From NCBI RefSeq assembly GCF_013359755.1, contig NZ_JABMCJ010000085.1, forward strand, positions 124,001 through 188,000: a stretch of 64,000 bases of DNA. The letters run 5' to 3'. The DNA comes from Tardiphaga robiniae (GTDB taxonomy: Bacteria > Pseudomonadota > Alphaproteobacteria > Rhizobiales > Xanthobacteraceae). Position numbers and translations under genes: made by a program. Under the pieces are notes generated by a model that worked only from the letters and a program-made list of their open reading frames with translations, was not told where the DNA came from and did not search any database. Shown in pieces: positions 1 through 64,000 of this stretch (the stretch's first letter is position 1; every line of letters begins with the position of its first letter).

Positions 1-64
1 CGGCGGCCATGCCGTTGCCGAGGATGACGAGCTTCTGCTTCTTTGCGTTCGGTTGATCGAGCAT
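1..64 (-). CDS. N-terminal fragment of a FAD/NAD-binding reductase, probably nitrite reductase large subunit
   Basis: Only the first 21 codons lie in the window; the gene runs off the left edge. The reading begins MLDQPNAKKQKLV and continues into ILGNGMAA, a GxGxxA-type Rossmann dinucleotide fingerprint placed right at the N-terminus. The ILGNGMA form is typical of the large subunit of assimilatory NAD(P)H nitrite reductase (NirB) and of related rubredoxin/ferredoxin reductases. A short purine stretch (CAGG) lies about 8 bases upstream of the ATG. With so little sequence the NirB call is an inference; another pyridine nucleotide-disulphide oxidoreductase is possible. Confidence 0.45.
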   Translation of the reverse strand, partial: MLDQPNAKKQKLVILGNGMAA

Positions 65-476
65 GTGCAAACCTGTTTGGACCGCTGCCGATCGGAAACA
101 GGAACTCGCTCACCAAGCCCGGTAGGGATGGAGTCACGATGACCGCTTCGCACCTGACAATCAGGAAGCGAGCTGTGTCCCTGCGCTTGAAACCAGCAGC
201 GGTTTCAGCATCCGGCGGACGGCGGTCATCATTGACGTAGATATTATTAGCAAATGGCGTGCCAACGTACCCGTCGTCTAACATTCTGATTTTTCGACTA
301 TTTCTAAATGAGCTCGGCTGTCGCAGATCAGTCGTGCCATTAAAACGAGCGGCATTACTGATTTCCTAGGCAGATGATTAAATCTTGTGCGGTGCGCTGC
401 AGGTTCGAGATGGCTCCCGATCTGTGCAGACAACAGGTTCGAAGGCGGACGCGCGCTTGGCGAAGATCTCGTCAAT
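65..476. other. intergenic region, no gene seen
   Basis: About 410 bases between the divergent left-edge reductase and the stop of the TPR-methyltransferase. The open frames here have neither a plausible ribosome site nor recognisable protein character. The AT-rich patch near 240-300 (several TATT/TTAT runs) is where a promoter for the left-edge gene could lie, but no convincing -35/-10 pair or operator was identified. Confidence 0.4.
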
Positions 477-2027
477 TTATTGGTGGTTTGTTGCGGTAGT
501 GAGCTGGCCTTTCTCGGTGCTCGGCCCGGCACGGCGACGCAGCACGTAAAGCGTACCGAGGGCAGGGCGCCCGGCTTCGAGGCGCAGTTCGGAATTCTCC
601 TTGCACACGATTTCGAAGTTCGTCGTGGCGCAGGCTTCGAAATATCTCTCGCTATGGGCGAACCGGCCTGACGAGAGCAACGTGAAGTCGCCGTGACCCG
701 CGCGCTCGATGCTCGCTGCGAAGAGGCCGCCTGCAGGTAATACGCGCGCAATCAGGCCGATGAGTTCTTCCAGCCGGCCGAGATAGATCAGAAGATCGGC
801 AGCGAAGACGAGATCGAAGCTGCGCGGGCTGTCCGCGAGATAGCTCACGACATCGGCCTTGATAAGGTCGTGATAGGCGTTCCGCCGTGTTGCGATGGCG
901 AGCATCTTCTCCGACAGGTCGATGCCGGTCAGCCGCGCGCCGAACCGCCCGAGTGGCTCTGCAGCCAACCCCGTTCCGCAGCCGAGATCCAGAATGGTCG
1001 CAAGTGTCGGTCGGCAGGACGCAACCATATCGGCGAGTTGCTGCGGCACCTTGTAGCCAAGAATGTCCACAAGCTTGCTGTCGAAGCCTGCGGCGAATTC
1101 GTCGAAGTGCGCTTCGACATAGGCTGCCGGTGCGCGATCATGTGTCTGTCCACCGACGGCATCCATCAAGTAGCGTTGGACAGGATCGTCCGGCTGGCCT
1201 TCCAGTCGCAGGCGTCCGACCGTGGCAGCGGCTTCATTCATGCCATAGGCGCTGAACAACGCGAATGCGGTGCGCAAGACCTCGTCCATTGGTTCCGTCT
1301 CTTGTCCGGCAAGCGTCGGGTAGCGGGTGATGGCGCCCTGAATGTCGCCGTCCAGCATCGAGGCAAAGGTACGCGCACGGGCGTAGAGACGTAGTGTGAC
1401 GCCTTCCAGCGGCACAAAGCCGTTTGCGGTTGCCAGGGCATCGGCGCTCTCGCCAAACCGGCCGGCCATGTAGAAGGCCTGTCCGAGGCAAAGATGCGTG
1501 ACCGCGTCGATGCCGCCCCAGGATAGTGCACGTTGCAGGTGCACGATCGCCTGCTCGGGACGGTGGGAGCCGAGATACAGCACGCCCAGGCCGAGATGAG
1601 CGTCGCCAAGCGAGGCATCGCCGGACAGAGCGCGCAGATAGGCCGCTTCAGCATCATCGATACGCTGCAGCCGGTAGGCGAGGCTCGCATATTGCAGCCA
1701 TGTCGTCGCGTGGTCCGGATCGATGGCGAGCGCGCGCAACGCACTTGCTTCCGCCAGTTCGTCGCGACCGCTCAATTGATAGTCCGTCGCGAGCTCACGC
1801 CAGGCGGTGACGTCCGTCGGCATCAGTGCAAGTGCAGCAAGAAGCGCGTCGATAGCGACGTCATGCTGGCCATGGTTGCGGTTGATCGTTGCAAACTGCC
1901 GCAGCACAGAACATGCGTTGTCGGATTGCTCCATCAGCAGCGCGAAGACGGCGTGCTCCTTCATCCAGCGATCGATCTGATCGGCGGCGTGCTGGGCGTC
2001 CGGAAGTGCGAGCGTAGTGGAATCCAT
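477..2027 (-). CDS. TPR-repeat protein with class I SAM-dependent methyltransferase domain
   Basis: A 516-residue protein in two parts. Residues about 55-210 form tandem tetratricopeptide repeats (helical pairs with the A-x-x-x-Y/L-x-x-A-L-x-x-x-P spacing, e.g. ALRALAIDPDHATTWLQYAS). Residues about 320-480 form a Rossmann methyltransferase with motif I ILDLGCGTGLAAEPLG, an acidic ribose-binding residue in LTGIDLS, and motif IV FDLVFAADLLIYLG. Such TPR-methyltransferase fusions occur in Bradyrhizobiaceae with unknown acceptors; the TPR part probably presents a protein or polymer substrate. No signal peptide or membrane segment is seen, so it should be cytoplasmic. It stands alone, without operon partners. 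The start has no strong Shine-Dalgarno sequence, so the N-terminus may differ slightly. Confidence 0.8.
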   Translation of the reverse strand: MDSTTLALPDAQHAADQIDRWMKEHAVFALLMEQSDNACSVLRQFATINRNHGQHDVAIDALLAALALMPTDVTAWRELATDYQLSGRDELAEASALRALAIDPDHATTWLQYASLAYRLQRIDDAEAAYLRALSGDASLGDAHLGLGVLYLGSHRPEQAIVHLQRALSWGGIDAVTHLCLGQAFYMAGRFGESADALATANGFVPLEGVTLRLYARARTFASMLDGDIQGAITRYPTLAGQETEPMDEVLRTAFALFSAYGMNEAAATVGRLRLEGQPDDPVQRYLMDAVGGQTHDRAPAAYVEAHFDEFAAGFDSKLVDILGYKVPQQLADMVASCRPTLATILDLGCGTGLAAEPLGRFGARLTGIDLSEKMLAIATRRNAYHDLIKADVVSYLADSPRSFDLVFAADLLIYLGRLEELIGLIARVLPAGGLFAASIERAGHGDFTLLSSGRFAHSERYFEACATTNFEIVCKENSELRLEAGRPALGTLYVLRRRAGPSTEKGQLTTATNHQ

Positions 2028-2261
2028 CGAGTCAGTCAGGAAAGTCGAATCCGAAGTTGTGCACTATGCTGCTTCTGCTCAATGCGCGCCGCGAAAACAA
2101 GGTAGCGATTGTGCCGCAGAGGTTGTGTTTCTGATATCAGGTTGCGCGATGCGTAGTCGTCTAAGGTCGCATCATCTGATCTGTTGCCGCGGGTTCCAAT
2201 CCGTATAAGCTGTCCTGAAAGAAAAACGACCACTGGGCGGAAATGAAATGGAGGAGGCGCG

Positions 2262-2498
2262 GTGAAATCACCCGTCGTAAAGCGATCGATCGTTGTCGCC
2301 GGACACAAGACAAGCGTCAGCCTCGAAGAGGCGTTCTGGACGGCGCTGAAGGAGATCGCCGGCATGCGCCGGATCACGATGTCGCAGCTCGTCGGCGAGA
2401 TCGACAAGAACCGACAGCAGAATAACCTGTCCTCGGCGATCAGGCTTTACGCGCTGGCCCATTACCAGGCCCTCGTCCCGCAGTCCGGGCTGTCGTAG
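2262..2498 (+). CDS. ribbon-helix-helix domain protein
   Basis: A 78-residue protein starting at GTG, chosen because GAGGAGG lies directly upstream. It resembles the small ribbon-helix-helix family widespread in Alphaproteobacteria: a beta strand (KRSIVVAGHKTSVSLEEAFW) followed by two helices (TALKEIAGMRRITMSQLVGEID and LSSAIRLYALAHYQAL). Arc/MetJ-type RHH proteins bind DNA as dimers through the strand, so this is probably a DNA-binding regulator or an accessory of one. It lies 95 bases before the aminopeptidase gene on the same strand and could share its transcript. The target is unknown. Confidence 0.7.
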   Translation: MKSPVVKRSIVVAGHKTSVSLEEAFWTALKEIAGMRRITMSQLVGEIDKNRQQNNLSSAIRLYALAHYQALVPQSGLS

Positions 2499-2592
2499 GC
2501 GTCCGGTAAGCCCTGCGGCGGACCGGCTGGCGGCAAGGCGCATCTGCGCCTACATTCGGTCCAGCCACTTCCACATCAGTCAGGGCCTCTGC

Positions 2593-3849
2593 ATGACCGT
2601 TCACCAGCGCAATTTGTCCACCCCCATCGATCCCGTGAAGCTCGACCGTCTGGCCGAAGTCGCCGTGAAAGTTGGGCTGCAACTTGCGCCGGGGCAGGAT
2701 CTGCTGCTGACCGGCCCCGCCGCGGCGCTGCCGCTGGTGCGCAAGATCGCTGAACATGCCTACAAGGCCGGCGCAGGCTTGGTAACGCCGTTTTTCTCCG
2801 ATGAAGAGATGACGTTGGCGCGCTATCGCTACGGTCACGATGTGAGCTTCGATCGCGCCGCCGGCTGGCTCTATGAGGGCATGGCCAAAGCGCTCGGCAA
2901 CAACACGGCGCGCCTCGCCATCGTCGGCGACAATCCGATGCTGCTGTCGAACGAAGATCCCGCCAAGGTCTCGCGCGCCAGCAAGGCGAATTCCATCGCT
3001 TATCAGCCGGCGCTGCAGAAGATCGCTGGCTTCGACATCAACTGGAATATCATCGCTTATCCCACGCTGTCCTGGGCCAAGCAGGTGTTTCCCGGTGACG
3101 AAGACGACGTCGCCGTGCAGAAGCTTGCGGACGCGATCTTCGCGGCGTCGCGCGTCGACAATGCCGATCCCATCGCCGCCTGGGCGAAGCACAATGCTGC
3201 GTTGCGTAGCCGCACCGAATGGCTGAACGGCCAGCGCTTCCATGCGCTGCATTTCACCGGGCCGGGCACCGATCTTGTGGTGGGTCTTGCCGACGGCCAT
3301 GAATGGGAAGGCGGCGCGTCGACCGCCAAGAACGGCATCATCTGCAACGCCAATATCCCAACCGAGGAAGTCTTCACGACGCCGCATGCCGCGCGTGTCA
3401 ACGGTCATGTCCGATCAACCAAGCCGTTATCTTACCAAGGTACGCTGATCGACGACATCGCGGTGCGCTTCGAGGACGGCAAGATCGTCGAGGCAAAGGC
3501 CTCGCGCGGCGAGGAAGTGCTCAACAAGGTGCTCGACACCGACGAAGGCTCGCGTCGGCTCGGTGAAGTGGCGCTGGTGCCGCATTCGTCGCCGATCTCG
3601 GCCAGCGGATTGTTGTTCTACAACACGCTGTTCGACGAGAACGCTGCCTGCCATATAGCGCTCGGCCAGTGCTATTCGAAGTGTTTCGTCAATGGCGGCA
3701 ACCTCACGCCAGAGCAGATCGCGGCGCAGGGCGGCAACAAGAGCTTCATCCATATCGACTGGATGATCGGCTCCGGCGAGATCGACATCGATGGTGTCCA
3801 CACCGACGGCCGTCGCGTGCCGGTGTTCCGCAAGGGCGAGTGGGCGTAA
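2593..3849 (+). CDS. M29-family metallo-aminopeptidase
   Basis: A 418-residue protein, full length for the M29 (thermophilic AmpS/AmpT) aminopeptidases, which remove N-terminal residues from peptides using two metal ions. The C-terminal half carries the conserved metal-ligand segments: NIPTEEVFTTPHAARVNG, GEVALVPHSSPIS and FIHIDWMIGSGEIDIDG. No signal peptide is present, so it should be cytosolic and act in peptide turnover. The ATG at 2593 gives the expected N-terminus (ID-PVKLDRLAEVAVKVGLQL). The regulator gene follows after 48 bases on the same strand and may be co-transcribed. Confidence 0.9.
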   Translation: MTVHQRNLSTPIDPVKLDRLAEVAVKVGLQLAPGQDLLLTGPAAALPLVRKIAEHAYKAGAGLVTPFFSDEEMTLARYRYGHDVSFDRAAGWLYEGMAKALGNNTARLAIVGDNPMLLSNEDPAKVSRASKANSIAYQPALQKIAGFDINWNIIAYPTLSWAKQVFPGDEDDVAVQKLADAIFAASRVDNADPIAAWAKHNAALRSRTEWLNGQRFHALHFTGPGTDLVVGLADGHEWEGGASTAKNGIICNANIPTEEVFTTPHAARVNGHVRSTKPLSYQGTLIDDIAVRFEDGKIVEAKASRGEEVLNKVLDTDEGSRRLGEVALVPHSSPISASGLLFYNTLFDENAACHIALGQCYSKCFVNGGNLTPEQIAAQGGNKSFIHIDWMIGSGEIDIDGVHTDGRRVPVFRKGEWA

Positions 3850-3897
3850 CGCTGCAGCAATGATCTGAACGGGCGCGGAAACTGAGTCTTCAAATCT

Positions 3898-4860
3898 ATG
3901 GCCCAGCCCCACCGCGTCGGCTTTCTTCTGATCGACGGCTTCGCGCTGATGTCCTTCGCCTCGGCGATCGAACCGCTGCGCGCCGCCAACGTGCTGGCCG
4001 GCAAGAAACTGTATCAGTGGCTGCAGATCTCGACCGGCGCCGACGCGATCTTGGCGTCGAACGGATTGTCGGTGGCGTCCGATCACACCATTGCTGACAG
4101 CGTGCGTTACGACACGGTGCTGGTTTGTGCCGGCGGCAATCCCGCTGGTTTCGATGATGCCAAGACGCTGGCGTGGCTACGTCGCCTCGCGCGCTCGGGC
4201 TGCGCCATCGGCGGCGTCTCCGGTGGGCCGTTCATTCTGGCCAAGGCCGGCATACTCGATGGCGTTCGCTGCACGATCCATTGGGAGCATCTCGATGCAT
4301 TCATCGAGGCCTTTCCCGAGATCGAGCCGACGCGTACGCTGTTCGAGATCGATAGCAACCGGCTCACCTGCGCCGGTGGTGTCGCCGCGCTCGACATGAT
4401 GCATGCCATCATCCGCCGCGATCACGGCCAGGCACTGGCAGCGAAAGTCAGTGACTGGTTTCTGCAAACCGCCGTGCGTCTCGGCGACGACAGCCAGCGC
4501 ATTTCATTGCGCGAGCGTCTCGGCACCAGCAATCGCGCCGTGCTCTCGGCGATCACCGTGATGGAACGGCGTCTGGCCAGCCCTGCGCCGCGCGACGAGC
4601 TGGCAAAAACGGCCGGCGTGTCCGTGCGCCAGCTCGAGCGGCTGTTCACCGCACATCTCGGCGTAACCATTGAGCAGCATTACCTGACCCTGCGCCTCGG
4701 GAAAGCTCGTGCACTGCTGCAGCAGACCAGTATGCCGGTGGTCGAGGTCTCGGCCGAATGCGGCTTCGCCAGCGCCAGCCATTTCGCACGGACGTATCGG
4801 CGGGCCTTCGATGTGCCACCGTCGCAGGACCGGATGTCGGGGAAGAGCAAGGCGAAGTGA
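3898..4860 (+). CDS. GlxA/GbdR-family transcriptional regulator (DJ-1-like domain plus AraC HTH)
   Basis: A 320-residue regulator with an N-terminal DJ-1/PfpI-like amidotransferase fold (about residues 5-170, beginning HRVGFLLIDGFALMSFASAIEP) and a C-terminal AraC double helix-turn-helix (about 215-310). The latter includes VRQLERLFTAHLG and AECGFASASHFARTYRRAFDVPP. The opening sequence is typical of the GbdR/CdhR/GlxA group that controls catabolism of quaternary amines such as glycine betaine and carnitine. The nucleophile elbow reads GVSGGP, so the cysteine of enzymatic DJ-1 proteins is serine here, which fits a ligand-sensing role. It lies upstream of the glx cluster but is separated from it by a convergent regulator; control of glx-glnT is possible but not shown. 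Confidence 0.85.
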   Translation: MAQPHRVGFLLIDGFALMSFASAIEPLRAANVLAGKKLYQWLQISTGADAILASNGLSVASDHTIADSVRYDTVLVCAGGNPAGFDDAKTLAWLRRLARSGCAIGGVSGGPFILAKAGILDGVRCTIHWEHLDAFIEAFPEIEPTRTLFEIDSNRLTCAGGVAALDMMHAIIRRDHGQALAAKVSDWFLQTAVRLGDDSQRISLRERLGTSNRAVLSAITVMERRLASPAPRDELAKTAGVSVRQLERLFTAHLGVTIEQHYLTLRLGKARALLQQTSMPVVEVSAECGFASASHFARTYRRAFDVPPSQDRMSGKSKAK

Positions 4861-4863
4861 GGC

Positions 4864-5526
4864 CTAGCTCCGCCGCGGATAAATAATCACAGACAGATAC
4901 GTCATAGGCGCCTTCACCAGTTCTTCCGGGCCGTGCCGCGCGGCTGCGTCGAAGAACAGCGTGTCGCCGGGCTCCATCAGATAGGTCTGATCGGCGTGGC
5001 GATAACGCACCTTGCCGGTCAGCATGTAGATCATCTCGACGCCGGCATGGCGGAAGTTGCTATAGGCCTCGGCATCCTCGTTCAGCGTGATCAGATAGGG
5101 CTCGACGCCGAGCTCGCCGTGGATCGACTGGCTAAGCAGTTGATAGTGATGGCCGGACTTGGTGCCGCGTCGCTCGATCTTGACGCCCGTACCGGCTTTC
5201 ACGAAAGAGCAATCACGCTCTTCCTCGGTCTCGCGAAAGAATCTGGAGATCGGAACGTTGAGCGCCTTTGAGAGTGCATTCAGCGTGCCCAGTGATGCGG
5301 AGATGCTGCCGGTCTCGATCTTTGACAGCATGCCGGTCGAGATGCCCGCCGATGTGCTGAGCTCGGCCACCGTCAGCTCCAGCTCCTTGCGGAGCTGCCG
5401 CACTTCATTGCCGATCTTGGATTCCAGCGAGCCACCGACTTCCAGCGGCGCGTTCGAACCGGTGCGCAGCTCCTCCAGCTTTGAGCGCGCGGGCGATGAT
5501 TTCGTTTTCTTCGGTTTCGCTTTCAC
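4864..5526 (-). CDS. XRE-family regulator with C-terminal cupin domain
   Basis: The product has a Lys-rich N-terminal tail, an XRE/lambda-Cro helix-turn-helix (IGNEVRQLRKELELTVAELS, then STSAGISTGMLSKIETG) and a C-terminal cupin (about the last 80 residues, with RHAGVEMIYMLTGKVRYRH and LMEPGDTLFFDA). This architecture is typical of regulators that sense a small amine or amino acid (PuuR/SutR type). A GTG start at 5526 is chosen because AGGAAA lies a few bases upstream; the frame stays open further upstream to an ATG at 5643, but that extension would overlap the palindromic operator. The gene is transcribed away from glxB, so it is the likely local regulator of the glx-glnT operon and of itself. 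Confidence 0.82.
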   Translation of the reverse strand: MKAKPKKTKSSPARSKLEELRTGSNAPLEVGGSLESKIGNEVRQLRKELELTVAELSTSAGISTGMLSKIETGSISASLGTLNALSKALNVPISRFFRETEEERDCSFVKAGTGVKIERRGTKSGHHYQLLSQSIHGELGVEPYLITLNEDAEAYSNFRHAGVEMIYMLTGKVRYRHADQTYLMEPGDTLFFDAAARHGPEELVKAPMTYLSVIIYPRRS

Positions 5527-5549
5527 GATGGCGTTTCCTGCAGCGTTGA

Positions 5550-5583
5550 TTTCCCGACAATAGCAATATTTCTTGTCAGGAAA
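5550..5583. promoter_or_regulatory. palindromic operator between the XRE-cupin regulator and the glx operon
   Basis: An inverted repeat, TTTCCCGACAA - 12 bases - TTGTCAGGAAA, with 10 of 11 positions matching between arms. It lies between the divergent regulator and glxB, just upstream of the regulator's GTG start. Size and position fit the operator of a dimeric XRE-cupin repressor controlling both directions. The palindrome is seen; its binding protein is inferred from position. Confidence 0.6.
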
Positions 5584-5660
5584 ACTATTTTCTCTGTGGT
5601 TGACATGGCGGTTTTGTTTCGGGCAAGGTCCACGCGCATTCAACGAGCGAGACGCGAGCC

Positions 5661-6554
5661 ATGTGCGGCATTGCCGGTCTGTTTCTGAAAGATCAAAAGC
5701 TGGCCCCCGAATTAGGCGGGTTGCTCTCCGGCATGCTGGAAGCGCTGAGCGATCGCGGCCCTGACTCTGCAGGCTTTGCTGTTTATGGCGACGGCGATGC
5801 CGGACAGATCAAGCTGACGCTGCGTGCCGCGCCGTCGTTTGATTTCGCTGCATTGGTGGCGTCGCTCGGCAAGGTCGCCGGTGCGCCGATTGCATATCAG
5901 GTGCACGACACCCACGCTGTCATCAGCATCCCCACCGATCGCGAGGCTGCCGTGGCATCTGCGCTCCTCGGCATGAAAGACGTCGACATGGTTGCACGGG
6001 GCCGGCGCATGGCCGTGTTCAAGGAAGTCGGTCTGCCCGCCGACGTGGCGAAGCGTTTCGGCCTGAACGCGATGACCGGCACCCATGCCGTGGGTCATAC
6101 GCGCATGGCAACTGAGTCCGCCGTGACGACCAATGGCGCGCATCCCTTCACGACAGGTACCGACCAGTGCCTCGTGCATAACGGTTCGCTGTCGAACCAC
6201 AATGATGTGCGCCGCGAGCTGATTCGCCAGGGCATGACGTTCCGGACGGAAAACGATTCCGAAGTCGCCGCGGGCTATATCTCATCGCAGATGGCCGCCG
6301 GTGCTTCGCTGCAGGATGCGATGACGTCGTCGCTGTCCGCGCTCGATGGCTTCTACACATTCGTCATCGGCACCGAGACCGGCTTCGGCGTGCTGCGCGA
6401 TCCCATTGCCTGCAAGCCAGCCGTGATGGCCGAGACCGATCGCTGGGTCGCCTTCGGCACCGAATATCGTGCGCTGGTCGATCTGCCGGGCATCGATACG
6501 GCAAAGGTCTGGGAGCCCGAACCCGCCAAAGTCTATTTGTGGGAGCGTTGCTGA
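5661..6554 (+). CDS. glxB: class II glutamine amidotransferase subunit (GlxB / MgsA-like)
   Basis: A 297-residue Ntn-type glutamine amidotransferase. The second residue is the catalytic cysteine (MCGIAGLF), exposed after removal of the initiator Met; ALSDRGPDSAGFAVYGDG and the TRMATESAV and NGSLSNHNDVRREL segments complete the GltB-N/GlmS-type fold. It should release ammonia from glutamine for the partner FMN subunit GlxD. In rhizobia this is GlxB of glxBCD; in methylotrophs the same trio is N-methylglutamate synthase MgsABC, using methylamine. The stop overlaps the next start (TGATG), indicating translational coupling. Which physiological amine is used cannot be told from sequence. Confidence 0.88.
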   Translation: MCGIAGLFLKDQKLAPELGGLLSGMLEALSDRGPDSAGFAVYGDGDAGQIKLTLRAAPSFDFAALVASLGKVAGAPIAYQVHDTHAVISIPTDREAAVASALLGMKDVDMVARGRRMAVFKEVGLPADVAKRFGLNAMTGTHAVGHTRMATESAVTTNGAHPFTTGTDQCLVHNGSLSNHNDVRRELIRQGMTFRTENDSEVAAGYISSQMAAGASLQDAMTSSLSALDGFYTFVIGTETGFGVLRDPIACKPAVMAETDRWVAFGTEYRALVDLPGIDTAKVWEPEPAKVYLWERC

Positions 6555-7240
6555 TGCCCACGGTCGATCTCGCTTCGTCGCCGCTGCGCGAACTTAACGG
6601 CGCTCTGCACAGGCTGACACCCAGCACCAACGAGACACACTGGACCGTCACCAATCCGCGCGGCCAGCACAATATCGCGGTTGGTCTCGATTTCCCGGTC
6701 GAGATCGAGATCGACGGCCACGTCGGTTACTACTGCGCCGGCATGAACAAGCAGGCGCGCGTCACCGTGTGCGGCAATGCCGGACAGGGTGTCGCGGAGA
6801 ACATGATGTCAGGCCGTGTGCATGTCACCGGCGACGCGTCGCAGGCGGCGGGCGCCAGCGGCAATGGTGGCCTGCTGGTGATCGACGGCAACGCGTCCGC
6901 GCGTTGCGGCATCTCCATGAAGGGCATCGATATCGTCGTGAAGGGCTCGGTCGGCCATCTCTCCGCCTTCATGGCGCAGGCCGGCAAGCTCGTGGTGCTC
7001 GGCGATGCCGGCGAGGCACTCGGCGATTCCATATATGAGGCGCAGCTCTTCGTGCGCGGCTCCGTCGCCAGCCTTGGTGCGGATTGCATCGAGAAGCCGC
7101 TCAAGGACGAACACAAGACCGAGTTGAAGCGGCTGCTCGATGAAGCCGGCGTCGAAGGCGTCAGCCCCGACGAGTTCAAGCGCTACGGCTCGGCGCGTAA
7201 GCTCTATCACTTCCACATCGATAACGTCGGATCATACTGA
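6554..7240 (+). CDS. glxC: GXGXG-domain glutamate synthase-like subunit (GlxC / MgsB-like)
   Basis: A 228-residue protein corresponding to the C-terminal GXGXG beta-helix domain of glutamate synthase, here as a separate polypeptide. Repeated glycine-rich turns are visible (VGYYCAGMNKQARVTVCGNAGQGVAEN, MSGRVHVTGDASQAAGASGNGGLLVIDGNAS, VVLGDAGEALGDSIYEAQLFV). In the large glutamate synthase this domain is structural and helps couple the amidotransferase and synthase sites. The ATG at 6554 overlaps the glxB stop; a frame extension to a TTG at 6539 is less likely. The stop in turn overlaps glxD (TGATG). Confidence 0.88.
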   Translation: MPTVDLASSPLRELNGALHRLTPSTNETHWTVTNPRGQHNIAVGLDFPVEIEIDGHVGYYCAGMNKQARVTVCGNAGQGVAENMMSGRVHVTGDASQAAGASGNGGLLVIDGNASARCGISMKGIDIVVKGSVGHLSAFMAQAGKLVVLGDAGEALGDSIYEAQLFVRGSVASLGADCIEKPLKDEHKTELKRLLDEAGVEGVSPDEFKRYGSARKLYHFHIDNVGSY

Positions 7241-8571
7241 TGAGCGCGCAAGACCGCTGGATCCATACGCCGCCGCGCAAGTCCGCGACCTTCGATGATG
7301 CAGCCATTGCGGAAATTCGCCGTGCGGCCGCGACCGGCATCTATGACATCCGCGGCGCCGGCGCCAAGCGCAAGCTGCCGCATTTCGACGACCTGCTGTT
7401 TCTCGGCGCCTCGATCAGCCGCTATCCGCTCGAGGGCTACCGTGAGAAATGCGCCACCGATGTCGTCATCGGCGCGCGTTTCGCCAAGAAGCCGATTCAT
7501 CTGAAGATTCCGATTACCATCGCCGGCATGAGCTTTGGGGCACTGTCCGGTCCAGCCAAGGAAGCGCTTGGCCGCGGCGCATCGGCGGTCGGCACGTCGA
7601 CCACCACGGGCGACGGCGGCATGACGCCGGAAGAGCGTGGTCATTCCGATCTGCTGGTCTATCAGGTACTGCCGTCGCGTTACGGCATGAACCCGGATGA
7701 TCTGCGCAAGGCGGATGCGATCGAGGTTGTGGTCGGGCAAGGTGCCAAGCCCGGCGGCGGCGGCATGCTGCTCGGCCAGAAGATTACAGAGCGCGTTGCC
7801 GGCATGCGCCGTTTGCCGGTGGGAATCGATCAGCGCTCGGCGTGCCGGCATCCGGACTGGACCGGGCCCGACGATCTGGAGATCAAGATCCAGGAGCTGC
7901 GTGAGATCACCGACTGGCAGATCCCGATCTATGTGAAGGTTGGTGCCTCACGCCCGTATTACGATATCGCGCTCGCGGTGAAATCCGGCGCCGATGCCAT
8001 CGTGCTCGACGGCATGCAGGGCGGGACGGCTGCGACGCAGGACGTCTTCATCGAGAATGTCGGCCTGCCCACCATGTGTGCGATCCCCCCGGCGGTGAAG
8101 GCGCTGCAGGATCTCGGCATGCATCGCAAGGTGCAGCTCATCGTGTCCGGCGGCATCCGTAATGGCGCTGATGTGGCCAAGTGTCTTGCGCTTGGCGCGG
8201 ATGCGGTGGCGATCGGCACGGCCGCGCTGATCGCGCTCGGCGATAACGATCCGGCGCTGGAAGCCGAATACCAGAAGCTCGGTACCACCGCCGGCGCCTA
8301 TGATGACTGGCATGAAGGCCGCGATCCCGCGGGCATCACCACGCAGGATCCTTTGCTGGCCGCGCGGCTCGATCCTGTGATCGCCGGCCGCAAGCTCGCA
8401 AACTATCTGTCCGTGATGACGCTGGAAGCGCAGACCATCGCACGCGCCTGCGGCAAGAGCCACGTCCACAATCTCGAACCGGAAGATCTGGTGGCACTGA
8501 CAATGGAGTCGGCAGCCATGGCGAGGGTCCCTCTCGCTGGAACGAACTGGATTCCCGGCAGCAATATCTAA
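7240..8571 (+). CDS. glxD: FMN-binding glutamate synthase-like subunit (GlxD / MgsC-like)
   Basis: A 443-residue TIM-barrel protein of the GltS alpha-subunit FMN-binding family. Diagnostic segments are PITIAGMSFGALSGPAKEA, GTSTTTGDGGMTPEER, GQGAKPGGGGMLLGQKI, YVKVGASRPYYDIALAVKSG and the phosphate-binding VSGGIRNGADVAKCLALGAD. By family knowledge it condenses 2-oxoglutarate with ammonia (or an amine) to give glutamate (or an N-alkyl glutamate), taking electrons through FMN. It follows glxC with a 1-base overlap and precedes glnT by about 40 bases, so glxBCD-glnT reads as one operon. No N-methylglutamate dehydrogenase genes are seen nearby. Confidence 0.88.
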   Translation: MSAQDRWIHTPPRKSATFDDAAIAEIRRAAATGIYDIRGAGAKRKLPHFDDLLFLGASISRYPLEGYREKCATDVVIGARFAKKPIHLKIPITIAGMSFGALSGPAKEALGRGASAVGTSTTTGDGGMTPEERGHSDLLVYQVLPSRYGMNPDDLRKADAIEVVVGQGAKPGGGGMLLGQKITERVAGMRRLPVGIDQRSACRHPDWTGPDDLEIKIQELREITDWQIPIYVKVGASRPYYDIALAVKSGADAIVLDGMQGGTAATQDVFIENVGLPTMCAIPPAVKALQDLGMHRKVQLIVSGGIRNGADVAKCLALGADAVAIGTAALIALGDNDPALEAEYQKLGTTAGAYDDWHEGRDPAGITTQDPLLAARLDPVIAGRKLANYLSVMTLEAQTIARACGKSHVHNLEPEDLVALTMESAAMARVPLAGTNWIPGSNI

Positions 8572-8610
8572 CGAGCCGTTATGGCTGGATGATCTTCGGA
8601 GCGCGTGTCA

Positions 8611-9915
8611 ATGACGACCTGGACCGAACTAGCCAAACAGCACGACCTCAAATATTTCCTCATTGCCTTTGTCGATCTGTTCGGCGGCATGCGCGCCAAG
8701 CTGGTGCCGGCCACGGCCATGGACGGCGTGGCAAAGTCCGGCGCGGGTTTCGCGGGATTTGCAGCCTGGTTCGATATGACGCCGGCCGATCCCGACGTGC
8801 TCGTGATGCCGGATATGGATACGCTGACGCTGCTGCCATGGAAGCCCGGCGTCGCCTGGGTTACGGGGGATCTCTATATGGGCGGCAAGTCCGTGGCGCA
8901 GAATCCGCGTCAGGTGCTGAAAGGCCTCATTGCGAAGGCGGCGGAGCAGGGTGTCGAACTCAAGACCGGCGTGGAATGCGAGTACTTCCTGATTTCGCCA
9001 GACGGTACCGCGATCTCAGATCCTGCCGATCAGCAGGCCAAACCGTGCTACGACCAGCAGGCACTGATGCGGCGCTACGAGATCGTCGCTGAAATCTGCG
9101 ACGCGATGATCTCGCTCGGCTGGAAGCCCTATCAAAACGACCATGAAGACGCCAACGGCCAGTTCGAGATGAACTGGGAGTTCGATACCGCGCTGAAGAC
9201 CGCCGATCGCCATGCCTTCTTCAAGTTCATGGTCAAGTCGATCGCCGAGAAACACGGCTACAAGGCGACCTTCATGCCGAAGCCGTTTGCCAATCTCACT
9301 GGCAACGGCTGCCACGTCCATGCGTCACTATGGTCGACCAAGGACGGCTCGAACGTGTTCGAGGACGAGAGCGGCGAGTTGGGTCTCTCGAAGACGGCCT
9401 ATCACTTCATCGGCGGCCTCGTTCATTCGGCCGAAGCGGTTTGCGCTATCACCAATCCCACGGTGAATTCCTACAAGCGCATCAATGCGCCGCGCACGCT
9501 CTCCGGCGCGACATGGTCGCCGAACACGGTGACCTACGGCGGCAACAATCGCACGCATATGATCCGCATTCCCGATGCGGGCCGGTTCGAATTCCGTTTG
9601 CCCGATGGTGCGGTGAATCCCTATCTGCTGCCGGCGACCTTGCTCGCCGCTGGTCTCGACGGCATGGCCAACAGCCGCGATCCCGGCCCGCGCCTCGACA
9701 TCAATATGTATACGGAAGGCGCGAAGGTACCGAAGGCAAAGCAGCTGCCGCTGAACCTGCTCGATGCATTGCGGGCGCTCGATGCATCCGACGTGTTGAA
9801 GGCGCAGCTCGGCGAGGCCGTGGTCGGATCGTATCTCAAGCTCAAACACAGCGACTGGAATGAGCACTGCCGTCAGCTCACCGAATGGGAGCGGCAGACG
9901 ACTTTGGATTGCTGA
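8611..9915 (+). CDS. glnT: type III glutamine synthetase / gamma-glutamylmethylamide synthetase-like (GlnT)
   Basis: A 434-residue member of the glutamine synthetase fold found with glxBCD in rhizobia. Visible hallmarks are the metal-binding glutamates in TGVECEYFLISPDG, NDHEDANGQFEMNWEFD, the ATP-site segment FMPKPFANLTGNGCHVHASLW, the NRTHMIRIPDAGRFEFRLPDG loop and the substrate-side INAPRTLSG. It ligates ammonia or a primary amine to glutamate using ATP. The same family includes gamma-glutamylmethylamide synthetase (GmaS) of the N-methylglutamate pathway, so ammonia or methylamine (or another amine) could be the substrate. The ATG at 8611 is preferred over a GTG six bases upstream because GGAG is better spaced from it. 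Confidence 0.88.
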   Translation: MTTWTELAKQHDLKYFLIAFVDLFGGMRAKLVPATAMDGVAKSGAGFAGFAAWFDMTPADPDVLVMPDMDTLTLLPWKPGVAWVTGDLYMGGKSVAQNPRQVLKGLIAKAAEQGVELKTGVECEYFLISPDGTAISDPADQQAKPCYDQQALMRRYEIVAEICDAMISLGWKPYQNDHEDANGQFEMNWEFDTALKTADRHAFFKFMVKSIAEKHGYKATFMPKPFANLTGNGCHVHASLWSTKDGSNVFEDESGELGLSKTAYHFIGGLVHSAEAVCAITNPTVNSYKRINAPRTLSGATWSPNTVTYGGNNRTHMIRIPDAGRFEFRLPDGAVNPYLLPATLLAAGLDGMANSRDPGPRLDINMYTEGAKVPKAKQLPLNLLDALRALDASDVLKAQLGEAVVGSYLKLKHSDWNEHCRQLTEWERQTTLDC

Positions 9916-10006
9916 TACCGCACGTTCGTCGAAATTGCGTGCTATGAGTTCTGCCTCAGGAGCGTCATTGGGTTGACGCAACGTTGTCGCAGGATCATTT
10001 CGCACC

Positions 10007-11158
10007 ATGACGACCGGCGTCAGCGCGTTTTACGACGGCATTTCAATATTTTACGGTTTCGACCGGGTGATGGACCCGGCTTTGTACATGCCGCTGCCGG
10101 ATGACTGGATCATCGGCGTCGCCGATATCGTGGAATCCACCAAGGCCATCGCCGAACAGCGCTACAAGGCCGTCAACATGGCCGGCGCTGCCGTCATCGC
10201 AGCCGTGACCAATGCGCTGGACGGCCGCGAATTCCCGTTCGTGTTCGGCGGCGATGGCGCGAGCTTCGCAGTCTCACCGGACGATCTCGATCGCGCCCGC
10301 GGGGCATTGGCGGCGACGGCGACCTGGGTGAAGCACGATCTCGATCTCGTGATGCGGGTGGCCCTGGTGCCGATCAAAGACATCCGCGCGCAGGGGGTGG
10401 ATGTGCGCGTGGCGCGCTTCGGGCCGTCGAAGAACGTATCCTATGCGATGTTTTCCGGTGGCGGATTGGGCTGGGCAGAGGCCGCGATGAAGCGCGGCGA
10501 ATTCGCGGTGACGCCGGCACCTGTCGGGACCTATCCCGATCTCTCCGGGCTCTCATGTCGCTTCGAGGAAATTCCATCGGCACATGGTTTGATTCTGTCG
10601 GTGTTGGTGACGGCTGCAGCGGGAGCCGACCCATCCGCATTTCGTCGCGTTATCGAAGACATCATCGCACTGGTCGAACGCAGTCCTAATGCGGGCCGTC
10701 CCGTGCCTGCCGACGGCCCAGCGCTGAGGTGGCCGCCTGCAGGGCTGGGCTATGAGATTCTGGCCGGCCGAGGAGCGAACTCGCTGGCGCGTTTTCGCAT
10801 ACGGGTGCTCGTGCGAACCCTGTTCGTCTACGTCGTGATGCGCTTCGGCATCAGCGTCGGCGGGTTCGTGCCGAAGACCTATGTGCAGCAACTGGTCGAG
10901 AATTCAGATTTCCGCAAATATGACGACAGCCTGCGCATGATTCTGGATTGCACGCCCGATCTCGAACGCGCGCTGGAGCAGCGTCTTGTTGCGGCGGGCT
11001 CGGAAGGAACGGTGCGCTATGGTCTGCACCGCCAGGATGCTGCGATGATGACGTGTTTCACACCGTCAGCCATCCGCAGCGATCACGTACATTTCATCGA
11101 CGGCGCGCGCGGTGGCTATGCCTCGGCGGCCACCGCATTGAAGGCTATGTCAGTTTGA
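10007..11158 (+). CDS. DUF3095 protein, nucleotidyl-cyclase-like
   Basis: A 383-residue protein matching the DUF3095 family. The N-terminal part contains IIGVADIVESTKAIAEQRYK and FPFVFGGDGASFAV, which recall the metal-binding DxxxS/T strand and GGD-type turn of class III nucleotidyl cyclases. The family is annotated as possibly cyclase-related but has no established reaction. There is no signal peptide or transmembrane segment. It lies 91 bases after glnT on the same strand and may be read from the glx operon. Function unknown; the cyclase link is inference from motif resemblance. Confidence 0.75.
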   Translation: MTTGVSAFYDGISIFYGFDRVMDPALYMPLPDDWIIGVADIVESTKAIAEQRYKAVNMAGAAVIAAVTNALDGREFPFVFGGDGASFAVSPDDLDRARGALAATATWVKHDLDLVMRVALVPIKDIRAQGVDVRVARFGPSKNVSYAMFSGGGLGWAEAAMKRGEFAVTPAPVGTYPDLSGLSCRFEEIPSAHGLILSVLVTAAAGADPSAFRRVIEDIIALVERSPNAGRPVPADGPALRWPPAGLGYEILAGRGANSLARFRIRVLVRTLFVYVVMRFGISVGGFVPKTYVQQLVENSDFRKYDDSLRMILDCTPDLERALEQRLVAAGSEGTVRYGLHRQDAAMMTCFTPSAIRSDHVHFIDGARGGYASAATALKAMSV

Positions 11159-11172
11159 AAGAGATCGCCTGA

Positions 11173-11616
11173 TCAGCGGCCGACGCGGGTCCAGTTTTCG
11201 CCACCGCAGAATGCGCCGACGCAGCCTTCGACCTTCAGCGTGTTAGGGCCGACCAGCGCCACGTTGCTGGTATAGATCTTCCCGTCATCGGCATTGTAGA
11301 TTCGGCCCGACCACGTGTTCGCTCCGGTTGGGCGCATATCGTAGAACAGGTGAATGCCGATCATCGAGCGCTTGGCCAGCGCGGGATCGGGATTCTTGTC
11401 GTCGATCGGCGGCTTGCCGGTCTGCGGATCGATCTTGTCACGCAGCGAGACGACGGTGCCGCACAGGATGGTGCCGCATTTGCTGACCCGCACCTGTGCA
11501 TCGCCGGCCTGGGTCTGCCAGACACCCGTTGCTTCGCCGCCCGATTGGGCTTGCGCAGCGGAGCCTGCGAACACTGCACCCAGCAATGCGATCATAACAG
11601 TGAATCTGGCGGCCAT
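11173..11616 (-). CDS. secreted DUF2147 protein
   Basis: A 147-residue protein with a signal peptide (hydrophobic stretch through about residue 22, cut site near AAQAQS) followed by a DUF2147 domain (GVWQTQAGDAQVRVSKCGTI, then LCGTVVSL, RIYNADDGKIYTSNVALVG, LKVEGCVGAFCGGENWTRV). DUF2147 proteins are small periplasmic beta-rich proteins of unknown role; four cysteines probably form disulphides. It converges with the DUF3095 gene (15-base gap). Confidence 0.82.
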   Translation of the reverse strand: MAARFTVMIALLGAVFAGSAAQAQSGGEATGVWQTQAGDAQVRVSKCGTILCGTVVSLRDKIDPQTGKPPIDDKNPDPALAKRSMIGIHLFYDMRPTGANTWSGRIYNADDGKIYTSNVALVGPNTLKVEGCVGAFCGGENWTRVGR

Positions 11617-11760
11617 GCGTGTCTCCTCGGATCAGGCGGTCTGCATAACAAGAAATGGGATTTGTGCAATGCCGCGGCGATGCGTTTGAGACTACTCAGC
11701 GTCTCAAATGATCATGATCGATTCAATTTGACGCAGCTTGCTCAGGTCAACCGATGGCGG

Positions 11761-12297
11761 TCACCACGGCAGCCCGCACAGGTCCATCTCGCCTTCATGC
11801 GGCGCTCGCTTCAGGTAGGACACCAGCGGGGTCATGACATCGAAGCGTACCCGCTCGCCGTGCTGTTCGGCATAGACCTCGCCGGTGAACGGCTTCCAGT
11901 TGCGGCGCGTGTAAAAATCCACATTGTGCGGTTCGCAGAACAGCAGCGCAAAATCGGTGGCGCGTTCGTCTTTTAGCGTATGCAATGCTGCGGTCAGGGC
12001 CACACTGGCCAGACCACGCCGGCGATAGTCCGGGTGTGTCACCATGCCGCCGATGCCGCCAATCCGCGTCTTGTGGCCTTTCCACATGCCTTCGCGCCGA
12101 TACAGGCCGACATGGCAGACCGGCTGTCCGTCATCCTCGACGATCACCCGCAATTCGGGATAGGCGAAGATCACGTGTCCCCAGGGCAGTTTCTCGACCG
12201 CCTCCCGCGGCCATGCGAGGTCGAACAGCGGTTTGACGCTCGGCCATGAGGCATCGCCAGTCACAATCTCGATTTCGATGCTCATTTCGGTCGCCAC
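11761..12297 (-). CDS. GNAT-family N-acetyltransferase
   Basis: A 178-residue acyltransferase. The acetyl-CoA loop is visible as GIGGMVTHPDYRRRGLASVAL (the R/Q-x-x-G-x-G/A pattern) at about residues 85-105, followed by LHTLKDERATDFALLFC and a FYTRRNWKPF segment near the C-terminus. It distantly recalls NodA and AAC(2')-type enzymes in the segment order and the acidic C-terminal tail, but the substrate cannot be assigned. Two in-frame starts (positions 1 and 5 of the protein) are possible. It is divergent from the MFS gene. Confidence 0.75.
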   Translation of the reverse strand: MATEMSIEIEIVTGDASWPSVKPLFDLAWPREAVEKLPWGHVIFAYPELRVIVEDDGQPVCHVGLYRREGMWKGHKTRIGGIGGMVTHPDYRRRGLASVALTAALHTLKDERATDFALLFCEPHNVDFYTRRNWKPFTGEVYAEQHGERVRFDVMTPLVSYLKRAPHEGEMDLCGLPW

Positions 12298-12367
12298 CTC
12301 TGCGCTTTGTGCAGCCCTTATAGGTCGGTCCGAGGGTAGTAAACCTGTCGAATCCAGTGCTTATCTG

Positions 12368-12380
12368 AGAATAATATTCT
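12368..12380. promoter_or_regulatory. short perfect palindrome upstream of the MFS gene
   Basis: AGAATAATATTCT, a perfect 13-base palindrome in the 104-base gap between the GNAT gene and the divergent MFS transporter, 22 bases before the MFS start. The size suits a regulator operator; no regulator is encoded beside it, so assignment is open. Confidence 0.35.
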
Positions 12381-12401
12381 AGGGATCAAGGAAACGTTGG
12401 A

Positions 12402-13643
12402 ATGACTGAGGCGGAGCTCTCCAAATACCAGCGCTGGGCGATTTTGGCCGGCGCGGCGACGCTGCTCAGCCTGGCCATGGGCATGCGCCAGAGCTTCGGC
12501 CTGTTTCAACCCTCGATTCTGCGCGACACTGCCATCACCACGGCCGATTTCTCCCTGGCCACCGCTTTGCAGAACGTGATCTGGGGCATCTCGCAGCCCT
12601 TCATCGGTGCTATCGCCGATCGTTTCGGCACCCGTCACGTGATGATCATCGGCGTTTTGATCTATGCGGCCGGCCTCGTCTTCATGATGGTCGCGACCAC
12701 GCCGCTGGTTTTCACCCTGGGCGCCGGCCTTTGCGTCGGCCTCGCACTGTCTTGCACGGCGTCGAGCATGACCATGACGGTAGCTTCGCGCAGCGTCTCC
12801 GCCGCCAAGCGCAGCGTCACCATGGGCGCGGTGTCGGCTGCAGGTTCGCTCGGTCTCGTCATCGCGTCGCCGCTGGCGCAGACGCTGATCTCGACGGCGG
12901 GCTGGCAAGTGGCGCTGATCGGCTTTCTCGGCCTCGCTGCGGTGATGCTCCCCGCTGCGCTGTTTGCTGGCCAGTCTGACAAGATCGAACGCGCACCGGC
13001 GGATGAGCTGCAGCAATCTTTGGGAGAAGTGGTGCAGTCCGCACTCGGTCATTCCGGTTATATCGTGCTGGCGTTGTCGTTCTTTGTCTGCGGCCTGCAG
13101 CTAGTATTCATCACCACGCATCTGCCGAATTATCTGGCGATCTGCGGCCTCGACGCGTCGCTTGGCGCCACCGCGCTGGCAATAGTCGGTCTGTTCAATG
13201 TGTTTGGCTCCTATGCCTTTGGCTGGCTTGGCGGCCGTTATCCGAAGCAGATTTTGCTCGGCGGAATTTACATCGTTCGCTCGTTGGCGCTCGCCACTTA
13301 TTTCTATTTTCCGGCGACGCCGACCACGACCATGGTCTTCGCAGCCGTGCTGGGGTCGCTCTGGCTCGGCGTGGTCCCGCTGGTGAACGGCCTCGTCGCG
13401 CAGCTGTTCGGGTTGCGCTTCATGGCGACACTCACGGGCATCGCCTTCCTCAGCCATCAGGCAGGATCTTTCCTGGGCGCTTGGGGCGGCGGCATGATCT
13501 TCTCTCATCTCGGCAATTACGATCGTGCCTGGCAATTCGCCGTCGTGATCGGGATGATCGCCGGATGCTTCCAGATGCTGATGAATGTGAAGCCGCCAGT
13601 GCGGCGCGATGCCGTCTCCGCCGCAATGCCGAGCGCGGCCTGA
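12402..13643 (+). CDS. MFS transporter
   Basis: A 413-residue membrane protein with about twelve hydrophobic helices and typical major facilitator features. The loop 2-3 basic motif appears as GAIADRFGTRHVM (the G-x-x-x-D-R-x-G-x-R/K pattern), with a degenerate second copy in the C-half (FGWLGGRYPKQ). It resembles the oxalate/monocarboxylate-like and YbfB-type MFS groups common in Bradyrhizobium, but the substrate is unknown. It is transcribed divergently from the GNAT gene. Confidence 0.85.
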   Translation: MTEAELSKYQRWAILAGAATLLSLAMGMRQSFGLFQPSILRDTAITTADFSLATALQNVIWGISQPFIGAIADRFGTRHVMIIGVLIYAAGLVFMMVATTPLVFTLGAGLCVGLALSCTASSMTMTVASRSVSAAKRSVTMGAVSAAGSLGLVIASPLAQTLISTAGWQVALIGFLGLAAVMLPAALFAGQSDKIERAPADELQQSLGEVVQSALGHSGYIVLALSFFVCGLQLVFITTHLPNYLAICGLDASLGATALAIVGLFNVFGSYAFGWLGGRYPKQILLGGIYIVRSLALATYFYFPATPTTTMVFAAVLGSLWLGVVPLVNGLVAQLFGLRFMATLTGIAFLSHQAGSFLGAWGGGMIFSHLGNYDRAWQFAVVIGMIAGCFQMLMNVKPPVRRDAVSAAMPSAA

Positions 13644-13690
13644 TCGCGAAGCGATCGGGGATCGCAAAGATGGGAGTGTCGGAGCCGGGC

Positions 13691-13711
13691 GGAACCTTCT
13701 ATAAGGGTTCC
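13691..13711. promoter_or_regulatory. inverted repeat upstream of sodB
   Basis: GGAACC-TTCTATAAG-GGTTCC, with a TATAAG core inside the loop, about 40 bases before the sodB start. It could be an operator over the -10 region or a 5' UTR hairpin. A second weak pair (ATGGGAG near 13671, CTCCCAT near 13727) flanks it. Confidence 0.3.
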
Positions 13712-13749
13712 CGTTAAGCCAACTCTCCCATTATTGCGGATCTTGACCC

Positions 13750-14349
13750 ATGACCTTCACGCTTCCCAATCTGCCTTACGCCTATGACGCGCTCGCGCCG
13801 CATATGTCGAAGGAAACGCTGGAATTCCATCACGATAAGCACCATCAGGCTTACGTGACCAACGGCAATAACCTGCTGAAGGGCACCGAATTCGAAGGCA
13901 AATCGCTTGAAGAAATCGTGAAGGGCTCGTTCGGCAAGAATGCCGCGCTCTTCAACAATGCCGGCCAGCACTACAACCATCTCCACTTCTGGAACTGGAT
14001 GAAGCCGAACGGCGGTGGCGACAAGCTACCCGGCCGTCTGGAGAAGAAGATCACCGAGGATCTCGGCGGTCTCGAGAAGTTCAAGACCGACTTCGCCGCT
14101 GCAGGCGTTGGCCAGTTCGGCTCCGGCTGGGCCTGGCTCTCGGTCAAGAACGGCAAGCTGGAAATCTCCAAGACCGCGAACGGCGAAAGCCCGTTGGTCC
14201 ATGGCGCGACCCCGATCCTCGGCGTCGACGTCTGGGAGCACTCCTACTACATCGACTATCGCAACCGTCGTCCCGACTATCTCAAGGCGTTCGTCGATCA
14301 TCTCGTGAACTGGGAATATGTCGACGAGCAGTTCGGCAAGGCGGTCTGA
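13750..14349 (+). CDS. sodB: Fe/Mn superoxide dismutase
   Basis: A 199-residue Fe/Mn-type superoxide dismutase, normal length for the family, which disproportionates superoxide to oxygen and hydrogen peroxide. Metal ligands are visible as His27 (LEFHHDKHH), a His in NNAGQHYNHLHFWNWM, and the Asp and His in GVDVWEHSYYIDYRNRRPDYL. There is no signal peptide, so it is cytosolic. The metal preference cannot be decided from sequence alone; alphaproteobacterial relatives are often annotated SodB. A hairpin terminator follows the stop. Confidence 0.93.
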   Translation: MTFTLPNLPYAYDALAPHMSKETLEFHHDKHHQAYVTNGNNLLKGTEFEGKSLEEIVKGSFGKNAALFNNAGQHYNHLHFWNWMKPNGGGDKLPGRLEKKITEDLGGLEKFKTDFAAAGVGQFGSGWAWLSVKNGKLEISKTANGESPLVHGATPILGVDVWEHSYYIDYRNRRPDYLKAFVDHLVNWEYVDEQFGKAV

Positions 14350-14384
14350 TCGCTTTCGATCGGCGTTTAATGACGCGCGGGAAG

Positions 14385-14412
14385 GGCGGTGGCGCAAGCT
14401 GCCGCCTTTTTT
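14385..14412 (+). terminator. rho-independent terminator of sodB
   Basis: A nine-pair stem (GGCGGTGGC / GCTGCCGCC, two G-U pairs) closed by the GNRA-type tetraloop GCAA and followed by six T residues, 36 bases after the sodB stop. Confidence 0.85.
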
Positions 14413-14519
14413 CGTTGTCGTGACGTTTTCGTGTCTTGGTTGACCTGCTGCGACTTGCCGCCGCAGGCACGCTGCGGCAAAACGGAATGACGTGAGCCAC
14501 TAAGCGCAGCGGGTATTAG

Positions 14520-14894
14520 ATGAATTATGTTTTGGTTTTTGTCGGCGGCGGCCTTGGCGCCACCTTGCGCCATGTCATCAACATGACCTGCGCTCGCTGC
14601 ATGGGAGCGGCGTTCCCGTGGGGCACCTTCATCATCAACATCACTGGCTCCACGGTGATGGGCCTGATCGCCGGCTATCTCGCTTACAAGGGTGAGGCCT
14701 CGCAGCCCTGGCGCCTGTTCCTGATGACCGGCATCCTCGGCGGCTACACGACGTTTTCGGCCTTTTCACTGGATACGGCAGTGCTCTATGAGCGCGGCGA
14801 ATTGGGCCTCGCCCTGGCCTATGTGCTGGGGTCGGTGGTGCTGTCGATTGCCGGGCTTTTTGCCGGCCTGGCGCTGGTCCGCCACTTCGCCTGA
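14520..14894 (+). CDS. crcB: CrcB/Fluc fluoride channel
   Basis: A 124-residue protein with four hydrophobic helices, the standard length for Fluc subunits, which form dual-topology dimeric fluoride export channels in the inner membrane. Signature segments are GGGLGATLRH at the N-terminus, PWGTFIINITGSTVMG and the GILGGYTTFSAFSLD motif containing the pore Thr/Ser-Phe residues. I looked for the crcB fluoride riboswitch in the preceding 170 bases and did not see its consensus; only a TTGCCGC/GCGGCAA hairpin (about 14457-14482) is present. Confidence 0.9.
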   Translation: MNYVLVFVGGGLGATLRHVINMTCARCMGAAFPWGTFIINITGSTVMGLIAGYLAYKGEASQPWRLFLMTGILGGYTTFSAFSLDTAVLYERGELGLALAYVLGSVVLSIAGLFAGLALVRHFA

Positions 14895-14912
14895 GCCCTC
14901 CCGGGCTTGCGG

Positions 14913-14931
14913 TATGTTATAATATAACATA
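14913..14931. promoter_or_regulatory. Zur box of the zinc operon
   Basis: TATGTTATAATATAACATA, a palindrome with nine-base arms around one central base. It matches the core of the known Zur operator (ATGTTATANTATAACAT) almost exactly. A TATAAT -10-like hexamer lies inside it, so bound Zur would block RNA polymerase. It sits 52 bases upstream of the first gene of the zinc operon. Confidence 0.9.
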
Positions 14932-14982
14932 AATGACAGTCAGGCGCGTTGCGCCGGATATTCATTGGCCAGGCCCGATTTC

Positions 14983-15201
14983 ATGGCGCATTCCCATTCT
15001 CACGGTGATGACCACTCCCATGGTCACGCCGACGGCCACGGTCATACCCACAGCCACAGCCATGGCCCGGCAAGCCCTCATCCGGCCCAGCCCGCGCCCT
15101 GGTCGATCCTGCGCATGACGTTGCCCGCACGGCTGGGGGCTGCGCTGGTGGTCTCCGCAGCGCTCTGGGCGGTGGTTCTGCTGGCGATGAGGCCATCATG
15201 A
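14983..15201 (+). CDS. small His-rich membrane-anchored protein of the zinc operon
   Basis: A 72-residue protein, first in the Zur-controlled operon. Residues 1-33 hold 12 histidines in HSHSHG/HGHTHSHSHG-type repeats with Asp and Gly; residues about 48-69 form one hydrophobic helix (LGAALVVSAALWAVVLLAM). Its stop overlaps the znuC start (ATGA), so it is translationally coupled to the transporter. No enzyme motif is present. A role as a membrane-tethered zinc buffer or delivery tail for ZnuB/ZnuC is an inference from composition and position. The ATG at 14983 is chosen; a TTG 18 bases upstream is in frame but less likely. Not a named family that I recognise. Confidence 0.7.
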   Translation: MAHSHSHGDDHSHGHADGHGHTHSHSHGPASPHPAQPAPWSILRMTLPARLGAALVVSAALWAVVLLAMRPS

Positions 15202-15956
15202 CGGCACAGCTCGCTTTCCAGAACGTCACACTGGGCTATGACCGGCATCCGGCGGTGCATCACCTCAATGGCGAGATCGCCGCTGGCAGTTTGCTCGCGG
15301 TGGTCGGGCCGAACGGCGCCGGCAAATCCACGCTGTTTCGCGGCATCGTCGGCATCCTGAAGCCGCTGACGGGCGCGATCACACTTGGCGGCCTGAAGGC
15401 GCGCGACATCGCTTACCTGCCGCAGAGCGTCGATATCGACCGCACATTCCCTATTTCGGTGTTCGACTTCGTCGGCACAGGGCTTTGGCGCACGACCGGG
15501 ATATTCGGCGGCCTTGGCAAGACCGCGCGTGCGCAAATAGGACAGGCGCTCGCCTCTGTCGGCCTCAATGGTTTCGAGAATCGCAATATCGGCACGCTGT
15601 CGGGCGGCCAGATGCAGCGGATGCTGTTTGCGCGGGTGTTGTTGCAGGACGCACGCGTTATCGTGCTCGACGAGCCGTTCAATGCGATCGATACCAAGAC
15701 GTCGGCGGACCTGATTGCGCTGGTGCGCCACTGGCATGCCGAAAAGCGCACGGTGCTGGCGGCGCTGCACGATATGGAGATGGTGCGCTCGCATTTCCCG
15801 GAGACGCTGCTGCTGGCGCGCGGCTCCGTGGCCTGGGGATCGACCCAGCAGGTGCTGACGGCGGATAACCTGCTGGAGGCGCGGCGCATGTGCGAAGCCT
15901 TCGACGATGGCGCCGGCACCTGTGTTGTCGATGCCGCACACTCGCGGGCGGCCTGA
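15198..15956 (+). CDS. znuC: zinc ABC transporter ATP-binding protein ZnuC
   Basis: A 252-residue ABC ATPase. Walker A is VVGPNGAGKSTLFRG, the Q-loop is AYLPQSVDID, the signature is LSGGQMQRMLFARVLLQD, Walker B is VIVLDEPFNAID, and the H-loop His is in LAALHDMEM. These and the position ahead of znuB and znuA mark it as the ATPase of a metal-chelate importer of the ZnuC/SitB/TroB type. Zinc is assigned from the Zur box and the ligand set of the partner binding protein. It overlaps the His-rich gene upstream by four bases. Confidence 0.92.
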   Translation: MTAQLAFQNVTLGYDRHPAVHHLNGEIAAGSLLAVVGPNGAGKSTLFRGIVGILKPLTGAITLGGLKARDIAYLPQSVDIDRTFPISVFDFVGTGLWRTTGIFGGLGKTARAQIGQALASVGLNGFENRNIGTLSGGQMQRMLFARVLLQDARVIVLDEPFNAIDTKTSADLIALVRHWHAEKRTVLAALHDMEMVRSHFPETLLLARGSVAWGSTQQVLTADNLLEARRMCEAFDDGAGTCVVDAAHSRAA

Positions 15957-15961
15957 TCGAC

Positions 15962-16831
15962 ATGCTCTACGATGCGCTGATCGCGCCTTTCCTCGAATTT
16001 GAATTTATGCGCCGCGCATTGGCCGGCGTGGTTGCGCTGGCGCTCGGTGGCGCGCCGATCGGCGTCTTCCTGATGTTGCGGCGGATGAGCCTTGTCGGCG
16101 ACGCGATGGCGCATGCCATCCTGCCAGGGGCTGCGATCGGCTTCCTGTTTTCCGGGCTCAATCTGTTCGCGATGACGTTTGGTGGCCTGATTGCAGGTTT
16201 TTCTGTTGCGCTGCTGGCAGGTCTGGTGTCGCGCGTCACCGTCATCAAGGAAGATGCGTCGCTGGCCGCGTTCTATCTCGTATCACTGGCAGTCGGCGTC
16301 ACCATCGTTTCGATGCGCGGCACCAATATCGATCTGCTGCATGTGCTGTTTGGCAATATTCTCGCACTCGACGATCAGACACTGCTGGTGATCGCGTTCA
16401 ACGCGACGATTACGCTGGTGGTGATGGCGGTGATCTATCGCCCGCTGGTCATCGAATGCGTCGATCCGGTGTTTCTGCGCACTGTCTCGCGCGCCGGTGC
16501 ACCCGCGCATCTGGCGTTTCTGGCGCTGGTCGTCGTTAATCTCGTCAACGGCTTTCATGCGCTCGGTACGCTGCTCGCGGTGGGGCTGATGATCCTGCCG
16601 GCGGGCATCGCGCGGTTCTGGTCGCGCGATATCACGGGGATGATGATGATCTCCGTCGCGAGCGCGATGGTCTCCGGTTACTTCGGTCTGGTGCTGTCGT
16701 TCCAGACCAAGGTGCCGTCCGGTCCCGCGATCATTCTGGTCGCCGCAGTACTCTACGTATTTTCGGTTTTGTTCGGCAATGTCAGTGGCTTGGTAAGGCA
16801 GTTGTTCCCCGGCCGGCATCTTGAGGCGTAG
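15962..16831 (+). CDS. znuB: zinc ABC transporter permease ZnuB
   Basis: A membrane permease of about 289 residues with 8-9 hydrophobic helices, of the ABC-3 family. Typical segments are LGGAPIGVFLMLRRMSLVGD with AMAHAILPGAAIGFLF, LLHVLFGNILALDD, and LLAVGLMILPAGIARFWSRD. The ATG at 15962, five bases after the znuC stop, is the natural start; a longer frame opening at 15890 would overlap znuC and add an Arg-rich non-family N-terminus. It forms the inner-membrane channel with ZnuC. Confidence 0.92.
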   Translation: MLYDALIAPFLEFEFMRRALAGVVALALGGAPIGVFLMLRRMSLVGDAMAHAILPGAAIGFLFSGLNLFAMTFGGLIAGFSVALLAGLVSRVTVIKEDASLAAFYLVSLAVGVTIVSMRGTNIDLLHVLFGNILALDDQTLLVIAFNATITLVVMAVIYRPLVIECVDPVFLRTVSRAGAPAHLAFLALVVVNLVNGFHALGTLLAVGLMILPAGIARFWSRDITGMMMISVASAMVSGYFGLVLSFQTKVPSGPAIILVAAVLYVFSVLFGNVSGLVRQLFPGRHLEA

Positions 16832-16833
16832 GT

Positions 16834-17724
16834 GTGTCAGTCATGCGGAAATCCAGCATATTCGTCCTTTCTGCTGTCCTGTCGCTTGTCACGGCGATCG
16901 TCCCGGCGCGGGCGCAGGACAAGATCGATGTCGTCGCCAGCTTCTCTATCCTCGGTGACTTCGTGCGCAATGTCGGGGGCGAGCGAGTCGCTGTAACGAC
17001 CCTGGTCGGCCCGAATGGGGATGCGCATGTCTACACACCGACGCCGCGTGACGCGAAAAAGATCGCCGATGCGAAGCTTGTGGTGGTCAATGGCCTCGGC
17101 TTCGAAGGCTGGCTGCCGCGGTTGGTGAAATCATCGGGTGGTAAGGCTGTCATCGTCACCGCAACCCAGGGCATCGCACCGCGCAAGCTCGACTCGCACG
17201 AGGATCCGCACGCCTGGCAATCGGTGGGCAATGCCAAGGTCTATGTCGCAAACATTCGCGATGCGCTGGCCAAGGCCGATCCGGCCGGGGCCGACATCTA
17301 CAAGGCGAACGCCGAGGCCTATCTCGCGAAGCTGACTGCCCTCGACAGTGACGTGAAGGCGGCTGTGGCTTCCATCCCCGCGGCGCACCGCAAGGTGATC
17401 TCGACCCATGATGCCTTCGGCTATTTCGCGGCGGCCTATGGTATCGAATTCATCGCGCCGCAGGGCGTTTCGACGGATTCCGAGCCCAGCGCCAAGGATA
17501 TCGCGGTCATCATCACTCAGCTCAAGATCTCGAAAATTCCGGCGGTTTTTCTGGAAAACATCGCCGATCCCCGGCTGATGCGCCGGATCGCCGCCGAGAC
17601 CGGGGCAAAAATCGGCGGAACGCTGTATTCGGACAGTCTGACGGCCGAAAACGGCGATGCACCCACTTACATTGATATGGTCAGGCACAATATAAAGGCG
17701 CTGACGAGCGCGCTGACCAGTTAG
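16834..17724 (+). CDS. znuA: zinc ABC transporter periplasmic binding protein
   Basis: A 296-residue cluster A-I binding protein with a signal peptide (cleavage near VPARAQ). The expected ligands are three His and one Asp: GDAHVYTPTP, EDPHAW, ISTHDAFGYF and YSDSL. The His in the third position, where manganese proteins carry Glu, supports zinc. It lacks the long His/Asp-rich loop of classical ZnuA and so resembles AztC-type proteins. That function may be supplied by the separate His-rich peptide at the head of the operon (inference). It starts two bases after the znuB stop; a Met three residues in (MRKSS) is an alternative start. Confidence 0.9.
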   Translation: MSVMRKSSIFVLSAVLSLVTAIVPARAQDKIDVVASFSILGDFVRNVGGERVAVTTLVGPNGDAHVYTPTPRDAKKIADAKLVVVNGLGFEGWLPRLVKSSGGKAVIVTATQGIAPRKLDSHEDPHAWQSVGNAKVYVANIRDALAKADPAGADIYKANAEAYLAKLTALDSDVKAAVASIPAAHRKVISTHDAFGYFAAAYGIEFIAPQGVSTDSEPSAKDIAVIITQLKISKIPAVFLENIADPRLMRRIAAETGAKIGGTLYSDSLTAENGDAPTYIDMVRHNIKALTSALTS

Positions 17725-17774
17725 CGCAGGGGCCCCCTGCTGCCGGCGCTGCACAAGACCCCGCCGGAGAGATC

Positions 17775-18818
17775 ATGTCTGAAGCGACTGCCAACAAAAT
17801 TCCCGTGACCGTGCTGACCGGCTATCTCGGCGCCGGCAAGACCACGCTGTTGAACCGCATCCTGTCGGAAAATCACGGAAAGAAATACGCTGTGATCGTC
17901 AACGAATTCGGCGAGATCGGCATCGACAACGATCTCATCATCGGCGCCGATGAAGAAGTGTTCGAGATGAACAACGGCTGCGTCTGCTGCACCGTGCGCG
18001 GCGACCTCGTGCGCATTCTCGACGGTCTCATGAAGCGCAAGGGCAAGTTCGACGCGATCATCGTGGAGACCACGGGTCTCGCCGATCCCGCGCCGGTGGC
18101 GCAGACCTTCTTCGTCGACGAAGACGTGCAGGCCCATGCACGGCTCGATGCCGTCGTGACCGTGGCCGATGCCAAATGGCTGAGCGACCGCCTTAAGGAT
18201 GCGCCGGAAGCCAAGAACCAGATCGCCTTCGCCGACGTCATCGTGCTGAACAAGATCGATCTTGTGTCGAAGGCTGAGCTCGCCGAAGTCGAGGCGCGCA
18301 TTCGCGCCATCAACCCCTATGCGAAGCTGCACAAGACCGAACGCGCGCAGGTGAAGCTGTCCGACGTCCTGGAGCGTGGCGCCTTCGATCTCGATCGTAT
18401 TCTGGAGATCGAACCGGAATTCCTCAACGCGGACGACGGTCACGATCATCATGACCACGATCACGGCCATCATCACCATCATGATCACGGCCACGGTGGT
18501 CTGAAGCACTATCACGACGAGGATATGCACTCGATGTCGCTGCGTACCGACAAGGCGCTCGATGCATCGACCTTCATGCCGTGGCTGCAGGATCTGATGG
18601 CCAAGGAGGGCGGCAAGATTTTGCGCTCCAAAGGTATCCTGTCGTTCTCCGGCGACGACGACCGCTACGTGTTTCAGGGCGTGCACATGATGCTCGAAGG
18701 CGATCATCAGCGGCCGTGGAAGGACGGCGAGAAGCGCGAAAGCCGTCTTGTCTTTATCGGTCGCGATCTGCCCGAGCAGCTGATCCGCGACGGCTTCGAA
18801 CGCTGCATCCCCGCCTGA
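17775..18818 (+). CDS. COG0523-family (CobW/ZigA-like) zinc GTPase with His-rich insert
   Basis: A 347-residue G3E GTPase. Walker A GYLGAGKTTLLNRIL, the metal-site CxCC motif in NNGCVCCTVRGDL, switch segment VETTGLADPAPVA and base-recognition NKID are all present. A His/Asp-rich insert (about residues 223-255, 15 histidines) precedes the C-terminal CobW_C domain. In the family, Zur-regulated members (ZigA, YeiR, ZagA, ZNG1) bind zinc and deliver it to client proteins in zinc shortage. Position 50 bases after znuA places it in the zinc regulon. The spacer holds a 15-base perfect palindrome (GCAGGGG-C-CCCCTGC). The TGATG junction couples it to the WD40 gene. Confidence 0.9.
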   Translation: MSEATANKIPVTVLTGYLGAGKTTLLNRILSENHGKKYAVIVNEFGEIGIDNDLIIGADEEVFEMNNGCVCCTVRGDLVRILDGLMKRKGKFDAIIVETTGLADPAPVAQTFFVDEDVQAHARLDAVVTVADAKWLSDRLKDAPEAKNQIAFADVIVLNKIDLVSKAELAEVEARIRAINPYAKLHKTERAQVKLSDVLERGAFDLDRILEIEPEFLNADDGHDHHDHDHGHHHHHDHGHGGLKHYHDEDMHSMSLRTDKALDASTFMPWLQDLMAKEGGKILRSKGILSFSGDDDRYVFQGVHMMLEGDHQRPWKDGEKRESRLVFIGRDLPEQLIRDGFERCIPA

Positions 18819-19840
18819 TGATGTCCGATTTCAATCCGCTGCAGGAGCAGGAATCCATCGTTTCGGTCACCGACCGCGTGTTGCCGGTGGCCATCGGTGC
18901 GTCGGTCACATCAGTGCATTTTCTCGGCGACAAGGCTGCCTTTGTCGGCGCCGAGGAGAAGGTGACGCTGGTCGATCCGGCAGGCGCGATGTCGCCGGTC
19001 GAGGTCGCGTTCGGTGGCATCCTGTGCTCGACCTCCGACGGCAAGCGCATCGTGATGGGCTGCGACGACGGCAAGGTCGTCGTGCTCGACCGCGACGGCA
19101 CAGTCTCGACCTTTGCGACCGACGCCAAGAGGCGCTGGATCGACAGTGTAGCTTTGCATCCCGACGGCGCTGTTGCGTGGTCGGCGGGCAAGACGGCCTT
19201 CGTGCAGGCGCCGAAGGGCGAGGTGAAATTCTTCGAGGTGCCATCGACCGTTGGCGGCCTTGCATTCGCGCCCAAAGGGCTGCGGCTTGCGATAGCCCAC
19301 TACAATGGCGTGACGCTGTGGTTTCCCAACATGGCCGGCAATGCCGAAGTGCTGGAATGGGCCGGTTCGCATCTCGGCGTGACCTTCAGCCCGGACAACA
19401 AGTTTCTGGTCACCGCGATGCATGAGCCGGCGCTACATGGCTGGCGTCTCGTCGACGGCAAGCACATGCGCATGACCGGCTATCCCGCACGCGTGCGCTC
19501 GATTTCCTGGAGCGCCGGCGGCAAGGGTCTCGCGACCTCGGGCGCCGATACGGTCATCATCTGGCCGTTTGCCAGCAAGGACGGCCCGATGGGCAAGGAG
19601 CCGGCGATGCTGGCGCCGCTCAAGGCCAAGGTCACCATGGTGGCCTGTCATCCCAAGCAGGACATTCTGGCCGCCGGTTACAGTGACGGCACTATCCTGA
19701 TGGTTCGCATGACCGATGGCGCGGAAATTCTGGTGCGGGCCAACAAAGGGCAGCCCGTCAGCGCGCTGGCCTGGAATGCCAAGGGTACGCTGCTGGCTTT
19801 TGCCGATCAGGACGGCGACGCCGGGCTGCTGGAGCTGTAG
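18818..19840 (+). CDS. cytosolic WD40 beta-propeller protein linked to the zinc GTPase
   Basis: A protein of about 340 residues made of repeated WD40-like blades. Each blade has a GH/SD-type turn and a hydrophobic strand ending, for example LCSTSDGKRIVMGCDDGKVV, LGVTFSPDNKFLVTAMHEPA, VRSISWSAGGKGLATSGADT and VSALAWNAKGTLLAFADQDG. About seven blades are expected, which would close a propeller. No signal peptide is seen, so it is not a periplasmic AztD-type zinc chaperone. Its start overlaps the GTPase stop (TGATG), implying coupled synthesis and perhaps a complex. Such scaffolds usually bind proteins; a role as adaptor or client for the zinc GTPase is inference. ATG at 18818 or 18821. Confidence 0.8.
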   Translation: MMSDFNPLQEQESIVSVTDRVLPVAIGASVTSVHFLGDKAAFVGAEEKVTLVDPAGAMSPVEVAFGGILCSTSDGKRIVMGCDDGKVVVLDRDGTVSTFATDAKRRWIDSVALHPDGAVAWSAGKTAFVQAPKGEVKFFEVPSTVGGLAFAPKGLRLAIAHYNGVTLWFPNMAGNAEVLEWAGSHLGVTFSPDNKFLVTAMHEPALHGWRLVDGKHMRMTGYPARVRSISWSAGGKGLATSGADTVIIWPFASKDGPMGKEPAMLAPLKAKVTMVACHPKQDILAAGYSDGTILMVRMTDGAEILVRANKGQPVSALAWNAKGTLLAFADQDGDAGLLEL

Positions 19841-19849
19841 CTCTTTCAC

Positions 19850-19864
19850 CTCCCCTGTGGGGAG
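19850..19864. repeat. short CTCCCC palindrome
   Basis: CTCCCC-TGT-GGGGAG, ten bases after the WD40 stop. It resembles the palindrome at 52067-52087 and so is probably a small dispersed element that may also act as a weak terminator; there is no T-run. Confidence 0.4.
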
Positions 19865-19936
19865 AGGGAGTTCACGACGGTTGGTGCGAGGCGGCATTGT
19901 CATCCGCCCGTCACTTCCTGTACGCATGCAGGCATC

Positions 19937-20653
19937 ATGCGATTTTTGGCGACATTCCAGACTTACGACTTCCTCGACACGCTGCTCAGCCTGGCCACGG
20001 CCTTTGTGCTGGGCACGCTGATCGGTGCGGAGCGACAATATCGCCAGCGCACCGCGGGCCTGCGCACCAATGTGTTGGTGGCGCTCGGGGCGGCCGCTTT
20101 CGTCGATCTCGCAATGCAGCTGCACGGTGCCGATGGCGCGGTGCGCGTGATCGCCTATGTCGTCTCCGGCATTGGCTTTCTCGGCGCGGGCGTCATCATG
20201 AAGGAAGGCACCAATGTGCGCGGCCTCAATACGGCAGCGACGCTGTGGAGTTCGGCCGCGGTGGGCTCCTGCGCCGGCGCGGACATGATCGCACAGGCTA
20301 TCGCGCTTACCGTTTTCGTGCTGGCCGGCAATACGCTGCTGCGGCCGCTGGTCAATGCGATCAACCGGGCGCCGCTGGACGCGAAGTCGTCCGAAGTGAC
20401 CTATTACGTGCGGCTCACGGTCTCCCCCGAGGTGGTGCCCGAGATGCGCGAGCGCCTGCAGGAGGCGCTGGAAGCCGCAAAATATCCGGTCGGCGATGTC
20501 GATGTGATCGAGCAGAGCGACACCCAGCAGGAGATCGTGGCCACGCTGGTCTCGACGGCCGTCGATCCCAAGGAGCTGGATGCCGTGGCCGCCCGGCTCG
20601 AGGCGTATGCCGGCGTGCGCAACGCCACATGGGACGTCAGCACCAAGGACTAG
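19937..20653 (+). CDS. MgtC/SapB-family membrane protein
   Basis: A 238-residue protein with an N-terminal MgtC domain of about five helices (LLSLATAFVLGTLIGAERQY, GLRTNVLVALGAAAFV, VVSGIGFLGAGVIMKEG, NVRGLNTAATLWSSAAVGS) and a C-terminal cytoplasmic ACT-like domain. MgtC proteins are linked to growth in low magnesium and to survival inside hosts, by modulating ATP synthase or phosphate/potassium balance rather than by transport. It lies 97 bases after the WD40 gene; a CTCCCC-TGT-GGGGAG hairpin (19850-19864) in the gap may end the zinc transcript. Confidence 0.88.
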   Translation: MRFLATFQTYDFLDTLLSLATAFVLGTLIGAERQYRQRTAGLRTNVLVALGAAAFVDLAMQLHGADGAVRVIAYVVSGIGFLGAGVIMKEGTNVRGLNTAATLWSSAAVGSCAGADMIAQAIALTVFVLAGNTLLRPLVNAINRAPLDAKSSEVTYYVRLTVSPEVVPEMRERLQEALEAAKYPVGDVDVIEQSDTQQEIVATLVSTAVDPKELDAVAARLEAYAGVRNATWDVSTKD

Positions 20654-20759
20654 TCGTCCAGAAGAAGTCCAGGGCGCCATAGGCGATCTGCGACTTTCCG
20701 GCTCGGGAACTTTGGCGGCCGGCTCCCGTTGTCACCGCACATTAACTGCGGTGGATGCC

Positions 20760-21098
20760 ATGATCCCGACGACCCAGACGCGCGTGTTCCGGACGTATTT
20801 CACGATCGCGATCTTGGCGACCGCAGCAGGATTGGGCGCATCGACGTCGGCAATGGCGCGGCTCACGCTGACGCCACCATCCGCTCGATTTGCCCAGGCG
20901 ACGCCGCCACTGCAGTCGACGCCTGGTGCCGAAAACAAGCCGTCGGCCCCCGCAGAACCCGCGACCACCGGCCAGCGCCCGCAGGAAACGCCGCCGCAGC
21001 CGGCGCGTCCGGATGCAGAAGCACGCGATGCCGGTGCCAAGCCGGCGCTGCCACCAGCGCCGGCTGAGAAGACCGCGCCGCCGATCACCACGAAATAG
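20760..21098 (+). CDS. exported Pro/Ala-rich small protein
   Basis: A 112-residue protein with a hydrophobic N-terminal segment ([22 protein letters not shown]) that looks like a signal peptide, followed by a low-complexity Pro/Ala/Glu-rich tail without cysteines or recognisable motifs. Comparable short proline-rich exported proteins are common in Bradyrhizobiaceae, but no function is known. The ATG at 20760 puts the signal sequence at the N-terminus; the frame is open further upstream. Codon use is compatible with a real gene, but low complexity makes this uncertain. Confidence 0.45.
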
Positions 21099-21125
21099 CG
21101 GAGCTTTCGAGGTCGCTGTCAAAGT

Positions 21126-21235
21126 CCCTCATGGTGAGGAGGCGCATTTGCGCCGTCTCGAACCATGAGGCCGGTTCTCCCAGTGTGCCGCCATCCTTCG
21201 AGACGCGCGCGAAGAGCGCGCTCCTCAGGATGAGG
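21126..21235. repeat. paired-palindrome intergenic repeat, copy 1
   Basis: Two adjacent stem-loops. The first has arms CCTCATGGT / ACCATGAGG with an inner GGCGC/GCGCC pair; the second has CATCCT / AGGATG with an inner GC-rich stem. The same arrangement recurs at 22088, 22605 and, reversed, at 53652. Confidence 0.85.
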
Positions 21236-21325
21236 CCGGTGTTTGTTGACGCTGCCCGCACAATAGTCTCGCCAGTTTCATCGACCGCCTTCATACTCCC
21301 TGCCAACAGTTTCATAGGGGGCACC

Positions 21326-22066
21326 ATGAAGATCGAAGATATCAGGCGTAACGCCTATTCGATGCCGCTGACCAATCCGTCGTTTCCGCGCGGGCCCTAC
21401 AAATTCTACGACCGCGAATATTTCATCATCAGCTATCGCACCGACATGGACGCGCTGCAGGCCGTGGTGCCGGAGCCCCTGGAAATCATCGATAATATCG
21501 TGAAATATGAATTTATCCGCATGCCGGATTCCACCGGCTTCGGCGACTATACCGAGACCGGGCAGGCAATCCCTGTACGTCTCAACGGCGTCGAGGGCGT
21601 CTATATCCATTCGATGTATCTCGACGACGATGCGCCGATTGCCGGTGGCCGCGAGCTCTGGGGCTTCCCGAAGAAGCGCGCGACCCCGAAGATCGTGGTG
21701 GAGAGCGACGTGCTGGTCGGCACGCTGCATTACGGCTCCGTGCTCTGCGCGTCAGGCACTATGGGCTACAAGCACCGGCCGGTGGATCATGACACGGTGA
21801 TGCATGCGCTGACGGTGCCAAACTTTATTCTGAAGATCATCCCGCATGTGGACGGCTCGCCGCGCATCTGCGAACTGGTGCGCTATCACCTGGAAGAGAT
21901 CAATCTCAAGGAAGCCTGGACCGGGCCTGCCGCGCTTGGCCTGTTTCCACATGCGCTGGCGGATGTGGCGCGGTTGCCGGTGAAAGAGGTCGTGTCGGCA
22001 TTGCACTTCAAGTGCGACCTGACGCTGGGATTGGGCGAAGTGGCGTTTGATTATCTGGCCAAATAG
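21326..22066 (+). CDS. acetoacetate decarboxylase family protein
   Basis: A 246-residue protein, the normal length of acetoacetate decarboxylase (244 in Clostridium), which converts acetoacetate to acetone and CO2 through a Schiff base. The catalytic pair of lysines is preserved as Lys116-Lys117 in [15 protein letters not shown], and the flanking [17 protein letters not shown] matches the family. Members in soil bacteria may act on other beta-keto acids, so the substrate is not certain. The ATG at 21326 has a GGGG stretch upstream; the longer open frame includes repeat element sequence and is not used. It stands alone between repeats. Confidence 0.9.
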
Positions 22067-22087
22067 GAAGCGGGCGCCTCTGCCCGA

Positions 22088-22199
22088 CCCTCATGGTGAG
22101 GAGGCGTTCTTGCGCCGTCTCGAACCATGAGGCCGAGGTGTCGAAGTGTGCGGCCATCCTTCGAGACGGCGCTGAAGAAGCGCCTCCTCAGGATGAGGG
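22088..22199. repeat. paired-palindrome intergenic repeat, copy 2
   Basis: Same two-stem layout as copy 1 (CCTCATGGTGAGGAGGC... ACCATGAGG, then CATCCTTCGAGACGGC... CTCAGGATGAGG). It begins 21 bases after the acetoacetate decarboxylase stop and its right end overlaps the last codons of the GIY-YIG gene. Confidence 0.85.
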
Positions 22200-22517
22200 C
22201 TGAGCATGTTGTGGTTTCCGTAAGTGAGGTAACTTGCGTCGAGCAAGTTGCTTTAATATCGCGAAGTCGCCACGGATCAGCGCTTCTTTCTTCGCCCTGC
22301 TCCAGCGCTTGAGTTTACGCTCATTCTCGATCGCGTCGGTGATGCGCTCAAACCATTGCGAATACAACAGTTCGACAGGTCTGCGTGTAGACGTATAGCC
22401 GGGAAAGGTGCCGGCGTTGTGCTGGGCTATTCTGATGTCGAGCGAGGTGCGTGTGATGCCGATATAATAACTCCCGTCGGCACACCTCACGATATAGAGA
22501 AACGCACCGTCCAGCAT
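22188..22517 (-). CDS. GIY-YIG nuclease-domain protein
   Basis: A 109-residue protein of the small GIY-YIG family (UPF0213/YhbQ-like). The motif is seen as FLYIVRCADGSYYIGITRT, with the downstream Arg in DIRIAQHN and a Glu in ENERKLKRWSRAKKEALI. GIY-YIG domains cleave DNA; small stand-alone members are of uncertain role. The gene lies between paired-palindrome repeats: its last codons overlap copy 2 and copy 3 begins about 90 bases beyond its start. A link between this protein and the repeats is inference from position. Confidence 0.85.
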   Translation of the reverse strand: MLDGAFLYIVRCADGSYYIGITRTSLDIRIAQHNAGTFPGYTSTRRPVELLYSQWFERITDAIENERKLKRWSRAKKEALIRGDFAILKQLARRKLPHLRKPQHAQPSS

Positions 22518-22604
22518 GGATCGGCTCCATTCTCGGAGAAGTTGAAAGTTCCAATCTCGAGAATGGAGCAGTCGTTCGCACTGTCAAGCTGCTCTGCAGC
22601 CCAA

Positions 22605-22737
22605 CCCTCACAGTGAGGAGGTGCTTCTTCAGTGTCGTCTCGAACCATGAGACCCCGGAGCTGCAGCTTGCGGCCATCCTTCGAGACAAAAATGGCGGCT
22701 GCGAGATGCAGCCGCCATTTGCTCCTCAGGATGAGGG
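22605..22737. repeat. paired-palindrome intergenic repeat, copy 3 with altered second stem
   Basis: The left stem is degenerate (CCCTCACAGTGAGGAGG ... CGAACCATGAGA). In the right unit the usual inner stem is replaced by a strong hairpin, AAATGGCGGCTGC-GAGAT-GCAGCCGCCATTT, between the outer CATCCTTCGAGAC and GCTCCTCAGGATGAGG arms. It ends 12 bases after the homospermidine synthase stop and could serve as its terminator. Confidence 0.8.
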
Positions 22738-22748
22738 CGGAGTGTTCG

Positions 22749-24194
22749 CTACCGCACCAGCACGTTCTTGAACTGCCACGGATCGCTCGTATCGATATCT
22801 TCCGGGAACAGGCCCGGGCGGCCTTCGAGCGGCGTCCAGTCGGTGTAGTAGCCCTTCACCGGGCCGAGATAGGGTGTCTGGATCTCCAGCAGCCGCTCGA
22901 AGTCGATCTCGTCGGCCTCGACGATGCCTTCGGTCGGGTGCTCCAGCGCCCACACCATGCCGCCGAGCACGGCCGAGGTCACCTGCAGGCCGGTGGCGTT
23001 CTGATAGGGCGCGAGTTCACGCGTCTCCTCGATGGAGAGCTGCGAGCCGAACCAGTAGGCATTGTTGTCGTGGCCGTAGAGCAGCACACCGAGTTCGTCG
23101 ATACCGTCGACGATTTCGTTTTCGTCGAGGATGTGGTGCTTCGTCTGCATCTTGCCGGAGCCGAACATCTCGTGCAGCGACAGCACGGCATCGTCCGCCG
23201 GGTGATAGGCATAGTGGCAGGTCGGCCGGAACACCGCGGTGCCCGACGCGTCACGCACCGTGAAATAATCGGAGATCGAGATCGACTCGTTGTGGGTGAC
23301 GAGGAAGCCGTATTGCGCGCCGCGCGTCGGGCACCAGGTGCGCACGCGCGTATTGGCGCCGGGCTGCATCAGGTAGATCGCAGCGCCGCAGCCGGCCTCA
23401 TGGGTGTGTGCATTCTCCGGCATCCACTTTTCATGGGTGCCCCAGCCGAGTTCGGACGGCTGCACGCCTTCCGAGAGGAAGCCTTCGACCGACCAGGTGT
23501 TGACGAAGACCTCCGGCGGCTTCGGCGACTTGGAGCGTTGCGTGTCGCGCTCAGCGATGTGGACGCCCTTGATGCCGGCCTGCCGCATCAGGTCCGCCCA
23601 TTCGGCCTTGGTCTTCGGCTGCGGGGCGTTGAGCTTCAGGTCGGAGGCGACATTCAGCAGCGCCTGCTTGACGAAGAAGGAGACCATGCCGGGATTGGCG
23701 CCGCAGCAGGAGACCGCCGTGGTCGAGCCGGGCTTGCGGGCCTTCTTGGCGGCCAGCGTCGTTTCGCGCAAAGCGTAGTTGGAGCGCGCTTCGGCGCCCT
23801 TCGATGCGTCGAAATAGAAGCCGAGCCAGGGCTCGTTGACCGTGTCGATGTAGAGCGCGCCGAGCTCGTTGCAGAGCTCCATGATATCGACCGAGCCGGT
23901 ATCGACCGACAGGTTGACGCAAAAACCCTGGCCGCCGCCCTCAGTGAGGAGCGGCGTCAGCAGTTCGCGATAATTCTCCCTGGTCAGCCCCTGCTGGATG
24001 AAGCGCAGGCCATGCTTGTCGCACAGCGCCTTGCGGCCTTCATCCTTGGGGTCGAGCACGGTGATGCGCGACTTGTCGTAGTCGAGATGCCGCTCGATCA
24101 TCGGCACCATGCCCTTGCCGATCGAGCCGAAGCCGACGATCACGATGGGGCCAGTGATCTTCGCGTAGATCGGCGAGGCGGGGGATGAGGACAT
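22749..24194 (-). CDS. hss: homospermidine synthase
   Basis: A 481-residue enzyme of the saccharopine-dehydrogenase-like homospermidine synthase family, close in length to the Blastochloris viridis enzyme. It makes sym-homospermidine from putrescine using NAD+ as a prosthetic redox cofactor. The dinucleotide fold is visible at the N-terminus (IVIVGFGSIGKGMVPMIERH), followed by VNLSVDTGSVDIMELCNELG, YIDTVNEPWLGFYFD and a GANPGMVSFFVKQALL segment. Homospermidine is the main polyamine of many alphaproteobacteria. The putrescine supplier, ornithine decarboxylase, lies 2 kb upstream on the same strand, separated by rnk, a Rid gene and a GNAT gene. Confidence 0.93.
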   Translation of the reverse strand: MSSSPASPIYAKITGPIVIVGFGSIGKGMVPMIERHLDYDKSRITVLDPKDEGRKALCDKHGLRFIQQGLTRENYRELLTPLLTEGGGQGFCVNLSVDTGSVDIMELCNELGALYIDTVNEPWLGFYFDASKGAEARSNYALRETTLAAKKARKPGSTTAVSCCGANPGMVSFFVKQALLNVASDLKLNAPQPKTKAEWADLMRQAGIKGVHIAERDTQRSKSPKPPEVFVNTWSVEGFLSEGVQPSELGWGTHEKWMPENAHTHEAGCGAAIYLMQPGANTRVRTWCPTRGAQYGFLVTHNESISISDYFTVRDASGTAVFRPTCHYAYHPADDAVLSLHEMFGSGKMQTKHHILDENEIVDGIDELGVLLYGHDNNAYWFGSQLSIEETRELAPYQNATGLQVTSAVLGGMVWALEHPTEGIVEADEIDFERLLEIQTPYLGPVKGYYTDWTPLEGRPGLFPEDIDTSDPWQFKNVLVR

Positions 24195-24274
24195 CAGCTT
24201 CTAACTCCAGACAGGATCAAGATGAACGCGCTGCGTCGTGCGCGGTTGGGAAAGGACAGTGACGATGTGACATC

Positions 24275-24302
24275 AGAATGAAATTTCGGGAATGAAATCT
24301 CG
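24275..24302. repeat. tandem 14-base direct repeat upstream of hss
   Basis: AGAATGAAATTTCG followed immediately by GGAATGAAATCTCG, 12 of 14 positions alike, about 80 bases upstream of the hss start. The position and helical spacing suit an operator for a direct-repeat-binding regulator, or part of the promoter. No regulator is identified. Confidence 0.4.
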
Positions 24303-24322
24303 ATGCCGGTATTAAATGCAGC

Positions 24323-24727
24323 TCAGCGCCGTATGCCGACCGAGAGAACGGTCAGCGAACGTGGTTCCCCCGAGGGCGTCTCGAATGTAATGGACTGCCC
24401 CGCAGAAAGGCCGATAAGCGCGGCTCCGATCGGGGTCAATACCGAAATTCGCCCGGCGTCCACGTCGGCGGAGGTCGGATAGACGAGTGTGACGTGCTTT
24501 TCCTGCCCGCTGATATCGTCGCGGAACGTCACATCGGACTCCATGCCGACGATTCCGGGCAATGGATGAGTATCGGGCACGATCGTCGCGCGCTCAACTT
24601 CGCCGGCCAGAAAGTCGGCGGTCACGGGGGACTTCTCTGCAGCGGCCTCGGCCAGTACGCCGAGACGCTCACCGTCGCTGCGGCGGAGTGTGATGGGCGG
24701 CAGCTCAGTGCGAAGGGAATGGATCAT
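24323..24727 (-). CDS. rnk: nucleoside diphosphate kinase regulator Rnk (GreA/GreB C-terminal domain)
   Basis: A protein of about 134 residues with the FKBP-like C-terminal domain of GreA/GreB (VTFRDDISGQEKHVTLVYPT, ISVLTPIGAALIGLSAGQSI, F-ETPSG) and a short N-terminal helical part, as in Rnk. Rnk binds RNA polymerase through this domain without Gre-type cleavage activity and affects nucleotide pools. The ATG at 24727 gives the family length; upstream in-frame options (GTG at 24736, ATG at 24778) would add a non-family N-terminus. About 270 bases upstream of it hold no other gene. Confidence 0.8.
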   Translation of the reverse strand: MIHSLRTELPPITLRRSDGERLGVLAEAAAEKSPVTADFLAGEVERATIVPDTHPLPGIVGMESDVTFRDDISGQEKHVTLVYPTSADVDAGRISVLTPIGAALIGLSAGQSITFETPSGEPRSLTVLSVGIRR

Positions 24728-24998
24728 GGGTTTCACAGCCAAATGACGCCCGGCGCGCAAAGCGCCCGAGCATGCCAAGAATGATGAGGATGTTGAAATC
24801 GAACAAGCCCGGACGGCACGCGCGCGTGCGCCCGGGTCACATTCCTGCTTGAAGGTGACCGGCGCGGAGCAGTAAGCGGTTGCGGGGCAGGTTCGTCATG
24901 ATGGCCGAAACCTATGTATCCTGCAGTGAAAGTCAACCGGCGATGGCGCCGTTGCGAGCAGCGACGTCAAACGGGTGTGCCTGACGCGCGGTTGACGA

Positions 24999-25385
24999 TC
25001 AGCTGCGCCGCTTGGCGGTGACTTCGATTTCGACTTTCATCTCGGGCTTGTAGAGCCCGGAGACCACGAGGAGCGTGGCAGCGGGCCTGATCTCGCCGAG
25101 ATGGGCACCGGTCACCGCGAACACCTTGTCGGCGTCGCTGGCGTCCGTGATGTAGTAGATCGCACGCACGATATCGGCCATGGCAAAGCCGGCCTCCTTC
25201 AGCGCGGCTTCGATAGTCTTGAAGCAGTTCTGTGTCTGTGCCGTGATATCTGCCGGCAAGATCATGGTGGTGTAATCGTAGCCGGTGGTTCCGGACACGA
25301 AGCAGAAATCGCCGTCGACCACCGCACGGCTGTAGCCAGCGGTCTTTTCGAATGGCGATCCGGTGGAAATCAGTTTGCGCGTCAT
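24999..25385 (-). CDS. RidA-family (YjgF/YER057c/UK114) protein lacking the catalytic arginine
   Basis: A 128-residue protein of the Rid superfamily (VDGDFCFVSGTTGYDYTT, FKTIEAALKEAGFAMADIVR, MKVEIEVTAKR). RidA proteins hydrolyse reactive enamine/imine intermediates using an arginine in a PARS/PART motif; here the site reads RPAATLLVV, so that arginine is replaced by alanine. It therefore belongs with the Rid groups without deaminase activity, whose role is unknown. The ATG at 25385 is preceded by AGGAGAG, a good ribosome site. It lies 54 bases after the GNAT gene on the same strand and is probably co-transcribed. Confidence 0.85.
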   Translation of the reverse strand: MTRKLISTGSPFEKTAGYSRAVVDGDFCFVSGTTGYDYTTMILPADITAQTQNCFKTIEAALKEAGFAMADIVRAIYYITDASDADKVFAVTGAHLGEIRPAATLLVVSGLYKPEMKVEIEVTAKRRS

Positions 25386-25439
25386 TACCAGGCTCTCCTG
25401 CAGAGGTGAGCTCCGCAATGCCGTGCCTTGGTGGTCAAA

Positions 25440-26036
25440 TCAAGCTGCGTGGGCCAGATCGGCAGGCTCAGCAGCCTTGCGGACCCATTTACCGCTTCCG
25501 AAGATGATGCCGCGGGCGCCATCCAGCGCTCCGGGCTTCAGCTCGAGGCCGAGCAGGCGATCGCGCTCGAACGGCCCCGGCAGCGCCAGATCGGTCATTT
25601 TCCGGGGCATGAAGCCGAAGCGGGCGTAATAGGGCGCATCGCCGAGCAGCACGATGGCGCCATGGCCGCGCGCCGAGGCCTCGGCGATCGCGTGATTCAT
25701 CAACGCGGCGCCAAGGCCAAGGTCGCGGGCACCCGGATCGACCGTCAGGGGGCCGAGCATCAGTGCAGCTCGGCCCCCGGCGTCGACATGCCAAAGCCTG
25801 ATCGTGCCGACCAGCCTGCCTTGCACCACCGCCGAGAAGGCCAGGCCTTCGGCGGGCAGTCGTCCGTCACGCAGTCGCTGGCAGGTGCGGGCATGGCGCG
25901 AAGCGCCGAAGCACACATCCAGCAGAGATTCACGGGCGGCGACGTCGGAGCCACGTTCCGCACGGATCTCGTACGAAGGGGCTGCGATGGGCAAAGCAAC
26001 AGTGTTGTTGGTGGCGGTCTCGTGCAGATCGGTCAT
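25440..26036 (-). CDS. GNAT-family N-acetyltransferase (YhbS/COG3153-like)
   Basis: A 198-residue acetyltransferase with an N-terminal helical lead and a GNAT core. Strand-loop segments include VVQGRLVGTIRLWHVDAGG, LMLGPLTVDPGARDLGLGAAL (acetyl-CoA loop with the degenerate R-D-L-G-L-G pattern), AIVLLGDAPYYARFGFMPR and a C-terminal segment typical of COG3153. Substrate unknown. It sits between ornithine decarboxylase and the Rid gene, so polyamine acetylation is a possible but unproven role. Confidence 0.82.
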   Translation of the reverse strand: MTDLHETATNNTVALPIAAPSYEIRAERGSDVAARESLLDVCFGASRHARTCQRLRDGRLPAEGLAFSAVVQGRLVGTIRLWHVDAGGRAALMLGPLTVDPGARDLGLGAALMNHAIAEASARGHGAIVLLGDAPYYARFGFMPRKMTDLALPGPFERDRLLGLELKPGALDGARGIIFGSGKWVRKAAEPADLAHAA

Positions 26037-26184
26037 GGCATGTCGGTCCCCACTCCGTTTTTCACACGGAGTGTTGTCATCCAGAATTGGAAGGTGACGG
26101 GATGAGAGCCGGCGGGCCGGCTCTCCGATTAGTCATATCCGGGGTGGATGCCGGATATAGTGAGCGAACTTAAATTTGCAACGC

Positions 26185-27327
26185 TCAGATATGGAAGGTG
26201 CGCAGCGGCGGGAAGCCGTTGAACGCCACTGCCGAGTAGGTCGACGTATAGGCGCCGGTGCCTTCGATCAGCAGCTTGTCGCCGATCTCGAGAGTCACGG
26301 GCAGCGGATACGGCAGCTTCTCATACATCACGTCGGCCGAATCGCAGGTCGGGCCGGCGAGCACGCAGGGCGTCATCTCGGCGCCGTCATGCGGCGTCTT
26401 GATGGCGTAACGGATCGACTCGTCCATGGTCTCGGCGAGACCGCCGAACTTGCCAATGTCCAGGTAAACCCAGCGCACGTCGTCCTCGTCGCTCTTCTTG
26501 GAGATCAGAACGACTTCGGTCTCGATGATGCCGGCATTGCCGACCATGCCGCGGCCCGGCTCGATGATGGTCTCCGGGATCGCGTTGCCGAAATGCTTGC
26601 GCAGCGCACGGAAGATCGAACGGCCGTACTGCACGACCGCCGGGACTTCCTTGAGGTACTTGGTCGGGAAGCCTCCGCCCATATTGACCATGGAGAGGTT
26701 GATCCCGCGCTCGGCGCAGTCACGGAACACCGACGAGGCCATCGCCAGCGCGCGGTCCCATGCCTTCACCTTGCGCTGCTGCGAGCCGACATGGAACGAA
26801 ATGCCATAGGGCTCCAGGCCAAGACGCTTGGCGAGGTCCAGCACGTCGACAGCCATTTCCGGATCGCAGCCGAACTTGCGCGACAGCGGCCACTCGGCGC
26901 CGGCGCAATCGTAGAGAATGCGGCAGAACACGCGGGCGCCAGGAGCTGCACGCGCGATCTTCTCGACCTCGGCGGCGCAGTCGACCGAGAACAGGCCGAT
27001 GCCGAGCGCGTGGGCGCGCGCGATATCGCGTTCCTTCTTGATGGTGTTGCCGAAGGAGATGCGGTCCGGCGTGGCGCCAGCGTCGAGCGCCATCTGGATT
27101 TCCTGCACCGACGCACAGTCGAAGCACGAGCCCATCGAGGCCAGCAGCGACAGCACTTCCGGCGCCGGGTTTGCCTTCACCGCGTAAAACACGCGGCTAT
27201 CAGGCAAAGCCTTCGCAAAGCTCTGGAAGTTGTCGCGCACGACTTCGAGGTCGACGACGAGGCACGGCTCGACATCGGTGCCCTCGTTGCGGCGGGCGCG
27301 GAGGAATTCCTGAATACGTTCGGTCAT
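26185..27327 (-). CDS. ornithine (lysine/ornithine) decarboxylase, fold type III
   Basis: A 380-residue alanine-racemase-fold decarboxylase making putrescine from ornithine. The PLP lysine is in VFYAVKANPAPEVL, the phosphate-binding glycines in MVNMGGGFPTKYL and IIEPGRGMVGNAG, and the catalytic cysteine in VLAGPTCDSADVMYE. This eukaryote-like group is the common ODC of alphaproteobacteria, and some members also use lysine. The ATG is preceded by GGGAGAG. The gene has a long structured 5' leader (see 27328-27700) that probably controls expression in response to polyamines or ornithine. Product feeds homospermidine synthase encoded downstream. Confidence 0.93.
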   Translation of the reverse strand: MTERIQEFLRARRNEGTDVEPCLVVDLEVVRDNFQSFAKALPDSRVFYAVKANPAPEVLSLLASMGSCFDCASVQEIQMALDAGATPDRISFGNTIKKERDIARAHALGIGLFSVDCAAEVEKIARAAPGARVFCRILYDCAGAEWPLSRKFGCDPEMAVDVLDLAKRLGLEPYGISFHVGSQQRKVKAWDRALAMASSVFRDCAERGINLSMVNMGGGFPTKYLKEVPAVVQYGRSIFRALRKHFGNAIPETIIEPGRGMVGNAGIIETEVVLISKKSDEDDVRWVYLDIGKFGGLAETMDESIRYAIKTPHDGAEMTPCVLAGPTCDSADVMYEKLPYPLPVTLEIGDKLLIEGTGAYTSTYSAVAFNGFPPLRTFHI

Positions 27328-27700
27328 AGCACTCTCCCAAACGGCCCCGCGAAAGGGTCACGTTCAAAAAATGATGACGGTTCAGCGCTTTCGGACCCAG
27401 ACACGCGATGGAGGCGTGACAAAGCCAAAAGTACAGACCGTAAGTGCTGCCGTGGATTGGTTGGGGGTGACCCTACCGCACACCTGGCAATGAAGGACAA
27501 GCCTCTTCGGTATTCGCGCTGGCTGTTGGAAAGCCAGCAGAGACCAAAAAAGCCCGCTCCGTCGTTGCTTTAAGTCGCGTCCCCCGTTGAGAACGAGGTG
27601 CGCCGGTTCGCCTCCGGCTGCCAGTCACGGTTGCAAAGAACAAAGTCACCTTCAACGGCATCTCTGGAGAGAGATGCTGGCCTTTCGCAAAACTCCGCGA
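27328..27700 (-). ncRNA. structured 5' leader of ornithine decarboxylase, speF-motif-like
   Basis: More than 370 bases precede the decarboxylase without a normal gene. On the minus strand the leader contains a GCCGG...CCGGC hairpin, a CCTCGTT-CTC-AACGGGG hairpin, an AAAGC...GCTTTTTT element that looks like a terminator, and a GCTGGCT...AGCCAGC hairpin (about 27521-27541). A conserved structured RNA called the speF motif is known upstream of this gene in alphaproteobacteria, and position and architecture fit it; a covariance-model hit was not computed. An upstream ORF (27473-27661) overlaps the structure and could be a sensing leader peptide. Boundaries are approximate. Confidence 0.55.
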
Positions 27701-28201
27701 ACGACCCTCGGCTTCTTCATCCCTTGGCGGCTGTCCGGCCTCTTGTCCGGATACCTACCGACTGACACACGACCACAGGCACGTGCGAAATTGGGCAAGA
27801 CCGGAAATAGGTTCTTTGACCCTGGTACGCAACAATTTTTTTGGGCTGTGGGGCATTTTATTCAACGCCATCGCGCGGCGTTGCAAACGAGACGCACTCA
27901 GCGCGCTCAACATGAACGGATGTTAAGTTCGGTTAAGGAATTGGCGTAGTCTGGGGCTGGCGTGGAGTGCTGAACTACACCAGCGTCATGGTCCTGTAGT
28001 CGTCCTCTCGTGCGGCTCTCATCTCGCTCTCGGTGTCGTCCTCCGCGAGAGGGAGGATCCCGTAAACGCTACAGCTAGCGACGAATCACGAGCAGCCCGG
28101 GTGACTGGCGCTCGACTCAAGCACGCAGTTGGGCGCCCGGCCGGGCGACGACAGTTGAGTGTGAGGAAGCCGGAGAGTGGAGCTGCGCGGGCGCGCAGCG
28201 A
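27701..28201. other. intergenic region, probable promoter zone of the ODC leader
   Basis: About 500 bases without a credible gene. A TTGCGT-17-TATTTC pair on the minus strand near 27805-27835 could be the ODC promoter (weak match). Low-scoring open frames on both strands show no family resemblance and no ribosome sites. The stretch 28000-28200 is GC-rich with no clear hairpin before the next gene. Confidence 0.35.
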
Positions 28202-28453
28202 TCAGCCGCGACGGGTGAACGGCTCGATCCGTGCGGCGGTGCGCAGGAAGGCGACCATGATGGCGACGCCGCACAGGAACAGGCAGACCTGCAGGATGTG
28301 CTCGCCGGTGGTGGAGAGGCCGAACAGGATCGACAGCGCCCAGCCGCCCGCGAAGGCGGCGCCGAACACTTCCGCGCCGATCAGGATCGCCGCCGAGATG
28401 ACGGTGATGACGCTGGGCCAGTAGATGCGGCGAGGGGCGGTGGAGGTGGTCAT
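28202..28453 (-). CDS. small two-helix membrane protein
   Basis: An 83-residue protein with two hydrophobic helices (about residues 14-40, VITVISAAILIGAEVFGAAF, and 52-70, ILQVCLFLCGVAIMVAFL) and a basic C-terminus. Short proteins of this kind are conserved in Bradyrhizobiaceae without known function. It is divergent from the M3 peptidase. No partner genes suggest a role. Confidence 0.65.
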   Translation of the reverse strand: MTTSTAPRRIYWPSVITVISAAILIGAEVFGAAFAGGWALSILFGLSTTGEHILQVCLFLCGVAIMVAFLRTAARIEPFTRRG

Positions 28454-28584
28454 ATTCTCAAGGTCCTGTTTCGAGCCGCAATCTCTCCGAAAAAGCCTGC
28501 TGCGGCAAGCACTAAAGGGCCCAAAAAAGCCCCATCGCGTGGTATAGATCGACGCATTCTATGGGCCTCAAAGCAGGATTTCTT

Positions 28585-30675
28585 ATGTCAGAAACGTCGG
28601 TCTCGCCGGTTGCGTCGAAAGGTCTCGAAAATCCGCTTCTGAAAGCCTGGCAGACCCCGTTCGAGACCCCGCCGTTCGACGAGATCAAGCCCGAGCACTT
28701 CATGCCGGCCTTCGAACAGGCGTTTTTCGATCATTCGGCCGAGATTGCCGCGATCGTGAACGATCCGGCGGCGCCTGACTTTGCCAATACGATCACGGCG
28801 CTGGAGCGCTCCGGCAAGTTGCTCAGCCGTGTGGCGTCGGTGTTCTACGATCTGGTGTCGGCGCATTCCAATCCGGCGATCCTGGAGATCGACAAGGACG
28901 TGTCGTCGCGGATGGCGCGGCACTGGAATCCGATCATGATGAATGCCGTATTGTTCGGCCGCATCGTGGCGCTCCACGACAAACGCGCCGAGCTCGGCCT
29001 CACCACCGAGCAGATGCGTCTCCTGGAGCGGACCTATACCCGCTTCCACCGCTCCGGCGCCGGCCTCGACGAGGCCGCCAAGGCGCGGATGGCTGAGATC
29101 AACGAGCGTCTCGCGCATCTCGGCACCAGTTTCAGCCATCATCTGCTCGGCGACGAGCAGGAGTGGTTCATGGAGCTGGGCGAAGGCGATCTCGATGGGC
29201 TCGCCGAGAGCTTCGTCGCCTCGGCCAGGGCCTCGGCTGACGAGCGCGGCATGACTGGCAAGGCGATCATCACCACGTCGCGGTCCTCGATGGAGCCGTT
29301 CCTGAAAAGCGCGGCGCGGCGCGACCTGCGCGAGAGGGCCTACAAGGCCTTCATCCAGCGCGGCAACAATGGCAACGCCAACGACAACAACGAGACCATC
29401 GTCGAAATCCTGAAGCTGCGCGAGGAGACCGCGAAGATCCTGGGCTTCCCGACCTTCGCGGCCTATCGTCTGGAAGACTCCATGGCGAAGACGCCGGAGG
29501 CGGTGCGCGGTCTGCTGGAGCGGGTCTGGAAGCCGGCGCGTGCCCGCGCGCTGGCCGATCGCGATGCGCTGCAGGAGCTGATCGCGGAGGAGGGCGGCAA
29601 CTTCAAGCTCGCCGCCTGGGATTGGCGCTATTACGCCGAAAAGCTGCGCCAGCGCCGCGCCAATTTCGATGATGCGGCGATCAAGCCGTATCTGACGCTC
29701 GACAACATGATCGCGGCGCAATTCGATACCGCGACGCGCTTGTTCGGGATCACCTTCGCCGAGCGCAAGGACGTGCCGGTCTGGCATCCCGACGTCCGCG
29801 TCTGGGAGGTCAAGGACGCCTCGGGCGCGCTCAAGGCGATCTTCTATGGCGACTATTTCGCCCGCCCGTCGAAGCGCTCCGGCGCCTGGATGACCTCCCT
29901 GCGCGACCAGCAGAAGCTCGACGGCGACGTCGCGCCGCTGGTGCTGAATATCTGCAACTTCGCCAAGGGCACCGACGGCCAGCCATCGCTGCTGTCGCCG
30001 GACGATGCGCGCACGCTGTTCCATGAATTCGGCCATGGCCTGCACGGGATGCTGTCCAACGTCACCTATCCCTCGCTGTCGGGGACGTCGGTGTTCACCG
30101 ACTTCGTCGAACTGCCGTCGCAACTCTATGAACACTGGCAGGAGCAGCCGCAGGTGCTGCAGACTTTTGCCAAGCACTACCAGACCGGCGAGCCGCTGCC
30201 CGACGATCTGCTGAAGCGGTTCATCGCTGCCCGCAAGTTCAACCAGGGCTTTGCCACGGTGGAGTTTGTGTCGTCCGCGCTGATCGATCTTGAATTCCAC
30301 ACCCAGCCGGCGTCGGCCAGCGTGGACGTCGCGGCCTTCGAGAAGAAGGAGCTGGAGAAGATCGGCATGCCCGAGGAAATCGCGCTGCGACACCGGCCGA
30401 CGCAATTCGGGCACATCTTCTCCGGCGATCATTATGCGTCTGGCTACTACAGCTACATGTGGTCCGAAGTGATGGATGCAGATGCCTTCGGCGCCTTCGA
30501 GGAAGCCGGCAACATCTTCGATCCCGCAGTGGCCAAGCGGCTGCATGACGACATCTATTCGTCGGGCGGTTCGGTCGATCCGGAGGCGGCCTATATCGCG
30601 TTCCGCGGCCGTGCCCCCGCGCCGGATGCGCTGCTGCGGCGGCGTGGTCTGCTGGAAAAGCCCGAGGCAGCGTGA
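28585..30675 (+). CDS. M3-family metallopeptidase (oligopeptidase A / peptidyl-dipeptidase Dcp)
   Basis: A 696-residue zinc peptidase of the thimet oligopeptidase family, full length. The zinc site is the HEFGH motif in ARTLFHEFGHGLHGML, with the downstream Glu in FVELPSQLYEHW. Both PrlC (oligopeptidase A) and Dcp have this layout; the sequence alone does not decide between endopeptidase and dipeptidyl-carboxypeptidase action. No signal peptide, so it is cytosolic and works in peptide recycling. The ATG at 28585 (MSETSV) follows AGGA; an in-frame ATG eight codons upstream is possible. It is followed by a dispersed repeat. Confidence 0.92.
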   Translation: MSETSVSPVASKGLENPLLKAWQTPFETPPFDEIKPEHFMPAFEQAFFDHSAEIAAIVNDPAAPDFANTITALERSGKLLSRVASVFYDLVSAHSNPAILEIDKDVSSRMARHWNPIMMNAVLFGRIVALHDKRAELGLTTEQMRLLERTYTRFHRSGAGLDEAAKARMAEINERLAHLGTSFSHHLLGDEQEWFMELGEGDLDGLAESFVASARASADERGMTGKAIITTSRSSMEPFLKSAARRDLRERAYKAFIQRGNNGNANDNNETIVEILKLREETAKILGFPTFAAYRLEDSMAKTPEAVRGLLERVWKPARARALADRDALQELIAEEGGNFKLAAWDWRYYAEKLRQRRANFDDAAIKPYLTLDNMIAAQFDTATRLFGITFAERKDVPVWHPDVRVWEVKDASGALKAIFYGDYFARPSKRSGAWMTSLRDQQKLDGDVAPLVLNICNFAKGTDGQPSLLSPDDARTLFHEFGHGLHGMLSNVTYPSLSGTSVFTDFVELPSQLYEHWQEQPQVLQTFAKHYQTGEPLPDDLLKRFIAARKFNQGFATVEFVSSALIDLEFHTQPASASVDVAAFEKKELEKIGMPEEIALRHRPTQFGHIFSGDHYASGYYSYMWSEVMDADAFGAFEEAGNIFDPAVAKRLHDDIYSSGGSVDPEAAYIAFRGRAPAPDALLRRRGLLEKPEAA

Positions 30676-30700
30676 GGCAGGTGTCGTGACCTCTCAATTT

Positions 30701-30817
30701 GTCATCCCCGCGAAGGCGGGGATCCATAACCTCCGAGCATGTGATGAAGCGATGCGGTTAGCCCCACGGATCAACAGTAAGACGGCGTGTATGGATCCCC
30801 GCCTTCGCGGGGATGAC
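30701..30817. repeat. dispersed inverted repeat with 27-base arms
   Basis: Arms GTCATCCCCGCGAAGGCGGG... (30701-30727) and its reverse complement (30791-30817), perfect over 27 bases, around a 63-base centre. Such CCCCGCGAAGGCGGGG elements are common in alphaproteobacterial intergenic DNA. The right arm abuts the start codon of the next gene. Confidence 0.85.
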
Positions 30818-31465
30818 ATGCGGAGGTTGTTGAGGTCGCTAGCGGGAATCTTCGCCCTGCTGTTCGCCTTCACAGCCGGCATCACCGTTGCCTCCGCCCA
30901 TCCCCACGTCTTCGTCACGGCATCCAGCGAATTGATCTACGCGCCGGATGGCACCATCACCGGCGTGCGCCATGCCTGGGTATTCGACGACATGTTCTCG
31001 ACCTATGCGTTGCAGGGCATCGAGAGCAAGACCAAGGGCGTCTATACCCGCGAGGAACTGGCGCCGCTGGCCCAGACCAATGTGGAGTCGCTGAAGGAAT
31101 TCGCCTTCTTCACCTTCGCCAAGGTGGAGGGCAAGAAGCAGCGCTTCAACGATCCCGTCGACTATTATCTGGAGAAGCGTGACGCCGCGCTGGTGCTGCA
31201 CTTCACGCTGCCGTTCAAGACACCGTTCAAGGCCAAGAAGATGGAACTCGAAATCTTCGATCCGAGCTTCTTCGTCGATTTCGGTCTGGAGAAGAAAGAC
31301 CCCATCAAGCTGGCCGGCGCGCCGGCCTCCTGCACGATGGCGATCCAGCGCCCGTCGGACGGCGCCGCCAAGGCGCAGACCATGAACGAAGACACTTTCA
31401 TGAATGGCGAGAACAGCAATTACGGCGCGATGTTCGCCAACAAGATCACGGTCGATTGCCCATGA
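30818..31465 (+). CDS. periplasmic DUF1007 protein
   Basis: A 215-residue protein with a signal peptide (LLRSLAGIFALLFAFTAGIT, cleavage near VASA-HPHVF) and a DUF1007 domain. The mature N-terminus starts HPHVFVTAS, a conserved His-Pro-His metal-binding type opening. DUF1007 proteins are usually encoded next to RcnA/NicO-type nickel-cobalt or zinc transporters and are thought to act as periplasmic metal carriers. The ATG at 30818 lies directly after the right arm of the dispersed repeat, whose CGGGGA provides the only ribosome-site-like sequence. The stop overlaps the next start (ATGA). Confidence 0.85.
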   Translation: MRRLLRSLAGIFALLFAFTAGITVASAHPHVFVTASSELIYAPDGTITGVRHAWVFDDMFSTYALQGIESKTKGVYTREELAPLAQTNVESLKEFAFFTFAKVEGKKQRFNDPVDYYLEKRDAALVLHFTLPFKTPFKAKKMELEIFDPSFFVDFGLEKKDPIKLAGAPASCTMAIQRPSDGAAKAQTMNEDTFMNGENSNYGAMFANKITVDCP

Positions 31466-32622
31466 TGTTCGAGAAGAAGACGATGCGCTGCGTGCTGTTA
31501 GCCGGCGCCGTGCTGGCCGTCGCGTCAGTGATTGCCGACGGCGGGCTGCATAGTGTGTTGGCCCAGAATCCGTTCGGCGCGCCGAAGGGCGTGCCGGATT
31601 CGCAGGTCGGCGGCATCATCGGCTGGTTGCTCACCAAGCAGTCCGAATTCTACCGGGCGATGTCGGCGACCATCCGTGCCGCAAAGTCCGACGGCAGCGC
31701 CGTGTGGACGCTGCTGGCGATTTCCTTTGCCTATGGCATCTTCCACGCCGCCGGACCCGGGCACGGCAAGGCGGTGATCTCGTCCTATCTGGTCGCCAAT
31801 GAAGAGACCGCCAAGCGCGGCATTGCGCTGTCCTTCGTCTCGGCGCTGATGCAGGCGCTGGTGGCGGTATTGATCGTCGGCATTGGTGCCTGGCTGCTGA
31901 ATGTCACGGCCAAGACCATGTGCAGTACCGAGCGCTGGGTGGAGATCGCCAGCTATGGCCTGATTGCGGCGTTCGGCGCGCGTTTGGTCTGGAGCAAGGG
32001 GCGCGGGTTCTTCCGCGCCTTGCGACCGTCGCTGCCGGCCGCCGGCCCGCAGCTCGCGATGGCGCATGCCAGCGCGTCCGCGCATACGCACGATCACGGC
32101 CATGACCACCATCACCATGAGCACGCTCATGGCCACGCGCATGCTCATGCGCACGCCCATTCGGCCCATGCCGAGGCGACGGCTTCAGCACATGCGCACC
32201 ATGACCACAGTCATCACGATCACGTTCATGACGAGCATTGCGGCCATTCCCATGGCCCGACGCCGGATCAGCTCGCTGGCCCCGGTGGCTGGGCGCGTGG
32301 ATTATCGGCGGTGTTCACGGTAGGCATCCGGCCGTGTTCCGGCGCGATCCTCGTGCTGGTCTTCGCGCTGGCGCAGGGCATGTTCTGGGCAGGCATCGCT
32401 GCGACTTTCGTGATGGGCCTGGGAACCGCGATCACCGTGGCAACCATTGCCGTCATCGCCGTCTCCGCCAAGGGCCTCGCCGGCCGTCTGGCCGGTGGCC
32501 GCGATGGCAGTGGTGCGCTGGTGATGCGGGGGATTGAGTTCGGCGCGGCGGCGCTGGTGATGCTGTTCGGCGTTGGCCTGCTGCTGGGCTATGTCGCGGC
32601 CGAACGCGTCACCTGTTTCTGA
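31462..32622 (+). CDS. NicO/RcnA-like nickel-cobalt (or zinc) transporter with His-rich loop
   Basis: A 386-residue membrane protein of the NicO/RcnA (COG2215) group with about seven helices. The conserved segments SFAYGIFHAAGPGHGKAVIS (helix with the HxxxGPGHGK motif) and FTVGIRPCSGAILVLVFALA are clear. Between them lies a loop (about residues 195-265) packed with His in AHAHAHAHS-type repeats, which should bind divalent metal on one membrane face. RcnA itself exports nickel and cobalt; metal specificity here is open. It is translationally coupled to the DUF1007 gene (ATGA) and likely forms a metal-efflux or exchange pair with it. Confidence 0.85.
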   Translation: MMFEKKTMRCVLLAGAVLAVASVIADGGLHSVLAQNPFGAPKGVPDSQVGGIIGWLLTKQSEFYRAMSATIRAAKSDGSAVWTLLAISFAYGIFHAAGPGHGKAVISSYLVANEETAKRGIALSFVSALMQALVAVLIVGIGAWLLNVTAKTMCSTERWVEIASYGLIAAFGARLVWSKGRGFFRALRPSLPAAGPQLAMAHASASAHTHDHGHDHHHHEHAHGHAHAHAHAHSAHAEATASAHAHHDHSHHDHVHDEHCGHSHGPTPDQLAGPGGWARGLSAVFTVGIRPCSGAILVLVFALAQGMFWAGIAATFVMGLGTAITVATIAVIAVSAKGLAGRLAGGRDGSGALVMRGIEFGAAALVMLFGVGLLLGYVAAERVTCF

Positions 32623-32693
32623 TCGCTGTTCTGCCCTGATGGACAGTCCGTCGTCTTGACAAGGTCCAGCCAAAGCGCGAAGCCACCGGCATC

Positions 32694-33731
32694 ATGACAA
32701 ATGTCGTTTCCCTTGAGCAGCCACCGGCCTCCACCCTGGAGATACCGGAACGCGTCGGCGTCTTGCTGGTCAATCTCGGAACTCCCGACACGGCGGATAC
32801 CCGCGGCGTGCGCGTTTATCTCAGAGAGTTCCTGTCCGATCCGCGCGTGATCGAGAACCAGGGCCTGTTGTGGAAGCTGATCCTCAACGGCATCATCCTG
32901 ACCACGCGGCCGCGCCGTAAGGCCAAGGATTATCTGAAGATCTGGAACACGGAGAAGAACGAGTCTCCGCTGAAGACGATCACCCGCGCGCAGTCCGACA
33001 AGCTGGCCGTGTCGCTGGATAGTCATACCCATCTCGTGGTGGACTGGGCGATGCGCTACGGCAATCCGTCGATCCGTTCCCGCATCGCTGAACTCACCGC
33101 AAAAGGCTGCGACCGCATTCTGGTGGTGCCGCTCTATCCGCAATATTCGGCGGCGACCTCTGCGACCGTCTGCGACGAAGTGTTCCGCGTGCTCGGCACC
33201 ATGCGTGCGCAGCCGACCCTGCGGGTCACGCCGCCTTATTATGATGAGCCGGATTATATCGGCGCGCTGGCGATCTCGATCGAGAAGCATCTGGCGACGC
33301 TGTCATTCGTGCCGGAAATGATCGTGGCGTCGTTCCACGGCATGCCGCAGAAATACATCGACAAGGGCGACCCTTATCAGGCGCAATGCGTGGCCACGAC
33401 CGAAGCGCTGCGCAAGCGGCTCGGACCGGATGCGCCGAAGCTGCTGCTGACCTTCCAGTCCCGTTTCGGCTTCGATGCCTGGCTTCAGCCCTATACGGAC
33501 AAGACCATCGAGCAGCTCGCCAAGGACGGCGTGCGTCGTATTGCCGTGGTGATGCCGGGCTTCTCGGCCGACTGCCTGGAGACGCTGGAAGAAATCGCGC
33601 AGGAGAATTGCGAGATCTTCATGCATAATGGCGGCGAGCAATTCTCTGCGATCCCCTGCCTCAACGACAGCGACGAGGGCATGGACACGATCCGTCAGCT
33701 CGTGCTGCGCGAGCTGCAGGGCTGGATCTAA
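32694..33731 (+). CDS. hemH: ferrochelatase
   Basis: A 345-residue ferrochelatase, which inserts ferrous iron into protoporphyrin IX in the last step of haem synthesis. Family features visible are the N-terminal VGVLLVNLGTPDTADTRGV, LREFLSDPRV, the catalytic His in VASFHGMPQKYIDKGDPY, and the metal-path Glu in MPGFSADCLETLEEIAQEN. Length is normal. It is peripheral to the inner membrane or soluble. It lies 71 bases after the metal transporter and may be on the same transcript; a dispersed repeat follows. Confidence 0.95.
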   Translation: MTNVVSLEQPPASTLEIPERVGVLLVNLGTPDTADTRGVRVYLREFLSDPRVIENQGLLWKLILNGIILTTRPRRKAKDYLKIWNTEKNESPLKTITRAQSDKLAVSLDSHTHLVVDWAMRYGNPSIRSRIAELTAKGCDRILVVPLYPQYSAATSATVCDEVFRVLGTMRAQPTLRVTPPYYDEPDYIGALAISIEKHLATLSFVPEMIVASFHGMPQKYIDKGDPYQAQCVATTEALRKRLGPDAPKLLLTFQSRFGFDAWLQPYTDKTIEQLAKDGVRRIAVVMPGFSADCLETLEEIAQENCEIFMHNGGEQFSAIPCLNDSDEGMDTIRQLVLRELQGWI

Positions 33732-33750
33732 GGGCGCTCCAACCCATCCA

Positions 33751-33834
33751 CGTCATTGCGAGCGCAGCGAAGCAATCCAGAAGCCACAAGCGAAGACTGG
33801 ATTGCTTCGTCGCAAGGGCTCCTCGCAATGACGG
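33751..33834. repeat. dispersed CGTCATTGCGAG inverted repeat
   Basis: Left arm CGTCATTGCGAGCGCAGCGA... AGCAATCCAG (33751-33780) and right arm CTGGATTGCTTCGTCGCAAG... CGCAATGACGG (33797-33834), imperfectly complementary. This is a third repeat family, distinct from those at 21-22 kb and 30.7 kb. It lies between hemH and the SPFH gene. Confidence 0.8.
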
Positions 33835-33965
33835 CTGAGAGGTCCGTGGCTCGCGATCACGTCGGCGCTCTCGCTTTTCCCGATTTCGAACCTTAAAATC
33901 CTCCACGCCGACAAAACAACGAGGCGCCATATGTTGCGCGTCCATTTTGCCGCAGGGAGACTTTG

Positions 33966-34955
33966 ATGTCCGGTTTCGACATTTTCGCCATCGCCGTTGT
34001 GTTGCTGATCATCTTCACGCTGTTTGCCGGCGTGAAGACCGTGCCGCAGGGCTATGACTGGACCATCGAGCGCTTCGGCAAATTCACACGCACGCTGTCG
34101 CCGGGCCTCAATCTCATCATCCCTTATTTCGACCGCGTCGGTCGCAAGATGAACATGATGGAGCAGGTGATCAGCATCCCCGAGCAGGAAGTGATCACCA
34201 AGGACAACGCCACCGTCACCGTGGACGGCGTCGCGTTCTTCCAAGTGTTCGACGCGGCCAAGGCAAGCTACGAAGTGTCCGACCTCAATCAGGCTATCAT
34301 CGTGCTGACCATGACCAACATCCGCTCGGTGATGGGCTCGATGGATCTCGATCAGGTGCTGTCGCATCGCGACGAGATCAATGAGCGGCTGCTGCGTGTC
34401 GTCGATGCCGCGGTGTCGCCATGGGGCCTCAAGGTCAACCGCATCGAGATCAAGGACATCGTGCCGCCGGCGGACCTCGTCGAGGCGATGGGCCGGCAGA
34501 TGAAGGCCGAACGCGTCAAGCGTGCCGATATTCTGCAGGCCGAGGGTCAGCGCCAGTCGGAAATTCTCCGTGCCGAAGGTGCCAAGCAGGGCCAGATCCT
34601 GCAGGCGGAAGGGCGCCGCGAGGCTGCGTTCCGTGACGCCGAGGCACGCGAGCGTTCCGCAGAGGCCGAAGCCAACGCAACGCGGGTGGTGTCGGAGGCG
34701 ATTTCGAAGGGTGACGTTGCGGCGCTGAACTACTTTATCGCCGACAAATACATCAAGGCGTTCGGCCAGCTTGCGGAATCGCCGAACCAGAAGGTCATCA
34801 TGCTGCCGGTGGAAGCCATGAGCATGCTGGGCTCGCTGGCCGGCATCGGCGAGATAGCCAAGGCGACCTTCGGCGAGAACTCGACCTCGGCCCAGGCTGC
34901 CGCGCGCCGCAGCGGATCAGTGCCGCCGGCTGGTACAACGCCGCCGCGCAGCTAG
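33966..34955 (+). CDS. SPFH/band-7 membrane protein (stomatin/QmcA-like)
   Basis: A 329-residue protein with one N-terminal membrane helix ([19 protein letters not shown]) and a band-7 domain ([53 protein letters not shown]). A coiled-coil rich in [21 protein letters not shown] repeats follows, ending in a Pro/Ser tail. SPFH proteins form large ring assemblies in membrane microdomains. The start is the ATG at 33966 with GGGAG upstream. It pairs with the NfeD gene 10 bases downstream, a widely conserved SPFH-NfeD couple involved in membrane quality control. Confidence 0.92.
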
Positions 34956-34965
34956 GGATTTCGCA

Positions 34966-35409
34966 ATGGCCGAAATGTTTGTCACTTTGGGGAGCTGGAA
35001 CTGGCTGATCTTCGGCGTGCTACTGATGGCGCTGGAGCTGCTGGCGCCCGGCGTTTTTATGTTCTGGCTCGGGCTGTCCGCATTCCTGGTCGGCGTGCTG
35101 TCCTTCATCGTCACGCCGTCCTGGCAGGTGCAGATCCTGCTGTTCGGATTGTTCGCCGTTGCCGCCGTTCCGCTGTGGCGGCGGATCGCGCGTCAGAAGC
35201 CCGGCGCCAATCCGAATCCGTTCCTCAACAAGCGCTCCGATGCGCTGGTCGGCCGTGTCTGCACGCTGGATCGGCCGATCGTGGACGGTGAGGGCATCGT
35301 ACGCATCGACGATACGGTCTGGCGCGTCAGTGGCCCGGATACGCCGGCCGGGACGCGGGTAAAGATCGTGAAGGCGGATGGGGCCAGTCTGACGGTGGAC
35401 GTGGCCTGA
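34966..35409 (+). CDS. NfeD-family membrane protein
   Basis: A 147-residue NfeD protein of the short class: two to three N-terminal helices (LIFGVLLMALELLAPGVFMF, FLVGVLSFIVTPSWQ, ILLFGLFAVAAVPLW) and a C-terminal OB-fold (ALVGRVCTLDRPIVDGEGIV, RIDDTVWRVSGPDTPAGTRV). NfeD OB domains interact with the partner SPFH protein. It converges with the HxlR gene, stop to stop with no gap. Confidence 0.9.
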   Translation: MAEMFVTLGSWNWLIFGVLLMALELLAPGVFMFWLGLSAFLVGVLSFIVTPSWQVQILLFGLFAVAAVPLWRRIARQKPGANPNPFLNKRSDALVGRVCTLDRPIVDGEGIVRIDDTVWRVSGPDTPAGTRVKIVKADGASLTVDVA

Positions 35410-35754
35410 TCAGTCAGCCGCCAGCGATTTGCTCCACCGCTCCGCAAAGTGATGCAGTGGCAGGAAGGTGTCCTGCAACTCCCGGCCTGTATCCGTCAGC
35501 CCATAGCCGTCCGGCTGCAGCGCGATCAGACCCGCGTCTCTGAGATCGCTCAGGCGTGCCTGGAGAACGGTAGGGGAGGCGTCGTCGCAAGCCTCGCGCA
35601 GCGCCCGCGAGGTCAGGGAGCGCTCACGCAACTCCCAGAGAATGCGCAGCGTCCAGCGCCGGCCCAGCAGGTCGAGCAGCGCCATGATCGGTCGGCCGGT
35701 CGTTGAGCCGCGCACACCGCGTCTGGGCGGCTTGGAAACGGACTTTGCCATCAC
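35410..35754 (-). CDS. HxlR-family winged-helix regulator
   Basis: A 114-residue regulator of the HxlR family: a winged helix built of LLDLLGRRWTLRILWELRER, SLTSRALREACDDASPTVLQARLSDL and the wing ALQPDGYGLTDTGREL. HxlR proteins respond to reactive carbonyls, redox state or small aromatic ligands and often control a divergent detoxification gene. The typical N-terminal cysteine is absent, so it is not obviously redox-sensing. It is divergent from the carboxymuconolactone-decarboxylase-like gene and two matching palindromes lie between them. An ATG at codon 2 is an equivalent start. Confidence 0.85.
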   Translation of the reverse strand: MMAKSVSKPPRRGVRGSTTGRPIMALLDLLGRRWTLRILWELRERSLTSRALREACDDASPTVLQARLSDLRDAGLIALQPDGYGLTDTGRELQDTFLPLHHFAERWSKSLAAD

Positions 35755-35785
35755 ATTACTTTCTTGCAGGACTCTCTTGCAGGGC

Positions 35786-35824
35786 GCTACAAAATATGTA
35801 GCATGTCGCTACGATTATTGTAGC
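35786..35824. promoter_or_regulatory. twin palindromic operators for the HxlR regulator
   Basis: Two copies of GCTAC-N7-GTAGC, at 35786-35802 and 35808-35824, with centres 22 bases apart (two helical turns). They fill the gap between the divergent HxlR gene and the CMD-family gene. Identical arms, AT-rich centres and spacing indicate cooperative binding by a dimeric winged-helix regulator. Confidence 0.75.
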
Positions 35825-35837
35825 GCAGGAGTTGGGC

Positions 35838-36386
35838 ATGTCACGCATCGCGCCGCTGCAGCCGCCTTATGCTTCCGACATTCAGACGCAATTCGATGCG
35901 ATCATGCGCGGGGCGCCGCCGCTGATGCTGTTTCGCGTGATCGCCGGTCATCCGAGGGCATGGAGCAAATTTCGTGCAGCTGGCCTGCTTGATCGCGGAC
36001 CGCTGTCGCTGCGGGAGCGCGAGATTGTCATAGATCGCACCTGCGCACTGACCGGATGCGAATATGAATGGGGCGTCCATGTCGCGACCTTTGCAGACGC
36101 GGCGAAGCTGACGGAAGCGGAGGTGAGGGCGACCGTTGATGATGACGCACAAGCGACATGCTGGTCGTCAGCAGAGCAAGCTCTGATTGCGGCAGTCGAT
36201 GCGCTGCATCACCGCGCCACGCTCAGCGATGAGGAGTTCAAGACGCTGGCCGCTCACTACGATGACGCGAAAGTCTTCGAGATCATCCTGCTGTGTGGAT
36301 TCTATCGTACGGTGTCGTACATCGCGAACGGCTTGGCATTGCCACTCGAAGCGAATGCGGCAAGGTTCCTGCGAACTGCCAGCTAA
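35838..36386 (+). CDS. carboxymuconolactone decarboxylase (CMD/AhpD-fold) family protein
   Basis: A 182-residue all-helical protein of the CMD family. The conserved region reads LSLREREIVIDRTCALTGCEYEWGVHVATF. The AhpD peroxidase motif CxxC is not formed (spacing C-x4-C), so it is probably not an alkylhydroperoxidase; relatives with the CEYEWGVH box are annotated only as CMD family. The ATG at 35838 follows an AGGAG stretch. Its promoter region contains the twin palindromes, so the adjacent HxlR protein probably represses or induces it. Substrate unknown. Confidence 0.85.
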   Translation: MSRIAPLQPPYASDIQTQFDAIMRGAPPLMLFRVIAGHPRAWSKFRAAGLLDRGPLSLREREIVIDRTCALTGCEYEWGVHVATFADAAKLTEAEVRATVDDDAQATCWSSAEQALIAAVDALHHRATLSDEEFKTLAAHYDDAKVFEIILLCGFYRTVSYIANGLALPLEANAARFLRTAS

Positions 36387-36392
36387 CGTGGC

Positions 36393-37427
36393 TTACGCCA
36401 CGCCTGCCCGCAGCAGATCATGCAGATGCACGATGCCGACGGGTTTTCGCGCATCCGTCACCAGCAGTGCGGTGATCTTCGACGAGTTGAGGATTTCCAG
36501 CGCCTCGCCGGCGAGCAGGTCGCGGCTGATGGTCTTGGGATTCTTGGTCATGACTTCATCGACCGAGACCGTCATCAGGTCGGCGCGCATGTGACGGCGG
36601 AGATCGCCGTCGGTGACGATGCCGACCACATGGCCGTTGCCATCGGTGATGCCGACGCAGCCAAAGCCCTTCGAGGACATTTCCACCAGCGCATCGGACA
36701 TCTTGGTGCCGAGCGGCTTGAGCGGCACGGCGTCGCCCGAATGCATGAGGTCGCGGGTGTATTTCAGCATTGCGCCGAGCTTGCCTCCGGGGTGCAGCAC
36801 GCTGAAATCCACCGACGTAAAGCCACGGCCTTCCAGCAGCGCGATCGCCAGCGCGTCGCCCATCGCCAGCATCATCAGCGACGACGTCGTGGGCGCGAGA
36901 TTATGCGGGCAGGCCTCGCGCGCCTTCGGCAGCGTCAGCGCGACATCGGCGGCCTCGGCCAGCGTCGAGGTGGCTTCGGAGGTGATCGCGACCACGGCGA
37001 TCTTGAAGCGCTTGGCATAGGTGATGAGGTTCTTCATCTCCGGCTGCTCGCCGGACCACGACAGCGCCATGATGACGTCGTCGGGCGTGATCATGCCGAG
37101 ATCGCCATGGCTGGCTTCGGCGGCATGGACGAAGAAGGCGGGCGTACCGGTCGATGCGAAGGTCGCGGCGATCTTGCGGCCAATATGGCCGGACTTGCCG
37201 AGGCCCGTGATGATCAGGCGGCCTTTGGCCTTGAGGATCAATTCAGCGGCCGCGACGAAGGCCGGGCCGAGGTCAGATTGCAGTGCGGTGGCCAGCGCAG
37301 TGACGCCGCTTGCTTCGGCCTCCAGCGTCCGCAGCGCCGAGGCAATCGCTTCAATGGCTTGATCGCTCATCGCTGCCGTCGTTTTCGTCGGAAGGCCGGG
37401 TGTCTTGGAGAGGGGCATCAATCGCAT
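36393..37427 (-). CDS. kdsD: D-arabinose 5-phosphate isomerase (KdsD/KpsF)
   Basis: A protein of about 344 residues with a SIS sugar-isomerase domain (LIITGLGKSGHIGRKIAATF, SHGDLGMITPDDVIMALSWSG) followed by two CBS domains (LVEMSSKGFGCVGITDGNGH, VDEVMTKNPKTI, ALLVTDARKPVGIVHLHDLL). It converts ribulose 5-phosphate to arabinose 5-phosphate for Kdo synthesis in lipopolysaccharide. ATG at 37427 (MRLMPLSK) is taken; the family N-terminus (MSDQAIEAIASALRTLEAEA) begins later and several in-frame Met codons are available. It is convergent with the CMD gene. Confidence 0.9.
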   Translation of the reverse strand: MRLMPLSKTPGLPTKTTAAMSDQAIEAIASALRTLEAEASGVTALATALQSDLGPAFVAAAELILKAKGRLIITGLGKSGHIGRKIAATFASTGTPAFFVHAAEASHGDLGMITPDDVIMALSWSGEQPEMKNLITYAKRFKIAVVAITSEATSTLAEAADVALTLPKAREACPHNLAPTTSSLMMLAMGDALAIALLEGRGFTSVDFSVLHPGGKLGAMLKYTRDLMHSGDAVPLKPLGTKMSDALVEMSSKGFGCVGITDGNGHVVGIVTDGDLRRHMRADLMTVSVDEVMTKNPKTISRDLLAGEALEILNSSKITALLVTDARKPVGIVHLHDLLRAGVA

Positions 37428-37628
37428 CCTGGGGCCGTAAATTGTCCGGCTGTGTCGCCGTCCTCTTAGCACGGCTGGGCCTGCCTGGCGAAACCCCGCC
37501 GATGCGATCTCAACGGGCCATTAACCATAAGCGTTTTAACTCCCTTAACCATGAGTTGTCGCGCGCGCCTCCGGCGTCGCTCTTGGTGGATTTTGTAAGC
37601 TTTTGATAGTGTTGGAGTTTTTCTGATC

Positions 37629-39317
37629 GTGAGGATGGGTCGAGTACGCGACCGCTGCAACCGCGCCTGGGCCAACGGCGCGGTTTCGGCATGTCTGTGC
37701 CTGAGCCTCCTCATGCCATCTCCGGCATTCTCGCAAGCATTGACGTCAGACCTGCTGGCGCCGGTCCCGGGCGGCTTCGTGTCACCGCAGAACCTGCCGA
37801 CGCGCCGGACGACGGATGCGCCGCTTCAGCCAAATGGAACGCTGCAGAGCAGCCAGCTATCGCCGGATCGCCTGCCACAGTCGATCATCACACCACCCAT
37901 ACCCGCCGCATCGGGCGCCGCCGGCACCGGATTCGATGCGCTCAACCGCAAGCGCAAGCAGATCAAATATTATCCGGGCGCGAAGAAGCCGAAGCCGCCG
38001 GTGGGCCCCGGCAGCCCGCCGCCGCCGCTGGTGCCCGAAACGCGGCCGTCACCGCCATCGGCCAAGGCCGCCAAGCCTCCCGTCGCCCCATCGGTTGCCG
38101 GCACGGTGGTGGGTCAGCCGCCGCGCCGGCGATTGCCGATTGATCCCGATCCCTATGCCCCGACCGGCGTGCGCGTCGGCAGCTTTCTTGTGAAGTCAGC
38201 CGTGGAAATCTATGGCGGTTTCGACAACAATCCGGCGCGTTTCGTGCAGCCGAAGGGGTCGTCGTTCTACAAGGTCGCGCCGGAGCTGCTGGCCGCAACC
38301 GACTGGACGCGGCACTCGATCATCGTGGATCTGCGCGGATCCTTCACCGGCTATGAGAAGCAGTTTCCCGCAGCGCCATTCCAGACTTCGCCGGCACCCG
38401 AAAATGTCGATCGCGCCGAATTCAACGGCAAGATCGCCGGTCGTCTCGATGTCGCCCGCGACCTGCGCGTTAACAGCGAAATGCGTATGCGCGTCGGCGC
38501 GGATAATCCGGGCAGCCCGAACATTCAGGCCGGCTTGAAGGAGTTCCCGCTGTTCACGACGACTGGTGGGTCGCTCGGGGTCGAGAAGGACTTCAACCGC
38601 CTTCAGATCAAGGTCGATGGTCTCGTCGATCGCACTGTCTATCAGGATTCGAAACTGACCGACGGCACCCAGACCAACAACAATGACCGTAATTTCAATC
38701 AGTATGGCGGCGTCGGCCGCGCCACCTATGAAGTGCTGCCGGGTCTGAAGCCGTTCGCCGAAGTCCAAGGCGATGTGCGCGTGCACGACGATCGGGCGGA
38801 TCGCTTCGGCTATCTCAGGGATTCCAGCGGCGGCTATATCAAGGCCGGCACGACGTTTGAATTCACGCGTCTGCTGACGGGCGAAGCCTCAATCGGTTAT
38901 GCAGCGCGCAGCTATACGGATACGCGGCTGGAGGTTCTCAAGGGCCTGCTGACGTCAGCGTCGCTGATCTGGACGGCCACACCGCTGACGACCGCGAAAT
39001 TCGTCTCGACCACGTCGATCGACGAGACGACCGTTCCCGGCGTTCCCGGCATTCTCACGCGCACCTATACGGTCGAGGTCAATCACGACTTCCGGCGCTG
39101 GCTGACGGCCACGGGCAAGTTCACTTACGTGACGCAGGATTATCAGGAAAACTTCCGCTTCGATAAGATCTACTCGCTGCAGGGTGATCTCGTTTACAAG
39201 CTGAACCGTGAAATCCAGCTCAAGGCGCAGGTGCGCCGCGATATCCTGGATTCAAACATCCTTGGCGCGAGTACGGCCTCGACCGTGGTGATGCTGGGCG
39301 TGAGACTGCAGCGGTAG
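37629..39317 (+). CDS. outer-membrane beta-barrel protein
   Basis: A 562-residue exported protein. A signal peptide (VSACLCLSLLMPSPAFSQA) is followed by a Pro-rich periplasmic segment (about residues 40-180, with PPPLVPETRPSPPSAKAAKPP) and then a long region of alternating hydrophobic/polar strands ending in the aromatic/basic VVMLGVRLQR, typical of a C-terminal outer-membrane strand. It matches the BBP2_2/PF10082-type barrel proteins common in Bradyrhizobium, linked in some species to exopolysaccharide export. It is divergent from kdsD (200 bases). The start codon is GTG or ATG near 37629-37635. Confidence 0.8.
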   Translation: MRMGRVRDRCNRAWANGAVSACLCLSLLMPSPAFSQALTSDLLAPVPGGFVSPQNLPTRRTTDAPLQPNGTLQSSQLSPDRLPQSIITPPIPAASGAAGTGFDALNRKRKQIKYYPGAKKPKPPVGPGSPPPPLVPETRPSPPSAKAAKPPVAPSVAGTVVGQPPRRRLPIDPDPYAPTGVRVGSFLVKSAVEIYGGFDNNPARFVQPKGSSFYKVAPELLAATDWTRHSIIVDLRGSFTGYEKQFPAAPFQTSPAPENVDRAEFNGKIAGRLDVARDLRVNSEMRMRVGADNPGSPNIQAGLKEFPLFTTTGGSLGVEKDFNRLQIKVDGLVDRTVYQDSKLTDGTQTNNNDRNFNQYGGVGRATYEVLPGLKPFAEVQGDVRVHDDRADRFGYLRDSSGGYIKAGTTFEFTRLLTGEASIGYAARSYTDTRLEVLKGLLTSASLIWTATPLTTAKFVSTTSIDETTVPGVPGILTRTYTVEVNHDFRRWLTATGKFTYVTQDYQENFRFDKIYSLQGDLVYKLNREIQLKAQVRRDILDSNILGASTASTVVMLGVRLQR

Positions 39318-39350
39318 CCGTCAAAATCGCTGGGCGCCACGTCGCTCGTC

Positions 39351-39650
39351 CTAATTCCACTTCCGCATGAACTTGGCCGTCTTCCGGCGAAATTTCACAC
39401 CGGAGCCATCGGGCAATCGGATGGCGATGAAGCCGGCTGCGATACAGGCCTCACGCTGCGGCATGTGCTCATCGGGCGCGCGCTCGGTTTCCCACCACGA
39501 GGCCCGGTGCGACGCGCGCGGCAGCGCGTCGTCGATGATCTCCTCGATCGCATCCATGCTCAGCACGAATTCGTCCTTGGTCTGGCTGGCCAGGTAGGCG
39601 CGGAGCAGGTCGTAGTCAGGCACGGAATTGTCCTCGGTATAGTCTCGCAA
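39351..39650 (-). CDS. small conserved hypothetical protein
   Basis: A 99-residue protein with a basic C-terminus (RRKTAKFMRKWN) and an acidic N-terminus. The segment DYDLLRAYLASQTKDEFVLS, the IEEIIDDALPRASHRASWWE stretch and a later C-terminal strand recall the DUF7662-type small proteins seen in many bacteria, whose function is not known. No signal peptide or membrane helix. Convergent with the barrel gene. Confidence that it is expressed is moderate, based on length, coherent composition and family likeness. Confidence 0.6.
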   Translation of the reverse strand: MRDYTEDNSVPDYDLLRAYLASQTKDEFVLSMDAIEEIIDDALPRASHRASWWETERAPDEHMPQREACIAAGFIAIRLPDGSGVKFRRKTAKFMRKWN

Positions 39651-39822
39651 ACGTCATACGCGCCCGCGCGATCAGGCGCTACAGCGCGATTTCGGTAAAT
39701 CGACATCGGAAGTGCGTCATCCGAGCATTTTCCGCAACCGTTCGTTAACGCCGTGTGGAACCCAAAGCCGGTACTTAAGCGCTCGGCAAGCATTCACGTG
39801 CGATCCGTGGGGTACGGAGCAC

Positions 39823-41319
39823 ATGATGAAGTCGGGGAATGCAAGCACGGGAATTCGACGCTGGCCGTTATCGGCCAAGCTGTTGATTCTGTCGTCGCTG
39901 GTCACGATCATTGGCTTTTCGGCCGTTTGCGGCACTGTGATGCTCGATATGCGCCGCGGCGAGGAAGCGCTCGCGCGACAGACTGCCGAGAACCTCGCCA
40001 CCTCCATCGATTCTGATATAGGTCGAACTGTTGAACAATACGATCTGTCGTTGCGCGCTGTCATTTCCGGCATCAATACGCCCGAGATCGACAAGCTCAG
40101 CAAGGAAATGCGCCAGTTGATCCTGTTCGACAATGCGGCATCAGCGCGCCAGTTCGCATCCATTCAGGTGTTCGATGCGCATGGCGATCTTATCATCGAT
40201 GCGGCATCGCTCGATCCTGCCAAGCAGAGCAGTGCCGACGAAGAGTTCTTCAAGGTACACAAGTTCGACGGCGAGCGCGGGCTCTATGTCAGCAAGCCGA
40301 TGCTGCACCGGGGCGCGTATTCCGTCGTGCTGAGCCGCCGCATCACCGACGTCGATGGCAATTTTGCCGGCGTCGTCGCGGGTGCCATCCGGTTCGCCTA
40401 TTTTCATGATCTGTTCGGCCGCTTGCGGCTGAACAAGGACGACAACATCACAGTGATCCGCCGCGACGGCGTCGTCATCATGCGTACGCCGTTCGATCTC
40501 GACGTGGTCGGCAGGGATCTGAGCAAGACCCCCGGCGTGATGCGGGCGCTGAGCCGGTCCAACGGGTCGTATTCGGGCGTCGGTGTCGTTGACCAGATCG
40601 AGCGCCTCTATGTGTGGCGCGACAGCGGTCGGCCGTTGCTCGTGATCGTCGGCCGGCCGTGGGCCGGCATCTACAGTCTGTGGTATCAGCAGGCGATCAA
40701 GATCGGCGGCATCATGCTGGCGCTGATTATCTTCATCACCGCGGTGACACTGTTCCTGGCGCGCGAAATAGGCCGCCGCGCGCACGCAGAGCACAAGCTC
40801 GAAGAACTGGCCACGACCGATGGTCTCACTGGACTGCGCAATCGCCGCAAATTCGATGCGGCGATGGAGCTGGAATGGCGCCGTGCCATCAGGCATTCAC
40901 GGCCGATGGCACTGCTGTTGATCGACGCCGACCATTTCAAGGTTTTCAACGACAGCTTCGGTCATCAATCCGGAGACACCGCCCTGATCGCGATCGCGAA
41001 TTGCATCGCAGGAGCGGCGAAGCGCGCCGGCGACTGTGCCGCGCGCTATGGCGGGGAAGAGTTCGCCGTGCTGCTACCCGGTGCGACCGTGCAGGATGCC
41101 TATGAGGTTGCCGAAACCATTCGGCGCCGCGTCGAGCAGGTGCCGGCCGATCCTGCGATGCTCACGGTCAGTGTCGGCGTCGCCAGCGTGAAGCCGCTGG
41201 TGACGATGGAGTGGACGGGATTGGTGGAGGCCGCCGACAAGGCGCTCTATGCGGCGAAGGCCGCAGGCCGCAATCAGTGTGTCATCGCAGGCGATGCGCA
41301 TCAGGCGATTGCAGCCTAG
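39823..41319 (+). CDS. membrane-bound diguanylate cyclase with periplasmic Cache-type sensor
   Basis: A 498-residue protein. An N-terminal helix (LSAKLLILSSLVTIIGFSAVC) and a second (IGGIMLALIIFITAVTLFLA, about residue 300) enclose a periplasmic double Cache domain (SIDSDIGRTVEQYDLSLRAV, VFDAHGDLIIDAASLDPAKQ, FAGVVAGAIRFAYFHDLFGR). The C-terminus is a GGDEF domain with the active-site motif GGEEF in ARYGGEEFAVLLPG and TTDGLTGLRNRRKFDAAM, so it should make cyclic di-GMP on an external cue. No clear RxxD inhibitory site is seen five residues before GGEEF. ATG at 39823 with GGAG upstream; the frame extends further upstream but lacks family character. Confidence 0.9.
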   Translation: MMKSGNASTGIRRWPLSAKLLILSSLVTIIGFSAVCGTVMLDMRRGEEALARQTAENLATSIDSDIGRTVEQYDLSLRAVISGINTPEIDKLSKEMRQLILFDNAASARQFASIQVFDAHGDLIIDAASLDPAKQSSADEEFFKVHKFDGERGLYVSKPMLHRGAYSVVLSRRITDVDGNFAGVVAGAIRFAYFHDLFGRLRLNKDDNITVIRRDGVVIMRTPFDLDVVGRDLSKTPGVMRALSRSNGSYSGVGVVDQIERLYVWRDSGRPLLVIVGRPWAGIYSLWYQQAIKIGGIMLALIIFITAVTLFLAREIGRRAHAEHKLEELATTDGLTGLRNRRKFDAAMELEWRRAIRHSRPMALLLIDADHFKVFNDSFGHQSGDTALIAIANCIAGAAKRAGDCAARYGGEEFAVLLPGATVQDAYEVAETIRRRVEQVPADPAMLTVSVGVASVKPLVTMEWTGLVEAADKALYAAKAAGRNQCVIAGDAHQAIAA

Positions 41320-41322
41320 CGC

Positions 41323-42207
41323 TTACTCTCCGAGGTAACGCAGCATTTCGGCGCGCAGACCTTCGCGCAGATCAGGGCGTTGCAGGCCGAACGCGATATT
41401 GGCGCGCAGGAAGCCCGACTTCGAACCGCAATCGTGCCGCTCGCCTTCGAATTCCACGCCGTAGAACGACTGGCTCTTGGCGAGGCCGATCATCGCATCG
41501 GTGAGCTGGATTTCGCCACCCGCGCCGCGCTCCTGGGTCTCCAAAATTTTGAATATCTCCGGCTGCAGGATGTAGCGGCCGGTAATCGAAAGGTTGGACG
41601 GCGCGGTGCCCTTCGGGGGTTTCTCGACCATGCCGTCGATGGTGAAAGCGGCTTCGTGAGTTGGGTGGCGCTCGCCGACACCGCAGATGCCGTATTGATG
41701 CGTCATGTCCATCGGGACTTCCTCGACGGCAACGAGGTTGGACTTTTCGCCAAGCGCTCCCGCGATATCGACCATCTGCTTCAGGCAGCCCGGGGAATTC
41801 AGCACCAGTTCGTCCGGCAGCACCACGGCGAAGGGCTCATTGCCGACGATATCGCGGGCACACCACACAGCATGGCCAAGCCCGAGCGGCGCCTGCTGGC
41901 GCGTGAAGCTCATTGCGCCGGCGGCAGGCTGGGACAGCGCCAGCTGTTCGATCTCGGCAGACTTGTTGCGGCTCTTGAGTGTCTCGTCGAGCTCGAACAT
42001 GCGGTCGAAGTGATCTTCGATGATGCCCTTGTTGCGGCCGGTAACGAAGATGAAATGCTCGATGCCGGCCTCGCGGGCTTCGTCGACCACATATTGGATC
42101 AACGGCCGATCGACGATAGTCAGCATTTCCTTCGGCATCGCCTTGGTGGCGGGAAGGACGCGGGTGCCGAGGCCGGCGACCGGAAAAACGGCTTTGCGAA
42201 TTTTCAT
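41323..42207 (-). CDS. galU: UTP-glucose-1-phosphate uridylyltransferase
   Basis: A 294-residue GalU that makes UDP-glucose for exopolysaccharide, lipopolysaccharide and trehalose synthesis. The nucleotide-binding opening is KAVFPVAGLGTRVLPATKAM with PKEMLTIVDRPLIQYVVDEA; the conserved LGLGHAVWCARDIVGNEPFAV and VEFEGERHDCGSKSGFLRANI are also present. The ATG at 42207 starts the family N-terminus directly; a longer open frame upstream is not supported. It converges with the diguanylate cyclase (3-base gap). Confidence 0.93.
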   Translation of the reverse strand: MKIRKAVFPVAGLGTRVLPATKAMPKEMLTIVDRPLIQYVVDEAREAGIEHFIFVTGRNKGIIEDHFDRMFELDETLKSRNKSAEIEQLALSQPAAGAMSFTRQQAPLGLGHAVWCARDIVGNEPFAVVLPDELVLNSPGCLKQMVDIAGALGEKSNLVAVEEVPMDMTHQYGICGVGERHPTHEAAFTIDGMVEKPPKGTAPSNLSITGRYILQPEIFKILETQERGAGGEIQLTDAMIGLAKSQSFYGVEFEGERHDCGSKSGFLRANIAFGLQRPDLREGLRAEMLRYLGE

Positions 42208-42469
42208 CAGGGGACTTTGCAATGACCTTGGAGGGGAACGACGCAGGCAGGCCAACGAAGATTGCGCCTGCTGGTTCCGTTTGCAACCGGGAACAAAGGC
42301 GGATGTGTGGTGCCGGGCTACATGTCTGCAATTATCCTTTCTGCCGCGCGGCACGTCCGCCCAGCCAGGCAAAACTGGAATAGTGTTAAGCTGATGGAAA
42401 CCCTCACCGGGCCTCCTGTCATGCCACAGTCATGACCAAATTCCGGTCAGATTCCCGAGATGGATAGTG

Positions 42470-43867
42470 ATGAAATCTGCGAAGAAGATGGCGCGTAGCC
42501 TGACATGCGGTGTAGCTGCGCTCGGCGCAGTTTTGCTTACGGCAGCCCTGCCCGTGGCGGCGCAGGCGCAGAGCAAGAGCGGCCCTTTCAGCCTGTTCGA
42601 CAATATCTTTAGCGGATCGTCGCAGACCCAGGACCCGCCGCCACAGGCGGCACTGCCCGGCGCGCCCGGAGCGCAGCCCTGGAGCGGCGAGGACGGCGCA
42701 TCCGGCCATCCGCTGATGACTGCACAGGCAATCCGCGAGGCCGCTGGTAATTTCGATAACTGCATTGCCGGACTGTGGCCTGATGCCGCACGCCGCGGCA
42801 TCTCGCAGGACAGCTATCAGCGTTTCACCGCCGGGCTGACGCCGGATCTGCGAATCATGGACCTGATGGATTCGCAGCCGGAATTCACCAAGGCGATCTG
42901 GGACTATCTCGACATCCTGGTGAACGACAACCGAATGGCCAAGGGCCGCGAGGTGCTGGCGCAGTACAAGACCATTTTCGATGCGGCCGAGAAGGCCTAT
43001 GGCGTCGATCGCTACATCGTCGCGTCGATCTGGGGCATCGAGTCGAACTACTCGACGATGATCGGCGATCGCAGTGTGCTGCGCTCGACGGCGACGCTAG
43101 CCTGCGTCGGCCGCCGCCAGGCCTATTTCAAGGATGAGTTTCTGGTTGCTCTGGAAATCCTGCATCGCGGCGATCTGAGGCCTGAACAGATGCGCGGCTC
43201 TTGGGCTGGCGCATTCGGCCCGACCCAGTTCATGCCGACCGCGTTCAAGCGCTTCGCGGTGGACGGCGACGGTGACGGCCGCCGCGACGTGGTGGACAAT
43301 CCGACCGATCTGATCTTCTCGACCGCCAACAACCTGAAAAAGGATGGCTGGCAGAGCGGTCAGACCTGGGGCTACGAGGTCGTCGTGCCACAAGGCTTCA
43401 ACTACATGCTGGCCGACAAGGCCAAGGCGATGACGCTGCCGCAATGGGAGCAGCTTGGCCTCAAGCGGGCCAACAACCAGCCGTTTCCGCGCATGACGGA
43501 AAAGGCCTATCTACTCGCGCCCGCCGGTTCGCAGGGGCCGGGCTTCCTGATGCTGACGAATTTCCGCGTCATCATGAAATACAACCCGGCTGAAGCCTAT
43601 GCGATGGCTATCGGCCATTTTGCCGATCGCCTGCGCGGCGGTCCGCCTTTCGTGCAGCCATGGCCGCGTCAGGAGCGCGTGCTATCCCGCGCAGAACGGC
43701 TTGAGCTGCAGCAGCTGCTGGCGCAGCGCGGCTTCTACAAGGGCACGCCGGACGGCCAGTTCGGCGGCCAGACCCGTGAAGCCTTGCGCAATTTCCAGGC
43801 CTCCGTCGGCGCGCCTGCTGATGGGTTTGCATCATCGGAGATGCTGGATCGGCTCCGGGTGAGATAA
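42470..43867 (+). CDS. lytic murein transglycosylase (MltB-type) with peptidoglycan-binding domain
   Basis: A 465-residue exported protein. The signal peptide (about residues 1-35, ending AAQAQS) precedes a linker and an SLT_2 domain with the catalytic Glu in SIWGIESNYSTMIG and the AGAFGPTQFMPTAFKRFAVD segment. A C-terminal peptidoglycan-binding domain (LQQLLAQRGFYKGTPDGQFG, TREALRNFQASVGAPADGFA) ends the protein. It cleaves peptidoglycan glycan strands non-hydrolytically to 1,6-anhydro ends. No lipobox is visible, so it may be soluble in the periplasm. ATG at 42470 or the GTG just before it. Confidence 0.9.
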   Translation: MKSAKKMARSLTCGVAALGAVLLTAALPVAAQAQSKSGPFSLFDNIFSGSSQTQDPPPQAALPGAPGAQPWSGEDGASGHPLMTAQAIREAAGNFDNCIAGLWPDAARRGISQDSYQRFTAGLTPDLRIMDLMDSQPEFTKAIWDYLDILVNDNRMAKGREVLAQYKTIFDAAEKAYGVDRYIVASIWGIESNYSTMIGDRSVLRSTATLACVGRRQAYFKDEFLVALEILHRGDLRPEQMRGSWAGAFGPTQFMPTAFKRFAVDGDGDGRRDVVDNPTDLIFSTANNLKKDGWQSGQTWGYEVVVPQGFNYMLADKAKAMTLPQWEQLGLKRANNQPFPRMTEKAYLLAPAGSQGPGFLMLTNFRVIMKYNPAEAYAMAIGHFADRLRGGPPFVQPWPRQERVLSRAERLELQQLLAQRGFYKGTPDGQFGGQTREALRNFQASVGAPADGFASSEMLDRLRVR

Positions 43868-43961
43868 GCGCCCTGCGCAGAGGGCCATAGCGCATAACAT
43901 TATACCGCAGTGCAGCATGCGTGTTAGGCTGCTCCCCTTGATGCATTCTTGGGGACTATCG

Positions 43962-44927
43962 ATGTTGAACAGGCGCACGCTGCTGGCCGGGTTGTCGGCA
44001 AGCCTTCTTCCATTTCAGGCTAAAGCGGCGTGGCCGGAACGGTCCATCACCCTGCTGCACGGTTTCGCGCCGGGCGGCGGCACCGACGCAACCTCGCGTG
44101 TGCTCGCCGAAGGTCTGTCGAAAATTCTCGGCCAGACCGTGGTGGTCGAAACCAAGCCCGGCGCCGGCACGACGCTCGCCGGGGCGCAGCTCGCCCGCTC
44201 GGCGCCTGACGGCTACACGATCTCGCTGATCACCGCGACCTATGGCGCGTCGTCGGCCTTCTACAAGAGCCTGCCTTACAAGCCGGTCGATGACCTCAAG
44301 GGTATCTGCCAGGTCTCCGAAGCGCCCTACATGTTCTCGTGTAATGCGGACGCGCCCTTCAAGAATCTCGCCGAGTTGATCGCTTCTGCAAAGAAGCAGC
44401 CGGACAAGCCGCTCACTTACGGCACGCCCGGTGTCGGCTCGGGCCCGCATCTGATCGTCGAGCAGATCGGGCAGTTGGCCGGCGTGAAGTTTCAGCACAT
44501 TCCGTTTCGCGGCGGCGCTCAGGCCGTTGTCGAAGTCCTCGCGGGGCGCATCGACTTCATGGTCGATCCGCCGATCTCGATGATCGAGCAGATCAAGGCC
44601 GGCAAGTTCCGCGCACTCGCGGTGACGACGGCTGAACGCTTCCCGTCTTTCCCCGATATTCCCACCGTGGCCGAAGCGGGCTTTCCCGGCTACGCCGCGC
44701 CGGGCTGGTACAGCCTCGTTGGCCCGGTCGGCCTTCCCGACGACGTCGTGGCAAAGTTGAACGCTGCGACGGTCACACTGCTCAAGGATGAGAGCGTGAA
44801 GGAGCGGCTGCTGTCGCTCGGTAGCCAGGCTAAGGCCTCGCAGCCGAAGGAGGTCATCGATCTCCTCGCCTCCGACGTGAAGCGCTGGAGCGAGGTGCTG
44901 GAGAAGGCAAAGATCGAGCGGATCTAG
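43962..44927 (+). CDS. Bug-family (TctC-like) periplasmic substrate-binding protein
   Basis: A 321-residue tripartite-tricarboxylate-transporter-type binding protein. The N-terminus MLNRRTLLAGLSASLLPFQA carries a twin-arginine-like export signal. The mature part shows Bug signatures: GFAPGGGTDATSRVLAEGL, VVVETKPGAGTTLAGAQLA, PLTYGTPGVGSGPHLIVEQI, HIPFRGGAQAVVEVLAGRID. Bug proteins bind organic acids (often carboxylates or aromatic acids) with high affinity. No TctA/TctB membrane subunits are encoded nearby, as is usual for orphan Bug genes. Convergent with the dioxygenase; a strong hairpin lies between. Confidence 0.9.
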   Translation: MLNRRTLLAGLSASLLPFQAKAAWPERSITLLHGFAPGGGTDATSRVLAEGLSKILGQTVVVETKPGAGTTLAGAQLARSAPDGYTISLITATYGASSAFYKSLPYKPVDDLKGICQVSEAPYMFSCNADAPFKNLAELIASAKKQPDKPLTYGTPGVGSGPHLIVEQIGQLAGVKFQHIPFRGGAQAVVEVLAGRIDFMVDPPISMIEQIKAGKFRALAVTTAERFPSFPDIPTVAEAGFPGYAAPGWYSLVGPVGLPDDVVAKLNAATVTLLKDESVKERLLSLGSQAKASQPKEVIDLLASDVKRWSEVLEKAKIERI

Positions 44928-44934
44928 AACGCAC

Positions 44935-44969
44935 ACAGGCGTGCCGCATCGTGCGGCGCGCCTGTCTTT
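44935..44969. terminator. terminator between the Bug and dioxygenase genes
   Basis: ACAGGCG-T-GCCGC-ATCGT-GCGGC-G-CGCCTGT followed by CTTT, eight bases after the Bug gene stop. The long GC-rich stem between convergent genes suits a bidirectional terminator, although the T-run is short. Confidence 0.7.
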
Positions 44970-44979
44970 GAACGGCAGG

Positions 44980-45867
44980 TTATTCCGCCGCCTGCTGCGC
45001 CACCGTCGGCGCATTGCCGGCGACTGTGGCCCGGCGCATGTCGCGCGGCTGCGACTGGTCGTAGCGGCGGACGCGATGCATGGTCTGGCGATTGTCCCAC
45101 ATCACGAGATCATGCAGCGTCCATTTGTGGACATAGACGAATTGCGGCTGCGTGGCATGCTCATTGAGATCGTGCAGCAGCACGCGGGCTTCGGGCACCG
45201 ACATGCCCTGGATCGCGCCGGCATGCGACGACAGATACAGCGACTTCCGGCCATGCACCGGATGCGTGCGCACCAGCCGTTGCAGCACCGGCTTGAACAT
45301 CTCTTTTTCTTCGTCGGTGTAGTCGAGAAAGCCGAGCGCGCCGCGCGACGTCATCAGCGAGTGTTCGCAGATCATGTCCTCGATCTCGGCCTTGGCATCA
45401 CCGTCGAGCGCATCATAGGCCGCGCGCATGTCGGCGAATTCGGTATTGCCACCCTTCGGGTTGACCACGCGCGCCGACAGTAGCGAGAATTTTGCGGGGA
45501 TAGGCCGGAAGGAACTGTCGGAGTGCCACAGGCAGTTGCCGAGATTGAACAGGTGTGCCCGGCTGTCTTTCGGCAGCGGCTTGCCGTCCTTGCCGAGATT
45601 GGATACGTCGGCGAGACCCGATGTCAGCCGGTAGTCTTCCTTCTTGGTGACGGAGCCGCCTTTTCGATTCTCGCGCTCACCGAAATTCTGTGCGAAAGCG
45701 AGTTGCTGTTCGTCGGTGATATCCTGCGTGGGGAATATCAGAACAGCGTAGTTATCCATGCCGCGCTCGATGGCGGCGGCGTCATCGGGGCTGATGGGCC
45801 TCGTCAGGTCGACGCCGGTCACTTCGCCGACGAACAAGGGATGCAGTTTGCGGATCGTCACGGGCAT
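44980..45867 (-). CDS. TauD/TfdA-family alpha-ketoglutarate-dependent dioxygenase
   Basis: A 295-residue non-haem iron dioxygenase. The iron ligands are visible as His-x-Asp in NCLWHSDSSFRPIP and the distal His in VMWDNRQTMHRVRRYD; the nearby Arg (RRYD) should bind 2-oxoglutarate. Segments SARVVNPKGGNTEFADMRAA and EDMICEHSLMTSRGALGFLD are those of TfdA-like enzymes, which split 2,4-D and related phenoxyalkanoates, rather than TauD. The native substrate may be another aryloxy or sulphonated compound. ATG at 45867 has GGAGGA upstream. Two SDR genes and a Bug binding protein flank it. Confidence 0.88.
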   Translation of the reverse strand: MPVTIRKLHPLFVGEVTGVDLTRPISPDDAAAIERGMDNYAVLIFPTQDITDEQQLAFAQNFGERENRKGGSVTKKEDYRLTSGLADVSNLGKDGKPLPKDSRAHLFNLGNCLWHSDSSFRPIPAKFSLLSARVVNPKGGNTEFADMRAAYDALDGDAKAEIEDMICEHSLMTSRGALGFLDYTDEEKEMFKPVLQRLVRTHPVHGRKSLYLSSHAGAIQGMSVPEARVLLHDLNEHATQPQFVYVHKWTLHDLVMWDNRQTMHRVRRYDQSQPRDMRRATVAGNAPTVAQQAAE

Positions 45868-45984
45868 TGCAGATTTCCTCCGTGTGGAATGGTTGACCCA
45901 TTCGATTGCGGCTTCCAGCGATGCCGTGCCGCTTGAGAAAAATGCTACGCCCGCAAGGTGCGAAGTCAACCGGCGTGAATGCCG

Positions 45985-46791
45985 TCAGGCATTGCGTGCC
46001 ATGAGGCCGCCGTCGACCGGGATCGCCGCGCCTGTGATATAGGACGCGGCCGGCAGGCACAGGCTTAGCGTCATATGCGCGACCTCTTCGGGATCGCCAT
46101 AGCGGCGCAACACGGTGCGGCGCTTGGCAAAGATCAGTTTGTGCTCGTCGCTAATGCGTTCGGTGATCCCCGTCGTGATCGGTCCGGGACAGATACAGTT
46201 CACAGCGATGCCGTCGCGGCCGAGTTCCACTGCGAGCGAGCGCGTAAGCCCGGTGACGCCGGCTTTTGCTGCGGAATAGGGACTGTGCAGTGCGGTGGCG
46301 CCGAGCGCTTCGGTGGACGCGATATTAACGATCCGCGGCGAGGGCGATTTGCGCAAGTGAGGCAATGCGGCGCGGATGATGCGCTGGTGCGAGGTCAGCA
46401 TCACCGCGATGGCGCGATCCCACGCGGCGTCATAGCCATCCTGGTCGATCGCGGTGGAAACTGAGATGCCGGCATTGTTGACGATGATATCGAGACTCCC
46501 GAAATGCGCGGCGACGTCGCTGACCACTGTGCGGATGCGATCGGGATCGGCAACGTCGAGCGTCCATGCGTGTGCGCTGCCGCCGCCTGATGTGATCGCA
46601 TCCGACACTGCGGCAATCCCGTCCGCCGAAATATCCGTGACGGCAACATTGGCGCCTTCGTCGCCGAACACGCGCGCCGTCGCGCGGCCCATGCCGCTTG
46701 CAGCGCCGGTGACGAGAACTGTGAGGCCGCGCACCGAGCGGCTGAGTTGTTTGAAATCCGACAAGGCATCCTCCGAATTTTGCGCCTTCAT
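45985..46791 (-). CDS. short-chain dehydrogenase/reductase
   Basis: A protein of about 268 residues with the classical SDR pattern: cofactor motif LVTGAASGMGRATARVFG, NNAG in IIVNNAGISVS, and catalytic Ser-Tyr-Lys in VNIASTEALGATALHSPYSA with AAKAGVTGLTRSLA, then NCICPGPITTG. An Asp after the second strand (VTDIS) indicates NAD(H). The substrate is unknown. It lies upstream of the dioxygenase on the same strand (117-base gap) and may share its pathway. ATG at 46791 is chosen; a TTG at 46836 in frame is less likely. Confidence 0.85.
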   Translation of the reverse strand: MKAQNSEDALSDFKQLSRSVRGLTVLVTGAASGMGRATARVFGDEGANVAVTDISADGIAAVSDAITSGGGSAHAWTLDVADPDRIRTVVSDVAAHFGSLDIIVNNAGISVSTAIDQDGYDAAWDRAIAVMLTSHQRIIRAALPHLRKSPSPRIVNIASTEALGATALHSPYSAAKAGVTGLTRSLAVELGRDGIAVNCICPGPITTGITERISDEHKLIFAKRRTVLRRYGDPEEVAHMTLSLCLPAASYITGAAIPVDGGLMARNA

Positions 46792-46871
46792 GATGAGGCT
46801 TGATTGAAGGCTTGCACCGATCGCGGGCGCGGTCAAACATGCGTCGATAAAATCAAGAAGGATAATCAGGG

Positions 46872-47606
46872 ATGAACGAACTCGATTTCAGCGGCCAACA
46901 GGTGCTTATCGTCGGCGGATCCAGCGGCATCGGCAACGGCATGGCGCAGGCGTTTCGTGCGCGCGGCGCACGCGTGCATGTGTGCGGTACGCGCGCCAAG
47001 GCCAGCGACTACACGATCGATGAAGGTTCCGATCTCGACGGCCTCGGCTACAGCCAGCTCGATGTTGGCAGCGCGTCGGCCATCGAGGCCTTCGATCCGA
47101 AGCTCGATCGGGTCGATGTGCTGATCCTTGCGCAGGGTGCTGTGATCTATCGCCGCGGCGAGTTCGAGATGGATGGCTTCCGCAAGGTGATGGAAGTCAA
47201 TCTGATCAGCCTGATGGGCTGCGCGACGAAGTTTCATGCGCAGCTCAAGGCTAGCAAGGGCCGATTGATCATTGTCAGTTCCACCGCGGCCTATCATGCC
47301 ACCAAGGGCAATCCCTCTTACAATGCGTCGAAGACCGGCGCGGTCGGCCTCACGCGCACATTGGCGCAGGCGTGGTCGGAAGACGGCATCCGTGTCAACG
47401 GTATCGCGCCGGGGCTCGTTGACACCAAGATGACAAAGGTCACGACAGCGAATCCGAAGCGGCTGGAAGGCGCGATTGCCAGGATCCCGCTGCAGCGCCT
47501 CGGCACGCCTGCCGATATGGCCGGCGCCGCATTGTTCCTTGCGTCGCCGCTGTCATCCTATGTTTGCGGTCATACGCTGGTCGTCGATGGCGGTTTGATC
47601 CTTTAA
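46872..47606 (+). CDS. short-chain dehydrogenase/reductase
   Basis: A 244-residue SDR. The cofactor motif is LIVGGSSGIGNGMAQAFRAR, with an Arg two residues after the HVCGT strand (TRAKAS) that suggests NADP(H); the catalytic residues are in IIVSSTAAYHATKGNPSYNA and SKTGAVGLTRTL, followed by GIAPGLVDTKM and the C-terminal GHTLVVDGGLIL. It is divergent from the other SDR and so may share a regulatory region with the dioxygenase operon. Substrate unknown. Confidence 0.87.
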   Translation: MNELDFSGQQVLIVGGSSGIGNGMAQAFRARGARVHVCGTRAKASDYTIDEGSDLDGLGYSQLDVGSASAIEAFDPKLDRVDVLILAQGAVIYRRGEFEMDGFRKVMEVNLISLMGCATKFHAQLKASKGRLIIVSSTAAYHATKGNPSYNASKTGAVGLTRTLAQAWSEDGIRVNGIAPGLVDTKMTKVTTANPKRLEGAIARIPLQRLGTPADMAGAALFLASPLSSYVCGHTLVVDGGLIL

Positions 47607-47682
47607 ATTGACGGTGCCTGCATCGCGGCGGAACCAGTACTGGCTTCAGGCATTACACCGGCGAGAATTTCCTCACGGAGTA

Positions 47683-48051
47683 ATGGACATGGACAAGGAC
47701 CGTATTGCGGGCGCAGCCAAGGATGCAGCTGGCAAGGTTGAAGGTGTGATCGGCCGAGCCACGGGCGAAGAGCGGACTGAAGCCTCGGGCCGCGCGCGCG
47801 AAGCGACGGGCACCGTGCAGAACCTGTACGGCCAGGCCAAGGACGCCGTGCGTGACGCATCGGACGCCGCCACCAGCTATGCCAAGGATGCACTCGACAG
47901 CGACGTCTATCGCGACGGCACGCAGGCGATCACCGACAAGGTCCGCGACAATCCGCTGGGCTCGCTGCTGATCGCAGGCGGTATCGGCTTTGCGCTGGCG
48001 ATGCTGATGACGCGTCCGCCGCGCCGTCGTCCGAACCGTTTCGGTTATTGA
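47683..48051 (+). CDS. CsbD-like stress protein with C-terminal membrane helix
   Basis: A 122-residue protein: an N-terminal CsbD domain (DKDRIAGAAKDAAGKVEGVI, then GRATGEERTEASGRAREATG), a helical middle part, and a DUF883/ElaB-like end with one hydrophobic helix (NPLGSLLIAGGIGFALAMLM) and a basic tail. CsbD proteins are general-stress proteins of unknown mechanism; the tail anchors this one to the membrane. The ATG at 47683 has GGAG upstream (a second ATG is two codons on). A strong terminator follows. Confidence 0.85.
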   Translation: MDMDKDRIAGAAKDAAGKVEGVIGRATGEERTEASGRAREATGTVQNLYGQAKDAVRDASDAATSYAKDALDSDVYRDGTQAITDKVRDNPLGSLLIAGGIGFALAMLMTRPPRRRPNRFGY

Positions 48052-48136
48052 TAGCAGATCGCGGCTGACATAACGGACGCTGCAGAAGCGTCAGCAGTCG
48101 CATCTGAGAAAACGTCCAAGAAAATATCCAGAAGCG

Positions 48137-48173
48137 AAAATCCCTCAGCCCGCAAAGGCTGAGGGATTTTTTT
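48137..48173. terminator. strong bidirectional terminator
   Basis: AAATCCCTCAGCC-CGCAAA-GGCTGAGGGATTT, a perfect 13-pair stem flanked by A-run and T-run, between the CsbD-like gene and the convergent DUF459 gene. It fits termination in both directions. Confidence 0.9.
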
Positions 48174-48208
48174 GACTCTGAAATTTCGCGTCGGAATTTT
48201 TCGCGCGA

Positions 48209-49909
48209 TTAGCGCGTGAAGAAACCGGAGGGGGCGGAGGCGGCGGGGCCGACATTGGCGGGCGGGCGCGGGCCGGGTGCCTGGGCCGGGCGGGGGCGCT
48301 GGGGCGCCTGCTGGACGGGCGCGCGGCGCGGCGCATCGTCGAAGCCAAAGAAACTACCGAAGGATGACGGCGCTTCGGTGGCGATGACGGGCTTCGGCTT
48401 TTTCTTCGGTGCGGCCGGCGCTGCCATCACCGGAACGATGCCATCCGGTCCTGTCGTCGCAGCGCCGCTCGTGCCTGAGGTAGCAGGTGTGGCCGCCGCG
48501 ACGGGAACATCGCCCTTGGCCTGTTCGCGGCCGATCTCGCGGCGCGGCCAGGCGAAGTCATCGGCGCGGCCGGCCGGTGCGGCGAGTGGCTCGCCTTTGA
48601 CCAATACACGCGCGACCAGTGCATCGACACTCACCGGCTTCACGCCGGGGCCGCCGAGCAGTTGATCGGTGCCGACCGAGGAGGCGACCAATGGCACGAT
48701 GGGGCCAGCCAGCGGACGCGGCGCTGGCGCGCCAGGCACGGCATTGAGGTCCGGCGTCGCAGGCTCGCTCGGCAGCGCGATCGGCGCGGAGCGGCCGGAG
48801 AGCAAACGGGTGATTTCGCGCTCGACGTAATGCGCCATCTTGCGGGCGCCGGCCTTGGTGAAATAGACGCCGTCGGCCGCACGCAGCCGGCGGATCTGGC
48901 CTTCGAAATCCGGGCCCTGCTGCAGGAAGCGGCCGGCTTCGTCGACAAAGCCGTCCCAGATATCGACGTAGGTGATGCCGGCCTTGGTCGCGGCGTCGCG
49001 ATAGAGATTGTCGAGATAGAGCATGTCGGCGGTCGCCTTGGTGCCGCGCACTGCCGGCAGGCCGACCCACAGCACGGGTACGCCCTTCGCCTTCACGACA
49101 TTGATCATCTCCTCGATCTTCTTCGAGTAGAGTTCGCCCCAGCGCTCGTCGCGGAAATCGACCATGCCGCCGGTGCGCGCGCCGCGCTCGGTCACGATCG
49201 AACCGGGATCGGGAATATCTGCATCGTCAGCTTCCGGCTCCGCCGGCTTGTCGCCGGGCTTCACTTCCGCGGCGCTGTCTTTCTTTTCGTCCTTCTTGGC
49301 GCCCTTCTTCTCGGCCGCCTTGTCGGGCTCGCGGATTGCGACGCGGTCATTGAGGCCGAGCATGACGACGATCGCATCGGGCTTCTCGGTGGCAAGAATG
49401 CCCTTGGCCGCCGCGGCCCAATCGGCGGGATCGCCCTTCGGCTGATAGCGCAGCAGGCCGGAGACGGTCTTGTGCTTGCGGATCACGCCCATGTCGGGCT
49501 GTTCGGCATAGGCGTCCTCGAGGCCGTAAGCGAGCCAGTCGGCCATGCTGTCGCCGAGCACCAGCACGTTGCGCTCGGCCGGTGCGTCGCGTTTTTCCGG
49601 CGATGGTGCGCGTGAATAGTCCTCGCGCGGAGCGGCCCGCTTCGGCGCCTGTTGTTGTTGGAACGGCGCGAAAAACGGGCTGTCATTGCCGCCGCCGAAC
49701 CAGCCGAAGCCGCCACCGCCGCCTTGAGGCACATTGCGCTGCGGACGTGGAGGAGGTTGCTGCGGACCGCCGAAACCGAAGAACTGCGCGGAGGCCGGCG
49801 CCACGATGCCGATCAGGAGGCCCAGCGCCACGGCGAGCACCATCAGCGTGCCCTTTTCGGCACGCCAGTGATCGATCCGCCATCTCGGCAAGTTGGGCTT
49901 CTGTGACAT
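48209..49909 (-). CDS. DUF459 SGNH-hydrolase-like exported protein
   Basis: A protein of about 566 residues. A membrane or signal helix (LMVLAVALGLLIGIVAPASA) is followed by a Gln/Pro/Gly-rich linker and a DUF459 SGNH-type domain with block I VLVLGDSMADWLAYGLEDAY, block III VVMLGLNDRVAI, and the late YFTKAGARKMAHYVEREI with a Lys-Ala-Gly-Ala-x-x-x-x-H end where SGNH proteins have D-x-x-H. The C-terminal 170 residues are low complexity (Pro/Ala). The family includes O-acyl-transfer/esterase-like envelope enzymes; the reaction is not established. ATG at 49909 (MSQKPNL) is preferred to a more distant start at 49981. Confidence 0.8.
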   Translation of the reverse strand: MSQKPNLPRWRIDHWRAEKGTLMVLAVALGLLIGIVAPASAQFFGFGGPQQPPPRPQRNVPQGGGGGFGWFGGGNDSPFFAPFQQQQAPKRAAPREDYSRAPSPEKRDAPAERNVLVLGDSMADWLAYGLEDAYAEQPDMGVIRKHKTVSGLLRYQPKGDPADWAAAAKGILATEKPDAIVVMLGLNDRVAIREPDKAAEKKGAKKDEKKDSAAEVKPGDKPAEPEADDADIPDPGSIVTERGARTGGMVDFRDERWGELYSKKIEEMINVVKAKGVPVLWVGLPAVRGTKATADMLYLDNLYRDAATKAGITYVDIWDGFVDEAGRFLQQGPDFEGQIRRLRAADGVYFTKAGARKMAHYVEREITRLLSGRSAPIALPSEPATPDLNAVPGAPAPRPLAGPIVPLVASSVGTDQLLGGPGVKPVSVDALVARVLVKGEPLAAPAGRADDFAWPRREIGREQAKGDVPVAAATPATSGTSGAATTGPDGIVPVMAAPAAPKKKPKPVIATEAPSSFGSFFGFDDAPRRAPVQQAPQRPRPAQAPGPRPPANVGPAASAPSGFFTR

Positions 49910-50140
49910 GCGCCTCGACCGCAATCGCAGGGTCCGCAGACCCGGGTTCCCGCTCGACATACTACCGGATTCGGGCCGCAAGCGGGCAGCCGCGATCCCG
50001 CCATCAAGCGCCGCCCGGCGTTAACGTCAAGCAAATCCCGGAACTTTTAGCGGCAGGGTGAACAGCGAGGCCGCAGCCAAGGCCTGTGCCGAACAAAGCG
50101 GCAATCCCGGAGTTGTCGTGACAAATCAGGGAGGTTTGCC

Positions 50141-50395
50141 ATGAAGTCACTGCTGCTCGCCGTTGCGCTCGTTTTCGCGCTGCCCTCATGGGCTTCCGCA
50201 GATACCCCGGGCAAGGACTGGATGACCGCACAGCAGGTCACCGAGAAGCTGCGCAGCTTGGGCTACACGGAGATCAGAGAGCTTGAGGCCGACGACGGCC
50301 ATTGGGAAGCCGATGTCGTGAAGGACGGCCGGACCTTCGAGGTCCATGTCGATCCGCATAGCGGCGCGCTCACCAAGAACGAGCCCAAGCACTGA
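50141..50395 (+). CDS. PepSY-domain periplasmic protein
   Basis: An 84-residue protein with a signal peptide (LLLAVALVFALPSWASA) and a single PepSY-like domain (DWMTAQQVTEKLRSLGYTEI, REL-EADDGHWEADVVKDGR, VHVDPHSGALTKNEPK). Such single-domain proteins bind or inhibit peptidases or respond to ions; the role here is unknown. GGGAGG precedes the ATG. Convergent with the DUF930 gene (15-base gap). Confidence 0.85.
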   Translation: MKSLLLAVALVFALPSWASADTPGKDWMTAQQVTEKLRSLGYTEIRELEADDGHWEADVVKDGRTFEVHVDPHSGALTKNEPKH

Positions 50396-50410
50396 CGCCG
50401 GCAGGCTAGT

Positions 50411-50791
50411 CTATTTCCATAGTCCCAAAGACTGCCATTTGGCGGGCGGAATGACCGTTCCCGTCTTGTAGGTGAAATCCAGCACCGTCTTGTGGTCCGG
50501 CGTCGCCTTGCAGGTGAAGGCGACCTGCATCCATTTGCCGCCCGCGCGATAGGCGCCGCCCTTGGCGATCATCGTATTGCCGAGATGCTGCGGCGGCATC
50601 AGCGCGTCGGATTTGGCGCGCTCGACGCGCGGGCCGCCCTTGCTGATCCGGCGCATCGCCTCGAAGTCGCAGACCTGTTCCAGCCGGGTCTTGGGATCGA
50701 GCTTGCCGAGGGCCGCCATGAAGCGGGCATCGCTGGCATGGGCCTGCGGGACAAGCGCCACAAGGCCGAGCGGAATAAGCAGGAATTTCAT
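50411..50791 (-). CDS. exported DUF930 protein
   Basis: A 126-residue protein with a short signal peptide (FLLIPLGLVALVPQAHAS) and a DUF930 domain (LGKLDPKTRLEQVCDFEAMR and MQVAFTCKATPDHKTVLDFT, two cysteines that may form a disulphide). DUF930 is a periplasmic family of Rhizobiales with unknown function. Its upstream region is an unusually long non-coding stretch with a promoter-like sequence at its far end. Confidence 0.8.
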   Translation of the reverse strand: MKFLLIPLGLVALVPQAHASDARFMAALGKLDPKTRLEQVCDFEAMRRISKGGPRVERAKSDALMPPQHLGNTMIAKGGAYRAGGKWMQVAFTCKATPDHKTVLDFTYKTGTVIPPAKWQSLGLWK

Positions 50792-51515
50792 GCGGGAAGG
50801 GACAACACGTTTGGAAGGATGAACCGGCGGGATGACATCCGCTTAGCGTGTCCGGAGGTTGCTGGCTACCCACTCTGGGATGCGCAGCGCGCCCGGTCGC
50901 GCTGTGCGAGTCCCGGTCATGAATGGGGTCGACGCGCGCACGCGCCGTCTGTCCCGCGCCGCCGCGCAAGTTGGCCTTCCGGTGGTCCCCTTTGATGTGA
51001 GGAGGATAGAGCGCCGAAAGGCGCAACTTTGTCGTCAGTGGCGCGTCCCGTTGGTTGCCTGCGACAGCGACCTTCGGTGCGCGCACGCCTTTCGGCGCTC
51101 CATCGCGACTTTTTTGTTCCCGGGGCCGTGCTTCCGGGTACTGGGTACGGGCATCGTGCCCGTCATCCGGCCGGCTTTCGCCAGCCTTCACCCGCACCCG
51201 TCCAGCCGCAAGCGGCAGAGCCCCGTAGTGGGCCCGGACGGCTACCCAGGACCTCCCGAGTCCGTGCTTGCGAGGCACGTCCGCGGGCGCCGCACCCTGT
51301 CCCACCTCCAAAGACGCCCTCGAGAAGCGCCCCTCGTTGGACAGAGTGATAGGAATATCAGCCCTTATAGGAATCATGTCAATATCGAAATATGTCGTTA
51401 AAGTCATAGCCGCCATGAGTAAGAATGGCGAAGGTCCCTTGTCCCTCAAGCGTGGCGTACCCGCTCGTTATGCAAGAGCGGGAAAAGGGCATTGCTGCTC
51501 CGCGGAGTTCTTGCT
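50792..51515. other. structured GC-rich intergenic region without a confident gene
   Basis: About 720 bases. Frames that stay open across it have Arg/Pro/Gly-rich compositions on every strand and look like shadows of high GC. The sequence holds many short inverted repeats (for example GGCGCC-type and GCCGGCTTTCGCCAGCC). At its right end, on the minus strand, TTGACA (51378-51383) and GATATT at 17-base spacing resemble a sigma-70 promoter, overlapped by two ATTCCTAT direct repeats (51350-51357 and 51368-51375 complement). It could be the long leader of the DUF930 gene or an independent RNA. Confidence 0.4.
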
Positions 51516-52091
51516 TTGAAACGCATCTTGATCGTCGGCTGTCCAGGCGCGGGAAAGAGTACGGCAGCTCGTGCGCTGTCTGAAATCACTGGCCTGCCAG
51601 TCATTCATCTCGACCGTCATTATTGGCTGCCTGGTTGGCGCATGCCGGATAGCGACGTCTGGCGCACGACAGTCGAGGCGTTGGCGGCTGAACCGTACTG
51701 GGTCATGGATGGAAATTACAGTGGCACGCTTGTGTCGCGGCTGGCGCGGGCCGATACGCTGATCCATCTGGATTATTCAACCGGTCTTTGCCTGTGGCGC
51801 GTTTTACGTCGAGCGACTTTGGGCTGGGGACGGGTGCGTGCGGATACGGGGCCGGGATGCCCAGAGCGTTTCAATGCAGAGTTTCTGCGTTTTGTCGTCA
51901 ACTACAGACGCGACCAGCGTGCGCGTGACATGGAGCGCATGGCGGACTTTGCCGGCGAGGTGCACCGGTTCTGGAATTTCGAGGTGGATCGGAATCTGGA
52001 TGGCGTGATGGAGTCGATAATCGGAGCTCTGGGCTACCCCCACCCGGCTGGCCTTACGGCCGTCCACCCTCCCCACAAGGGGGAGGGATAA
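51516..52091 (+). CDS. P-loop adenylate-kinase-like / topology-modulation (FlaR-type) protein
   Basis: A 191-residue P-loop protein. Walker A is VGCPGAGKSTAARALSEITG, followed by the family segments PVIHLDRHYWLPGWRMPDSD, YWVMDGNYSGTLVSRLARAD and LIHLDYSTGLCLWRVLRR. It belongs to the small kinase-like proteins called DNA topology modulation protein FlaR, whose substrate is not known. A TTG start at 51516 is chosen because GGAG is eight bases upstream and the family N-terminus (MKRILIVG) starts there. The last ~19 codons coincide with a dispersed CCCTCCCC palindrome, so the C-terminal tail is repeat-derived. Confidence 0.78.
   Translation: MKRILIVGCPGAGKSTAARALSEITGLPVIHLDRHYWLPGWRMPDSDVWRTTVEALAAEPYWVMDGNYSGTLVSRLARADTLIHLDYSTGLCLWRVLRRATLGWGRVRADTGPGCPERFNAEFLRFVVNYRRDQRARDMERMADFAGEVHRFWNFEVDRNLDGVMESIIGALGYPHPAGLTAVHPPHKGEG
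52067..52087. repeat. CCCTCCCC palindrome inside the end of a gene
   Basis: CCCTCCCC-ACAA-GGGGGAGGG, within the last codons of the P-loop gene and reading HPPHKGEG in frame. The preceding CACCCGGCTGGCC...ACGGCCGT part is of the same dispersed type. Confidence 0.6.
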
Positions 52092-52096
52092 GAAAG

Positions 52097-52124
52097 GAGC
52101 CTCGACACTTTCGCGTCGAGGCTC
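52097..52124. terminator. hairpin terminator between the P-loop gene and gltD
   Basis: GAGCCTCGAC-ACTTTCGC-GTCGAGGCTC, a perfect ten-pair stem six bases after the P-loop gene stop, in the gap between convergent genes. The minus-strand side is followed by CTTTCTT, so it may act chiefly for gltBD. Confidence 0.7.
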
Positions 52125-52155
52125 TTGAAGCTCAGAGTTAGATCACTCGCGGCCC

Positions 52156-53613
52156 TCACCTCGGCAGCGTCGTCGTTCCCATCAGCGCCTGATCGATGGC
52201 GCGGGCGCACAACCGGCCCTCACGGATCGCCCAGACCACCAGCGACTGGCCGCGGCGCATGTCGCCGGCGGAGAACACCTTGGGCAGGGAGGTCGCGAAA
52301 TCCGTCGTCGGGGCGCGGACGTTGCCGCGCTGGTCGAGATCGACGCCGAGGGTCTTCAGCATGCCTTCGTGGACGGGATGGACGAAGCCCATCGCCAGCA
52401 GAACGAGGTCGGCCTGCAACGAAAATTCCGAGCCGGGGATCGGCTTGAACTTGTCGTCGACCTGCACGCAGTTCAGCTTGGTGACCTTGCCGTCTACGCC
52501 TTCGAAGCTTTGCGTCAGCACGGCGAATTCGCGCTTGGCGCCTTCGGCTTGGCTCGACGAGGTCCGCATCTTCAGCGGCCAGTTCGGCCAGGTCAGGCCC
52601 TTGTTCTCCTGCTCGGGCGGCGCCGGCATGATTTCGAGCTGGGTCACCGACAGCGCGCCCTGACGCAGCGAGGTGCCGATGCAGTCGGAGCCGGTGTCGC
52701 CGCCGCCGATGACGACGACATGCTTGCCGCCGGCCAGGATCTCCTTGACGTCGCCGAGCGGCTCGTTGCCGACGCGGCGGTTCTGCTGCGGCAGGAAGTC
52801 CATCGCGAAATGGATGCCGTCGAATTCGCGGCCGGGGATCGGCAGGTCGCGGCCGTGCTCGGCGCCGCCGGTCAGCGCGATGGCTTCATATTCCTTGAGC
52901 AATTCGGCGGGGTCGATGGCGCCGGGTGATGTGCCGCCGACAGCCTTGCCGTAATGGAAGGTGACGCCTTCGCCTTCCATCTGCGCGACGCGGCGATCGA
53001 TGATGTGCTTTTCCATCTTGAAGTCGGGAATGCCATAGCGCATCAACCCGCCGGCCTTGGCGAGTTTCTCATAGACATGGACGTCGTGGCCGGCGCGCGC
53101 GAGCTGCTGTGCGCAGGCCATGCCGGCGGGACCGGCGCCGATCACGGCGACCTTGCGGCCGGTCTTCACAGCGGAGACCTGCGGCTTCAGCCAGCCATTG
53201 TCCCATGCCTTGTCGACGATGGCGCATTCGATGGTCTTGATGGTGACCGGGTTGTCATCGATGTTCAGCGTGCACGAGGCTTCGCACGGTGCCGGACAGA
53301 TGCGGCCGGTGAATTCCGGGAAGTTGTTGGTCGAGTGCAGGTTGCGCGAGGCTTCTTCCCAGTTGCCGCTATAGACGAGGTCGTTCCAGTCCGGGATCTG
53401 GTTGTTGACCGGGCAGCCGGGCGTGCCGGGCTGAACCGAGCCGGTGCCGTGGCAATAGGGAATGCCGCAATTCATGCAGCGCGCGGCCTGATCGCGGGTG
53501 TCTTTCTCACTGAGCGGAATGACGAACTCGTTATAGCCCTTCAGGCGCTCGGCAACCGGCGCATACTTGCGGTCGTGACGATCGATTTCCAGAAAACCCG
53601 TGATCTTGCCCAT
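52156..53613 (-). CDS. gltD: glutamate synthase small (beta) subunit
   Basis: A 485-residue GltD. It carries the N-terminal cysteine-rich 4Fe-4S region ([48 protein letters not shown]), the FAD motif [20 protein letters not shown] and the NADPH motif [20 protein letters not shown]. It passes electrons from NADPH to the large subunit for glutamate formation in the GS-GOGAT cycle. ATG at 53613 gives the family start ([15 protein letters not shown]); an upstream extension would enter repeat copy 4. It follows gltB with 147 bases between. Confidence 0.95.
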
Positions 53614-53651
53614 TACAACTGACGCCTCTGAACTCTTAAGTTCCAAATTCC

Positions 53652-53751
53652 GTCCTCATCCTGAGGAGCGGCCACTTGGCCGCGTCTCGAAGGATGCGTG
53701 ATTTGTCCCTCATGGTTCGAGACGGCGCTGCGCGCCTCCTCACCATGAGGG
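53652..53751. repeat. paired-palindrome intergenic repeat, copy 4 (reversed)
   Basis: Reverse orientation of the 21-22 kb element: CCTCATCCTGAGGAGC... TCTCGAAGGATG, then CCTCATGGTTCGAGACGGC... CCTCACCATGAGG. It fills most of the gltB-gltD intercistronic gap, where it could form RNA hairpins that affect processing or stoichiometry. Confidence 0.85.
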
Positions 53752-53760
53752 CCTTTTTCC

Positions 53761-58518
<4,758 letters not shown>

Positions 58519-58698
58519 CTTCGTCCTCTCAACCCCCGTCGGGGTTCTGCCACCCTTGTCGGCGCACCTTTGACGCTCGCGGAACCCGTTCGGGCTACCG
58601 CTCGCGCGTCTTGCGAGCCTCGTTTTCAGAATTCAGACTGGTGGTGCCCATCGTCCCCGGCGGCCACCCCATATCTCGCCTTAAAGGCATTTCGTCTC

Positions 58699-58730
58699 AG
58701 CAGGCGTGTTTTTTAGTCGCGACGCCTGCT
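58699..58730. promoter_or_regulatory. nine-base inverted repeat upstream of gltB
   Basis: AGCAGGCGT - 14 bases containing GTTTTTTAG - ACGCCTGCT, perfect arms. It lies just downstream of the sigma-54-like promoter, around the expected transcription start, so it is more likely an operator than an RNA attenuator. The binding protein is not identified. Confidence 0.45.
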
Positions 58731-58735
58731 TATGT

Positions 58736-58751
58736 TGCAAACCCTGTGCCG
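58736..58751 (-). promoter_or_regulatory. sigma-54-type promoter of gltB
   Basis: Reading on the minus strand, CGGCACAGGGTTTGCA preserves the invariant GG-N10-GC spacing of RpoN promoters and nine of ten positions of TGGCAC-N5-TTGCA (first base C instead of T). It lies about 220 bases upstream of gltB. A nitrogen-controlled promoter fits the gene; no clear NtrC site was found nearby. Confidence 0.55.
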
Positions 58752-59065
58752 GATTTGCCACCAAAAATTGCGACAGTGATGCTGTCCTAACCAGGACTTT
58801 GCCAAATTTTTATCTAGCACACAAGCGCGCTTGAGTCCGTCGTCGCATAGCAACAACGCATGCCAAATTGTCCAAGCTGGCGTGGACACATTCAGCCCGG
58901 AGGTGCCGCGTTCCGGCCAAAGGCTGGCCCAAGGGCTGCCGGATTCAGCGGTGAGGTTGCGCAGTGCTCGTTAACGCCTGTGGCAGCGGTGCTGGCAGGC
59001 GAGCGAAGCGTGAGGTTCAGGAAGTTGAACACTCTCCGGGCGCGGGGGCGTCGAAGGAGCATGCA

Positions 59066-59911
59066 ATGAAGGTACTTGTGGGATGTCTGGCCTCGGCCGG
59101 TCTGTTGCTGGCGAGTGGTGCTGCACAGGCGCAGGCGCTGCCGCCGATGCGCGGCGACGTTGCCGTTGTGGCGCAGGTCTCCGATGTCGGCGGTCCCTAT
59201 GCGGCTATGCCGCCCGTGGAATATGCGGAGCCGCGCCCCTATGGCGTGTTGCGCCGTGGCTATGATCTGGCGGTGCTGCCGCTGCGTGAGGTCTATTCGA
59301 TCCTGCGCGAGGCCGGCTTCTCCGCCCTCGGCATGCCGCAGCAACGCGGCCTCATCTACACGGTCGCGGCGATCGATCTCGACGGCGAGGACGGCCGGTT
59401 GGTGATCGATGCGCGCAGCGGACGCATTCTGCGCTTCATTCCGGCCTATCGCATGGGCGACCGGATGAGCGAGGAGATCGACACGCGCTATGGCCCGCAA
59501 GGCGCAGTGCCGACCCTGCCGCAATATCGCCGCCCGCCGTTTACAGCCGGGACGGCAACGCCCGCGCCGAAGGTTGCCAGCCGCACGACGAGCGTGCCGC
59601 TGCCGAAGCGGCCGCCGGCGCGCGCGGTTGCGGCACCGGCCAAGCCTGTTACGCCAGCCGAGACCAAGCCGGTCGCAGTCAAACCACCTGAAACGCCGCC
59701 GGCCGCTGCGCCCGTGCAGCAATCGGCCGTGACGGAGCAGAAGCCCGCCGAGACGAAGGCGCCGGAAACGACCGGGGCTGCTCCGGCAACACCGGCAGTG
59801 CCCGAGAAGAAGGACGCTGTTGCTCCGACAGTCGCTGCGCCGGCGACAGAAGCAAAGCCTGCGACACCGCCGGCTGCGGAAACGCCGCCTCCTGCCCAGG
59901 GGCTGGAATAG
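59066..59911 (+). CDS. exported protein with Pro/Ala-rich C-terminal half
   Basis: A 281-residue protein. A signal peptide (VLVGCLASAGLLLASGAAQA) is followed by a folded part (about residues 45-150, with YGVLRRGYDLAVLPLREVYS, ILREAGFSALGMPQQRGLIY, TVAAIDLDGEDGRLVIDARS; the last recalls a PepSY-like strand-turn). The C-terminal 130 residues are Pro/Ala/Lys/Glu low complexity, a likely periplasmic spacer. No known function; similar proteins occur in Bradyrhizobiaceae. ATG at 59066 with AAGGAG upstream. Divergent from gltB. Confidence 0.7.
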   Translation: MKVLVGCLASAGLLLASGAAQAQALPPMRGDVAVVAQVSDVGGPYAAMPPVEYAEPRPYGVLRRGYDLAVLPLREVYSILREAGFSALGMPQQRGLIYTVAAIDLDGEDGRLVIDARSGRILRFIPAYRMGDRMSEEIDTRYGPQGAVPTLPQYRRPPFTAGTATPAPKVASRTTSVPLPKRPPARAVAAPAKPVTPAETKPVAVKPPETPPAAAPVQQSAVTEQKPAETKAPETTGAAPATPAVPEKKDAVAPTVAAPATEAKPATPPAAETPPPAQGLE

Positions 59912-59931
59912 TCCGGGCCGGATCAAGAAAA

Positions 59932-59957
59932 AACGCCCCGGATTGCTCCGGGGCGTT
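59932..59957 (-). terminator. rho-independent terminator of hsp20
   Basis: AACGCCCCGGA-TTGC-TCCGGGGCGTT; on the minus strand the stem is followed by TTTTTT. It lies 53 bases beyond the Hsp20 stop and 20 bases after the convergent exported-protein gene. Confidence 0.85.
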
Positions 59958-60010
59958 CGTTCAACAACTACACTTACTTCAGGTCACATACTTCAAGTAC
60001 AAAGTCGCGG

Positions 60011-60487
60011 TTACGCGGCGACTTTCTCGGCCGAGCCGTCAACCACCTGCGGTGCGCTGACCGCGCTGGTGGAAATCGGAATGCTGCGGGGTTTCTTGGC
60101 TTCCGGGATCTCACGGACGAGGTCCACATGAAGCAGGCCGTTCTCGAGCGAGGCGTTCTTCACCTGTACGAAATCGGCAAGCTGGAAGGCGCGTTCAAAG
60201 GCACGGGCGGCGATGCCGCGATAGAGCACTTCGGCCTTGCTGCCATTCTCGTTGGCAGCCTTCTCGCCCTTGATCGTCAGCGTGTTTTCCTTCGCGACGA
60301 TGGAAAGCTCGTTCTGCGCAAAGCCGGAAACGGCAACGCTGATACGGTATTCGTTCTCGCCGGTGCGCTCGATATTGTAGGGCGGATAGCCCGGCGCTGC
60401 GTCACCTGTGCTCTGATCGAGCAGATTGAACAGGCGGTCGAAACCGACGGTGGAACGATAAAACGGGGTGAGATCATAGCTACGCAT
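60011..60487 (-). CDS. small heat-shock protein (Hsp20/IbpA family)
   Basis: A 158-residue alpha-crystallin-type chaperone: N-terminal arm (YDLTPFYRSTVGFDRLFNLL), central beta-sandwich (YNIERTGENEYRISVAVSGF, ELSIVAKENTLTIKGEK, YRGIAARAFERAFQLADFVQ, VKNASLENGLLHVDLVREIP) and a C-terminal anchoring motif in KPRSIPISTS (I-P-I, the I-x-I pattern). It holds unfolding proteins at high temperature. The gene has an RpoH-like promoter and a predicted ROSE RNA thermometer masking its ribosome site; ATG at 60487 with GGAGG upstream fixes the start. Confidence 0.93.
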   Translation of the reverse strand: MRSYDLTPFYRSTVGFDRLFNLLDQSTGDAAPGYPPYNIERTGENEYRISVAVSGFAQNELSIVAKENTLTIKGEKAANENGSKAEVLYRGIAARAFERAFQLADFVQVKNASLENGLLHVDLVREIPEAKKPRSIPISTSAVSAPQVVDGSAEKVAA

Positions 60488-60577
60488 TGGATAGTCCTCC
60501 ATTGAGCGACTGTTGCAATAACCCGCCCGCCATAAGGGCCGGGCTTTCGTGTCATGCAGCCTAGAGAGGCCTGCATG
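60488..60577 (-). ncRNA. ROSE-type RNA thermometer in the hsp20 leader
   Basis: The minus-strand leader folds into successive hairpins: CATGCAG...CTGCATG (60553-60577), GCCCG...CGGGC, and a final stem AGTC(G)CTC-AATG-GAGGACT (60493-60511) that sequesters the GGAGG ribosome site with a bulged G. The motif TCGCT opposite GGAGGA is the conserved UYGCU/Shine-Dalgarno pairing of ROSE elements known from Bradyrhizobium small heat-shock genes. Melting at high temperature would release the ribosome site. Confidence 0.82.
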
Positions 60578-60583
60578 AAGCTG

Positions 60584-60612
60584 ATATGGGAGGGGTCTGG
60601 CGGCTCGCAAGG
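60584..60612 (-). promoter_or_regulatory. sigma-32 (RpoH) promoter of hsp20
   Basis: On the minus strand, CCTTG - 17 bases - CCCATAT, matching the alphaproteobacterial RpoH pattern CTTG-N16/17-CYTAT. The predicted start falls at the beginning of the ROSE leader. Confidence 0.75.
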
Positions 60613-60686
60613 GGGGCCGAAAGATTCGCGCCGACCTGTCTCCCGCCCTTGAAATCCCGCGTTTTTCGCCTAACCGGTCCCCCGCC

Positions 60687-61634
60687 ATGACGCTCGTCTC
60701 CATTCCCGCCAACCCCGTTCCCGAGGGGGCCGTGTCCGGCACCATCAAGACGCCGGACGGCGCTGAGCTACGTTTCGCGCGCTGGGCGCCGACGACCGGG
60801 CGCAAGGGCACGGTCTGCGTGTTCAGCGGGCGCGGCGAATATATCGAGAAGTATTTCGAGACCGTGCGCGACCTGCGCGACCGCGGCTTTGCAGTGGCCA
60901 TGATCGACTGGCGCGGGCAGGGCCATTCGTCGCGGCAGTTGCGCGATGGCCGCAAGGGCTATGTGCGCAGCTTCTCGGATTTCGAGATCGACGTCGAAAG
61001 TTTCGTGCAGCAGGTGGTGATGCCGGATTGCCCTCCGCCCTATTTCGCGCTGGCGCATTCGATGGGCGGCGCGGTGATGCTGCGTGTGGCGCATTCCGGC
61101 AAGCGCTGGTTCGATCGCATGGTGCTGTCGGCGCCGATGATCGATCTGCCGGGCCGTTCGACCTCGCTGCCGGCGCGGCTGCTGTTGCGTGTCATGCGCT
61201 GGACCGGGCAGGGCGGCAACTACATTCCCGGCGGCAATGGTGAGCTGGTCGGGACCTCGTCATTCCCCAACAACAAGCTGACCAGCGATCCTGTGCGCTA
61301 TGCGCGCAACGCGGCAATCCTCGAAGAGGACGCGACGCTCGGCATCGGCTCGCCGACGGTGGCCTGGGCCGATACGGCGATCCGTGGGATGCATGGCTTT
61401 CGCGAGGCCAGCTATCCCGTGAAGATCCGTCAGCCGATCCTGATGCTGGCGGCCAGCAACGACCAGGTCGTGTCGACGCCGGCCATCGAGGAATTCGCCT
61501 ATCACCTGCGTGCCGGGTCGCATCTGGTGATCGCCGGCTCCCGTCACGAGATCCTGCAGGAGCAAGATCGCTATCGCCAGCAATTCTGGGCGGCGTTCGA
61601 TGCATTCGTGCCGGGGACGCCGCTGTTCAAATAA
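60687..61634 (+). CDS. alpha/beta hydrolase (PldB/monoacylglycerol-lipase-like)
   Basis: A 315-residue hydrolase of the serine-aminopeptidase S33/lysophospholipase group. The oxyanion turn FSGRGEYIEKY, the nucleophile elbow FALAHSMGGAVML (G/A-H-S-M-G), the acid in ILMLAASNDQVVSTPAI and the His in VIAGSRHEILQEQD complete the catalytic triad. No signal peptide, so it should be cytosolic or membrane-peripheral. Lysophospholipase or monoacylglycerol lipase action is likely from family. It is divergent from hsp20 and followed after 12 bases by the LysE gene. Confidence 0.87.
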   Translation: MTLVSIPANPVPEGAVSGTIKTPDGAELRFARWAPTTGRKGTVCVFSGRGEYIEKYFETVRDLRDRGFAVAMIDWRGQGHSSRQLRDGRKGYVRSFSDFEIDVESFVQQVVMPDCPPPYFALAHSMGGAVMLRVAHSGKRWFDRMVLSAPMIDLPGRSTSLPARLLLRVMRWTGQGGNYIPGGNGELVGTSSFPNNKLTSDPVRYARNAAILEEDATLGIGSPTVAWADTAIRGMHGFREASYPVKIRQPILMLAASNDQVVSTPAIEEFAYHLRAGSHLVIAGSRHEILQEQDRYRQQFWAAFDAFVPGTPLFK

Positions 61635-61646
61635 CGGACACATCCT

Positions 61647-62285
61647 ATGCTTGGTATTCACGGCCTCTGGCTTTTCATCCTGTCCGGCATCCTGCTCAAC
61701 ATCACGCCGGGGCCGGACACGGCCTATATCGTCGGGCGCAGCGTGCAGATGGGCTGGCGTGGCGGTGTCGCGGCGGCGCTGGGGATCAGTGCGGGATGCC
61801 TCGTCCATGTGTTCGCCGCGGCGGTCGGATTGTCGGCGCTGCTGGCGGCCTCGTCCTATGCCTTCACAGCGGTGAAATGGATCGGTGCGGCCTATCTGCT
61901 TTACACCGGCGTGCAGATGCTGCGTGCGCGGGCATCGACAGTTGCAACGAACGACGCTGCGGAAAAGCCGCTGCTGTCGCTTCGGCAGGTGTTCTGGCAG
62001 GGCGCCTTCACCAACGCGCTGAACCCGAAGGTGGCGCTGTTCTTTCTCGCCTTCCTGCCGCAATTCGTCGACGTGGATGCGCCCAGCAAGGCGTTGGCTT
62101 TCATCGTACTTGGGCTGATCTTCATCAGCACGGGCACGATCTGGGGGCTCGGCACGGCCATTGTCGCGGCCAAAGCCGCCAGCCGCGTCCGGCGATCCAG
62201 TCAGGCAATGATGTGGATCAACCGCGCCCTCGGCGGCGTCTTCATCTATCTCGGCATCCGCGTGGCGATGCTGGAGACGCGTTAG
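61647..62285 (+). CDS. LysE/RhtB-family amino-acid exporter
   Basis: A 212-residue membrane protein with six hydrophobic helices. The family opening FILSGILLNITPGPDTAYIV and the GISAGCLVHVFAAAVGLSAL and WIGAAYLLYTGVQMLRAR segments are clear, as is the helix-4 region FTNALNPKVALFFLAFLPQF. LysE-type exporters remove amino acids such as homoserine, threonine or lysine. Substrate unknown. Convergent with the TauE gene, stop to stop. Confidence 0.9.
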   Translation: MLGIHGLWLFILSGILLNITPGPDTAYIVGRSVQMGWRGGVAAALGISAGCLVHVFAAAVGLSALLAASSYAFTAVKWIGAAYLLYTGVQMLRARASTVATNDAAEKPLLSLRQVFWQGAFTNALNPKVALFFLAFLPQFVDVDAPSKALAFIVLGLIFISTGTIWGLGTAIVAAKAASRVRRSSQAMMWINRALGGVFIYLGIRVAMLETR

Positions 62286-63038
62286 TTACTTCAGAATTTC
62301 CCACGTCTCGACGCCGGCCAGATAGACGCCGAGCAGCATCATCGCGATCAGGAACCAGCGGCGGAATTGGTCGGGATGCATCCGCATACGCACCATCTGG
62401 CCGATGAACATGCCGGCAAAGGCCATCACCATGGCAACGAGGCCCGACAGCGCTATGGAGGCATTCAGCAGACCGGCGCTGGAGAGGTTGAAGGCCTGTG
62501 CGAGAGTACAGACGGTGAAATAGACACCGAGCGCCTGGATCAGCTCGTCCTTTTCCATGCCAATCGACTGCATGAAGGGCATCGACGGGATCACCTGCAC
62601 GCCGGTGGCGGCAGCGACGACACCGGTGACAAGGCCGACGACGCCGCCGACCCACCCTTCGTTCTGTTTTGCGACGCTTAGCTGGAATTTCACGAGGCTG
62701 ATGGCACCATAGATCACCAGCAGGATGCCGAGCACGACGGTGCCGTAGCGCGCATAGGGGCCGGTCATCAGCCCGCCGCTGCTCCAGATACCGAAAGCGG
62801 TGCCGAGCATCAGCGGCCACAGCCGGCGGATGATGTCGCGCAAATAGCCGCCGACGAAAGTCTGCCAGATATTGGTGACGATCGCGGGGGCGATGACGAT
62901 GGCCAGCGCCTGCACCGGCGGCATGGCGACGGCGAGCAGGCCCATCGAAACGGTCGGGAGGCCGAGGCCGATGACCCCTTTGACGAAGCCGGCGAGCGCG
63001 AAGACTGCAGCGATCAGAATGAGTGAGGAATCGAACAT
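62286..63038 (-). CDS. TauE/SafE-family membrane transporter
   Basis: A 250-residue membrane protein with about eight helices and the TauE/SafE pattern (LAGFVKGVIGLGLPTVSMGL near the N-terminus and its inverted-half counterpart GVVGLVTGVVAAATGVQVIP). The family exports sulphur-containing or carboxylated small anions (sulphite, sulphoacetate, thiosulphate). ATG at 63038 chosen because the helix pattern starts there. It is divergent from the LysR gene, which is probably its regulator. Confidence 0.88.
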   Translation of the reverse strand: MFDSSLILIAAVFALAGFVKGVIGLGLPTVSMGLLAVAMPPVQALAIVIAPAIVTNIWQTFVGGYLRDIIRRLWPLMLGTAFGIWSSGGLMTGPYARYGTVVLGILLVIYGAISLVKFQLSVAKQNEGWVGGVVGLVTGVVAAATGVQVIPSMPFMQSIGMEKDELIQALGVYFTVCTLAQAFNLSSAGLLNASIALSGLVAMVMAFAGMFIGQMVRMRMHPDQFRRWFLIAMMLLGVYLAGVETWEILK

Positions 63039-63132
63039 GATGCAGGCACATTGACCGATCGGCTGCACAGGCACAATCTGGAGGTTACGGAGAAAGCCTT
63101 CGTCTTTAACGAAGGCTGGCGCGGAGAACACC

Positions 63133-64000
63133 ATGCATGCCGACCTTGTCGATCTCAGGCTGTTCGTCGCGGTGGCCGAGGCGCGCAGTATCACCGCGGG
63201 TGCTGCCGCTGCCAATCTGGCGCTGGCTTCGGCTAGTGCGAGAATCAAGGGGCTGGAGGCGACGATCGGCGTGCCATTGCTGAAACGGGGCCGGCGCGGC
63301 GTTACGCTGACGGCGGCTGGCGAGAGCCTGCTCGGCCATGCCCGCATCGTCATGCAGAATGTCGAGACCATGCGCGGCGACATGGCGGCCTATGCCAATG
63401 GCATGAAGGCCAGTGTGTCGATGCTGGCCAATACGGTGGGCCTGTCCGAACATCTGCCGAAGGCGCTTGCGAGTTTCCTACGCGAGCACCCCAATGTCAG
63501 CCTCGAGGTCGAGGAGCGCGAGAGCGCCGATATCGCCCAGGCGATCGCCGCCGGCATCGCCGATTTCGGCTTCGCTGCCGAGCATACGCTGCCGGACAGT
63601 CTGGAACGCTTCACCTTCAACGAAGACCGGCTGATGCTGGTGACGGCGCCGCGCAGCGATCTCGCCGGCCGGCGACATATCGATTTCCATGAGATCATCG
63701 ACCGCGACTTCATCGGCCTCACCAACGCGACCGCGCTGCAGAACCACATCGGCAAATATGCGGCGAAGCTGGGCGCGCGACTGCGCTACCGAGCGCAGAT
63801 GCGGGATTTCGATGCGATGTGTCAGATGGCGGCGGCGGGGGTCGGCATTGCGATTGTGCCGGAAGTCGCCGCACGGCGCTGCGCGCGGTCGACGGCGCTG
63901 GCGCTGATCCGCATTCGCGATCCCTGGGCGAACCGCAGACTGGCGATCTGCTTTCGCAGCCTGAAGACGTTATCCCGTCCCGCGCAGCAGATGATCGAGC
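63133..64000 (+). CDS. LysR-family transcriptional regulator, truncated by the window edge
   Basis: The first 289 codons are present with no stop before the window ends. The N-terminal winged helix is clear (DLRLFVAVAEARSITAGAAA, SASARIKGLEATIGVPLLKR, GVTLTAAGESLLGHARI) and the substrate-binding domain follows (FLREHPNVSLEVEERESADI, GIADFGFAAEHTLPDSLERF, DAMCQMAAAGVGIAIVPEVA). LysR proteins usually sense a metabolite and act on a divergent gene; here the neighbour is the TauE/SafE exporter (95-base gap). ATG at 63133 with GGAG upstream. Confidence 0.9.
   Translation, partial: MHADLVDLRLFVAVAEARSITAGAAAANLALASASARIKGLEATIGVPLLKRGRRGVTLTAAGESLLGHARIVMQNVETMRGDMAAYANGMKASVSMLANTVGLSEHLPKALASFLREHPNVSLEVEERESADIAQAIAAGIADFGFAAEHTLPDSLERFTFNEDRLMLVTAPRSDLAGRRHIDFHEIIDRDFIGLTNATALQNHIGKYAAKLGARLRYRAQMRDFDAMCQMAAAGVGIAIVPEVAARRCARSTALALIRIRDPWANRRLAICFRSLKTLSRPAQQMIE

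Follow-up and report, generated by a model that had tools for sequence, protein, structure and literature searches.

What does the small, unnamed gene at the head of a zinc-starvation operon in Tardiphaga robiniae encode, and to which of its neighbours does it belong? The operon lies in the stretch of DNA analysed here (the window, 64,000 nucleotides), where six tightly packed plus-strand genes stand downstream of a perfect Zur-type palindrome. The domains of the genes were confirmed with Pfam and NCBIfam, giving the following features.

14913-14931, no strand: Zur-type operator, a 19-bp palindrome, TATGTTATAATATAACATA
14983-15201, plus strand: small membrane protein of 72 aa, ATG start, with a His-rich N-terminus and a conserved single-helix core (SILRMTLPARLGAALVVSAALWAVVLLAMRPS)
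15198-15956, plus strand: ATPase of a zinc ABC importer, AztA/ZniC type (214.9 bits against NCBIfam AztA, cut-off 220)
15962-16831, plus strand: permease of a zinc ABC importer, AztB/ZniB type (261.4 bits against NCBIfam AztB, cut-off 280; permease trees)
16843-17724, plus strand: AztC/ZniA-type zinc-binding protein lacking a His-rich loop (309.6 bits against NCBIfam AztC, cut-off 350); alternative GTG start at 16834
17775-18818, plus strand: COG0523 (CobW-type) GTPase (Pfam cobW and CobW_C), with a GCVCC motif and a His-rich segment within the chain
18818-19840, plus strand: WD40 propeller (Pfam WD40 models) without an evident signal peptide; ATG start at 18818 or 18821

An operator followed by six same-strand genes with overlaps is what the sequence-only reading had described, and both elements were seen; the stop of the small gene overlaps the ATPase start as ATGA, and that of the GTPase gene overlaps the WD40 start as TGATG. 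The exact operator core, TGTTATAATATAACA, occupies 14915-14929 within the palindrome, and the core pattern is expected by chance 0.08 times in the window at up to three mismatches. In the entire 6.3-Mb genome, with up to two mismatches allowed, the pattern was found in three places, one of which holds two overlapping boxes, while its reversed control gave no match under the same conditions. The other boxes adjoin a TonB-dependent receptor gene or precede a second gene for a COG0523 GTPase. The genome also encodes a Fur-family protein (L309) that reads like a Zur, an assignment made by reading its sequence, and the locus is thereby matched by both an upstream operator and a putative Zur protein. 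Upstream of 77 named relatives, the best site scored over 19 positions reached at least 15 in 43 loci, 13-14 in 13 and 12 or fewer in 21, compared with 0, 1 and 76 for shuffled upstream sequence. Sites are thus uneven among relatives, a convincing one being absent by this score from 21 of the 77. We infer that the six genes are co-transcribed and under Zur control. The order small gene, ATPase, permease, binding protein, GTPase, WD40 recurred, not always contiguously, in 24 of 24 evaluable same-family loci; the neighbourhood is kept far beyond this strain, as had been predicted, and the zinc-starvation operon is confirmed as real and conserved.

The transporter had been called ZnuCBA, a name that did not survive comparison with curated models. 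Scores against the ZnuC/B/A models were low (PRK09544, 95.3 of 306 bits; PRK09543, 81.2 of 284; PRK09545, 70.5 of 268), and the AztA, AztB and AztC models scored far above them. The binding protein matched AztC (5kzj) at 1.9e-81 and Klebsiella pneumoniae ZniA (8svc), second only to AztC, at 3.5e-80, compared with 6e-12 for E. coli ZnuA. Together, the model scores and the weak ZnuA match rule out ZnuABC. The three Azt models are the best for ATPase, permease and binding protein, yet each gene falls below its curated cut-off. Additionally, no AztD lies beside the transporter: the propeller encoded there is not AztD, and the near-identical relatives (L031-L034) have no AztD match. The binding protein is ZniA-like and has no His-rich loop, the loop being short both in the window translation and in a 94% identical relative (L031). 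As judged from these sequences, the transporter is of the AztABC/ZniCBA type, not ZnuABC. The 'ZniCBA' of C. metallidurans is an unrelated RND efflux system that shares the name.

The last two genes form a conserved pair. The GTPase carries a GYLGAGKTT P-loop and the GCVCC motif, which are kept in relatives along with C69, C71 and C72, and it belongs to COG0523. The WD40 protein exceeds the cut-offs of PF00400 and PF12894; its AlphaFold2 model (pLDDT 93.5) finds WD40 propellers in Foldseek, and H160, H184, H206 and H277 are conserved. The GTPase gene directly precedes the WD40 gene in 34 of 40 loci, and 54 of the 77 named loci that could be evaluated have the pair on one strand; among the loci examined, only alphaproteobacterial ones have the module. 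We considered that the WD40 protein might be a cytosolic counterpart of the zinc chaperone AztD, handing zinc to a partner. Both propellers are encoded near an Azt/Zni transporter, the four conserved histidines would suit such a role, and one AztD gave a weak blastp match (31% over 101 aa, E 0.001). However, the WD40 sequence shows no evident signal peptide and has no NCBIfam match, no AztD is found among the best 50 of 1,999 Foldseek matches, and the linkage to the GTPase holds even where no transporter is nearby. Homology to AztD was rejected on the blastp and Foldseek results, and we regard the counterpart role as improbable.

The sequence-only reading had also taken the whole locus to be an undescribed unit. 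That claim is right only in part: prokaryotic members of COG0523 subfamily 5 cluster with WD40, znuABC and creatinase genes, and several sit behind predicted Zur sites (Haas et al. 2009, PMC2770081), so the association of GTPase, WD40, znuABC and Zur has been known since 2009. What the operon shares with these clusters is its WD40 neighbourhood. The available text of that paper does not mention a small membrane gene for the subfamily, and the first gene is the new element. In classes other than that of the host, the peptide is present without GTPase or WD40 genes nearby; thus it is tied to the transporter and not to a six-gene module.

How tight is this tie? In alpha-, beta- and gammaproteobacteria, 260 AztD-free loci from overlapping sets could be evaluated, and in 244 of them the peptide gene ends next to the start of the ATPase gene. 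An ORF was found at this site in all 24 same-family loci and all 77 named loci, in 91 of the 96 class-wide loci, in 10 of the 12 AztD-free loci of the plasmid collection, and in 42 of 51 loci that belong to the phylum but not to the class. A seed profile built entirely from sequences within the class detected the peptide by itself in 40 of these 51. The ORF ends between about -162 and +16 nt around the ATPase start, as inferred from alignment. At E 0.01, the peptide profile matched nothing in the reverse-strand control, none of 1,326 ORFs in the locus-end control, none of 2,615 ORFs in 30 ZnuB-model loci and none of 19,338 off-site ORFs in the named loci. The other four sets gave 3 off-site matches among 40,463 ORFs, two of them meaningful and the third (L158, E 0.0039) probably due to chance, indicating that the profile is not perfectly specific. 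One locus counted as having the peptide (L199) is borderline (0.012). Of the 16 loci without a peptide beside the ATPase, two carry it elsewhere; 14 have none anywhere in the stretch covered, eight of these being one clade, and the peptide is therefore dispensable there.

The first gene is, on sequence grounds, a member of a widespread family of tiny membrane proteins adjoining one type of zinc importer. Members are 28-95 aa long as read (median 53.5 aa) and have one membrane helix; across 202 peptides an Arg is invariant and a Trp is 94% conserved. The 29-codon core has a dN/dS of about 0.25, with third positions contributing 57% of differences (491 pairs). Lys and Arg are in excess before the helix relative to after it in 194 of the 202 (2 reversed, 6 ties), a balance that places the predicted N-terminus inside, in the cytosol. 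At 0.001, neither Pfam nor NCBIfam matched the window peptide (71-aa form without the first Met). With the limit relaxed to E 1, scans of the peptides yielded only chance-level matches far below cut-offs, the best being a His-rich serine-rich model (0.026) and DUF5134 (0.027 in 3 of 18 members). No family in either database fits, and none of the literature matches listed dealt with a small subunit in ABC importers for zinc.

Short products and the common overlaps or very short gaps between the peptide and ATPase genes could also indicate a translated leader, its stop coupling translation to the ATPase or its helix bringing the mRNA to the membrane, with no role in the transporter. Such a leader would not account for residue conservation reaching far beyond the family, nor for the low dN/dS, and some loci leave 30-160 nt between the end of the gene and the ATPase. 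Additionally, one locus (L175) has the peptide gene displaced upstream by about 1 kb, separated from the ATPase by another ORF; six Bradyrhizobium plasmids (L209) lack a separate peptide in the locus, and in them the helix forms the N-terminal part of a 447-aa NxxGxxAF-repeat protein whose gene immediately follows that of the binding protein. The fusion indicates that the helix is tied to the importer and is compatible with an inside N-terminus. Together with the displaced gene, it makes a leader less probable, and we consider one unlikely; it raises the probability that the protein is an accessory subunit of the permease.

Because the window peptide contains 12 His, we also considered whether it might be a membrane zinc buffer or store that makes no contact with the importer. 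At least five His are present in 94 of the 202 peptides, in keeping with a buffer, but 90 have none or one and still keep the core and its position; a same-family member (L052) likewise retains the core with a single His. Judged across these sequences, the small protein itself is conserved and its His-rich stretch is a lineage-specific decoration, and a buffer is only slightly less unlikely than a leader. Alternatively, the His-rich tail could substitute for the His-rich loop that the binding protein lacks, implying a periplasmic N-terminus. Peptide and loop His are negatively related over 153 loci with a readable loop (rho -0.32), but the relation is absent from the class-wide set (rho 0.04, n=56), indicating that the overall trend probably reflects shared ancestry. 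Compensation is thus not supported; with the charge balance also against it, substitution is the least probable of the readings considered. His-rich peptides are commoner beside the GTPase-WD40 pair (4/12 vs 7/79 class-wide, p 0.035; 51 of 54 named loci with the pair vs 9 of 23 without), but lineages are shared among these loci and we draw no conclusion from the comparison.

Two further results bear on an accessory subunit. In a coevolution analysis of peptide and transporter columns, the top score joined a peptide column to a permease column (z 7.1 at an effective depth of 93), which is suggestive only. The peptide was found in 0 of 10 loci with AztD. In a tree rooted on ZnuB, the permeases of these loci form a single clade (support 1.0) that branches from within the peptide-bearing ones; an exact test of AztD against peptide gave p 3e-13, a value overstated because the AztD loci are a single clade. 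This absence offers a simple marker for telling ZniCBA and AztABCD apart, and it yields a testable idea of what it is that AztD replaced.

We favour, at a probability of roughly 0.6, a Zur-controlled operon for zinc import and distribution with two separable conserved modules, in which the small protein would be an accessory permease subunit. The first module would comprise the ZniCBA-type importer and the one-helix protein encoded before the ATPase gene, and the second the COG0523 GTPase and the WD40 propeller. In zinc shortage, Zur would leave the operator, and the binding protein and ABC proteins would bring zinc in. The small protein may form a complex with the importer, lying next to the permease, which it would stabilise or gate, and keeping its N-terminus cytosolic. 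In the family of the window, the His-rich tail could receive zinc emerging from the importer and relay it to the His-rich GTPase, which, with the WD40 protein as a putative adaptor, would pass it to client proteins. More tentatively, at odds well below even, ZniCBA may have four components, with a gating or stabilising one-helix subunit that is ancestral and was lost in the AztD clade; in Bradyrhizobium and relatives a cytosolic His tail would hand zinc to the GTPase and WD40 protein, and in some Bradyrhizobium plasmids the helix would anchor an outside repeat domain.

A conserved unnamed gene, near-constant beside a characterised zinc importer, would change how that importer is studied; if the reading is true, reconstitutions and mutants of 'ZniCBA' lack a part. 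Lineages in which a His-rich tail is encoded next to a zinc GTPase give direct access to the question whether zinc, once imported, is passed on or set free.

KdpF is an example of a small one-helix transporter subunit. The peptide resembles it, by description only, as a very short single-helix protein encoded in a transporter operon, and differs in lying beside an ABC zinc importer and in being His-rich-tailed in some lineages. Compared with AztABCD of Paracoccus (PMC6689063), the ATPase, permease and binding protein of the window are closest to Azt models, but the window has no AztD and has the small membrane protein instead. ZniCBA of K. pneumoniae (PMC10797113) and Rhizobium leguminosarum (PMC12183173) has the same binding-protein type as the window, without a His-rich loop; it is raised under zinc shortage in the former and is zinc- and Zur-dependent in the latter. 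Zinc uptake in K. pneumoniae binding-protein mutants was restored by the binding-protein gene alone (PMC10797113), a rescue that neither needs nor tests the small gene. In the available text of both papers ZniCBA is described as three genes with no mention of a small ORF; the window adds GTPase and WD40 genes after them. In R. leguminosarum, 153 bp separate zniC from what precedes it, and znuA and zniA mutants of strain SPF25 have been published. A K. pneumoniae record (L203) whose locus is flanked by mltB and pncC likewise contains the small ORF.

The sequence-only reading had placed a Zur operator ahead of six genes on one strand, and this layout was confirmed: a perfect palindrome lies at 14913-14931, the genes begin 51 nt later and the last ends at 19840 (+). 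The five junctions are listed below.

Junctions between consecutive operon genes (14983-19840, forward strand)
Peptide/ATPase: ATGA overlap
ATPase/permease: 5 nt gap
Permease/binding protein: 2 or 11 nt, from two start options for the binding protein
Binding protein/GTPase: 50 nt gap
GTPase/WD40: TGATG overlap

We propose that Zur would control the operon and that its genes would lie on one transcript. In the whole genome Zur boxes occur at three places, the operon's own, L304 and L305, and a Zur-like Fur-family protein, assigned by reading its sequence, is encoded. At L304 (C5:240459) a gene for a 147-aa protein and one for a TonB-dependent receptor lie beside the box, while at L305 (C80:34659) two overlapping boxes precede a 403-aa ZigA-like COG0523 GTPase; these names come from reading the translations. 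crcB lies 5′ of the operon and mgtC begins 96 nt 3′ of its end; across the fetched loci of the genus, synteny often extends to both, and there is no reason to count either as an operon part. crcB (fluoride exporter, 14520-14894), whose synteny is kept in most fetched same-genus loci, is accompanied upstream of the operon by a gene at 13750-14349 that reads like a superoxide dismutase.

The earlier name for the transporter, ZnuCBA, did not hold, as the NCBIfam ZnuABC models score far below the Azt models. The top models are AztA, AztB and AztC, all three below cut-off, and the PDB entries nearest to the binding protein are AztC and Klebsiella pneumoniae ZniA. Based on these model and PDB neighbors, we call the transporter ZniCBA-type. 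The name ZniCBA is in double use, for this kind of ABC zinc importer and for an unrelated RND efflux system of Cupriavidus metallidurans.

Across an alignment of 18 relatives, the beginning of the peptide is His-rich and varies, while its end stays constant. Searching the class with this alignment gave matches in 30 of 385 genomes, 20 of which (the window counted in) adjoin an ATPase homologue on the same strand; 14 of these 20 peptides have no His-rich stretch. The reverse approach, from the permease, yielded 109 places in 108 of the 385 genomes. Of these, 100 were fetched; those omitted were the place in the window, a fragment at a contig edge and seven among the lowest scorers. The ATPase was adjacent in 96, and the peptide was found in 80 of these by the seed profile, 90 by the iterated profile and 91 in a joint run. 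Because the seed contained peptides of some class-set genomes, the phylum set outside the class serves as an independent test. All 52 of its permease places (51 genomes) were fetched and 51 were evaluable, with the peptide present in 40 by the seed profile and 42 by either profile. The peptide was also present in 77/77 evaluable loci from named genomes (the best 80 of at least 592 relatives), 24/24 evaluable same-family loci (40 loci fetched around the WD40 gene) and 10 of the 22 records fetched from 43 in the plasmid collection; the locus sets share species, and their counts are not independent of each other. Two plasmid-collection records, CP125156.1 (5.4 Mb) and NZ_CP119142.1 (2.2 Mb), are chromosome-like in size, and the former carries recA and alaS.

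At E 0.01, no peptide match occurred on the reverse strand, among 1,326 ORFs at locus ends, or among 2,615 ORFs from the 30 best ZnuB-model loci (six above the model cut-off). Over whole loci at this threshold, the seed profile matched no off-site ORF in the named (19,338 ORFs), family (9,916) or phylum (7,557) set, two in the class set (17,780) and one in the plasmid set (5,210). The off-site match at L158 (E 0.0039) is probably due to chance. At L175 an intact peptide is displaced to ∼1 kb 5′ of the ATPase, with a DMT-like ORF (named from reading) in between. Since the transporter is its only constant neighbor, the strongest of our inferences assigns the peptide to the importer as an accessory subunit, which would be bound to the permease.

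At L209 (6787-8130; Bradyrhizobium sp. 172 plasmid p172_1) the peptide helix forms the N-terminus of a 447-aa NxxGxxAF-repeat protein (NCBIfam TIGR05002, Pfam DUF7453), although the annotated start excludes it. This locus has no separate peptide, and the fusion gene follows the binding-protein gene by ∼5 nt. Six plasmid records from Bradyrhizobium carry this protein at ≥99% identity, and it therefore represents one fusion event. A fusion of this kind would be expected if the helix belongs at the importer with its predicted N-terminus inside and the remainder outside; the DUF7453 repeat domain may represent another, different type of partner on the outside.

The 29-codon core of the peptide has a dN/dS of ∼0.25, with third positions making up 57% of differences (491 pairs at most 25% different, from 64 unique sequences). 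The helix has a mean Kyte-Doolittle value of 2.27, exceeding 1.6 in 98%, and positive charge lies on its N-side in 194 of 202. The preceding Arg is invariant and Trp reaches 94% in a profile-fitted alignment, which inflates conservation somewhat and for which start codons were picked by rule. Among the 10 peptide-bearing plasmid-collection loci, the peptide is annotated in three as hypothetical or uncharacterised (Skermanella, 46 aa; Comamonas, 46 aa; Klebsiella aerogenes, 35 aa) and is absent in four from gene lists self-described as incomplete; three come without a gene table.

The peptide is present in 244 of 260 evaluable AztD-free loci and in none of the 10 AztD loci, all from the plasmid collection. 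The permeases of these 10 loci form one clade (support 1.0), so the exclusion counts as one evolutionary event, not ten. This clade sits within a group of 93, 80 of them peptide-bearing (support 0.99), in a tree rooted with six ZnuB sequences in which several deeper nodes are weak. Another permease clade from one family (L370, L374, L376, L377, L379, L380, L383 and L385; support 1.0) had neither the small gene nor AztD in the stretch seen. Four of the eight loci of this clade were inspected: three lack any helix ORF upstream of the ATPase, and in the fourth the only one continues into the ATPase frame. The simplest reading of the tree is that the peptide is ancestral and was lost once toward AztD, again in the family of eight permeases, and in scattered cases.

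A strong WD40 relative (E <1e-80) was found in 41 of 61 genomes searched, our own included. The GTPase gene lies directly 5′ of the WD40 gene in 34 of 40 fetched loci, even without the transporter. The same-strand pair occurs in 24/24 same-family, 54/77 named and 12/91 class-wide peptide-bearing loci and in two plasmid records (Skermanella and Gemmobacter), and in 0/52 loci outside the class with ∼3 kb downstream covered. Because this pair and the transporter-peptide unit also occur apart, the operon can be seen to combine two modules. The WD40 structure model is confident and resembles WD40 propellers, Rsa4 and ODA16 among them. In the protein (18821-19840), H160, H184, H206 and H277 are conserved, as is a stretch around LHGWRL; these could be candidates for metal or GTPase binding. 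In the rhizobial azt loci L202, L295 and L296, where the GTPase gene lies 3′ of aztC, a hypothetical protein of ∼95–103 aa is encoded right behind it (8052-8363, 7600-7887 and 7593-7886, respectively), perhaps another small partner.

Gene identities, order, conservation and predicted topology are the directly established part of the working we propose. Beyond these, the His tail of the peptide would act as acceptor and take up zinc, which the GTPase and WD40 protein would deliver; this His relay is the bolder idea and would be confined to lineages with the tail. A link of these GTPases to WD40 genes, to znuABC and to Zur sites is already reported in PMC2770081. ZniCBA is reported as a zinc importer in PMC10797113 and PMC12183173, the latter placing a Zur box 153 bp 5′ of zniC, a distance that leaves room for a small gene.
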